Shown: positions 1 to 39,007 of the stretch, piece by piece
How the letters are laid out: every line of letters begins with the position of its first letter
Position numbering within the stretch: position 1 is the stretch's first letter
NCBI GenBank assembly: GCA_023663185.1
Contig: JAMPHY010000026.1
Location: 1 to 39,007, forward strand
DNA from: Clostridiales bacterium
Lineage (GTDB): Bacteria; Bacillota; Clostridia; Lachnospirales; Lachnospiraceae
Direction: 5' to 3'
DNA: 39,007 bases
Notes under the pieces: generated by a model
Told to the model about the DNA's origin: nothing
Seen by the model: the letters and a program-made list of their open reading frames with translations, nothing else
The model's database searches: none
Translations under genes and position numbers: made by a program

Positions 1-1
1 G

Positions 2-838
2 AATGTAAAGGACAGCCTTTTCAGGTTCCTGTTTGGGAATGACAAAGAAAATACGTTGCAGCTTTACAATGCGCTTAACGGGACGGATTACCATGACGTC
101 AGTGCACTGCGGGTGGTCACGCTGAAGAATGCCGTATACGTGACGATGAAGAACGATTTGGCGTTCGTGCTTATGGGGACGTTAAATATGTATGAGCACC
201 AGAGTACATACAGCGCCAACATGCCGGTACGTTTCCTTATCTATCTGGCTGAGGAATACCAGAAGTTTGTAGATAAGGCTGAAAGCAGCATGTACGGGAC
301 TAAGCTGATATCCCTGCCGACGCCACAGTGCGTGGTGTTTTATAATGGAACAAGTAAGATGCCGGAAGAGACGGTATTAAGACTGTCAGATGCGTTTGAA
401 AACAAAGACAAAGAAGCAGATGTTGAGTTGAAGGTCCGAATGCTCAATATAAACAGCGGTTATAATGAGAAGCTTATGAAGAACTGCCAGACCTTAAAGG
501 AGTATGCGGCACTTGTAGAGATTTCCAGAAAATATATGTCAGAGACAGACGATAATAATGAAGCGTTATCCAGGACAATAAATTACTGTATAGAACACGG
601 TATTTTATCTGAATTCCTGAGAGAAAATCGGGCGGAGGTGTTAGGAATGCTGTTGGAAGAATTTGATGCCGAGAAGTATGAAAGGACGCTGAGGGAGGAA
701 GGCATAGAAAAGGGAATGACAGAATTTATCGATGCCATGAAAGAACTCAGGATTCCAGCTGATGAAATTAAGCAGCAGTTAATGAAGCGGTTTAATCTAA
801 GCGCCGAGGCAGCAGAAGAAAAAATAGCATATTCATAA
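2..838 (+). CDS. Rpn family nuclease / putative transposase (5' end outside window)
   Basis: The reading frame is open from base 2, so the gene starts upstream of the window; a TTG at 56 is internal, not the start. The frame before it reads KDSLFRFLFG, the usual N-terminal signature of the Rpn (PD-(D/E)XK) family. Further on, NDLAFVL, EHQST and NMPVRFLIY match the nuclease core with its acidic and Glu-x-Gln residues. The C-terminal third is charged and helical, with the EEGIEKG stretch typical of the family. Rpn proteins are DNA endonucleases that promote RecA-independent recombination in E. coli and are often annotated as transposases. They usually occur in many copies per genome, so this is probably accessory DNA. 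A hairpin follows the stop codon. The family is clear; the biological role here is inferred. Confidence 0.85.
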   Translation, partial: NVKDSLFRFLFGNDKENTLQLYNALNGTDYHDVSALRVVTLKNAVYVTMKNDLAFVLMGTLNMYEHQSTYSANMPVRFLIYLAEEYQKFVDKAESSMYGTKLISLPTPQCVVFYNGTSKMPEETVLRLSDAFENKDKEADVELKVRMLNINSGYNEKLMKNCQTLKEYAALVEISRKYMSETDDNNEALSRTINYCIEHGILSEFLRENRAEVLGMLLEEFDAEKYERTLREEGIEKGMTEFIDAMKELRIPADEIKQQLMKRFNLSAEAAEEKIAYS

Positions 839-846
839 AGAAAAAT

Positions 847-874
847 CCCCGGCAGACATAATTGTCGGGGAAAT
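847..874 (+). terminator. hairpin after the Rpn gene
   Basis: An 8-bp stem (CCCCGGCA with TGTCGGGG, one G-U pair) begins 8 bases after the stop codon and has an 8-base loop. It is followed by only a short AAATTT run, so termination efficiency is uncertain. Confidence 0.6.
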
Positions 875-1106
875 TTGATTGAAAATTATAACAAGAAAGT
901 TTGTGAATATTGACAAAATAACTTATGCAGGAAATGGCTATTATCGACGAATTTAATATTTACTTGCGTCTGATTTAATGCTATATTATATCTCGTAGTA
1001 TTTGAGGCTTATGCGGAGATTTTGCCGAATAATAGAGAATAATGATAAAATATCAAGCGTTATGATATTTCTGTGTGATTTTGAAGAGAGGAGTATGATT
1101 ATATTT

Positions 1107-1895
1107 ATGAAAAAAATAATTAAGAAACTTATATTTTTTAGCTTGTGCTTTATGTTTGTGTTTGGATTTAATATTAAAGCAGAAGCGGCTGGACTCAAAA
1201 TTGATACAAGACCTACATATGTATTATATGTGAATAGGACTCAGAACTGTGTTACTGTTGTGGAACAGAAGTCTGACGGCACTTCGGCAGTAGTTAAGTC
1301 TATGGTCTGCTCTTGCGGAAAAGAGGGACATGAGACGCCGGAAGGTGTGTTCAACACATCTGATTATTATGATTGGCGTCTTATGGTAGACGGAACTTAT
1401 GGCAAATATGCGGTAAGATTTAATAAAAGCATTCTTTTCCACTCGGTTCCCTATATAGAGCCTCAAGACGATACATTAGAATGGGATCAGTATAATCTTT
1501 TAGGGCAGAATGCCTCGCTTGGCTGCGTTCGTTTAGCTGCTGTTGATGCAAAATGGATTTATGATAACTGCAAGGTCGGAACTGTTGTTGTAGTTTATTC
1601 GGGAGACAAGCTTGTGGGTGATGTTACTAAGCCTACCGCAATAAAGATACCGGAAAACTCACCTTATAGAAATTGGGATCCGACAGATATTACGTTTGGC
1701 AATCCGTGGATTATGCCGGGAATAGCGGCGCCTGTACAGACTAATGTAGTAAAAAGTGCGGATACGTTTGACTATGTTGCTTATGCGGATAGATATGCTG
1801 ATGTAAAAGCAGTTTGGGGCTATGATAAAAATGCTTTGTATACACATTATACCACATGTGGAATATATGAAGGAAGAATTGCAGAATTTAAATAA
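1107..1895 (+). CDS. secreted L,D-transpeptidase (YkuD domain)
   Basis: The product should cross-link or modify peptidoglycan outside the membrane. From ATG 1107 it starts with a lysine-rich signal peptide (about residues 1-28, ending KAEAA). The YkuD catalytic domain follows, with His112 in FHSVPY and nucleophile Cys140 in SLGCVRL. The family's usual SHGC has Leu in place of the second His, a known variant. The last ~45 residues (FDYVAYADRY...YEGR) resemble a repeat found at the end of many secreted Clostridia cell-wall proteins. The start is ambiguous: AGGAG at 1089-1093 is 13 bases from ATG 1107 but only 1 base from ATG 1095. The in-frame extension to 1002 lies before the ribosome site and is unlikely. 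Monocistronic, with its own terminator. Confidence 0.88.
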   Translation: MKKIIKKLIFFSLCFMFVFGFNIKAEAAGLKIDTRPTYVLYVNRTQNCVTVVEQKSDGTSAVVKSMVCSCGKEGHETPEGVFNTSDYYDWRLMVDGTYGKYAVRFNKSILFHSVPYIEPQDDTLEWDQYNLLGQNASLGCVRLAAVDAKWIYDNCKVGTVVVVYSGDKLVGDVTKPTAIKIPENSPYRNWDPTDITFGNPWIMPGIAAPVQTNVVKSADTFDYVAYADRYADVKAVWGYDKNALYTHYTTCGIYEGRIAEFK

Positions 1896-1911
1896 GAAGA
1901 AAGTATCAAGG

Positions 1912-1938
1912 GCGCAGGCTTTTTAGTCTGCGCTTTTA
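1912..1938 (+). terminator. intrinsic terminator after the L,D-transpeptidase gene
   Basis: A 9-bp stem (GCGCAGGCT with AGTCTGCGC, one G-U pair) closes a TTTT loop and is followed by TTTTA, 16 bases after the stop codon. Confidence 0.85.
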
Positions 1939-1987
1939 TAATATCACAACAGTCCGATTGCAGTCATAGTATTTAATACAAAGCTCT

Positions 1988-2015
1988 TTGATTTCTATAA
2001 AAATTATGTTATGAT
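1988..2015 (+). promoter_or_regulatory. candidate promoter for the 2079-5619 gene unit
   Basis: TTGATT (1988-1993) and TATGAT (2010-2015) are 16 bases apart and lie 64 bases before the first gene. This is inferred from consensus only. Confidence 0.4.
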
Positions 2016-2078
2016 AAATTGTAGTATATTAAATATGTAACGTGCTTGTAGGATTGGTAATAGAAAGAAGCTGTAATT

Positions 2079-2300
2079 ATGTTTGGTAAGAAAACTAAGG
2101 TAAATAGCGATATTAAGCAGTATGACAAATCTGACTGGAAACCTGTCATAAAGTGCAGTATATGTAATGGCGAACAGGTGGCGGGCTTTAAAAATATACA
2201 TACAGGCAGATTTGAAGAGATTATGCTTATAAAAGATAATGGCGATTTGGCGGATTTTAAGAAACAATATGCTCTTACAGATATAAGCAGGGAATATTGA
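2079..2300 (+). CDS. small conserved CxxC protein of unknown function
   Basis: A 73-residue soluble protein with a lysine-rich start (MFGKK), a CSIC (CxxC) pair near residue 31 and the stretch EQVAGFKNIHTGRFEEI. I have an impression of similar short proteins in other Clostridia but no function for them. The two cysteines could bind metal or be redox-active; nothing in the sequence decides this. A purine-rich AGAAAGAAG lies about 7 bases before the ATG. It is the first gene of a unit with the transglutaminase-like, flavoprotein and coiled-coil genes, 61 bases from the next start and with no terminator between. Confidence 0.7.
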   Translation: MFGKKTKVNSDIKQYDKSDWKPVIKCSICNGEQVAGFKNIHTGRFEEIMLIKDNGDLADFKKQYALTDISREY

Positions 2301-2361
2301 ATTAAGATTGTTAAGAGCTTGCGCCCAAACTCGCAGGCTGAGTAAGAATAGGGGATTAGTT

Positions 2362-3936
2362 ATGAAGCTTATTAAAAAGATTTTATTCGGTATAGCCGCG
2401 TTTTTTATACTGCTTTGCGGCATTATCGTGTTATGTGCTATGAATCCCGGCATGTCGTCTCAGATAGCCGATACGCTTAAATTGAATAATGAGACTCAGT
2501 ACAGTCCGACAGGTATTATCGGCAGTGGGACGTCTCCGCATACGGACATCTATGATAATGATGGTGTGGAAAACGAACAGCCATCTGACATAGAGGCGGA
2601 TATGCCGGCTGACACTCCGCTTGATAATTCAACCAATAATACGCCGTCAAATGCAGTTGAATCCGTATACGGTCCTGTGCCGGATAATACTATATGGTCC
2701 GTAAATACCAATGCGGACGATGAAAAAGAAAAGGATTCTGCGACTCAAAACATTACTGCACCCAAAGAGGTTGAGGGCAAAAACGGCTATGAGCCTGTTA
2801 AAGATGCCAGTTGCGTAATTGACGACGTTGAGGCAAGACAGCTTCTTTCGGAGATAGATACCGGAAGAACAGGGGACGACCTTACTTTTGATCCCAGATT
2901 TTATCCGTATTATTACATGCTTGATTATAAAGGACAGCATGTATATCGTCAGATATACGCTAATGCAACGGCGCTTAACAAAGAGTTTGCGCCCATAGAA
3001 GATGTTACCGTAAAGGAGCTTAGGGATATTTTTGCAGCAGTATACAACGACCACCCTGAACTGTTCTGGCTGGATACGGCGTATTCTTGTAAGTATAAAA
3101 GAGATGGCAACTGCGCGCAGATAGAACTGCAGTTTAATGATACGGCGGATAAGCTGGAAGAGGAAAAAGCGGTCTTTGAGGAAAAAGCTAATGCAATTAT
3201 CAATGCGGCGCAGGAGCTTGACGGTGATTACGAGAGGGAAAAATACGTCCACGATACTCTGATAGCGCAGACAGAATATTCTGCCTCGGCAAAGATGAAC
3301 CAGAGCGCTTATAGCGCCTTAGTGAATGGTTCGACGGTTTGCGCAGGGTATGCAAGGGCGTTTCAATATATGTTGCAAAAGCTTTGGATACCATGTTATT
3401 ATTGCACAGGCTATGCGGGAGAAAATCACGCATGGAACATAGTTGCGTTAGACGACGGATATTATAATGTCGATGCAACTTGGGACGATACGGGCAACGG
3501 CACATACGCATATTTTAATAAAACCGATGCGGACTATGCGGGAAACCATCTGAGGCAGGATTTATCAGTTAATCTGCCGCCCTGCAATGCGACGGTGTTT
3601 AGAAACTTAGAATCAGCCGAGAATGGCGATTTAAGGAGTCTTGCAGATGTAGGCATGACTCAGGACAGCGCTTTGACCTCATTGGAGTCATATTATAACG
3701 TGTGTTATCAAGAGCTTAATACGGCAGGCAAAGGCGAATACAGCTTTAGAACCGTGTTAGCGGGTGACGCTTTGTTTGACGACGTGTACGCAGCTTATCA
3801 GACGGACGACTATAAACAGGGGTATATAAATAAGGCGATGACTGAGCTTGGAGCTTCGGAATACAGAATAAACTGGAATATAGAGATGTTAGCGGATAGT
3901 TATTATCTGGTAACTCATGATGTTGTGATAAAATAG
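2362..3936 (+). CDS. membrane-anchored transglutaminase-like cysteine protein
   Basis: From ATG 2362 (AGGGG 7 bases upstream) the 525-residue product begins with one transmembrane anchor at about residues 5-27. A Pro/Asn/Asp-rich linker follows to about residue 150, then a mixed region. The transglutaminase-like core carries a complete catalytic triad: Cys327 in TVCAGYARA, His356 in ENHAWN and Asp371 in NVDATWDD. Such domains act as peptidases or amide-forming enzymes, and extracytoplasmic versions often act on envelope proteins. The upstream TTG at 2308 lies before the ribosome site and is rejected. The gene is close to the next one (19 bases), so they are probably co-transcribed. The substrate is unknown. 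Confidence 0.82.
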   Translation: MKLIKKILFGIAAFFILLCGIIVLCAMNPGMSSQIADTLKLNNETQYSPTGIIGSGTSPHTDIYDNDGVENEQPSDIEADMPADTPLDNSTNNTPSNAVESVYGPVPDNTIWSVNTNADDEKEKDSATQNITAPKEVEGKNGYEPVKDASCVIDDVEARQLLSEIDTGRTGDDLTFDPRFYPYYYMLDYKGQHVYRQIYANATALNKEFAPIEDVTVKELRDIFAAVYNDHPELFWLDTAYSCKYKRDGNCAQIELQFNDTADKLEEEKAVFEEKANAIINAAQELDGDYEREKYVHDTLIAQTEYSASAKMNQSAYSALVNGSTVCAGYARAFQYMLQKLWIPCYYCTGYAGENHAWNIVALDDGYYNVDATWDDTGNGTYAYFNKTDADYAGNHLRQDLSVNLPPCNATVFRNLESAENGDLRSLADVGMTQDSALTSLESYYNVCYQELNTAGKGEYSFRTVLAGDALFDDVYAAYQTDDYKQGYINKAMTELGASEYRINWNIEMLADSYYLVTHDVVIK

Positions 3937-3955
3937 AAAGGTATGGTTGTTAGTA

Positions 3956-5272
3956 ATGAAAGTATTGGTAGTGAACGGAAGTCCTAAAGGCAAAAATAGT
4001 ATTACATATCAGACTGTGCGTTTTTTACAGAAGAAATTTACTAATGATGAATTTGAGGTTATCCATGCGGGAGCACAGATAAGAATGCTGGAACAGGATA
4101 TGCAGGACGTGTGTGAGGCGATGGAGCGTGCCGATATGATATTGTTTGCTTACCCTGTTTACACTTTTATTGCCCCTTCGCAATTACATAAGTTTATTGC
4201 GCTACTTAAGAGTCATAATCTGGATTTATCAGGAAAATACTGTACGCAGATTACTACGTCGAAGCATTTCTATGACATAACCGCGCACCGTTATATTGAG
4301 GATAACTGCAAGGATATGGGAATGAAGGTACTTCGTGGATTTTCTGCCGATATGAACGACCTTTTGACTACTAAGGGACAGCTTCAGATTATCACATATT
4401 GGAATTATCTTAAACATATAATAGGGCAGGAAAACTCGCCGTTTGCGGAAGATTTAGTCCCTGCTCCGCTTAATGAGAAGGACTCAAAATATAGGGTTAT
4501 AATTGTTACGGACTGCCCCAAAGAGAATAGCAGGCTTAGGAGAATGATTATTGATTTTAGAAAGGCGCTGCCATATGAAAGCCATGTTGTCAATCTTCAA
4601 AACTTTGATTTCCGCGGCGGCTGTCTTGGCTGTTTCCACTGTGCTGCGGACGGAACCTGCGTATATAAAGATGGATTCGACGAATTCTTAAGAAAGAAGA
4701 TTCAGCGTTCAGACAGTATTGTATATGCTTTTTCTATTAAGGATCATTCTATGGGAACCCTGTTCAAGACCTATGACGACAGGCAGTTTTGCAACGGACA
4801 CCGCACGGTTACTATGGGTAAGCCTACGGCATATATTATAGATGGAGAGTTCTCAAGGGAGAAAAATCTTCAAATGATTTTGGAGGGAAGAAGTCAGGTC
4901 GGCGGAAACTTCCTTGCGGGTATCGCAACAAATGAGGGCATAGAGGCGGATTCTGTAGCAGAGTGCGCAGATAAGCTTGCCTACGCGCTTGAACATAGGA
5001 TTATGGTTAATGAGAACTTCTATGGAGTGGGCGGCAAAAAGATTTTCAGGGATTTAGTGTACGAGATGCAGGGAATGATGCAGGCGGATCACAAGTTTTA
5101 TAAGGCGCAGAAACTGTATGATTTTCCGCAGAAAAATGTTTCCACGATTTTATTTATGAAATTAGTAGGCTTACTGCTTAGGCTGCCCGCAAGTAAAGCC
5201 AAAGTCCAGCCTAAGATGACGGAAGGAATGTTGATGCCTTACGAGAAGATAATCAAAGGGAAGACATTGTAA
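3956..5272 (+). CDS. two-domain flavodoxin-fold / iron-sulfur flavoprotein-like oxidoreductase
   Basis: The 438-residue protein holds two flavodoxin-like halves. Residues 1-155 begin with the FMN-binding strand MKVLVVNGSPKGKNS. The second half starts near residue 179 (YRVIIVTDCPKENS). That half has Cys223, Cys226, Cys229 and Cys235 spaced CX2CX2CX5C, the compact cysteine motif of iron-sulfur flavoproteins that bind a [4Fe-4S] cluster. It probably shuttles electrons with NAD(P)H or ferredoxin, but the partner is unknown. Single-domain NADPH-FMN reductases are about 180-220 residues, so this is a natural fusion or internal duplication. The start is uncertain: TTG 3947 sits 5 bases after AAAGG, while ATG 3956 begins the fold exactly. 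Confidence 0.8.
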   Translation: MKVLVVNGSPKGKNSITYQTVRFLQKKFTNDEFEVIHAGAQIRMLEQDMQDVCEAMERADMILFAYPVYTFIAPSQLHKFIALLKSHNLDLSGKYCTQITTSKHFYDITAHRYIEDNCKDMGMKVLRGFSADMNDLLTTKGQLQIITYWNYLKHIIGQENSPFAEDLVPAPLNEKDSKYRVIIVTDCPKENSRLRRMIIDFRKALPYESHVVNLQNFDFRGGCLGCFHCAADGTCVYKDGFDEFLRKKIQRSDSIVYAFSIKDHSMGTLFKTYDDRQFCNGHRTVTMGKPTAYIIDGEFSREKNLQMILEGRSQVGGNFLAGIATNEGIEADSVAECADKLAYALEHRIMVNENFYGVGGKKIFRDLVYEMQGMMQADHKFYKAQKLYDFPQKNVSTILFMKLVGLLLRLPASKAKVQPKMTEGMLMPYEKIIKGKTL

Positions 5273-5319
5273 TGACATTAAAAAGCAGAAAATAGAAAAA
5301 TGGAGGAGGTAATATCAGT

Positions 5320-5619
5320 ATGGAAGGTAATTTTGACGGAATGGAGTTTGTAAACAAAATAGGGGAGACTATTACCGCTAAGGGAAAAGAAGTAACCGGC
5401 AAAGCAAAGGATATGGCGGAAATAGTTCAGCTTAAAAATCGGATTAAGGCATGTGAAGATACTATCAAGAAGAATTATATTGAGATAGGCAAGCGTTATT
5501 ATGAACTGCATGCGTCTCAGCCTGAGGAGCATTATGCGGAACAGTGCATAGCAATAAATAACGCGCAGGACAACATAGCTAATCTGGAGCAGAAAATCAA
5601 GGACATAAAAGGTATCTAA
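5320..5619 (+). CDS. short helical/coiled-coil protein, function unknown
   Basis: A 99-residue soluble protein with no signal peptide or cysteine pairs apart from two isolated Cys. Residues 25-60 and 75-97 form charged heptad-like helices (LKNRIKACEDTIKKNY and IANLEQKIKDI), with a GKRYYELH segment between them. I do not recognise a named family with certainty; proteins of this plan sometimes carry a zinc ribbon at the C terminus, and this one does not. It has a strong GGAGGAGGT 10 bases before the ATG. It is the last gene of the unit that starts at 2079, 47 bases after the flavoprotein gene, and ends at a clear terminator. Confidence 0.65.
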   Translation: MEGNFDGMEFVNKIGETITAKGKEVTGKAKDMAEIVQLKNRIKACEDTIKKNYIEIGKRYYELHASQPEEHYAEQCIAINNAQDNIANLEQKIKDIKGI

Positions 5620-5623
5620 GAAA

Positions 5624-5648
5624 GCGCAGGTGATGAGCCTGCGCTTTT
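5624..5648. terminator. bidirectional terminator between convergent genes
   Basis: A perfect 7-bp stem (GCGCAGG with CCTGCGC) and 7-base loop are flanked by AAA on the left and TTTT on the right, so it can act on both strands. The stop codon of the leftward PBP gene (5647-5649) overlaps the right-hand T run. Confidence 0.85.
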
Positions 5649-8355
5649 ATTCTGTCGGCTCAGTCTCCGGCAACAGCGGATTTAAGATGTCGTAAGGATT
5701 CGTAAGCGTGCCGGGCAGAAGTCCGTTTCTTAGGTTAATCTCGGCGCGCTGCGCTTCTATAATCGCTTCATAATCCGGATTGGTGAAGAACTCTCCAGTA
5801 TGCGGGCAGGTATTGGTCTGAATTACAGGTACGCTGCTTATCGTACCATCTGCATTCAGCACTTCATTAGTGGCTGCGGTGGGATATCCAAGCTGTATGG
5901 AGATATCCTCGATAAGCGGCAGCTCTAATACTCCGTCCACTCTGAATGGGCAGAACTCCGTAGCACGCAGCATACTGTACTGGCAGACTGGTCCCATATA
6001 ATGAATATCACAAGTTTCAGTAGGAACAGTGCCTTCTGCGAAATATTCTGTTTTTAAAGTCGCATCACATAAGCCCGGAACCGGCAGCTTACCGGATTTT
6101 GAACATACTGTGGCGGTGACAATGCCGCTGGGTACGGTGAAGGACTGGTTAGGAAGCTCCTCATGGATTTTGGACATAACCGCTTTCCACAGGGCTTTTG
6201 CCAGATCGTCCTCTGTTTTGGACAGTTTTATGTTATTATCATAGCCCGTCCATGTTGCCGCAGTATAATAGGGCGTATATCCAACGAACCAGACGTCTTT
6301 GGAATTCGTGGTTGTACCGGTTTTGCCTGCTATCGCCATATCATTGAAGTTGACTGCCCTTCCGGTGCCTCCGGCAGCAGTAACGACGTCCACCATAGCG
6401 TCAGTCAGTAGAAAAGCGGTAGTTTCCTTAAGCACCTGTCTGGTCTGCGGCGTCGTATTATCAAGAATAACATTTCCATCATGGTCTAATACTTTTGTAT
6501 ATAATCTGGGTTTAATATAAGTTCCGCCATTGGCGATACATGCGTAAGCGGCGGTAAGCTCTTCGTTGGTAACGCCATGCGTAATCCCGCCAAGTGCGAG
6601 AGGCTGCTGGATATCGGAGAAAACTTCATTGCCGATTTCTTCACGCTCTACTAAGGTGGTAAAACCAAAATTGAGCAGATAATCAAAACCAAGCTGCGGC
6701 GTAATCCATGTCAAAGCTTTAACGGTTATTACGTTCATAGACTCTCTGATTCCGTCCCTAAAAGAACAGATTCCCTTATACCCTGTATCGTACCAGTTGC
6801 CTACGGGACGTCCGCCTTCATAGTTGAAAGGCGAGTCATTAAGAACCGTAGCAAGTGTAAGACCGGCGCTGTCAAGGGCGGGGGCATAGGTAGATACAAT
6901 CTTAAATGTGGAGCCGGGCTGTCTGACGGCGTCCGTAGCACGATTTAAAGTACGGCTTCCGCTTTTGGCGCCACGCCCGCCTACCATTGCCACAACATAT
7001 CCTGTATGCTGGTCTTCAACGACTAAGGACATCTGCGGCTGCGGTATCAGGCTTATGGTTTCAGCAAAAACCTCATCATTGGGACCAAGAACCGCCTCTT
7101 TATAAAGCTCAATATCCGCATATGCTTCTTCCTGCGTCGAATAAATCAGGTTATATTGTTTATTGTTCTGCAGAAAAAAGTCCTTAAACATTTCCGTGCT
7201 GTAATTTATTCTGTCACCATTTTTGTCTAATACGGTTAGTTTATAATTAAGATACCACTTCGTATTAGAGGGAAAATTGTCGGGATTAGAGAACTCCGCG
7301 TCGCATATTGCCTGAATGGAAGGGTCCTGTGTGGAATAGATTTTTAAGCCACCGCTGTACAAAAGGGTAAAAGCCTGTGTTTCATTATATCCCGCCACGT
7401 TAATAAGGTCTTCCATTACATCGTCGATAAGCGCGTCAACGAAATATGTATTTACGCTGGCTTCGCCGTTATCCGTATTATTTATCTGAATACGTTCATA
7501 TACATCATCTGCCATAGCTTCGTCATACTCTGCCTGTGTTATATATCCCTGTTCAAGCATATCCCCCAAGACTTTTTCACGACGCTTAGCATTTTCTTCG
7601 GGATTGGTAATCGGGTTAAGTCTGGACGGATTCTTAGTAATGCCGGCGATTACTGCGCACTCCGATAAAGTCAGGTCGCTTACGGATTTGTTAAAATAGC
7701 GCAATGACGCCGCTTGAACGCCGAGAGTATTCTGACCTAAGTTGATTGAATTCATATAGTTAATCAGGATATCGTCTTTGCTCATAACCTTTTCAAGCTC
7801 AAGGGCAAGATACTGCTCCTGAAATTTACGTTTGAACTTCTCGGCGTCTGTTGTTTCGCTTGTCCATTCGGTAAAAACATTGTTTTTAAGAAGCTGTTGC
7901 GTAATCGTGCTGGCGCCTTCGGAAAAGTGGAAGCCATTTGTAATGCCTTTGACGCCCGCTCTTATTATACCCTTAATATCAATGCCGTTGTGGTTGTAGA
8001 AACGTTCGTCTTCGACAGCAACAAACGCATGCTGAAGGTTTTCCGGTACAACGTCGATACTGACTGGAATACGGTTTGAATCCGTAGATACCAGTTTTGC
8101 CGTCTGATGACCTTCTATATCATATACAAAAGTGGAAAATCCGGAAGGCGTGACATCTATATTGCTTATATCGGGAGATGTGGAAAGAATGCCACGGAAT
8201 AAGCCGATTCCTGCGCATGCTACGATTATAGAAACCGAAAGCACGAAAAGAAGGGATACCTGAACAAATAGAAATCCCAGTTTCTTTCCCCATTTAACAG
8301 ATGTTGCGTTAAGAGCCTTCTGTTTTTTCCTAACGCTTCTTTTTCCATAATTCAT
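5647..8355 (-). CDS. class A penicillin-binding protein (glycosyltransferase plus transpeptidase)
   Basis: This bifunctional enzyme polymerises lipid II into glycan strands and cross-links the stem peptides. A basic cytoplasmic tail (1-26) precedes one membrane anchor (about 27-53). The GT51 domain shows the catalytic Glu115 in VEDERFYNH and the GASTITQQLLKN motif (148-158). The transpeptidase has all three motifs: Ser482 in GSTFK, Ser539-x-Asn541 in ESMNVI and Lys678-Thr-Gly in GKTGTT. The length (902 aa) is normal for PBP1-type proteins; the tail after about 800 is Cys- and Pro-containing and without a recognised domain. AGGAGG lies 11 bases before the ATG. It appears monocistronic, convergent with the unit at 2079-5619. 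Confidence 0.95.
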   Translation of the reverse strand: MNYGKRSVRKKQKALNATSVKWGKKLGFLFVQVSLLFVLSVSIIVACAGIGLFRGILSTSPDISNIDVTPSGFSTFVYDIEGHQTAKLVSTDSNRIPVSIDVVPENLQHAFVAVEDERFYNHNGIDIKGIIRAGVKGITNGFHFSEGASTITQQLLKNNVFTEWTSETTDAEKFKRKFQEQYLALELEKVMSKDDILINYMNSINLGQNTLGVQAASLRYFNKSVSDLTLSECAVIAGITKNPSRLNPITNPEENAKRREKVLGDMLEQGYITQAEYDEAMADDVYERIQINNTDNGEASVNTYFVDALIDDVMEDLINVAGYNETQAFTLLYSGGLKIYSTQDPSIQAICDAEFSNPDNFPSNTKWYLNYKLTVLDKNGDRINYSTEMFKDFFLQNNKQYNLIYSTQEEAYADIELYKEAVLGPNDEVFAETISLIPQPQMSLVVEDQHTGYVVAMVGGRGAKSGSRTLNRATDAVRQPGSTFKIVSTYAPALDSAGLTLATVLNDSPFNYEGGRPVGNWYDTGYKGICSFRDGIRESMNVITVKALTWITPQLGFDYLLNFGFTTLVEREEIGNEVFSDIQQPLALGGITHGVTNEELTAAYACIANGGTYIKPRLYTKVLDHDGNVILDNTTPQTRQVLKETTAFLLTDAMVDVVTAAGGTGRAVNFNDMAIAGKTGTTTNSKDVWFVGYTPYYTAATWTGYDNNIKLSKTEDDLAKALWKAVMSKIHEELPNQSFTVPSGIVTATVCSKSGKLPVPGLCDATLKTEYFAEGTVPTETCDIHYMGPVCQYSMLRATEFCPFRVDGVLELPLIEDISIQLGYPTAATNEVLNADGTISSVPVIQTNTCPHTGEFFTNPDYEAIIEAQRAEINLRNGLLPGTLTNPYDILNPLLPETEPTE

Positions 8356-8684
8356 TGATAATACTGCCTCCTAAAACCAGCCTGTTGCAACTGAGCCTAT
8401 ATACCATGCTCACAGAAGCAACTAAAGTAAATTATTGGCTGAGCTTATTATACCAAATTTTGGATACTAAATAAAGGTTTTTATTATAAATTAAGATAAT
8501 TTAAGATATTCTTAATTTATTTCTCTGTGCTAAGATTATTAAGAATTATTCACAAGTCGATATACTTTTATTCCAAATTATGTTAAGATATAAATAATTG
8601 TGGTGTTCTAATTAGGCATGGAGCTCCGTTTTTGTTCATTTTAGTTAAATTCGTGAAAGTAAGAAAGATTATATTGATTATATT
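8356..8684. other. 329-base divergent intergenic region
   Basis: AT-rich spacer between the leftward PBP gene and the rightward IMPACT-family gene. It holds a leftward extended -10 promoter at 8447-8455. It also holds an 11-bp inverted repeat (8486-8496 with 8510-8520) containing the smaller palindrome TTAAGATATTCTTAA at 8501-8515. Related TTAAGAT-type words recur nearby. No ORF or riboswitch signature was recognised. Confidence 0.5.
8447..8455 (-). promoter_or_regulatory. extended -10 promoter for the PBP gene
   Basis: Read on the minus strand, TGGTATAAT is a perfect extended -10 element (TATAAT at 8452-8447). The -35 region is poor (TTTATT at a 17-base spacing), as is common for extended -10 promoters. 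It lies about 90 bases before the PBP start. Confidence 0.5.
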
Positions 8685-9320
8685 ATGGATAATAAAGCAG
8701 AATCTTACAATGTCATTGCCCGTGGCGGCATGGGGAAAATTGAAGAGAAGAAGTCCGTATTCATAGCGAATACCGCACCGGTTCAGACAGAAGAAGAGGC
8801 GCTTGCGTTCATAGAGTCTATGAAAAAGAAGTATTGGGACGCAAGACATAATTGCTATGCCTATGTATTGGGGGAAAAGGCGCAGATTGTACGTTTTTCT
8901 GATGACGGGGAGCCTTCGGGGACAGCCGGAAAGCCGATTTTGGAAGTGCTGCTGGGATTGGAAGTTCGTAATACCGTAATTGTGGTGACGCGCTATTTCG
9001 GCGGTACGCTGCTTGGAACTGGCGGACTGGTGCGCGCATACACCCAAGCGGCGCAGGCAGGAATGGCGGACAGTGATGTGCGCAGGGTGGTACGTGGCGT
9101 GACTCTGCAAATTACAACAGATTACAACGGTATCGGAAAAATTCAGTATATAATGGGACGCAGGAATATTACTATAGAAGAGCCCGAATACACTGATTCC
9201 GTCACTTTAAAGGTTAAAATCCCATATAAAGACCAAGAAGCCGTAATAAAAGAAATAACCGAAGCAACCGCAGGCAAAGCGCAAATAGAAAATAAAGGCG
9301 ATATTTACTTCATGTTATAG
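8685..9320 (+). CDS. yigZ: IMPACT/YigZ family protein (UPF0029)
   Basis: The 211-residue product matches the YigZ/YvyE family throughout. The N-terminal IMPACT domain has ARHNCYAYVLG, RFSDDGEPSGTAGKPI and the VVVTRYFGG...GGLVRAY block, and a smaller C-terminal domain (about 140-208) follows. The eukaryotic relative IMPACT modulates the translation-stress kinase GCN2. The bacterial role is not settled; binding to RNA or a ribosome-linked function has been suggested from structure. The length is typical. The ribosome site is weak (AAGAAAGA, rather distant), so the ATG is chosen because the conserved domain starts just after it. mgtE follows after 53 bases. Confidence 0.92.
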   Translation: MDNKAESYNVIARGGMGKIEEKKSVFIANTAPVQTEEEALAFIESMKKKYWDARHNCYAYVLGEKAQIVRFSDDGEPSGTAGKPILEVLLGLEVRNTVIVVTRYFGGTLLGTGGLVRAYTQAAQAGMADSDVRRVVRGVTLQITTDYNGIGKIQYIMGRRNITIEEPEYTDSVTLKVKIPYKDQEAVIKEITEATAGKAQIENKGDIYFML

Positions 9321-9373
9321 AACAATCAAGAAGCTCATCATTTCACAACACAGCATATAAAAAGGAGACGCTT

Positions 9374-10705
9374 ATGGAAGAAATCATTGAATTACTCAAT
9401 TCTGGCCAATACCTTAAACTGCGCCAGCATATCATGGAAATGAACGTAGCGGATATTGCAGCGTGTATGGAAGAGATGGAGCGCGACGACCTTCTTAAGC
9501 TGTTCCGTATTCTTCCAAAGAGTATGGCGGCGGACGTCTTTTCATATCTGGAAATTGAGACAGAGCAGTATATTATAACTTCACTATCTGATAAGGACGC
9601 AGCTAACATCATAGATAACCTTATGGCTGACGATGCGACTGACCTTCTGGAAGAAATGCCCGCAAATGTAGTAAAGCAGTTGCTTGCAAATGCAAGTCCT
9701 GATACGAGAAGAGATATAAACCACCTTTTGCGATATCCGGAAGACTCTGCCGGAAGTATTATGACGGTAGAATATGTGGATTTAAAAGAGACTCTCACGG
9801 TAGAAGAGGCTGTGGCAAGAATTCGTAAAGTAGGCGTGGATAGCGAGACGATAAATATCTGCTATGTACTTGATAGTAGAAGAACGTTAGTCGGTACGGT
9901 AGCGCTCAGGTATCTGCTTCTTAGTCCTCAGGACGCTATTATAGGGGATATTATGCACGGCAATGTCATATCCCTAAATACCATGATGGATCAGGAAGAA
10001 GTAGCAAGACAGTTTAAGAAGTACGACTTTACTTCTATGCCCGTTGTGGATAATGAGGAGAGGCTTGTCGGAATAATCACGGTTGACGACGTTGTAGATA
10101 TTCTCGAAGAAGAGACCACAGAGGATATCGAGAAGATGGCGGCTATTGTGCCTTCTGATAAACCTTATATGAAAACAAGTGTTATTGATGCGTGGAAAAA
10201 GCGTATTCCGTGGCTTTTATTGTTGATGATATCGGCTACATTTACGGGAAGAATTATAGCTTCCTTTGAAGATGCGCTGAGTAGATACGTTGTACTTACG
10301 GCATTTATTCCAATGTTAATGGATACGGGCGGAAATGCAGGCGGACAGGCAAGCGCAATTATTATCCGTGGATTGTCACTAGACGAGATACAATTTAGAG
10401 ACTGGCTTACAGTAGTGTGGAAAGAAATCCGCACGGCTGTGTTGTGTGGTCTTACGCTTGCGGTATGTAACTTTGTTAAGATACTTCTTATAGAGCAGGT
10501 AGGAATTCAAGTGGCGTTGGTAGTCAGCATTACACTGTTTCTGGCGGTTATCGTGGCTAAGGTAGTAGGCTCGACTTTGCCGATGCTTGCCAAAAAAATA
10601 GGAATGGACCCGGCAGTAATGGCGAGTCCATTCATCACGACAATCGTTGACGCGATATCTCTATTAATATATTTTAGAATTGCGACGCTTGCATTAGGGA
10701 TATAA
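9374..10705 (+). CDS. mgtE: magnesium transporter MgtE
   Basis: This is the Mg2+-gated Mg2+ channel of the inner membrane. The three parts are visible in order. The superhelical N domain (about 1-125) holds MEEMERDDLLKLF and ADDATDLLEEMP. The tandem CBS domains (about 130-255) hold SIMTVEYVDL and GIITVDDVVDIL. The pore domain has about five membrane helices (275-440), with the TGGNAGGQ loop and the Asp of TTIVDAISLLIYF that lines the ion path. Cytoplasmic Mg2+ bound between the N and CBS domains closes the channel. Length is normal. AAAAGGAG lies 7 bases before the ATG. No Mg2+ riboswitch is present in the 53-base leader. It converges on typA with only 6 bases between stop codons and no obvious terminator. 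Confidence 0.96.
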   Translation: MEEIIELLNSGQYLKLRQHIMEMNVADIAACMEEMERDDLLKLFRILPKSMAADVFSYLEIETEQYIITSLSDKDAANIIDNLMADDATDLLEEMPANVVKQLLANASPDTRRDINHLLRYPEDSAGSIMTVEYVDLKETLTVEEAVARIRKVGVDSETINICYVLDSRRTLVGTVALRYLLLSPQDAIIGDIMHGNVISLNTMMDQEEVARQFKKYDFTSMPVVDNEERLVGIITVDDVVDILEEETTEDIEKMAAIVPSDKPYMKTSVIDAWKKRIPWLLLLMISATFTGRIIASFEDALSRYVVLTAFIPMLMDTGGNAGGQASAIIIRGLSLDEIQFRDWLTVVWKEIRTAVLCGLTLAVCNFVKILLIEQVGIQVALVVSITLFLAVIVAKVVGSTLPMLAKKIGMDPAVMASPFITTIVDAISLLIYFRIATLALGI

Positions 10706-10711
10706 TCCATA

Positions 10712-12559
10712 TTATTCTCCAGCCTTAGCCGCTGCCGATATAGCCGCCCTCTTCCTCATAGTCGGGTCCAGAATCTTTTTCCTGATTCTAAGGCTTGCCG
10801 GCGTGACTTCAAGCAGTTCGTCTGTATCAATAAACTCTAACGCCTGCTCCAGACTTAAAATCTTAGGCGGCGTAAGCCTAAGCGCTTCGTCCGCGCTGGA
10901 AGAACGGGTATTTGTAAGTTGCTTTTTCTTGCAGACATTCAGTTCAATATCCTCACCGCGTCCATTCTGCCCTACTACCATGCCGGAATATACTTTCGTA
11001 CCCGGACCGATGAAAAGCGTGCCGCGTTCCTGTGCATTATAAAGACCGTAAGTTATCGCTTCTCCTGCCTCATATGCGATTAGAGAGCCCTGCTTACGAT
11101 ACATGATGTCTCCCTTATAAAGACCGTAGCCGTCGAAGATACTGTTCATAATGCCGTTGCCTTTAGTGTCAGTCATAAATTCGCCTCTGTAACCAATCAG
11201 TCCCCTTGAAGGTATGGAAAATTCCAGACGGGTATATCCCGCGGCAGCCTGTCCCATATTTTTAAGCTCGCCTTTTCTTTGGCTCAGTTTTTCAATAACC
11301 GTACCGGCAAATTCTTCGGGCACGTCCACATATGTCAGCTCCATAGGCTCTAATCTTTTACCGTTTTCGTCTGTCTTATACAATACCTCCGCTTTGCTGA
11401 CCGCAAATTCATAGCCTTCCCTGCGCATATTTTCGATTAAAACCGACAGATGCAGCTCGCCGCGTCCTGAGACTTTAAAGGCTTCTGTCGTATCGGTTTC
11501 TTCGACGCGCAGCGACACGTCCGTATTTAACTCGCGGAAAAGCCTGTCGCGCAGATGGCGGCTTGTAACGTACTTTCCTTCCTGTCCGGCAAGCGGAGAA
11601 TCATTGACAATAAAGTGCATCGCAATAGTAGGCTCGGATATTTTCTGGAATGGGATAGGGTTCGGTGCTTCCGGCGAGCAAAGGGTGTCTCCGATATGGA
11701 TATCCGAAATGCCGGATATCGCTACGATAGAACCGATTCCCGCTTCCTTTACATCTATTTTGTTAAGTCCGTCATACTCATAGAGCTTGCTGACCTTAAC
11801 TTTTTTAAGCTTGTCGGGTTCGTGGTGGTTCACGATGACGACTTCCTGATTTACGCGAATGGTGCCGTTATCGACTTTTCCGACGCCTATACGCCCCACA
11901 TACTCGTTATAATCGATAGTGCTTATAAGCACCTGCGTGCCGGCATCCGTGTCTCCGCACGGCGCGGGGATATGAGTTAATATCGTATCAAAAAGCGGCG
12001 TCATGTCCTTGCCTTTTACGGTAAGCTGTGTCGTGGCGGTGCCCGTTTTAGCAGAAGCGTAGACGAAAGGACAGTCAAGCTGCTCATCGTTTGCATCTAA
12101 ATCCATCAGAAGCTCCAGCACTTCATCGACTACCTGAATCGGTCGCGCCTCCGGTCTGTCGCATTTGTTAATACATACGATAACTGACAAATCCAGCTCC
12201 AAAGCCTTCTTTAATACGAATCTGGTCTGGGGCATGGGACCTTCAAAGGCGTCAACTACTAAAATAACGCCGTTTACCATTTTTAAGACGCGCTCTACCT
12301 CGCCGCCGAAATCTGCATGTCCGGGGGTATCTATTATATTAATTTTTACGCCTTTATACATAACGGCTGTATTTTTTGACAAAATCGTAATGCCGCGCTC
12401 GCGTTCAAGGTCATTAGAGTCCATAATGCGCTCTGCGACCTCCTGATTTTCCCGAAATACGCCGCTTTGCTTTAGAAGCTCGTCAACCAGTGTGGTTTTG
12501 CCGTGGTCAACATGGGCGATAATTGCGATATTTCTTACGTCTTCCCTTATCTGATTCAT
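10712..12559 (-). CDS. typA: ribosome-associated translational GTPase TypA/BipA
   Basis: TypA is an EF-G/LepA-like GTPase that binds 70S ribosomes and is needed for 50S assembly and growth at low temperature or under stress. The G motifs are intact: AHVDHGKTT (15-23), the switch [22 protein letters not shown] and ASAKTG. They are followed by domain II, the EF-G-like domain III, domain V and the TypA-specific C-terminal domain ([15 protein letters not shown] and [17 protein letters not shown]). At 615 residues it is the usual size. AGGAAGG precedes the start. It has its own extended -10 promoter at 12619-12647 and runs against mgtE. Confidence 0.97.
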
Positions 12560-12618
12560 ATTACTAACCGTGCCTTCCTGAACTTTATACTTATTTTATA
12601 ATTTTTTCAAACTTATTT

Positions 12619-12647
12619 AGTATATCACCACAAAGTAAAACTTGCAA
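12619..12647 (-). promoter_or_regulatory. promoter for typA
   Basis: On the minus strand TTGCAA (12647-12642), a 17-base spacer and TATACT (12624-12619) are preceded by the extended TGn element. It lies about 60 bases before the typA start. Confidence 0.6.
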
Positions 12648-12816
12648 GTATATGGTAATCTTTGTTATACTATTTATTATACTCTTTATATTCTAGTCTT
12701 GTTTTACGCGACAGTTGACACTTCTATTTTGCAAATAAAGGAATATAATGATAATACAATACCGGAAAAAATTCTTAAAGAGTTAAGTTTCTTTAACAAA
12801 GAAGGGAGAACAGGAA

Positions 12817-13455
12817 ATGACAGATAAGGTAATTGAAAATAACCAAGTGACTATTATGGGGGAGGTCGTAAGCGATTTTGAGTTTAGTCATGAAATATTT
12901 GGAGAAGGATTCTATATGGTAGATATCAGCGTGGACAGATTGAGCGATTCCACGGATATCATTCCGGTTATGGTATCTGAGAGACTGCTTGACGTAAATG
13001 AAGATTATAAGGGTATGAAAATCAGTATTACAGGACAGTTCCGCTCATATAACCGCCATGAAGAAAAAAAGAATAAATTAGTGCTGTCAGTGTTTGCGAG
13101 AGAACTTGATTTTGTCGATGACATTGAAGAAAGCACTAAAACCAACCAGATATATTTAGACGGCTATATCTGTAAAGCACCGATATATCGCAAAACTCCG
13201 CTTGGCAGGGAGATTGCGGATTTGCTTTTAGCAGTCAACAGACCTTATGGTAAGTCGGATTACATACCATGTATATGCTGGGGAAGAAACGCCAGATTTG
13301 CCAGCACTTTTGAGGTGGGAAGCCGCTGCGCAGTATGGGGCAGAATTCAGAGCAGGGAGTATATGAAAAAGATTTCCGAGGATCAGCTTGAAAGAAGAAC
13401 TGCATATGAGGTTTCCGTAAGCAAGCTGGAGATAGTGGAAGAAGAGCAGGAGTAA
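12817..13455 (+). CDS. SSB-like protein with two OB-fold domains
   Basis: The 212-residue protein reads as two successive OB folds of the single-stranded DNA-binding type. Residues 1-103 contain VTIMGEVVSDFEF and KISITGQFRSYN. Residues 108-205 contain IYLDGYICKAPIYRKTPLGREIADLLLAVNR and YIPCICWGRNARFA. The second half is the better match to bacterial SSB. The acidic C-terminal tip of replicative SSB (DDDIPF type) is absent; the protein ends EIVEEEQE. It is therefore unlikely to be the main replication SSB and may be an accessory one. GAAGGGAG lies about 8 bases before the ATG. It stands alone, divergent from typA. Confidence 0.8.
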   Translation: MTDKVIENNQVTIMGEVVSDFEFSHEIFGEGFYMVDISVDRLSDSTDIIPVMVSERLLDVNEDYKGMKISITGQFRSYNRHEEKKNKLVLSVFARELDFVDDIEESTKTNQIYLDGYICKAPIYRKTPLGREIADLLLAVNRPYGKSDYIPCICWGRNARFASTFEVGSRCAVWGRIQSREYMKKISEDQLERRTAYEVSVSKLEIVEEEQE

Positions 13456-13522
13456 AACTGCTAATAAGGCAGGCAAAATTGAAGCTGCAGAATGAGAATT
13501 TGGAATTAGGCGCAAGAGCATA

Positions 13523-13551
13523 TTGACAGTTGGGAATGGCGGTGTTAATAT
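13523..13551 (+). promoter_or_regulatory. promoter for the lysine-riboswitch/dapA operon
   Basis: A perfect TTGACA (13523-13528) is followed, 17 bases on, by TAATAT (13546-13551). The predicted start near 13558 leaves the whole riboswitch in the transcript. Confidence 0.65.
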
Positions 13552-13594
13552 ATTCTAAGAACAATTAGGTGTGATTTTATCACGAATGAAAGTT

Positions 13595-13756
13595 GATAGA
13601 GGTTGCATTTTTTATCAGTATGGATACGGATGCGGCAGGCGCAGATGAAGTATTCGGAAAGGAAAAGATGCCGAAAGAAAAGGTTGACTGTAAACTTTTT
13701 CTTGGGCGTACAGTTAAGAGCTGTATGACTGTCATCGAATAAGATGGGGCGCTATC
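13595..13756 (+). promoter_or_regulatory. lysine riboswitch (L box)
   Basis: The leader shows the conserved lysine-aptamer landmarks in order. They are GATAGAGG at the 5' side of P1 (13595-13602), ATCAGTA, GGAAAGG, the invariant GCCGAAAG-like block, CTTGGGCGTACAG, ATGACTGTCATC, and GGGGCGCTATC closing P1 (CTATC 13752-13756 with GATAG). In this class, lysine binding stabilises P1 and favours the downstream terminator, lowering lysine biosynthesis. dapA and dapB immediately downstream agree with that logic. There is one extra T in the usual AGAGGTGC block. Confidence 0.93.
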
Positions 13757-13783
13757 GGGACATTTATAATAGCAATTATGATG

Positions 13784-13815
13784 AAGCTGACCTCATTATC
13801 GGTCAGCTTTTGTAT
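13784..13815 (+). terminator. riboswitch-controlled terminator before dapA
   Basis: A perfect 9-bp stem (AAGCTGACC 13784-13792 with GGTCAGCTT 13801-13809) is followed by a T-rich tract. It lies 27 bases after the lysine aptamer and 29 bases before the true dapA start. It is the expression platform. I could not identify the antiterminator partner by eye. Confidence 0.88.
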
Positions 13816-13843
13816 TATTTCATTACTTTTTGGAGGGATTAGT

Positions 13844-14728
13844 ATGTCAGTATTTAAAGGAGCAGGAGTTGCAATCGTTACACCTTTTAGCGCGGACGGA
13901 AGCGTTAATTTTGAGAAATTTGAGGAGCTTATTGAGTTTCAGATTCAGAATGGCACGGACGCGATTATAGTATGCGGTACGACAGGAGAATCTTCTACGC
14001 TCACGCATGAGGAACATCTTGAGGTAATTAAGTTTTGCGCACAGAAAGTAAACGGCAGGATTCCGGTTGTAGCGGGTACGGGCTCTAACTGCACCGATAC
14101 GGCTGTTTATCTTTCCACGGAAGCTGAGAAATACGGCGTGGACGCGCTGCTTTTAGTGACTCCGTATTATAATAAGGCAACCCAGAACGGACTGTATAAT
14201 CATTATAAGAAGGTGGCGGACTCAGTGAAGCTTCCGATTATATTATACAATGTACCCAGCAGAACAGGCTGCAACATTCTGCCGCAGACGGCGGTAAGGC
14301 TTTGCAACGATGTGCCGAATATAGTCGGAATCAAGGAAGCAAGCGGGAATATTTCACAGATAACTAAACTGGCGTCTCTGGCGCAGGGAAAAGTGGATAT
14401 TTATTCGGGTAATGACGACCATATTGTACCTATTTTGTCGCTTGGCGGTATAGGAGTTATCTCCGTACTTTCCAATGTAGCGCCGAGGCAGACGCATGAT
14501 ATCTGCGCGAAATTCTTTGCAGGCGATGTGGAAGGAAGCTGTAAGGAACAGCTTCGTGCCATTGAATTGTGCGACGCCCTGTTCTGTGAGGTAAATCCGA
14601 TTCCTGTTAAAGCCGCCTTAAATCTTATGGGAAAAGAAGCAGGACCTACAAGAATGCCGCTTAGTGAAATGGAAGAGGCTAATTTGGAGAAGCTTAAAAG
14701 CGCGATGAAAAATTATGGTATTTTGTAA
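13844..14728 (+). CDS. dapA: 4-hydroxy-tetrahydrodipicolinate synthase
   Basis: DapA condenses pyruvate with aspartate semialdehyde, the first committed step of diaminopimelate and lysine synthesis. From ATG 13844 (GGAGGG 6 bases upstream) the protein is 294 residues, the usual size. The Schiff-base Lys164 is in GIKEASG. Tyr135 is in LYNVPSRTG with Arg140, and Thr46-Thr47 are in CGTTGES. The frame is open back to 13778, but that extension runs through the terminator hairpin and is not coding. It is the first gene of dapA-dapB-fbp, under lysine riboswitch control. Confidence 0.97.
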   Translation: MSVFKGAGVAIVTPFSADGSVNFEKFEELIEFQIQNGTDAIIVCGTTGESSTLTHEEHLEVIKFCAQKVNGRIPVVAGTGSNCTDTAVYLSTEAEKYGVDALLLVTPYYNKATQNGLYNHYKKVADSVKLPIILYNVPSRTGCNILPQTAVRLCNDVPNIVGIKEASGNISQITKLASLAQGKVDIYSGNDDHIVPILSLGGIGVISVLSNVAPRQTHDICAKFFAGDVEGSCKEQLRAIELCDALFCEVNPIPVKAALNLMGKEAGPTRMPLSEMEEANLEKLKSAMKNYGIL

Positions 14729-14755
14729 TTACGGTATTTTATAAAGGAGAGGACA

Positions 14756-15520
14756 TTGGAAATGGTAAGAGTGATTTTGCACGGCTGCAACGGCAAGATG
14801 GGACAGACGCTGACCGGACTTATTGCAGTTGACGACGAAATAGAGGTCGTGGCGGGAATAGACGCATACGATGAAGGAAAAAACAACTATCCGGTCTTTA
14901 CAGAGATTGGCAAGTGCGATATAGAGGCGGACGCGATAATTGATTTTAGTACCGCCTCGGCTGTCGATATGCTGCTTGATTACTGTGCGGATAAAAAGTT
15001 ACCTTGCGTGTTATGCACTACGGGACTTTCAGAAGCGCAGCTTGCTAAAGTAAAGGAAACGTCGGCTAAAACTGCGGTGCTTAAATCCGCCAATATGTCG
15101 CTTGGCATAAATATGCTTTTAAAGATATTGAAAGAGGCGGCTTCGATACTTGCACCGGCAGGTTTTGACGTGGAGATTGTAGAGAAGCACCATAACCAGA
15201 AGTTAGACGCGCCAAGCGGTACGGCTTTGGCGCTTGCGGATTCCATCAAGGAAGAGCTTGACGGCGATTGCCAGTATGTCTATGATAGAAGTACCAAAAG
15301 GGAAAAAAGAAGTCGTAATGAAATCGGCATAAGCGCTGTGCGGGGCGGCACGATTGTGGGCGACCATGACGTAATCTTTGCCGGTACGGACGAAGTGATT
15401 ACTTTTTCACACCGGGCGTATTCTAAGGCGGTGTTTGGAAAAGGCGCTATTCAGGCGGCGAAATTCCTCAAGGGGAAAAGCGCAGGGCTGTATGATATGA
15501 GCGACGTTATAGAAGATTAA
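14756..15520 (+). CDS. dapB: 4-hydroxy-tetrahydrodipicolinate reductase
   Basis: DapB reduces the DapA product with NAD(P)H. The 254-residue protein has the Rossmann motif HGCNGKMGQ (9-17), the CTTGLS hinge and the active-site block EKHHNQKLDAPSGTAL with His145, His146 and Lys149. AAGGAG at 14744-14749 is 6 bases from TTG 14756 and 12 from ATG 14762, so the TTG start is preferred; the difference is two residues. It lies 27 bases after dapA with no terminator between and is covered by the same riboswitch. Confidence 0.96.
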   Translation: MEMVRVILHGCNGKMGQTLTGLIAVDDEIEVVAGIDAYDEGKNNYPVFTEIGKCDIEADAIIDFSTASAVDMLLDYCADKKLPCVLCTTGLSEAQLAKVKETSAKTAVLKSANMSLGINMLLKILKEAASILAPAGFDVEIVEKHHNQKLDAPSGTALALADSIKEELDGDCQYVYDRSTKREKRSRNEIGISAVRGGTIVGDHDVIFAGTDEVITFSHRAYSKAVFGKGAIQAAKFLKGKSAGLYDMSDVIED

Positions 15521-15541
15521 AAAGTAAAGATGGGGATTGAA

Positions 15542-17503
15542 ATGGACGAATTAGAGCAGAAGTATTTAAAGAGCCTTGCCAAACAGTATCCGACGATTGC
15601 GGCTGCGTCTACGGAAATTATTAATTTGCAGGCGATTTTAAGTCTTCCTAAGGGGACGGAGCATTTTATGACGGATATCCACGGGGAATATGAGCAGTTT
15701 AAGCATGTGCTTAAGAACGGCTCAGGCTCCGTCAGACGCAAGATAGACGAAGAATTTGGCAATACGCTTAGTAATAAAGATAAAAAAAGCCTTGCCACAT
15801 TGATATATTATCCTAAAGAAAAATTGGAGATAGTTCTTCGCGAGGAAGACGAGGACAGTATTGAAGACTGGTATAAGATTACGCTGCACAGGCTGGTGCA
15901 GATTACGAAAAGGGTATCTTCTAAGTATACCCGCTCCAAAGTCAGAAAGGCGCTGCCGCCGGATTTTTCCTATGTAATAGAAGAGCTTATTACGGAAAAG
16001 GCGGAGATTCAGGATAAGGAAGCATACTATAATGAAATAATCCATACCATTATCCGTATCGGCAGGGCGCCGGAGTTTATAGTCGCCTTGAGCAACCTGA
16101 TACAGCAGCTTGTAATCGACCATCTGCATATCGTAGGTGATATTTATGACAGAGGACCGGGACCGCATATTATCATGGATACGCTTTGTAAATATCATTC
16201 TGTAGACATACAGTGGGGCAACCATGACATAGTATGGATGGGCGCGGCAAGCGGACATCTTGCCTGTATCGCCAACGTAATCAGAATGGCGGCGAGATAT
16301 GGAAATCTTGCTACACTGGAAGAAGGATATGGAATCAACCTGATTCCGCTTGCCACATTTGCGATGGAAGTCTATAAGGATACAAACTGCGATATTTTTG
16401 CTATTAAATATAATACCGACTATGATACTAAGGATTTGAGTCTGGATATGAAAATGCACAAGGCAATCGCCGTCTTACAGTTCAAACTGGAAGGTCAGCT
16501 TATTATGCGTCGCCCTGAGTTTGACATGAATGACAGACTTCTATTCAATAACATAGATTATGATAAAAAAACAATTGTTATTAATGGAAAAGAATATCAT
16601 ATGAAGGATACGGATTTTCCGACTATAAATAGGGAAAGACCGTACGAATTGACTGCCGAGGAGGAGCAGTTGATGGAGCGTTTGCGACATGCTTTTGTCA
16701 GATGTGAGAAGCTCCAGAAGCATGTTAAGTTCCTCTTTGCCAAAGGCAGCCTTTATAAAGTATATAATTCCAATCTGCTTTATCATGGCTGTATGCCGAT
16801 GGACGAAGAAGGCAATTTCATTAAAGTCAATGTATATGGCAAAGAGTACAGCGGTAAGGCGTTGTATGATGTGCTGGAGCAATATGCCAGAAAGGGCTAT
16901 TATTCTAACCATGACCTTCAGGAAAAATTAAAGGGACAGGATATAATCTGGTATATATGGGCAGGACCTAATTCTCCGGTCTTTGGCAAAGATAAGATGG
17001 CGACCTTTGAAAGATATTTCGTAGAAGAAAAGGAAGTACATACCGAGACTAAGAATTGTTATTACAGGCTGCTCGATAATGAGGAAGTTATAAATAAAAT
17101 TTTAACAGAATTTGGTCTTGATGCGGAGAAATCCCATATCGTAAACGGACATGTGCCTGTGGAATTAAAGAAGGGCGACTCCCCTGTTAAATGCGGAGGT
17201 AAACTGCTTATCATAGATGGCGGTTTTTCCAAAGCATATCAGGATAAGACGGGAATAGCGGGATATACGCTGGTGGCAAATTCATACGGAATGCGTCTGG
17301 TGGCGCATGAACCGTTTGAGTCTACGGAATCGGCAATTATAAACGAGTCGGATATTTTTTCGGATTCGGTTATCTTAGAGACCAGTACGACCAGACAGAA
17401 GATTGCCGATACGGATATTGGGGCTGAACTCAGGGAAAGCATACATCAGTTGAATGAGCTTTTGCAGGCTTACCGTTATGGCGGTATCGTAGAAAAAATG
17501 TGA
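15542..17503 (+). CDS. fbp: class III fructose-1,6-bisphosphatase
   Basis: This gluconeogenic phosphatase converts fructose 1,6-bisphosphate to fructose 6-phosphate. It belongs to the Firmicutes-specific class III, built on a calcineurin-like metallophosphatase core. Metal-binding motifs are Asp45-x-His47 (MTDIHGEYEQF), GDIYDRG with Asp200 and Asp203, Asn227-His228-Asp229 (GNHDIVW) and NGHVPVE. The size (653 aa) fits the family. The start is uncertain: ATG 15542 has GGGG 6 bases before it, while ATG 15530 (four residues longer) has no good ribosome site. It lies about 20 bases after dapB and probably shares the riboswitch-controlled transcript; a terminator follows. Confidence 0.95.
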   Translation: MDELEQKYLKSLAKQYPTIAAASTEIINLQAILSLPKGTEHFMTDIHGEYEQFKHVLKNGSGSVRRKIDEEFGNTLSNKDKKSLATLIYYPKEKLEIVLREEDEDSIEDWYKITLHRLVQITKRVSSKYTRSKVRKALPPDFSYVIEELITEKAEIQDKEAYYNEIIHTIIRIGRAPEFIVALSNLIQQLVIDHLHIVGDIYDRGPGPHIIMDTLCKYHSVDIQWGNHDIVWMGAASGHLACIANVIRMAARYGNLATLEEGYGINLIPLATFAMEVYKDTNCDIFAIKYNTDYDTKDLSLDMKMHKAIAVLQFKLEGQLIMRRPEFDMNDRLLFNNIDYDKKTIVINGKEYHMKDTDFPTINRERPYELTAEEEQLMERLRHAFVRCEKLQKHVKFLFAKGSLYKVYNSNLLYHGCMPMDEEGNFIKVNVYGKEYSGKALYDVLEQYARKGYYSNHDLQEKLKGQDIIWYIWAGPNSPVFGKDKMATFERYFVEEKEVHTETKNCYYRLLDNEEVINKILTEFGLDAEKSHIVNGHVPVELKKGDSPVKCGGKLLIIDGGFSKAYQDKTGIAGYTLVANSYGMRLVAHEPFESTESAIINESDIFSDSVILETSTTRQKIADTDIGAELRESIHQLNELLQAYRYGGIVEKM

Positions 17504-17508
17504 AATCA

Positions 17509-17543
17509 TATGGCGCCGTGCTATTTACGGCGCCATAGAGTTT
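17509..17543. terminator. terminator between fbp and the convergent lipoprotein gene
   Basis: A perfect 11-bp stem (TATGGCGCCGT 17509-17519 with ACGGCGCCATA 17527-17537) has a 7-base loop and starts 5 bases after fbp. The T run after it is weak (GAGTTT), so it may act on either strand. Confidence 0.7.
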
Positions 17544-17567
17544 AAGTGGACCTTGCCGGTTGATATA

Positions 17568-18209
17568 TTATCTCATGGCTGATGTTCCACCTATTGAAGA
17601 ACCCGCGCGAGAGCTGGTTCCGACCATTGAGGAACCTGTACGGGTTGTGCTTCTGCCGACGTCGGTAGTACTGTTTGTGCTGGTAACATCGGAGCCTGCA
17701 CCTGTAGTAGTTCCGTTTGTGCCAGTGCCGTTTGTGCCTGTGGCGTCAGTAGTGGTTGTACCAGCGCTGCTGTTAGCGTCATTATTGGTAGTGCCTGTGG
17801 TGTTAGTAGTGTTGTTTGTGCCAACGCCGTTCGTGTCATTGCCATTATCTGTGCCGGCAACATCATCTATAATATTGCCTACACCGTCCGCAACATCATC
17901 AACTGCGTTTCCGATGGCGTTACCGGCATCGTCTACAGCATTGCTTACGGCATTGCCGTTATCTCCTGTAGTATCATTGCCGTTTGTATTATTATCGCCG
18001 CTGGTAACAGAATTAACATTGCTGTCATTATTTGTATTGGCAGTACCGGTCATATTTGTGCCGCCTGCATTGCTTGTTGTGCCGCTGCTTGCGGTAGAAT
18101 TGTTTGCGCCGTTACTGTCTTCGACATTGTCCTGAGAGCCGCATGCCGTCATCATGGAAAATGTCAAGACCATGAGAGAAGCAAATAACAATGTTTTTAT
18201 TCTTTTCAT
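17568..18209 (-). CDS. low-complexity Thr/Asn/Gly-rich lipoprotein
   Basis: The N terminus is a clear lipoprotein signal: basic MKRIK, a hydrophobic stretch and the lipobox MTAC with lipidated Cys23. After that almost the whole 213-residue protein is Thr, Asn, Gly, Ser and Asp in short repeats. A central 30-residue part (about 86-117) repeats GNAV-D-D-type units (GNAIGNAVDDVADGVGNII). The last 30 residues change to Ser/Arg-rich (GRSTTRTGSS). No domain is recognised. It is probably a flexible, surface-displayed chain held in the membrane outer leaflet. AAAGGAGTAGG precedes the ATG, which supports real translation despite the low complexity. A long ORF on the opposite strand here is a shadow. 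Confidence 0.8.
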   Translation of the reverse strand: MKRIKTLLFASLMVLTFSMMTACGSQDNVEDSNGANNSTASSGTTSNAGGTNMTGTANTNNDSNVNSVTSGDNNTNGNDTTGDNGNAVSNAVDDAGNAIGNAVDDVADGVGNIIDDVAGTDNGNDTNGVGTNNTTNTTGTTNNDANSSAGTTTTDATGTNGTGTNGTTTGAGSDVTSTNSTTDVGRSTTRTGSSMVGTSSRAGSSIGGTSAMR

Positions 18210-18244
18210 AATCCTACTCCTTTACTTATATGATAAAACAGAAA

Positions 18245-18274
18245 TTGTGCATATTCCTGTTCATATGTTATTAT
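18245..18274 (+). promoter_or_regulatory. promoter for hisA
   Basis: TTGTGC (18245-18250), an 18-base spacer and TATTAT (18269-18274) preceded by the extended TGT element. It is about 60 bases before the hisA start. Confidence 0.45.
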
Positions 18275-18332
18275 GTCTTATGGAAAGTAAATTATTCGTA
18301 GGCGGGAAATTTGCTATAAAAAGGAGAAAATC

Positions 18333-19109
18333 ATGGAGTTTAGACCTTGTATTGATATTCATAACGGGAAAGTAAAGCAGATTGTGGGCGGAAGTCTCAA
18401 GGATAAAGGCGACAGCGCGGTGGAAAATTTTGTCGCTTCAAGTGGCGCAAAGTTCTATGCCGCTTTATATAAGGAGAAAAAAATTAAAAACGGACATATC
18501 ATTATGCTTAATCCTAAGGATTCGCCATTTTATGAAGAAACTAAGGCGCAGGCGATTGAGGCGCTAAAGGCGTATCCTAAAGGACTACAGATAGGCGGCG
18601 GGATTACCGCGGAGAACGCTGAATTATTCCTTGACGCAGGGGCTTCGCACGTTATCGCCACGTCCTATGTTTTTAAGGACGGACGCATAAATTATGAAAA
18701 TCTGCAAAAACTTTCATATAAAGCAGGTAAAGAAAATCTTGTCTTGGATTTAAGCTGTCGTTTAAAAAACGGAAGCTACTATATTGTGACTGATAGATGG
18801 CAGAAATATACCAATGTGATTTTAAATAATCAAACTTTAGACATGCTTGCGGATTATTGCGATGAATTTTTAATTCATGCGGTTGATGTGGAAGGAAAAG
18901 CCGGTGGAATCGAGAAAGAGCTTGCGGCTTTATTGGGAAGCTGGAATAAAATCCCGATTACTTATGCGGGTGGAATACATTCCTATGAAGATTTACGCCT
19001 TATAAAAGAACTCGGACACAATAAAATCAACGTAACCATAGGAAGCGCACTAGATTTATTCGGCGGGGATATGAAGCTTGATGAAATTCTTGACTATATC
19101 AGTCAATAG
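18333..19109 (+). CDS. hisA: eukaryotic-type phosphoribosylformimino-AICAR ribotide isomerase (HisA)
   Basis: HisA performs the fourth step of histidine synthesis, an Amadori rearrangement of ProFAR. This protein resembles the yeast HIS6/plant form more than standard bacterial HisA. It has CIDIHNGKVKQIVGGSL at the start, then LQIGGGI, DLSCR, FLIHAVDVEG, YAGGIHSYEDL and GSALDLFGG. Asp8 and Asp185 are the expected acid/base pair, and the GGG (88-90) and AGG (212-214) loops bind the substrate phosphates. AAGGAG precedes the ATG. No other his gene is in the window, whereas bacterial hisA normally sits next to hisH and hisF. It ends at a strong terminator. Confidence 0.92.
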   Translation: MEFRPCIDIHNGKVKQIVGGSLKDKGDSAVENFVASSGAKFYAALYKEKKIKNGHIIMLNPKDSPFYEETKAQAIEALKAYPKGLQIGGGITAENAELFLDAGASHVIATSYVFKDGRINYENLQKLSYKAGKENLVLDLSCRLKNGSYYIVTDRWQKYTNVILNNQTLDMLADYCDEFLIHAVDVEGKAGGIEKELAALLGSWNKIPITYAGGIHSYEDLRLIKELGHNKINVTIGSALDLFGGDMKLDEILDYISQ

Positions 19110-19114
19110 AATGC

Positions 19115-19151
19115 AAAAGAAAAAACCTGCGATTGACAGGTTTTTTCTTTT
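19115..19151. terminator. strong bidirectional terminator after hisA
   Basis: A perfect 15-bp stem (19115-19129 with 19137-19151) has a GC core of ACCTG/CAGGT, A runs on the left and T runs on the right, and a 7-base loop. It separates hisA from the leftward cold-shock gene. Confidence 0.9.
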
Positions 19152-19293
19152 AATCTGCTATGACAATATTGCATATTCAAAATAGAAATAAAATTACCAT
19201 TTATATTATGAAAAGGCATATCGTAATGCCGATTAATTGTTGCTTCTGATAGGGAAATGCTAAACAAATCCCATAGAATGTGAGAAACGGCAA

Positions 19294-19494
19294 TTATAAC
19301 TTTGTTACATTAACTGCCTGAGGTCCTTTTTCTCCGTTTACTACTTCGTACTCAACTGCTGCGCCTTCCTCCAGAGATTTGAAGCCTTCCATGTTAAGTC
19401 CTGAGTAATGAACGAAAACGTCGTTACCCTGTTCATCTGAGATAAAGCCGTAACCTTTTTGGTTGTTAAACCATTTTACTGTACCTTTGTTCAT
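19294..19494 (-). CDS. cold-shock protein (CSD family)
   Basis: A 66-residue single cold-shock domain that binds single-stranded RNA and DNA and acts as an RNA chaperone. RNP1 is KGYGFI (residues 13-18) and RNP2 is DVFVHY (25-30), with the conserved [14 protein letters not shown] start. The size is typical of CspA/B/C proteins. GGAGGT lies 8 bases before the ATG. It has an extended -10 promoter at 19540-19568. The predicted leader is only about 40 bases, much shorter than that of cold-inducible cspA of E. coli, so cold thermosensing by the leader is doubtful. Confidence 0.97.
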
Positions 19495-19539
19495 TGTAGT
19501 ACCTCCAAATATTAAGATAAATTGATAGTTTACATATTT

Positions 19540-19568
19540 AGAATAGCATATGTATTTTCAAATGTAAA
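19540..19568 (-). promoter_or_regulatory. promoter for the cold-shock gene
   Basis: On the minus strand TTTACA (19568-19563), a 17-base spacer and TATTCT (19545-19540) preceded by the extended TGC element. It lies about 46 bases upstream of the start codon. Confidence 0.6.
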
Positions 19569-19651
19569 GCATTATTTATAAAAAAATTATCGAAAAATCA
19601 ATGACTGTTTTAAAATAGCGTTTACGGTATGTAATTTTGACTAATACAAAA

Positions 19652-21355
19652 TCACGCACTTTTCATTTTTTTCTTATGTTCGTACATGCGGTCGTCTGCA
19701 ATTTGGTAGATTTTTTCAATATCGGAGTCGTTAGGGCTTAAGGAAGCATAACCGTATGCAATGGACATATTTAAGCCCTCGATTTCATCATTTTTCTGTT
19801 TTATATTTTTAAGGAACTGCTCTGATAACTTGGCAATTTCTTCACTGTTGGCGGTATCTATGATAGCAATAAACTCGTCGCCGCCCATTCTTGCCACGAT
19901 ACCATAGCTTTCGTAAGTTTTAGCAATTACTTCGGCGGCGCTTTTAATCAGAATATCGCCCTGAGCGTGCCCTAATGTATCGTTTACAACTTTTAAATTA
20001 TTCAAATCAAAGCAGATAACTGTATAATCAAGGGAGTTTGAGTCCTTGATTCTATTCATATATTCTATACAGTAACGTCTGTTATGTATCTGTGTCAGTT
20101 CGTCGGTATAGGCGCTTTTAATCAGGAAGCTGCGTTCTTTTTCCTGCATAAGCTTCTGCGTCATTGAGAGATAAAATGAAGCTATCAGGAAATATATAAA
20201 GATAACTACGCCGATGGACGATACGCCGCGTACAAGTGATGACGCCCCGCCCATATAGCGTATATTGTAATATATTATAAGGTCATATGCAACACAGCCG
20301 GACATGATAAGTACGCCGAACAGGAAAAGCTTGTTTGACATGTCGCCGCCGCGCTTGAGGTTCATAAGTTCTATTAAGATAGCGAAGGCAAGATTGAAGA
20401 TAATAAGTATCTGTATATACTTAAGCGTTGCTGCAAAGTGGACGATATCAAACGTATGAAGCGCTATCATAAATGCGGTTGCTATTACATAGACTGCAAA
20501 AAGGCACCAGTAGAGTTTTTGGAATAACTTACTGTTAAGGCTTTTTACATCTTCCCACAGATAGATAAGCAAAGGGAGTGAGCCCAGATAGAGCATAAGA
20601 TATTCCAAAAGGGATTTTGTATACAACGGAATGGCAAAAATCAGAATAACATCATAGTAGCACAGCGTCCATAAGCCTATAAAAAGTGAAAAGAGTGAAA
20701 TGCAGAATATTTTGATATACTTAATGGAATAAGCAAGCGCAAATACTGTTATTACAAGGATTACAACGCCGAAAATAGTCAAAAAGCAGCCAAAGAACAA
20801 AGGAATCCTGTTCTCAGTCATAAGAAGCTTATACGCATTATTCCACTCATAAATCCGTATAGAGTCATAGTTGGAAAAGGTATTGTCTTCTGTAATAATA
20901 AGATGGATTTTAAAAGTCTTTCCTTGGTATTCACTGGGAAAATTAATAAATTGCAGACCGCTGCCGACAGTTTTATTCTGCGCCATTCTGTCATAGCCAT
21001 ACTCATAAATCTGTTCATCATCAATATACATTTTGGTAGCCGTATGCCAGATAATTAAACGCAATGCGCCCTCCGTGATATTCCAGTTATCCGGAAGCGT
21101 TCTTTGCATGGTGATTTCATCGCCCTTGATTAAGCCATGAAAAACGAAGTCATCTAAAGAAACGTTCAGATAACTTTCATCATTAATCGTTATATCCCAA
21201 GAGTCATTCAGTGAAATATACTGTGATACGCTCTCCTTATCTGCCCCGAACATATTATATATCTTCGGAAGCCATATGAACATACTGATAATGGCAAATA
21301 GTATCCACGCCGCCCTGATAATATTCTGTTTATTAATTATCCCTGATTTTTTCAT
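19652..21355 (-). CDS. membrane-bound diguanylate cyclase (GGDEF) with 7TM-like sensor
   Basis: The enzyme should make c-di-GMP in response to an outside signal. Domain order: one membrane helix (about 13-33); an extracytoplasmic beta-rich domain (about 40-180, with LRLIIWHTATKMYID) resembling the ligand-binding part of 7TMR-DISM receptors; about seven membrane helices (190-395); and a C-terminal GGDEF domain (DELTQIHNRRY at 418, GGDEF at 491-495). The active-site motif is intact. The inhibitory RxxD site that normally lies just before it is replaced (ESYG), so product inhibition by that site is not expected. The ribosome site is weak. It is divergent from the LytTR regulator across a 271-base spacer. 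Confidence 0.9.
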   Translation of the reverse strand: MKKSGIINKQNIIRAAWILFAIISMFIWLPKIYNMFGADKESVSQYISLNDSWDITINDESYLNVSLDDFVFHGLIKGDEITMQRTLPDNWNITEGALRLIIWHTATKMYIDDEQIYEYGYDRMAQNKTVGSGLQFINFPSEYQGKTFKIHLIITEDNTFSNYDSIRIYEWNNAYKLLMTENRIPLFFGCFLTIFGVVILVITVFALAYSIKYIKIFCISLFSLFIGLWTLCYYDVILIFAIPLYTKSLLEYLMLYLGSLPLLIYLWEDVKSLNSKLFQKLYWCLFAVYVIATAFMIALHTFDIVHFAATLKYIQILIIFNLAFAILIELMNLKRGGDMSNKLFLFGVLIMSGCVAYDLIIYYNIRYMGGASSLVRGVSSIGVVIFIYFLIASFYLSMTQKLMQEKERSFLIKSAYTDELTQIHNRRYCIEYMNRIKDSNSLDYTVICFDLNNLKVVNDTLGHAQGDILIKSAAEVIAKTYESYGIVARMGGDEFIAIIDTANSEEIAKLSEQFLKNIKQKNDEIEGLNMSIAYGYASLSPNDSDIEKIYQIADDRMYEHKKKMKSA

Positions 21356-21513
21356 AATTTTTTATCCGTATGATTATTGAATTAATTGATATAACTATTC
21401 AGTATCTTTACAGTTACAAAGTGACAAATTGTTTACAATTCCATTTTACATTATATAAAGATATATTGCAAATTACAAGTTAAAGAGATTTTTTTACATC
21501 AAAAAAACTTCCT

Positions 21514-21558
21514 TTTACTACATTTTGTTATCGAGTAAACTACATATTCCGATATACT
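21514..21558 (+). promoter_or_regulatory. candidate LytTR-type direct repeats plus -10 element
   Basis: Two copies of a 13-base word sharing ACTACAT lie at 21514-21526 and 21536-21548, 10 of 13 bases identical and exactly 22 bases (two helical turns) apart. A TATACT -10 follows at 21553-21558, and no good -35 is present. LytTR regulators bind paired direct repeats of about 9 bases with 12-13-base spacers at activated promoters, so this may be the operator of the downstream regulator gene. Confidence 0.4.
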
Positions 21559-21626
21559 ATGAGAGAAATATATTGGAGTATATGAATATAAGAGACAAGT
21601 GACAAGTGGCAGGAGGCTTTAATGCA

Positions 21627-22367
21627 ATGCGTGTGGCGGTATGCGATGATGAAAGGGAAATAAGGGAGTTACTTAAAGAGAAAATTCTAAAGCTCTACCC
21701 CCAAGCAGAGATATTATCGTTCTGCTCAGGCAAAGAACTGCTGTCGGCGAAAGATGCGCCCGACATACTGTTTCTGGATATACAGATGCCCGATATGGAC
21801 GGAATGAAGGCGGCAAGAAGGCTGCGCGAGTATAATAAAAATACGATACTGATTTTTGTAACGGCAGTAGAAGAGTATGTGTTTCAGGCGTTTGATGTGG
21901 GCGCGTTCCATTATATTGTAAAGCCTTTTACAGACGAAAAATTTGCGCAGGTTTTTAAAAGCGCGGTAGAGCAGTATGAGCAGTCATATAATAAAATAAC
22001 ATATGTAACTGAAACAGCAAACCATGTTAAACCACACGAAAACTGCTGCATGATAAAAGTAGGCGGCACTACTTTGAAGCTTCCCGTATCCGATATTGTT
22101 TATGCAGAGGTCTTTAACCGAAAAGTCACCATTCATACCATGAAAGAAGACATTGAATATTACGGAAAGCTTTCGGATTTAGAGGAGCAGGCGGGAGATG
22201 ATTTTTTCCGCACACACAGGGCGTATCTTGTTAATTTCAAATATGTAATAAAATATAACGCGGCAACCGTCTGGCTTAAAAAGGGCAGCGCGCTTATGGC
22301 GAAACGGAATTACTCTGAGTTTGTGAAGAAATATTTGAAGTATAATCAAAGAGAAAACCCGCGCTAA
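21627..22367 (+). CDS. LytTR-family response regulator (AgrA-like)
   Basis: A 246-residue two-domain transcription factor. The receiver domain (1-120) has the acidic pair Asp7-Asp8, the phospho-acceptor Asp51 in LFLDIQMPDMDG, the Thr of FVTAVEE and the Lys of IVKPF. The LytTR DNA-binding domain (about 145-240) contains KVGGTTLKLPVSDIVYAEVFNRKVTIHT and the FFRTHRAYLVNFKYV block. ATG 21627 is chosen because AGGAGG (21611-21616) is 10 bases upstream; the longer frame from GTG 21606 would include that site. The sensor kinase follows 20 bases later. No agrB/agrD-like peptide genes are visible. Confidence 0.93.
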   Translation: MRVAVCDDEREIRELLKEKILKLYPQAEILSFCSGKELLSAKDAPDILFLDIQMPDMDGMKAARRLREYNKNTILIFVTAVEEYVFQAFDVGAFHYIVKPFTDEKFAQVFKSAVEQYEQSYNKITYVTETANHVKPHENCCMIKVGGTTLKLPVSDIVYAEVFNRKVTIHTMKEDIEYYGKLSDLEEQAGDDFFRTHRAYLVNFKYVIKYNAATVWLKKGSALMAKRNYSEFVKKYLKYNQRENPR

Positions 22368-22387
22368 GAAAGGATAAGTTAAAACAT

Positions 22388-23767
22388 ATGGAAGTTAGTG
22401 AAGTATACTGGTTTGTTGTTACAACTATAGCAGACGTTATTGAAGAGTGCATGATGGGGGTATTTTTCTACTGGCTTGTTAAGCCTTTTATGCCGGATAA
22501 GAGAAATACAAGACTTGTGGGAATAGTCTATGCCATCGTAATGCTTATTATATATGTGTTTCCAGAGGCGCTTGGCGGAAGTATCTCATCGGCAATCGGC
22601 GTGACAGCGGCATTTATCGCTATGTACTTTATTGATAAAAGAAATGTAGAGCAGAAAGTATTTCTTGCCGTGTTATTTTATCTGATTGAATGGATATCAT
22701 CAGGAATAGTCCTGTCTTTATGGAATACTTATTTTGATTTATCATTAATGCTTCCCATCGTACAAGGCTCTGCGCGCATACAGTTTGCGCTTTATGTGGT
22801 TATGGAAATAGGCAGTATCGTGCTGGAATTCTTGGTTATGGCGGCTTCAATACGCCTTTTGCATAAGGTGTATGTATATAAGGGCGAAAATATGACAAAG
22901 AAGGAGCTGGCGTTAATGCTTGCGCCGATGCTTTCGCTTGTTGACGGCAGGTTTCTGTTCAAGTTTTTTACAGGGATGTATGAAAAGGATTTGCATCAGT
23001 ATATCTGGGATAATCATTACAGCTATAATATAATCCTGTTTATACATCAGGCGGTAGCTTTTGCCACCATAATTACTGTTATCATAATATATCAGAAGAT
23101 AAAAGAACATCAGAGGCTTGAAAGGGAAGAGGCTGTACTTGCAAGGCAGATTGAAGATACTAAGAAGCATATTGAAGAAGTGGAGCGTTTGTATTATGAT
23201 ATGCGCGGGATAAAGCATGATATGGCTAATCATGTGATGGTCTTAGAAAAATTGTATGCGGGAAACGACTCGGCAAAAGAATATGTATCGCAGTTAAAGG
23301 AGAGCATATGCGATACGTCATCATATGATAAGGTAAAGAGCGGTAATCCTGTAACAGATGTTATTTTAACAGAAAAGAAGAAGGAAGCGGAAGAAAATAG
23401 AATTGACTTTAAGTATGAATTTTATTACCCTGAGGATACGGGGCTGAATGCCTTTGACGTCAGCGTAATATTAAATAATGCACTGAATAACGCGATAGAA
23501 GCGGCGAAGAAATGTGAAGAGCCATATGTCAATATACTTTCTTACCGTAGAAATAACGCCTATATGATAGAAATAAAGAACTCCTTAAGCGGCATAAGGC
23601 AGATTGACAAAGAAAGCGGGCTGCCGATAACGACCAAAACTGGCGGCATGCACGGCTTTGGACTCTCCAATATCCGTAAGGTAGCGCGGAAATATTGCGG
23701 GGATATCGATATAGAGCAGAATGAGAAGGAATTTGTGCTTACGGTTATGCTGCTGCTGTCTGATTGA
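22388..23767 (+). CDS. GHKL sensor histidine kinase (AgrC-like)
   Basis: Partner of the LytTR regulator immediately upstream. Residues 5-225 form about six hydrophobic membrane segments. A coiled-coil linker (about 230-265) leads to the dimerisation helix, with phospho-acceptor His277 in GIKHDMANH. The C-terminal ATPase has the N box NNALNNAIEAA and the G box GFGLSNIRKVARK. This architecture and the adjacency to a LytTR regulator fit the peptide-sensing AgrC/ComD group, but no signal peptide gene is seen, so the ligand is unknown. A GAAAGGATAAG ribosome site precedes ATG 22388. No terminator is seen after it. Confidence 0.92.
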   Translation: MEVSEVYWFVVTTIADVIEECMMGVFFYWLVKPFMPDKRNTRLVGIVYAIVMLIIYVFPEALGGSISSAIGVTAAFIAMYFIDKRNVEQKVFLAVLFYLIEWISSGIVLSLWNTYFDLSLMLPIVQGSARIQFALYVVMEIGSIVLEFLVMAASIRLLHKVYVYKGENMTKKELALMLAPMLSLVDGRFLFKFFTGMYEKDLHQYIWDNHYSYNIILFIHQAVAFATIITVIIIYQKIKEHQRLEREEAVLARQIEDTKKHIEEVERLYYDMRGIKHDMANHVMVLEKLYAGNDSAKEYVSQLKESICDTSSYDKVKSGNPVTDVILTEKKKEAEENRIDFKYEFYYPEDTGLNAFDVSVILNNALNNAIEAAKKCEEPYVNILSYRRNNAYMIEIKNSLSGIRQIDKESGLPITTKTGGMHGFGLSNIRKVARKYCGDIDIEQNEKEFVLTVMLLLSD

Positions 23768-23861
23768 AGAGCTTTTAAGATGTTATGCAGATGTAGACTG
23801 GTCGGGGATGATGATTGAACGAAAGCGGGAAAAGATTAAACAAAATTTAATGGAACTATAA
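23763..23861 (+). pseudogene. possible ORF remnant after the sensor kinase
   Basis: In a different frame from the kinase, the bases after its stop remain open and encode IEELLRCYADVDWS, then MMIERKREKIKQNLMEL, ending at TAA 23859-23861. The residue mix looks like the C terminus of a helical protein. The only good internal start (ATG 23808, after GGGG) would give 18 residues. It could be the tail of a deleted gene, or chance. No family recognised. Confidence 0.25.
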
Positions 23862-23894
23862 GCATGCATATGATACAATAATAACGTTGAACAG

Positions 23895-23922
23895 TTGACC
23901 AAGTCAAGAATTTATATAGATT
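23895..23922 (+). promoter_or_regulatory. candidate promoter/operator for the flavodoxin pair
   Basis: TTGACC (23895-23900) is 16 bases from TAGATT (23917-23922). The -35 is embedded in a short palindrome, TTGAC-CAA-GTCAA (23895-23907), that could be a regulator site. The -10 is weak. Confidence 0.35.
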
Positions 23923-23939
23923 GAGGGGATAAGTGAAGA

Positions 23940-24596
23940 ATGAAAGCTGTATTTATTAACGGCAGTCCAAGAAAAAATTGGAATACTGATAAACTCCTCA
24001 AAAGTGCTGCAAAGGGTGCTGAGAGTGTTGAAGCAGAAGTTAAATATTATGATCTGTATGATTTACAATTCAGTGGATGCCGTAGTTGCTTTGCATGTAA
24101 AGTAAAAGATTCAAAAACAAATGGTGTCTGCACTTATCCTGATGCATTGAAGCCAGTCATGGATGACATCCAGCCTGCCGATGTACTTGTTCTTGGAACT
24201 CCTGTTTATCTTGGAAATATGAGCGCACAATTAAATCTTTTCTGGGAGCGGCTTATGTTTGCAAATGTCAGCTACAGCTCATATGACCAAGGCAGTAAAA
24301 TGGAAAAGGCAAAACGCTGTGCCATAATCATAACAATGGGAGCAACGATGGAACAGATGTGTCAACTTGGTTATGACAGGCATTTCAATCAAATGGGCAG
24401 GCAGTTAGGTCACATGATGGGGAGTGAATCTGCGGAAATATTGTACAGCTATGATGCCTACCAATTTTCAGATTATTCAAAATATAACATCAGCGCGGAC
24501 AGGGCGGATCCTGTTCAAAAGGCAAAACATTTGGAAGAAGAATATCCTCTTGATTTGGACAGGGCATACGAACTTGGAAGGAGAGTCTGTCAATGA
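23940..24596 (+). CDS. NAD(P)H-dependent FMN reductase / flavodoxin family protein, copy 1
   Basis: A 218-residue flavodoxin-fold protein. The FMN phosphate loop is FINGSPRKNWNT (5-16), and the GTPVYLGNMSAQLNLFWERL block (about 86-105) forms the second flavin contact. Cys47, Cys50, Cys53 and Cys64 are spaced CX2CX2CX10C, reminiscent of iron-sulfur flavoproteins but with a wider last gap, so cluster binding is uncertain. It is likely a quinone, nitro-compound or flavin reductase, or an electron carrier. GAGGGG precedes the ATG. It is paralogous to the next gene, and the two overlap by 4 bases (ATGA), so their translation is coupled. Confidence 0.88.
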   Translation: MKAVFINGSPRKNWNTDKLLKSAAKGAESVEAEVKYYDLYDLQFSGCRSCFACKVKDSKTNGVCTYPDALKPVMDDIQPADVLVLGTPVYLGNMSAQLNLFWERLMFANVSYSSYDQGSKMEKAKRCAIIITMGATMEQMCQLGYDRHFNQMGRQLGHMMGSESAEILYSYDAYQFSDYSKYNISADRADPVQKAKHLEEEYPLDLDRAYELGRRVCQ

Positions 24597-25222
24597 AAAC
24601 AATTATTTTGAATGCCAGCCCAAGAAAAAACTGGAATACTGCGCAGTTACTTCAATCCGCTGCAAAAGGGGCTGAATCTGTAGGCTCTGAGGTTGAATAT
24701 ATTGACCTGTACGAATTGAATTTTACCGGATGCAGAAGTTGTCTTGCTTGCAAAATGAACACGGCGACACCGAGACATTGTTACTATAAGGATGATCTGT
24801 CCCCTGTTATTGATCGTATTTATGAATCAGACGCATTGATTGTTGGAAGTCCTATTTACCTGATGGATACGACAAGTCAGTTCCATGCATTGATGGAGCG
24901 TCTTGTATTTACAAATCTTTCTTATGGCACACCACATTCTTTCACCGGAAAAATCAACTTTGGTGGGATATTTACTATGAACGCCACAGAAAACTGGTAT
25001 TATGGAACGATTGAGCCCAGATTAAAAGACCAACTGCAATGGCTGAAGGGGCTAAATGGCGAGATCAGAATTCTTCCAAGCTTGGATACTCTGCAGGTTC
25101 ATGACTATTCCAAGTATGATATGGGTGCGTTTGATGCGGGACATAAGAAGCAGGTGCATCTCACACAGTTTCCCAAAGACATAGAGGCGGCATTTCAAAT
25201 GGGTGTTGAGTTAAGCAGATAA
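24593..25222 (+). CDS. NAD(P)H-dependent FMN reductase / flavodoxin family protein, copy 2
   Basis: A 209-residue paralogue of the upstream protein. Shared blocks include ASPRKNWNT, QSAAKGAESV and GCRSCLACK, and DNA similarity remains visible near the 5' ends, so the pair arose by tandem duplication. Cys47, Cys50, Cys53 and Cys63 are present. The second flavin contact is GSPIYLMDTTSQFHALMERL. The ATGA overlap and a GGAAGGAGAG site inside the end of copy 1 point to coupled translation and perhaps a heteromeric complex. The two genes use fewer GCG/CGC-rich codons than their neighbours, a hint of transfer. Confidence 0.88.
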   Translation: MKTIILNASPRKNWNTAQLLQSAAKGAESVGSEVEYIDLYELNFTGCRSCLACKMNTATPRHCYYKDDLSPVIDRIYESDALIVGSPIYLMDTTSQFHALMERLVFTNLSYGTPHSFTGKINFGGIFTMNATENWYYGTIEPRLKDQLQWLKGLNGEIRILPSLDTLQVHDYSKYDMGAFDAGHKKQVHLTQFPKDIEAAFQMGVELSR

Positions 25223-25282
25223 GGAGCTCGTTCCTATTATTGCTGACAGATAGAAGTGCTTGTTATTACTTTGAAAATTATA

Positions 25283-25311
25283 TTGCGCATGATAGAAGTA
25301 TTGTGTATAAT
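25283..25311 (+). promoter_or_regulatory. promoter of the candidate small RNA
   Basis: TTGCGC (25283-25288) is 17 bases from a perfect TATAAT (25306-25311). The expected transcription start (about 25318) is just before the first structured repeat at 25324. Confidence 0.6.
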
Positions 25312-25317
25312 AAAAGT

Positions 25318-25417
25318 ACAGATGGTGAGTCTCCACCATAAAGAGAGAACTTAAAAAAGCGGTGAGTTCCCACCAATAAGAGGAAACTTAAAGGGGCGAG
25401 TTTATCGTCCCCTTTTT
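25318..25417 (+). ncRNA. candidate small RNA: two tandem H-type pseudoknots plus terminator
   Basis: Two 37-base units abut at 25324-25360 and 25361-25397, identical at 28 of 37 positions. In each, stem 1 is GGTG with CACC (25324-25327/25334-25337; 25361-25364/25371-25374). The loop can pair with an A-rich tail. In unit 1, TCTC (25330-25333) pairs with GAGA (25345-25348); in unit 2, TTCC (25367-25370) pairs with GGAA (25382-25385). Two of these pairs are compensatory changes (C-G to T-A and T-A to C-G). Adjacent GA/CT bases can extend stem 2 by two pairs around a bulged A. The connecting loop is 7 A-rich bases (ATAAAGA or AATAAGA). A promoter lies directly upstream and a terminator directly downstream, giving an RNA of about 100 nt. 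No open reading frame of note. Class unknown; tandem simple pseudoknots such as the STAXI motif are a precedent in form only. Confidence 0.65.
25390..25417 (+). terminator. terminator of the candidate small RNA
   Basis: A stem of AAAGGGG (25390-25396) with CCCCTTT (25409-25415), extended by CGA/TCG past one bulged T, has a 5-base loop and runs into TTTTT (25413-25417). Confidence 0.85.
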
Positions 25418-25596
25418 AACGCTATTAAAAGAGAAAGTATGTAAAAGATACCTTCACAACATAAAATATGCGCTTCACAACATTTGGGTTAATTGATGGA
25501 AGGGATGCTCCGAAAGATAAAGTGTAGGGTGGAACACGAACACTAAATGAGTTCTACGATTACATAGTATACATGTTAGAAAGGGGCAAGAAAGCT
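25418..25596 (+). other. spacer with paired 11-base direct repeats
   Basis: Leader region before the FlxA-like gene. It contains CTTCACAACAT twice (25452-25462 and 25473-25483), 21 bases apart, a spacing that puts both copies on one face of the helix. A GTAG/GAAC...GTTC/TAC inverted set at about 25526-25559 could form an RNA stem. No convincing promoter was found. Confidence 0.4.
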
Positions 25597-26373
25597 ATGA
25601 ATGTTAATGGAGTGACTAATGGAGTCAATATGCAGGCAGGACAGATGCCGGGCGGACATGAGGACGACCTTATTAGTAAAAATTTAAAAAGGCAGATTGA
25701 AGATTTACAGAAAAGTCTGCAGGAGATAGCTGCCGATACTAAAATGAGCGGCGAGGAAAAAATGAAGAAGCGGCAGGAGATACAGAAGCAGATTAACGAT
25801 TTGAACATGCAGCTTCGTCAGCGTCAGATTGAGTTAAGAAAAGAGAAACAGCAGGAAAAAGCGGAGTCGGAGAATATATTCGATACTGCTTCTGCAATGG
25901 AAAACTCTAAAGGCGGTAAAAAGACGAACGGAATTTCACAAGGCAGCATGGAAGCTATGATTTCAGCGGACGTATCGATGAAGCAGGCAGCTAAGCAGGG
26001 CAGCGTGGCAACTAAGATGGAAGGCCGCGCAGGAGTCTTAGAGATGGAAATAAAGCTCGACTCAGCCCGTAACGGCGATACATCAGCGAAACAGAAAGAA
26101 CTTGCCAATGTAGAGCAAAAGGCGGCAAACGCGGCGGCGTCACAGCTTGATACATTAAGCAAGGCGAATAAAACCCTGAAAGAAGCCGCAGATTCAGAGC
26201 ATGATACAAACGCGGCAAAAGAAGCAGACGCAGAGCAGGAAGCAAATGAAACAGAAGAAACTGGCTCAGCACGGAAAACAGAAAATGCTGAAAATGTAGA
26301 TAATACGGAAAGCAAAGAACATAAAAAAGGAGCGGAAAGAGAAAGCGGTACGGTCGTAGATGTAAGGATTTAA
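25597..26373 (+). CDS. FlxA-like coiled-coil protein
   Basis: The 258-residue product starts at ATG 25597; AAAGGGG lies about 11 bases upstream, inside the longer open frame from 25573. After a Gly/Met-rich start, residues about 27-90 form a charged coiled coil (KRQIEDLQKSLQEIAADT, KMKKRQEIQKQINDL) that resembles the FlxA-like family. A second helical part (115-195) and a Glu/Ala/Asn-rich low-complexity tail (195-250) follow. There is no signal peptide or membrane segment. E. coli flxA is a sigma-28 motility gene, but the function of these Gram-positive relatives is not known. No flagellar genes are in this window. Confidence 0.7.
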   Translation: MNVNGVTNGVNMQAGQMPGGHEDDLISKNLKRQIEDLQKSLQEIAADTKMSGEEKMKKRQEIQKQINDLNMQLRQRQIELRKEKQQEKAESENIFDTASAMENSKGGKKTNGISQGSMEAMISADVSMKQAAKQGSVATKMEGRAGVLEMEIKLDSARNGDTSAKQKELANVEQKAANAAASQLDTLSKANKTLKEAADSEHDTNAAKEADAEQEANETEETGSARKTENAENVDNTESKEHKKGAERESGTVVDVRI

Positions 26374-26444
26374 TTACGGCTTATATGAGTCCATGCCCTC
26401 CAAAGACTACGAATAATAATGAAATCCTATTTGTATCAAAACAC

Positions 26445-26473
26445 TTGCCATGTAGTAATAAAAACTATATAAT
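26445..26473 (+). promoter_or_regulatory. promoter for the DUF1836 gene
   Basis: TTGCCA (26445-26450), a 17-base spacer and a perfect TATAAT (26468-26473); a near-consensus housekeeping promoter 56 bases before the start. Confidence 0.75.
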
Positions 26474-26528
26474 GTAATATATAGAAACGGCGCTGCAACG
26501 TCGTGTAAAAAGAAAGGCATGGTAAGGC

Positions 26529-27167
26529 ATGACGATTAGTACGGAAGATTTACTTAACAGTATTCTGGGCAGTCTGGATCGAATCGCGTATATTAAGGCA
26601 GAAGATATTCCTAATATTGACTTATATATGGATCAGGTCACTACCTTTATGGAGTCCAGACTGAAGAAGTCCACGAGAAATCCGGGCGAAGATAAGATAC
26701 TCACTAAGACAATGATTAATAATTATGCAAAGAACGACCTTCTTCCGCCCCCTGTGAAGAAAAAATATTCCAAAGAGCATGTGATGCTTCTGGTATTTAT
26801 ATATTACTATAAAGGCATTCTGTCTATTAATGATATACAAGCGCTGCTTGAACCGATTACGAAGAACTTTTTTGACACTGATGACGACTTTAATCTGGAA
26901 ACGATATATGAGACGGTGTTCGGACTTGAGCAGGAACAGACTGAAGCCCTTAAGAATGACGTAAAAGAGAAATTTCAGATTTCCGAAGAAACTTTCAAGG
27001 ACGCGCCGGAGGAAAGTCGTGAGTTTTTGCAGACCTTTTCATTTATATGTATGCTGAGCTTTGACGTATATGTAAAGAAGCTCTTAATTGAAAAAATGAT
27101 AGACGGTATGCAGAAACAAAATTCAGAAGGAAAAGCACCGAAAGAAAAGGCTTCAAAGGAAAAGTAA
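26529..27167 (+). CDS. DUF1836 domain protein, putative DNA-binding
   Basis: A 212-residue soluble protein. The DUF1836 signature is clear: KILTKTMINNYAKNDLLPPP, then KKKYSKEHVMLLVFIYYYKGILSINDIQALLEP. The first part has the shape of a MerR-type winged helix (recognition helix followed by the YSKEHVM wing strand), so a transcriptional role is plausible but unproven. The rest is helical and acidic, ending in a Lys-rich tail. AAAGG lies about 12 bases upstream of the ATG. It has its own strong promoter and a terminator just after the stop codon, so it is monocistronic. Confidence 0.88.
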   Translation: MTISTEDLLNSILGSLDRIAYIKAEDIPNIDLYMDQVTTFMESRLKKSTRNPGEDKILTKTMINNYAKNDLLPPPVKKKYSKEHVMLLVFIYYYKGILSINDIQALLEPITKNFFDTDDDFNLETIYETVFGLEQEQTEALKNDVKEKFQISEETFKDAPEESREFLQTFSFICMLSFDVYVKKLLIEKMIDGMQKQNSEGKAPKEKASKEK

Positions 27168-27175
27168 ATCAAAGA

Positions 27176-27213
27176 AAGACGGTATCTCTGTGAATTAGAG
27201 TTACCGTCTTGTT
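27176..27213 (+). terminator. terminator after the DUF1836 gene
   Basis: AAGACGGTA (27176-27184) pairs with TACCGTCTT (27202-27210), and CTCT with AGAG continues the stem past one T-T mismatch. It starts 8 bases after the stop. The U tract is short. Confidence 0.75.
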
Positions 27214-27232
27214 GCTATTCACAGCCTATATT

Positions 27233-27367
27233 GGCATGAACTCATATGTTTTTATGAGTGGTCCTTGTAAAACGCCGGTACTTAGCGAGGTATTTTCGAG
27301 CTTAGTACCGCTGCGATTTTACACGGAGCGAAAGTGTGCCACTCATAAAAACATATGAGTTCATGCC
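27233..27367. repeat. 135-bp nested palindrome with perfect 29-bp arms
   Basis: The outer arms 27233-27261 and 27339-27367 are perfect inverted copies over 29 bases (the left begins GGCATGAACTCATATG). Inside, TGTAAAA (27265-27271) pairs with TTTTACA (27317-27323), and CGGTACT (27274-27280) with AGTACCG (27304-27310). A further small ACAC/GTGT hairpin (27321-27324/27334-27337) competes with or follows it. The element fills the space between convergent genes and has no ORF. It resembles intergenic palindromic elements (REP, ERIC or MITE-like) more than an ordinary terminator. Copy number cannot be seen from one window. Confidence 0.85.
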
Positions 27368-27378
27368 CCAGGCGACTG

Positions 27379-28392
27379 TTATTTCACAGCTTTTTGTGCA
27401 AAAGTCGTGTCAACCAAATCAGAATAAGGAACCCTGTTTTCCAGTTCTCCCGCTTCTTCCAGAATATTCTGTAAAAGCGTGAAACTGCTCTCTTCAAAAA
27501 TCAAATCAGACTTCCATGTATCCTGTGCGGCGTAGCGCTCAACTATAGTAGTGATGGTGTCAAGATCCGTCTCTTCAAACTGTGGCTTTATTACGGAAGC
27601 TATTTCCGCGGCGGAATGATTCTGTACATAGACCATGCCTTTTTGTAAAGCATTAGTAAAGGATTGGATTACTTCGGGATTTTTTTCAATATAGCTCTTC
27701 TTAGCGGAAAAGGCGGTGTACGGAACATAGCCCGAATCTTCGCCTAAAGATGCAACTACATAACCATCGCCCTTTGCTTCAAGCGATGTGGCGTGAGGCT
27801 CAAATTCTACGGTAAAATCGCCCTGACCGCCTGAAAATGCGGCTGCTGTAGAGCCAAAGTCGATACTCTGGTCGATGGATAAATCAGCGGTGGGATCGAT
27901 ACTGTTTTTTTTCAGTATATATTCAAATACCATTTCGGGCATTCCGCCTGCCCTTCCGCCCAGAACGTCTTTACCTTTTAACATACTCCAATCAAAATTT
28001 TCTATCGGTTCTCTTGCTACAAGGAAATTGCCGGCACGCTGCGTAAGCTGCGCAAAGTTTACCGCATAGTCCGTATTTCCCCCCGCATAAGTATATATTG
28101 TGCTTTCGCTTCCCATAAAGCCGACGTCGGCTTCGTCTGTCAGAAGCGCCGTCATGGTTTTATCTGCTCCGAATCCGGTAATCAGAGTTAAGTCAATGCC
28201 CTCTTCTTTAAAATACCCTTCTTCGATAGCAACATATAAGGGCGCATAGAAAATAGAATGGGCGACTTCGTTGAGCGTTACAGGCGTATTGCCCGAATCA
28301 GAAGGCTTTTCACTATCCTTGCCGCCGCAGCCGGTGAGCATGGATACGGCGCATAACGCCGCTAAAAATAAATATAAAAATTTCTTTTTCAT
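27379..28392 (-). CDS. ABC transporter substrate-binding lipoprotein (NMT1/SsuA-like)
   Basis: A 337-residue lipoprotein. It has basic MKKK, a hydrophobic core and the lipobox LTGC, then a periplasmic-binding fold of the NMT1/THI5/SsuA type. Family features are the NEVAHSIFYAPLYVAIEEGYFKEEGIDL start, VGFMGSESTIY and VLGGRAGGMPEM. Relatives bind alkanesulfonates, nitrate, bicarbonate or pyrimidine precursors; the ligand cannot be told from sequence. ATG 28392 is preferred: GGAAAG is 7 bases upstream and the signal peptide starts there; the frame extends to 28410. No ATPase or permease gene is adjacent, so it is an orphan here. The palindrome lies just after the stop. Confidence 0.88.
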   Translation of the reverse strand: MKKKFLYLFLAALCAVSMLTGCGGKDSEKPSDSGNTPVTLNEVAHSIFYAPLYVAIEEGYFKEEGIDLTLITGFGADKTMTALLTDEADVGFMGSESTIYTYAGGNTDYAVNFAQLTQRAGNFLVAREPIENFDWSMLKGKDVLGGRAGGMPEMVFEYILKKNSIDPTADLSIDQSIDFGSTAAAFSGGQGDFTVEFEPHATSLEAKGDGYVVASLGEDSGYVPYTAFSAKKSYIEKNPEVIQSFTNALQKGMVYVQNHSAAEIASVIKPQFEETDLDTITTIVERYAAQDTWKSDLIFEESSFTLLQNILEEAGELENRVPYSDLVDTTFAQKAVK

Positions 28393-28487
28393 AAAAATAC
28401 TTTCCATCATGGCAAATTTACTATATTATATGGAGGGATATAAAAACTGTTACAAAGATATGTTAATATAGAAAACGGAGAGATAAA

Positions 28488-29348
28488 ATGGCGTGGGTGT
28501 GGTTTACGCTTCTTTACGGAATTATTAAAGGGACGCGGGAAATAGTAAAAAAGAAGGCTTTAGAGAAAAACTCAACTATGGAAGTGCTGTTTATGTATAC
28601 GGCGCTTGCATTTATTCTGGTTTTGCCAGACGCTAGGCATGCGGTCGGGCTGGAAGCAAAGTACTATTTTTATATTGCCATAAAATCTTTTGTAATTTTC
28701 CTTGCATGGATGTTCAGTTTTAAGGCAATCAGTAAAATGCCGGTCAGTCTGTACGGCGTGCTGGATTTATCAAGAGTTCTTTTCGCAACCCTGCTCGGAG
28801 TGGTTGTATTGCAGGAGACGCTGGGCGTATTTCAGGTGTTTGGGCTTATTCTGGTTTCTGGCGGGCTTTTGCTCCTTAAATATCGACCGAAACAGTCAAC
28901 GAATAAAACTTCCGATGACACATCTGTCGAAACTAAACTTATTATAATGGCGTTTGCGTCATGTCTGCTCAATGCGGTTTCGGGGCTGCTTGATAAAATA
29001 CTTATGAAAGATATAAGCAGTTCGCAGTTGCAATTCTGGTATCTGTTCTTTTTAATGCTTATGTATCTTATATTTATTCTTGTGACAAGGCACCCGATAC
29101 ATATAACAAGTGTTATTAAAAACTACTGGGTATGGATTCTGAGCATTCTTATTGTCATAGCGGATAGGGCGCTGTTTGTCGCTAACGGTATTGACGGCAG
29201 CAGGATTACTGTTATGACCTTGTTAAAACAGTCCGGCTGTGTGGTGGCGATTCTTGCCGGACGCTTCATTTTCCATGAGAAAAATACGACTCATAAACTG
29301 GTCTGCGCCGCAATCATCATTGCCGGCATAGTGATGAGCGTTATTTAG
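28488..29348 (+). CDS. EamA/DMT-superfamily membrane transporter
   Basis: A 286-residue membrane protein of about ten helices in two EamA repeats, with the split near the charged loop YRPKQSTNKTSDDTS (about 140-155). The family contains metabolite and drug exporters, but the substrate is unknown. Typical motifs are SVSLYGV-like PVSLYGVLDLSRVLFA at the end of helix 3 and the C-terminal RITVMTLLKQSG...GRFIFHE. CGGAGAG lies 7 bases before the ATG. It is divergent from the substrate-binding lipoprotein gene across a 95-base spacer, so the two may share a control region. Confidence 0.88.
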   Translation: MAWVWFTLLYGIIKGTREIVKKKALEKNSTMEVLFMYTALAFILVLPDARHAVGLEAKYYFYIAIKSFVIFLAWMFSFKAISKMPVSLYGVLDLSRVLFATLLGVVVLQETLGVFQVFGLILVSGGLLLLKYRPKQSTNKTSDDTSVETKLIIMAFASCLLNAVSGLLDKILMKDISSSQLQFWYLFFLMLMYLIFILVTRHPIHITSVIKNYWVWILSILIVIADRALFVANGIDGSRITVMTLLKQSGCVVAILAGRFIFHEKNTTHKLVCAAIIIAGIVMSVI

Positions 29349-29378
29349 TAAATAATACAATAACAATTCAATAATGGC

Positions 29379-29407
29379 TTGTGAAGAATGACGGTTTATG
29401 CTATAAT
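29379..29407 (+). promoter_or_regulatory. promoter for the acyltransferase gene
   Basis: TTGTGA (29379-29384), a 17-base spacer and a perfect TATAAT (29402-29407) preceded by the extended TGC element. It is 38 bases before the start codon. Confidence 0.7.
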
Positions 29408-29445
29408 TAGTCTAATCAGGCAATAATAAGTGTGGTAATGGCGAC

Positions 29446-30477
29446 ATGAAGAATATAGTATATTTAGAAATTATCAGAATTATTGCAATTTTCGGTGTTC
29501 TGTTTAACCATACTAATCAATATGGTTTTTTTATGTTTCCTACAGCTGAAGATAAGGTTGGATATTTTGTTTCTATGGTTTTGTCAGTGCTATGCAAAAT
29601 GTCTGTGCCGTTATTTTTTATGATATCAGGCTATCTTCTTCTGGGAAGAACAGAGTCGTTTGCTCAGGTTATTAAAAAAAGAGTAGTCAGATATAGTGTG
29701 GTAGTAATATCTGCATCAACGTTTACATATGTGCTGACAACTATTCATAATGCTGGAGATTTTAGTCTAAGGGAATTAGCGAAGATAGTTTATCGTGGAG
29801 ATTACGGAACTTATTGGTTTTTGTATGCGTATCTGGGGCTTATGTTTATGCTTCCTTTTTTAAGGGGCGTTGCAGGAGTGGTTTCCAAGACGACAGTATA
29901 TTATTTGTTGATATTAAAATTGCTTTTTACCGGGGTGCTGCCTATAGCAATATTCATTTCTTTGGGATATTTTATGGAGACGGCAGTAAGTATCACCATT
30001 TTGGAAGATTCTCTGTTTTATTTTATAATTGGTTTTTATTTTGGAACAGCGGAGAATTTTTATGAAAGTAAAAGGAAAAGGACAGTATGGCTTGCGGCAA
30101 GTTTTGCTTGTATGATTATTAGCTGTTATATGATATATTATGAATACAGGGTGTCAGGTTCATACTCGGAAAGCTTTATGAACAATTTTATGCCGGTTTT
30201 TGCAATAACGCTTTTTGGTATGGTAAGATATTATACGGAACATATGGAATTATCGCAGAAAATTGAGAGGATTATATTATTTATCGGCGATAAGACATTG
30301 GGAATATACTTGTTGGAACCGATTATCAAAGTTTATTTCGTCGGCGTGTGGAAATATTACATAGGAAGCTTTTATCCGCTTATAGCGTCTTTTTTATGGT
30401 GTTTAACAGCGTTCGCGGCAGGGCTGGTTATTACATGGGCGCTTAAATTAATCCCTGGTGTAAAAAGAATAATATAA
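29446..30477 (+). CDS. membrane acyltransferase (acyltransferase 3 / OafA-like family)
   Basis: A 343-residue polytopic protein of about ten membrane helices. The first helix carries the family signature with Arg11 and His22 (EIIRIIAIFGVLFNH). YWFLYAYLGLMFMLPFL in the middle and GIYLLEPI near the end are also typical. Such enzymes transfer acetyl or succinyl groups to sugars of exported polysaccharides, teichoic acids or peptidoglycan; the acceptor is unknown. No polysaccharide genes are nearby. The DNA is more AT-rich than its neighbours, a possible sign of transfer. The ribosome site is weak; the ATG is chosen because helix 1 starts directly after it. Confidence 0.88.
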   Translation: MKNIVYLEIIRIIAIFGVLFNHTNQYGFFMFPTAEDKVGYFVSMVLSVLCKMSVPLFFMISGYLLLGRTESFAQVIKKRVVRYSVVVISASTFTYVLTTIHNAGDFSLRELAKIVYRGDYGTYWFLYAYLGLMFMLPFLRGVAGVVSKTTVYYLLILKLLFTGVLPIAIFISLGYFMETAVSITILEDSLFYFIIGFYFGTAENFYESKRKRTVWLAASFACMIISCYMIYYEYRVSGSYSESFMNNFMPVFAITLFGMVRYYTEHMELSQKIERIILFIGDKTLGIYLLEPIIKVYFVGVWKYYIGSFYPLIASFLWCLTAFAAGLVITWALKLIPGVKRII

Positions 30478-30492
30478 TGGGAGTTATCAATA

Positions 30493-30520
30493 TTGTAACG
30501 TAAAAAATTTACTATATACT
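30493..30520 (+). promoter_or_regulatory. candidate promoter for the chemoreceptor gene
   Basis: TTGTAA (30493-30498), a 16-base spacer and TATACT (30515-30520), 37 bases before the ATG. Confidence 0.5.
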
Positions 30521-30557
30521 AATTTACAAATAATAAAGAACAGCGAGGGGCGAAACA

Positions 30558-32024
30558 ATGGATAGGGAAAAATGTGAAGTAAACAAAGTGGCGGTTATCT
30601 GCCATAGTGTAATTGTGGCGGCATTGATGTCGGCATACGCATTGGAAGTGTTCAAAGGTTCGAGGACCATAGGCTATTACGCAATATTTGCGGTATTGGC
30701 GTTAGGTCCGCTTATAGCGGAATGGGTTTTATATAAAAAGGACGCTGCTAATAAGATAATGCAGCATGTTATGGGATTTGGTTATGGTATTTTTTATGTT
30801 TTTGTAGTTGTTACCACGACGGACTTGACGGCGTTTACATATGCAATTCCGATGTATATAATTATTATTTTGTATTCAGATGTACGCTACTGCCTTATTA
30901 TTTCTATGAGCGGTTTTGTAGTCAATCTTGCCTTTACGATATATCAGGCTGTTACTGTGGGAATACCTGCAGAAATGATGCCGACCTATGAAATCAGAAA
31001 TATAGTTATGCTGATTATCGCGGCTTTCTTATGTCTGGCAACGAATACCATAGCTAAGATTAATAAGATGAAGCTTGATGATATCAATCAGGAAAAAGAG
31101 AATGTATCGAGACTGCTTAATAACATTATGAATGTTTCAAGCAATATGTCGGACGGTATCAGCGACGTTACAACCAGAATGGAAGAGTTAGGGCGGGCTG
31201 TTTTAGAAACCAGAAACGCCATGCAGGAAGTATCGTCAGGTGCAAATGAGACCGCTGATGCGATACAGAACCAGATAGGGCAGACAGAAGAAATCCAGAA
31301 GCATGTTGAGAAGGTTAAAGGCGTGTCGTCAAGTATCTGCGACAGCATGCTGCAGGCAAGAACTGATGTGACAAGCGGCAAGCAGAGCCTTGATACGCTG
31401 CTTTCACAGGTAGAATCTTCAGAACGCGCCGGAAAAGAAGTTGTTACCGATATAAGCGAACTGGAAGAATATATGAAAAATATGCAGTCGATTATTGAAA
31501 TTATCACGAGTGTGGCAAGACAAACCAGCCTTCTTGCACTGAACGCAAGTATCGAGGCTGCGCGTGCCGGCGAAGCGGGCAAGGGTTTTGCTGTTGTGGC
31601 AACGGAGATATCCGATTTGGCAAATCAGACACAGGGCGCGACTGTAAAGATTACCGAGGTAATACATAATGTTTCGGAGAAGCTTGCCATCGCGGTAGGC
31701 GCTGTTGAGCAGCTTATGAATAATAATAATAAGCAGAATGAGATGGCGGCTACGGTTGCAGACAGCTTTGAAAAAATCACGCAGAGTACGCAGAGCGCAG
31801 ACGACCAGAGCCAGATGCTTGAAGCGGTAGTAGGTAATCTGGAAGAGGCAAATTCAGTTATTATTGAAAGTGTACAGACCATTTCAGCGGTAATAGAAGA
31901 GGTATCTGCACATTCTAATGAAACGTATGATATCAGCGATAAGAATACGGATATTGTAAATCAGGTAACAGCGCTTGTGGAGAACTTAAATGAGCAGGCG
32001 CAGATATTAAAGAGCCAGCAGTAA
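30558..32024 (+). CDS. methyl-accepting chemotaxis protein with polytopic membrane sensor
   Basis: The 488-residue receptor has an unusual N-terminal half: five or six membrane helices (about 10-160) with very little extracellular sequence, instead of a ligand-binding domain between two helices. A long cytoplasmic coiled coil follows (175-485). Its hairpin tip, about residues 315-350, is well conserved ([29 protein letters not shown]) and should contact CheA/CheW. HAMP is absent. Signals may be sensed within the membrane. AGCGAGGGG precedes the ATG. pspA follows after 31 bases, so the two may be co-transcribed. No che or flagellar genes are in the window. Confidence 0.93.
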
Positions 32025-32055
32025 TTAATTTAATAGTCTAAAGGAGGACAGTAAA

Positions 32056-32739
32056 ATGGGGGTTATAACAAGATTTAAGGATATTATGGCGGCTAATTTT
32101 AACGCACTTTTGGACCGTTGTGAAGATCCGGAGAAAATGATTGACCAGTATCTTAGGAATCTGGAGCAGGATTTTGCGAAGGTTAAGGCGGAGACGGCCT
32201 CAATTATGGCGGACGAAAAGGCGGCTAAACGCAAATTGGACGAGTGTGATTCTGAAATTGCCAAAATGACAGAATATGCCAAGAAAGCAGTAACGGCAGG
32301 CAATGATAATGAGGCGCGCCAATTCTTAGAGAAGAAAGCGGAGCTTACACAAAAGCAGGAAGTACTTGCCAGAAATTATGAATTAGCATGTGATAACTCG
32401 GCTAAAATGCGCCAAATGCACGATAAGCTGGAAGCTGACATATCTGACCTTAAGAGCAGAAGGGAAATGCTTAAGGCAAAGGTAAGGGTAGCTGAAACCC
32501 AGAAGAAAATGAGCGGAATCGGTTCAGGACTTGAAAGTGCCGGCGGCAATCTGGCGGCATTTAGCAAAATGGAAGATAAGGTCAATAAGATGCTTGACGA
32601 GGCGGACGCTATGAATGAACTGAACAACCAGCCAGCTAAGGACAGCGCGGCTGAACTTGCCAGAAAATATGACGCTGAAAACAAGAAGGCGGCGGTAGAT
32701 GATGAGCTTGCCGCATTAAAAGCTCAGATGGGACTGTAA
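32056..32739 (+). CDS. pspA: PspA/IM30 family envelope-stress protein
   Basis: PspA proteins form ESCRT-III-like coats on damaged membranes. This 227-residue protein has the family start MGVITRFKDIMAANFNALLD with CEDPEKMIDQYLRNLEQD. Long coiled helices follow (about 25-150: AKVKAETASIMADEK, KRKLDECDSEI, DLKSRREMLKAKV). The short C-terminal helix ends DELAALKAQMGL, like PspA and LiaH. AAAGGAGG lies 7 bases upstream of the ATG. The SPFH/zinc-ribbon gene follows after 38 bases, reproducing the pspA-ydjI pairing known from Bacillus subtilis. Confidence 0.95.
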   Translation: MGVITRFKDIMAANFNALLDRCEDPEKMIDQYLRNLEQDFAKVKAETASIMADEKAAKRKLDECDSEIAKMTEYAKKAVTAGNDNEARQFLEKKAELTQKQEVLARNYELACDNSAKMRQMHDKLEADISDLKSRREMLKAKVRVAETQKKMSGIGSGLESAGGNLAAFSKMEDKVNKMLDEADAMNELNNQPAKDSAAELARKYDAENKKAAVDDELAALKAQMGL

Positions 32740-32777
32740 ATATTTTTTAATAGAATGGAAAGGTATGGATATTACAG

Positions 32778-33749
32778 ATGGGTTTATTTTCAAATCAGTT
32801 TTCTAATGTAGTTGAATGGAACGAGTCCAGAGAAGGAGTTTTGTTTTATAAGTGGCAGAATCAGGAGATTAAAAAGGGCTCTAAGCTGATTATTCGTCCG
32901 GGACAGGACGCCATATTTATGTATAACGGCGTGGTGGAAGGTATTTTTGAGGACGAGGGAAGCTATGATATTGAGTCGGACATCATTCCTTTTCTGACTA
33001 CGCTTAAGAGCTTTAAATTCGGTTTCAATACGCCTTTAAGGGCGGAAGTGCTTTTTATAAATACGAAAGAAGTACTGGTAAAGTGGGGAACCAAGAATGC
33101 GCTTAATCTTCCGGCACAGGGACTGCCGGGCGGTATGCCGATTCGCGCTTTTGGTACATTTAATTGTAAGATATCGGATCATGCGGTTGTGATTGATAAG
33201 CTTGCCGGAATCAGACAGATGTACACGGTTGATGATGTAAAGGAACGTATAATCGCAAGCCTCGACCAGCTTCTTATGAGCTGGATAACTAAAGAGGGGC
33301 GCGATATGTTTAACCTTCAGGCTGATGCGAGGAGCATAGCTAAAGGAATCGAATCCGATTTAGATATGGATATGCGTAAGATTGGTATCGCTATTACCGA
33401 GTTTACCATTGAAAGCTTTTCATATCCGGAAGAAGTCAAGAAGATGCAGGAGAAAGCTGCGGCACAGGCTATGGTGGGCGATATGAATAAGTATACGCAG
33501 ATGGCGGCGGCAGACAGTATGGGTAAAGGAAAAGCCGGCGGCGGACTTGCAGCGGATATGGTAAATGTTCAGATGGGTATGGCAATCGGACAGCAGATGG
33601 TTAATCAAATGAATGGGAATCAGAACGGCGGTATGCAGAACACGACACAGAATATGGGAAATCAAGCCGCTCCGAAATTCTGCCCTAACTGCGGCACGCC
33701 TTCAAACGGAATGAAATTCTGCGGAAACTGCGGAAATCAATTATTTTAG
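32778..33749 (+). CDS. SPFH-domain protein with C-terminal zinc ribbon (YdjI-like)
   Basis: A 323-residue protein with an SPFH/band-7 domain (about 20-225, including IIRPGQDAIFMYNGVVEG and GIAITEFTIESFSYPEEV). A Gly/Met/Asn-rich linker (about 255-297) follows, then a double-cysteine zinc ribbon (FCPNCG near 300 and FCGNCG near 314). This layout matches B. subtilis YdjI, which is encoded with PspA and works in membrane-stress protection. The ydjG/ydjH partners are absent here. There is no membrane anchor, so membrane association would depend on the SPFH domain or PspA. An AAAGG-type site precedes the ATG at some distance. Confidence 0.93.
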   Translation: MGLFSNQFSNVVEWNESREGVLFYKWQNQEIKKGSKLIIRPGQDAIFMYNGVVEGIFEDEGSYDIESDIIPFLTTLKSFKFGFNTPLRAEVLFINTKEVLVKWGTKNALNLPAQGLPGGMPIRAFGTFNCKISDHAVVIDKLAGIRQMYTVDDVKERIIASLDQLLMSWITKEGRDMFNLQADARSIAKGIESDLDMDMRKIGIAITEFTIESFSYPEEVKKMQEKAAAQAMVGDMNKYTQMAAADSMGKGKAGGGLAADMVNVQMGMAIGQQMVNQMNGNQNGGMQNTTQNMGNQAAPKFCPNCGTPSNGMKFCGNCGNQLF

Positions 33750-33771
33750 AATAGAATTTTAGGATAAAATA

Positions 33772-36192
33772 ATGAGCATTTATGATACTTTGAACGAACA
33801 GCAGAAAAAAGCTGTTTTAACTACACAAGGACCTGTTTTGGTGCTGGCGGGGGCAGGGAGCGGTAAAACTCGCGCCCTCACGCACCGGATTGCATATTTA
33901 ATAGAGGAAGAAGGCGTATCGCCGTTTAATATACTGGCGATTACTTTTACCAATAAGGCGGCAGGGGAGATGCGCGAGCGCGCAAAGAATATATGCGCTC
34001 TGGGCGAGCAGGTGTGGGTATCCACATTCCATTCGACATGCGTGCGGATATTGCGGCGCTATATCGACAGGCTGGGCTATGATAATAACTTTACCATCTA
34101 TGATACCGACGACCAGAAGGGCATTATTAAGGAAGTCTGTAAAAAGCTGTCGATTGATACGAAGATGCTAAAAGAGCGCACGATTCTCTCGGCGATTTCT
34201 TCCGCTAAGGACGAGCTTATTTCACCTAAAGAATATGAAATGCAGGGCTCGTGGGATTATAACAGCAGCCGTATTGCCAAAGTCTATAAGGAATATCAGG
34301 ATACTTTGAGAAAAAACAATGCGCTGGATTTTGACGATTTAATTGTGAAAACCGTAGAGCTTTTTAAAATCTGTCCGGAGGTGCTTAATTCTTATCAGGA
34401 CAGATTCCGTTATATAATGGTTGACGAGTATCAGGATACCAATACCGCACAGTTTGAGTTAATCAGGCTGCTTGCCGATAAGTACAGAAATTTGTGCGTA
34501 GTAGGTGACGACGACCAATCGATTTATAAGTTCAGGGGCGCCAATATACGCAATATTTTAGATTTTGAAAAAGTTTATCCCGAAGCCTGCGTCATCAAAC
34601 TGGAACAGAACTACCGTTCCACCCAGAATGTGCTTGACGCAGCCAATGCGGTAATCAAGAATAACGCCGGACGTAAGGATAAGGAGCTCTGGACGCGCAA
34701 GGAAAACGGAAGTCTGATTCATTTCAGGCGTTTTGATACGGCATATGAAGAAGCTGAATATATTACGCAGGACATAGATAATAAGAAAATCGATGCGAAA
34801 GCCGATTATGGCGATTGTGCAGTCCTTTATAGAACTAACGCGCAGTCGCGTATGCTTGAAGAACGTTTTATCATGAAAGGCATTCCCTATCAGGTAGTCG
34901 GAGGAGTGAATTTCTATTCCAGAAGAGAGATTAAGGATATTCTTGCTTATCTGAAAACCATTGATAACGGTAGAGACGACGTGGCGGTAAAAAGAATAAT
35001 TAATGTGCCAAAAAGGGGTATCGGCGCAACTACCATTCAGCGTATTCAGGATTATGCCGACAGCAGAAATATCAGCTTTTACGACGCTATGCGCGAAGCA
35101 GACCAGATTATGACAATTGGTAAGAGCGCCTCTAAAATTAAGCCCTTTGTCACGATGATACAGGTATTTAGGAGTAAACTTGAATTTTTAAGCATTAATG
35201 ATTTAATTGAGGACATACTTGAAACTACGGGCTATATCAGAGAACTTGAGGCTTCGGGCGATGAAGACGCCGAGGACAGAGTGGAAAATATCTACGAGCT
35301 TGTAAGTAAGGCGGCAGCGTATATGCAGCAGCATGAAGAAGCTAATCTAAGCGAATTTCTTGAAGAAGTGGCGCTGGTGGCTGATATAGACCAAGTGGAA
35401 GAGGGAAATAACAGAGTGCTGCTTATGACTCTGCACAGCGCAAAAGGTCTGGAATTTCCGCATGTATACCTTGCAGGGCTTGAAGACGGCGTTTTCCCCA
35501 GCTATATGACGACGGTTTCAGATGATCCCTCAGAAGTAGAAGAGGAGAGACGGCTTGCTTATGTGGGGATTACACGGGCAAAAGACGATTTAACTATTAC
35601 CTGCGCCCGTTCGCGTATGATTCACGGCGAGACGCAGTATAATCCGATCAGCCGCTTCGTTAAGGAAATACCGCCGCTGCTTATGGATAATAAACTGATA
35701 GAGCCGGGATATTCGCAGAATAAGCAGGATTCAAGCTTTAATCCCGATAATAAGCCGAATGAGGATATAGTATTTTTTGGAAGCAAATATGAAAATAATA
35801 ATAGCGGTTATAGCCGTAGTGGTGCGGGCGGTTATCAGAGACAGTTCGGTAAGAATGCAGATACAATCTTTGATAAGCCTAAAGTGACGGCAAAAGTTAA
35901 AGCCACTGTAAAACCAAAGCGCACGGCGTATGAAGACCAGCCGTATATCACAAGGGCGTCCGCTGAAATGGCTAAACAGACGTCACAAACTGCAAATGTG
36001 GGAAACGGTGCGGCAGCCGGCATAAGCTCTCTAGGCTATGAACAGGGCGATAGAGTCAGACATCAAAAATACGGCGAAGGCACGGTGATGAAGATTGAGC
36101 CGGGGGCAAGGGATTATCAAGTAACCGTAGTATTTGATGAAGTCGGTCAGAAAATCATGTATGCAGGTTTTGCGAAGCTTAAGAAGGTATAA
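33772..36192 (+). CDS. pcrA: ATP-dependent DNA helicase PcrA (UvrD/Rep family)
   Basis: PcrA is a 3'-5' SF1A helicase used in nucleotide-excision repair, plasmid replication and clearing of RecA or RNA polymerase from DNA. The helicase motifs are all visible: Walker A GAGSGKT (27-33), TFTNKAAGEM, Walker B Asp218-Glu219 in VDEYQDTN, GDDDQSIYKFRGA, LEQNYRS, TLHSAKGLEFPHV and AYVGITRAKDDL. After a disordered stretch (about 645-750) the C-terminal Tudor-like module (GDRVRHQKYGEGTV...VVFDEVG) that binds RNA polymerase is present. The size (806 aa) is slightly above B. subtilis PcrA. The ribosome site (AGGATAAA) is modest. It lies 22 bases after the SPFH gene. Confidence 0.97.
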   Translation: MSIYDTLNEQQKKAVLTTQGPVLVLAGAGSGKTRALTHRIAYLIEEEGVSPFNILAITFTNKAAGEMRERAKNICALGEQVWVSTFHSTCVRILRRYIDRLGYDNNFTIYDTDDQKGIIKEVCKKLSIDTKMLKERTILSAISSAKDELISPKEYEMQGSWDYNSSRIAKVYKEYQDTLRKNNALDFDDLIVKTVELFKICPEVLNSYQDRFRYIMVDEYQDTNTAQFELIRLLADKYRNLCVVGDDDQSIYKFRGANIRNILDFEKVYPEACVIKLEQNYRSTQNVLDAANAVIKNNAGRKDKELWTRKENGSLIHFRRFDTAYEEAEYITQDIDNKKIDAKADYGDCAVLYRTNAQSRMLEERFIMKGIPYQVVGGVNFYSRREIKDILAYLKTIDNGRDDVAVKRIINVPKRGIGATTIQRIQDYADSRNISFYDAMREADQIMTIGKSASKIKPFVTMIQVFRSKLEFLSINDLIEDILETTGYIRELEASGDEDAEDRVENIYELVSKAAAYMQQHEEANLSEFLEEVALVADIDQVEEGNNRVLLMTLHSAKGLEFPHVYLAGLEDGVFPSYMTTVSDDPSEVEEERRLAYVGITRAKDDLTITCARSRMIHGETQYNPISRFVKEIPPLLMDNKLIEPGYSQNKQDSSFNPDNKPNEDIVFFGSKYENNNSGYSRSGAGGYQRQFGKNADTIFDKPKVTAKVKATVKPKRTAYEDQPYITRASAEMAKQTSQTANVGNGAAAGISSLGYEQGDRVRHQKYGEGTVMKIEPGARDYQVTVVFDEVGQKIMYAGFAKLKKV

Positions 36193-36317
36193 TATTATAG
36201 TATAATAACTTAATAAAAAAATATGTAGTAAAAAATGTGAATTAGTGGTATATTATAATTATACAATAGAAACGGATGTATAAGCATTCCGTAACAATAT
36301 GAAAGAGAGGGTTAAGT

Positions 36318-36611
36318 ATGAACAGGGTTGAAATGAGAGAAATAAAGGAAGAGGTTTTAAATAAATTGGACGAAGTATTAGATAATACGGGGGTGAATGC
36401 GTTGCTGGGTAAAAAGAAGGAAGAAAAGAAAACGAATGTTATTGTATGGGTACTGGCTATAATAGGCGCTGTTGCTGCTGTTGCGGCAATCGCTTATGCC
36501 GTATATCGTTATATGCAGCCGGACTATCTGGACGATTTTGATGATGATTTCGACGATGACTTTGATGATGATTTATTTGAAGACGAGGACGATGAGGAGA
36601 CTGTTGAATAA
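36318..36611 (+). CDS. small single-span membrane protein with poly-Asp tail
   Basis: The 97-residue protein has a charged helical start (1-38), one membrane helix (about 41-62, VIVWVLAIIGAVAAVAAIAY) and a tail (69-97) almost entirely Asp, Glu and Phe, with three DDDF-type repeats. The basic patch KKKEEKKT before the helix suggests that the N terminus is inside and the acidic tail outside, but the tail could equally be cytoplasmic. I know of similar short proteins in related bacteria but no function. AGAGAGGG lies 6 bases before the ATG. A terminator follows about 100 bases after the stop. Confidence 0.75.
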   Translation: MNRVEMREIKEEVLNKLDEVLDNTGVNALLGKKKEEKKTNVIVWVLAIIGAVAAVAAIAYAVYRYMQPDYLDDFDDDFDDDFDDDLFEDEDDEETVE

Positions 36612-36708
36612 GAAGTCGAAGTTGCTTAAGTAAGAAAATAGTCTGATAGTCAATGTCGTAGAGGTTGGCGGCATTTATAAAAATTGAATTAATAGTTTTA
36701 TTTTTCAG

Positions 36709-36746
36709 CGGGACGTGCCGGACGTAGGCGGTGCGTCCCGTATTTA
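36709..36746 (+). terminator. terminator after the small membrane protein gene
   Basis: CGGGACG (36709-36715) pairs with CGTCCCG (36734-36740), with an inner GCC/GGC pairing, followed by TATTTATTT. An upstream TTTATTTTT run also allows some action on the other strand. Confidence 0.7.
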
Positions 36747-36752
36747 TTTCTC

Positions 36753-36798
36753 AGATAATTGCAGCTGCTATGTGCTGTCACGAGTTTATCAATTATCT
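36753..36798 (+). repeat. inverted repeat in the rlmD leader
   Basis: AGATAATTG (36753-36761) and CAATTATCT (36790-36798) are perfect 9-base inverted copies. CAGC/GCTG can pair just inside. They lie 36 bases before rlmD; a regulator site or a leader stem are both possible. Confidence 0.45.
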
Positions 36799-36833
36799 AT
36801 ATATTTTAATATGAATTAAGGAGTCAGAGCCGC

Positions 36834-38432
36834 ATGAAGAAGGGCAGTATTGTTGAAGGGATTGTGCAGAGGGTGGATTTTCCCAATAAGGGAATAGTGG
36901 AAACGGAAGAAGGAATCTGCGTCGTAAAAAATGCGTTGCCAGGCCAAAAAGTAAGATGCTCGGTAAATAAAGTCAGAAAAGGCAAGGCGGAGGGCAGACT
37001 GCTAGAGATATTAGAGCCGTCTGCGCTTGAGAGGACAAGTCCATGCCTGCATTTTGGGATATGCGGAAGCTGCGTCTATCAGTCTTTGCCATATACTGAA
37101 CAGCTTAAGATAAAAGAATCCCAAGTAAAGAAATTGCTGGATTCCGTGTTGGCAAATCAGGATGATTTTTGTTTTGAAGGGATTAAGCCAAGCCCTGTGG
37201 AGTGCGGCTACCGTAATAAAATGGAGTTTTCATTTGGCGACGAGGTAAAAGACGGTCCGCTTTCGCTTGGTATGCACAAAAGAGGCAGCTTCTATGATAT
37301 AGTATCTGTTACGGAATGTCAGATTGTCGATGAAGATTATCGTAAGATTATAAGATGTGTAAGGGATTACTTTGCAGGATTACAGGAACATAAGGTTGAC
37401 ATAAGATTTTATCATAGACTTAGACATGAAGGTTATTTGCGCCATCTTTTAGTAAGAAAAGCAGCAAAGACCGGGGAAATACTGATTGCACTTGTAACGA
37501 CGACGCAGACGGCGTGTGGAAATATGGTTGATAGAAAGTCAGTAGGCGGGAATACGACGAATGAAAAACCAGAAGGCGTAAATGCCGCAGATGATAACAC
37601 GGTGGTTGGAAAGATAACGGACATAAAAGATGAAAGCTATACAGAGAAGAGTATATTAGACGGCTTCAAGCAGAAATTATTAAATTTGGCGCTAGACGGA
37701 AAAATCGTCGGTATTCTGCATACAAAGAATGATTCGCCTGCAGACGTAGTGCAGAGTGATGAGACGGATATTCTGTACGGTCAGGATTACTTTTTTGAAG
37801 AACTGCTGGGGTTAAAATTTAAAATCTCAGAGTTTTCCTTTTTCCAGACGAACAGCTTAGGCGCGGAAGTGCTGTACCAGACGGCAAGAGACTATATTGT
37901 GGATTATATCAAGCCGCCTATTAAGATGTATGAGACAAATATATTGCCATCGCTTAGCGCACCGCCGGTTGATGTGCAGGAATATGCAGACGGCAAGGTG
38001 GTATTCGATTTATACAGCGGAACCGGTACGATTGCTCAACTGATGGCTCCGGTGGCAAAGAAGGTAATCGGGGTGGAAATTGTCGAAGAGGCAGTTGAAG
38101 CCGCAAGGCAGAATGCTAAACTAAATGGTTTACATAACTGTGAATTTATTGCAGGCGATGTGCTTAAAGTGATTGACGAAATAGAGGAGAAGCCGGATAT
38201 TATCATTCTGGACCCGCCGCGTGACGGCATAAATCCTAAAGCGCTTGATAAAATCATACGTTTCGGAGTAGACCATATCCTGTACATATCGTGCAAGCCG
38301 ACCAGCCTTGTACGGGACTTAGAGATATTCATGAATAGGGGTTATCATGCAAGGCGTGCCGTAGCTGTCGATATGTTTCCTTTTACCACGGGGATTGAAA
38401 CGGTGTGCTTGCTTGAGAAAGTAAAGGATTAG
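36834..38432 (+). CDS. rlmD: 23S rRNA (uracil-5-)-methyltransferase, RlmD/RlmCD type
   Basis: This SAM-dependent enzyme makes 5-methyluridine in 23S rRNA. An N-terminal TRAM domain (1-60) precedes the [4Fe-4S] ligands Cys71, Cys77, Cys80 and Cys162. The methyltransferase core shows FDLYSGTGTIAQ (391-402), LDPPRDGINP (459-468) and the nucleophile Cys487 in ISCKPTSLVRD. Glu522 lies in the final GIETVCLLEK, where most relatives have HVE. At 532 residues it is about 75 longer than usual, with extra, poorly conserved stretches at about 225-275 and 357-387. AAGGAG lies 11 bases before the ATG. Gram-positive RlmCD modifies two sites; which applies here is not determinable. Confidence 0.93.
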   Translation: MKKGSIVEGIVQRVDFPNKGIVETEEGICVVKNALPGQKVRCSVNKVRKGKAEGRLLEILEPSALERTSPCLHFGICGSCVYQSLPYTEQLKIKESQVKKLLDSVLANQDDFCFEGIKPSPVECGYRNKMEFSFGDEVKDGPLSLGMHKRGSFYDIVSVTECQIVDEDYRKIIRCVRDYFAGLQEHKVDIRFYHRLRHEGYLRHLLVRKAAKTGEILIALVTTTQTACGNMVDRKSVGGNTTNEKPEGVNAADDNTVVGKITDIKDESYTEKSILDGFKQKLLNLALDGKIVGILHTKNDSPADVVQSDETDILYGQDYFFEELLGLKFKISEFSFFQTNSLGAEVLYQTARDYIVDYIKPPIKMYETNILPSLSAPPVDVQEYADGKVVFDLYSGTGTIAQLMAPVAKKVIGVEIVEEAVEAARQNAKLNGLHNCEFIAGDVLKVIDEIEEKPDIIILDPPRDGINPKALDKIIRFGVDHILYISCKPTSLVRDLEIFMNRGYHARRAVAVDMFPFTTGIETVCLLEKVKD

Positions 38433-38467
38433 TAAGATTTTATGTTGATTTAATAATCAAAAAATAC

Positions 38468-38496
38468 TTGTATAACTTCATATTTCGTGATATTAT
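38468..38496 (+). promoter_or_regulatory. promoter for the 52-codon ORF and ORF6N gene
   Basis: TTGTAT (38468-38473), a 17-base spacer and TATTAT (38491-38496), 75 bases before the short ORF. Confidence 0.5.
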
Positions 38497-38570
38497 ATAT
38501 GAAATAAAATAAATCTTGATTCATATACATAATAACTGCGTATATATTTCAATTAGAAAGGCGCAGCTAT

Positions 38571-38729
38571 ATGATTATGGCAATTCTGCAAAGGTTCGAT
38601 TTATTTAGTAGGATTGCGGTAAAATCATTCCATATGTCATGGAAATTTCACAGATTAAGAGAGAAAATATCAGTGTTGAATAGGAACGAAAAATTATTTT
38701 GGATAATTACAGGAAAGGTAATGCAATGA
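38571..38729 (+). CDS. 52-residue hypothetical protein overlapping the ORF6N gene
   Basis: From ATG 38571 (AGAAAGG 10 bases upstream) a 52-codon frame runs to TGA 38727-38729, overlapping the ATG of the ORF6N gene in an ATGA arrangement typical of translational coupling. The product is basic and amphipathic (start MIMAILQRFDLF, middle WKFHRLREKI, end FWIITGKVMQ). No family recognised. The promoter, ribosome site and overlap support it, but the reading frame is short enough to be chance. Confidence 0.4.
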   Translation: MIMAILQRFDLFSRIAVKSFHMSWKFHRLREKISVLNRNEKLFWIITGKVMQ

Positions 38730-38989
38730 AAAGTACAGATGGAGTAAAAACAGAAATTGCTATTGTGGATAAGGAGACGGTTGAGGATTTAATCTACATT
38801 GTTCGTGGACAGAAAGTAATGCTAGATATAGATTTAGCAAAAATTTACGGATATAGCACAAAAGCATTTAACCAACAGGTAAAAAATAACATAGAAAAAT
38901 TTGAAGAAGATTTTATGTTTCTTTTGACAGATGAAGAAGTGAAAGACCTTTCAAGGGGAAATCGGCTAATGCCGATTTTTCCACTTTAA
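38726..38989 (+). CDS. truncated ORF6N-domain protein
   Basis: From ATG 38726 (AGGAAAGG 8 bases upstream; the TTG at 38699 lies before this site) the 87-residue product holds an ORF6N domain, the N-terminal DNA-binding-type module of many phage antirepressor-like proteins. Matching blocks are IYIVRGQKVMLDIDLAKIYGYSTKAFNQQVKNN (in two parts) and FMFLLTDEEVKDLSR. The conserved sequence then stops, and the last ten residues (GNRLMPIFPL) are encoded by a perfect hairpin region. Full proteins are usually about 150-300 residues. The following bases in another frame read STLKVK-stop-GY, like the usual continuation, so the gene is probably frameshifted and broken. Confidence 0.75.
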   Translation: MKSTDGVKTEIAIVDKETVEDLIYIVRGQKVMLDIDLAKIYGYSTKAFNQQVKNNIEKFEEDFMFLLTDEEVKDLSRGNRLMPIFPL

Positions 38990-39007
38990 AAGTGAAATAG
39001 GGATACC

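Follow-up and report, generated by a model that had tools for sequence, protein, structure and literature searches.

The window, a stretch of 39,007 nt from a Lachnospiraceae genome (contig JAMPHY010000026.1), carries a small RNA gene at positions 25283-25417 that is almost certainly the antitoxin of a type III toxin-antitoxin (TA) system without its toxin gene; judged by sequence, its two units are antitoxin repeats of the ToxI/antiQ kind. With good probability, it is an orphan of a type III locus of the ToxIN/AbiQ kind with the following origin and mechanism. The ancestor would have carried antitoxin, terminator and toxin; the toxin would have been lost first, which is the safe order, and the antitoxin would have remained before two sister species split. 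The transcript of about 100 nt would fold into two pseudoknots, and a matching ToxN entering on a plasmid or phage would bind the units, cut between them at the A-run and be sequestered. The orphan would act in trans as an anti-addiction or anti-abortive-infection antidote, and any ToxN met in trans would most likely arrive from outside.

Direct checks of the sequence bore out the architecture described in the initial annotation (Table 1): a TTGCGC/TATAAT promoter with a 17-nt spacer, albeit with a weak -35 element, two units in register with a period of 37 nt (28/37 bases identical from 25324), and an intrinsic terminator after them. Each unit has a GGTG/CACC stem whose loop is complementary to the tail (TCTC with GAGA in unit 1, TTCC with GGAA in unit 2), and the differences at 25331, 25332, 25346 and 25347 against 25368, 25369, 25383 and 25384 are compensatory, as claimed. 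This difference between the units need not have arisen in the window, because the array of the ToxN-linked locus L217 holds both unit types.

Table 1. Features of the element and its flanks, in window coordinates. The training set of model R1 includes both window units.
Feature	Position	Strand	Description
-35 element TTGCGC	25283..25288	+	weak, TTGACA matched at 3/6; direct sequence check
-10 element TATAAT	25306..25311	+	spacer to -35 element 17 nt; direct sequence check
Antitoxin unit 1	25322..25358	+	model R1, 46 bits, E 5.9e-12
Unit 1 stems			S1, 25322-25327 with 25334-25339; S2, 25330-25333 with 25345-25348
Antitoxin unit 2	25359..25392	+	model R1, 39.2 bits, E 1.6e-9
Unit 2 stems			S1, 25361-25364 with 25371-25374; S2, 25367-25370 with 25382-25385
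Intrinsic terminator	25393..25417	+	stem 25393-25411, T-run to 25417
Possible toxin-leader vestige	25418..25441	+	loose alignment to ToxN leader/start region of L224 and L227; ATG at end
FlxA-like gene (PF14282)	25597..26373	+	occupies the expected ToxN position and does not belong to the element; in the ORF list it starts at an earlier ATG, 25573
FMN reductase/flavodoxin-fold gene	24593..25222	+	upstream, incidental; missing at this place in G007

A generic promoter scan did not list the window promoter, since its -35 element agrees with TTGACA at three of six positions only. The pattern TTGCNN-17-TATAAT was present upstream of four of eight related arrays examined (L217, L224, L226, L227) and not found at the other four (L213, L214, L222, L225). 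The idea of a promoter shared with other loci was discarded: the blast matches of the promoter region to L002, L011, L012 and L013 were weak, and when the own genome was searched for the pattern, only the window copy came up. The tail of unit 1 ends in A6, between the units, and this is likely the ToxN cut site by analogy with the cleavage site A/AAA given for AbiQ in passages of PMC5086642. Ahead of the terminator, the A-run of unit 2 is only A3, in the window and in the sister species G007 alike, against four to six in eight ToxN-linked loci measured; this could impair the release of unit 2. The 24-nt stretch that follows the terminator may, by its sequence, be a vestige of the toxin leader, and is too short for proof.

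The tandem pseudoknot units at 25283-25417 exceed chance. Strict pseudoknots (4+4 Watson-Crick pairs, fixed loop lengths) occur three times on the + strand of the window against a mean of 0.84 in random sequence, and a tandem pair of pseudoknots 33-40 nt apart was found at one place on that strand and in 0/300 Markov-1 sequences as long as the window. At 25318-25417, folding stability exceeds that of shuffled sequences (z -2.8), for which the terminator is partly responsible. Covariation, a check proposed in the initial annotation, was assessed across 18 related units, drawn from the window as well as from phages and ToxN-linked loci. They were hand-picked as one class and represent a shared fold, not an unbiased sample: 97.9% of stem cells were paired, 15 cells with two-sided changes, and sliding the pairing partners lowered the paired cells to 39-62%. 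In the MAFFT alignment of these units, two of which are off by one column with a few cells disturbed, the number of pair types was not above shuffles (496/500 as high), and pairs with two-sided change were only modestly above them (34/500 as high). The earlier reading as a self-contained small RNA gene of tandem pseudoknots, in which base pairing was retained while the sequence changed, is supported.

The identity of the element follows from its relatives. Window positions 25299-25392 match L217 with 87.6% identity over 97 nt (E 1e-26) and positions 25306-25430 match L224 with 80.5% over 128 nt (E 5e-24), where the E-values apply to a search of 15 chosen loci only; ToxN lies downstream of the array in both. 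The homology with ToxN-linked loci extends from the TATAAT box through the terminator and breaks off at the expected toxin start. In a DNA-level search covering 98 genomes, the own genome included, the same array turned up in G007 (97%), and G031 and G082 yielded similar arrays, each followed by a gene, that of G031 being ToxN (PF13958, E 1.6e-49). Solved relatives are 2xd0, 7d8o, 4ato and AbiQ (4glk). A unit-pattern scan of named genomes, the source of the closest complete loci, yielded 18 stretches, 12 of them with ToxN by HMM within the fetched stretch (L213, L214, L215, L217, L218, L220, L221, L223, L224, L226, L227 and L228; L227 is counted on a 49-residue frame only, and L220 is the locus of G031). 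The six ToxN-negative stretches comprise the toxin-less arrays L216 (the G007 locus), L219, L222 and L225, a contig end (L229), and L212, which in our reading lies within a Yersinia coding sequence and matches the pattern by chance. The window element thus combines tandem repeats (two units with a 37-nt period, where about 34-36 nt is expected), one H-type pseudoknot per unit with covarying stems, a terminator after the array and homology to ToxN-linked arrays. The earlier reading as an unmatched element is not supported.

The antiQ-type arrays, which accompany ToxN/AbiQ on Lactococcus plasmids and in relatives among Lachnospiraceae and Clostridia, share with the window array the unit sequence, the fold, a period of 35-37 nt and the terminator, whereas the window array lacks the toxin gene and has a shorter A-run before the terminator. 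Repeat numbers are two in the window, three in plasmid pCV56A and 2.8 in antiQ, the latter as given in part of PMC5086642. ToxI of ToxIN from Pectobacterium and Bacillus, to which the window array is likened by description and not by ToxI RNA sequence, is described in the same portion (PMC5086642) as an antitoxin of tandem pseudoknots that a terminator separates from the toxin; the window copy, in contrast, is an orphan.

In Rfam, the scan proposed in the initial annotation gave no relevant match for the window array at either gathering or permissive thresholds, and none was obtained for the ToxN-linked loci L139, L141 and L224 either; the silence of Rfam therefore says little on novelty. STAXI is another tandem simple-pseudoknot RNA motif, and the resemblance to it that had been remarked upon found no support, the window array being without a relevant Rfam match. 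A ligand-binding riboswitch or another cis-regulator of the neighbouring genes, to which the tandem pseudoknots and the intergenic position would conform, is very improbable: the element has its own promoter and terminator, its upstream neighbour differs between the two species, the homology to ToxN-linked arrays contradicts such a role, and Rfam returned nothing relevant. Of the earlier suggestion of a ligand- or protein-binding element, the protein-binding option is supported and the ligand-binding option is not.

In complete type III loci, a terminator hairpin stands between antitoxin and toxin. A complete locus would have a toxin gene of the ToxN, CptN or TenpN type directly 3' of the array; ToxN-based searches found none at this place, where the gene is FlxA-like. 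With our own HMM, applied to frames of 20 residues or more, neither the window nor the 20-kb region of G007 (L032) gave a ToxN match, tblastn with the toxins of C10, G031 and two of G082 gave only chance matches in the window, and the PF13958 profile run over the own genome had no match on the window's contig. The draft genome consists of 54 contigs, which leaves some room for a ToxN gene that really follows the array and was dropped in assembly; this is hardly credible, as the same junction occurs in the assembly of another species, with a collinear downstream flank. The FlxA-like gene lies downstream of the array in both species, and upstream the array directly follows a histidine kinase gene in G007, whereas two flavodoxin-fold genes stand between kinase and array in the window. 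The flavodoxin/FlxA neighbourhood, offered earlier as context, thus looks incidental. In the more distant relatives G011 and G102, the kinase and FlxA genes were matched and blastn gave nothing across 25283-25417, which suggests that the array is absent or unrecognisable there. The comparison of G007, G011 and G102 places the arrival of the array, and in the simplest case also its orphaning, before the divergence of the window and G007 lineages. The window element is probably an orphan antitoxin left by toxin loss.

By the PF13958 profile, the own genome has six ToxN matches (C10, C11, C44, C50, C53 and C45), five of them complete genes and one a fragment cut off by the end of its contig. This is the highest count in the search of 77 genus genomes. 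Repeat arrays lie upstream of all five complete genes. In a tree of 76 toxins with several long branches, a ten-member group with support 99/94 comprises AbiQ, the toxins of G031 and G006_C1, and those of L213, L214, L215, L217, L218, L224 and L226. The five own toxins and the three G007 toxins fall outside this group, which is linked to the nearest arrays, and the own toxins have at most 43% identity to the group members tabulated. With no resident ToxN of the nearest-linked group, the orphan has no known target in the cell. Similar units also accompany toxins outside the group, namely those of L221, L223 and phage pCD1602_4 (CD1602) of C. difficile. Unit type and toxin group thus do not correspond strictly, and it is not certain which toxin matches the window array; the assembly is 94.8% complete, which leaves a small chance of a matching toxin elsewhere in the own genome.

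The orphan might instead add to the antitoxin supply for a resident ToxN that is encoded at another place in the genome, which we consider unlikely. Besides the number of resident toxins and the pairing of similar units with more than one toxin group, this is favoured by the units of C10 and C11, which share parts of the motif, those of C11 scoring 31-32 bits with model R1, itself trained on one of them. Against it, none of the five resident toxins (0/5) belongs to the ten-member group, every complete resident locus has its own array, and type III antitoxins are reported, in passages of PMC5086642, to be highly specific.

Between the window and G007, positions 25283-25417 are 97.1% identical, with three substitutions and one gap, compared with 92.4% for the downstream intergenic region and 90.7% for the FlxA ORF. 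All paired bases of the two units are unchanged, and the substitution in the terminator turns, in our reading, a G-U pair into A-U in G007. In this comparison of two species, the array gene is better conserved than the FlxA ORF (Fisher P 0.011) and not significantly better than the downstream intergenic region (P 0.09); the Poisson probabilities of four or fewer changes are 0.005 and 0.025, respectively.

These data bear on a reading of the element as a pure relic, in which the antitoxin outlived the toxin since its loss first would be lethal, and now drifts without function. We give this even chances. In both species the -10 element, the terminator and the two stems of each unit are intact, 0/4 changes break a pair, and the conservation above the neighbouring gene likewise speaks against drift; the shortened A-run before the terminator fits it, as do the decay of other orphans and the frequency of toxin-first decay in the genus. 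In a search of 77 genus genomes with model R1, 42 rows at E up to 5.5e-5, the extent of the tally, correspond to 35 array loci, of which 18 adjoin a full-length ToxN, four have a broken or truncated toxin (L160, L164, L170 and G104:C51, the latter in two fragments), 11 have no ToxN within the about 1.5 kb or more in which it was sought, and two lie at contig ends. (A run of the model over 392 genomes of the order served only for the loci fetched from it.) The 11 toxin-less arrays occupy six places, one shared by the window and G007, one by five copies, and four single. L160, L164 and L170 have kept the array beside N-terminal toxin frames of only about 25-30 residues, and in L171, by eye, the array is intact and few toxin codons are left; in these sequences toxin-first loss appears in progress in the genus. 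The five copies (L159, L161, L162, L165 and L233) are orphan single-unit antitoxins at a shared site upstream of what we read as a phosphoesterase-like gene; unlike in the window, the terminator looks lost in them by eye, and the pseudoknot may now lie in the leader of that gene. L142, a C. difficile phage remnant without ToxN, has a broken stem. That the window element is still an effective antidote falls somewhat short of even odds in our estimate, a decaying relic being about as likely. According to part of PMC5086642, antitoxicity required at least 1.8 antiQ repeats, so that the two repeats of the window are about the minimum.

Beyond chromosomes, window positions 25318-25420 matched, in a plasmid collection, only four Lactococcus plasmids (E 1e-5), in the two examined of which a ToxN/AbiQ gene comes right after the array; in a phage collection, the array matched only three Lactococcus phage records, representing two phages (E 1e-4). 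Of ten Ceduovirus-type regions chosen from matches, nine carry units in the spacer ahead of the lysin gene, and bIL67 has no unit at the corresponding place; CHPC1242 has one unit and vL_313A two. In L137, L138 and L143-L150, this spacer holds 0, 1, 2 or more antiQ-like units. Among 13 Ceduovirus units (the divergent 05802 unit left out), S2 is kept in all 13 and all four S1 pairs in five, the other eight having one unpaired stem 1 position. ToxN was not found in vL_313A, 05802, CHPC1242 or vL_308A, each record searched whole, nor in AR1086-1 or the records of L094, L095 (a 6-kb piece) and L096; it is present in pCD1602_4 and plasmid pCV56A. AbiQ is reported to be active on c2-group phages (PMC5086642, in part). 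The units of c2-type phages could be a natural RNA decoy against AbiQ.

Solitary units also occur in the viral records L094, L230, L095, L096 and L231. At L095:4049-4120, on a viral contig fragment, a terminator-like hairpin comes after one unit nearly identical to window unit 2, and the stretch ahead of the unit is, by eye, promoter-like; this is perhaps a stand-alone one-unit RNA gene. L096 has two units and the same sequence as the Clostridium celatum contig L219. In L231:373-396, on a 148-kb viral contig, one antitoxin-like unit adjoins tRNA-like sequence.

Lone units are carried by lactococcal c2-type phages, by some other viral contigs as single units, and by chromosomes like that of the window. 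We tentatively suggest, as a proposal somewhat more apt to fail than to hold, that type III antitoxin RNAs without a toxin form a class of small RNA genes that recurs, acting as anti-addiction antidotes in bacteria and as decoys against ToxN-type abortive infection in phages; the unpaired stem 1 position in eight of the 13 phage units lowers its odds. Toxin-based searches miss toxin-less antitoxins. Should the orphans still be active, cells and phages that carry them would be immune in advance to ToxN systems arriving from outside, and the orphans would be the RNA counterpart of type II anti-addiction antitoxins; chromosomal antitoxins in that role are described for type II systems in portions of PMC10305079 and PMC12548467. 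The series of c2-type phages with 0, 1, 2 or more units makes the decoy idea directly testable against AbiQ.

As described in sections of PMC5086642 and PMC5772629, ToxN cuts the antitoxin RNA into units, which fold and cage the toxin. The pseudo-ToxI of phage PhiTE resembles the window array in having antitoxin-like repeats without a toxin, and is phage-borne with 1.5 repeats in the wild type; when expanded or recombined, these repeats suppress ToxIN (PMC3475682, in part). The window copy, in contrast, is chromosomal, comes with a promoter and a terminator of its own, and seems to descend from a TA locus. Mimicry of the PhiTE kind was considered as its origin and set aside, as the homologous promoter and terminator favour descent. 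RNA anti-CRISPRs, in which the effector is diverted by a solitary CRISPR repeat RNA (PMC10651486, in part), offer an analogy without homology. Within the accessible portions of the open-licence literature, the pseudo-ToxI of PhiTE was found, and no report turned up that describes orphan type III antitoxins on chromosomes or c2-type phages with antiQ units.

Two further observations concern other parts of the window. At 25450-25540, two CTTCACAAC copies lie 5' of the FlxA-like gene, and similar sequence precedes the copy of this gene in G102; the stretch is perhaps its regulatory region. At 13589-13762, the window contains a lysine riboswitch aptamer (RF00168, 118.6 bits).
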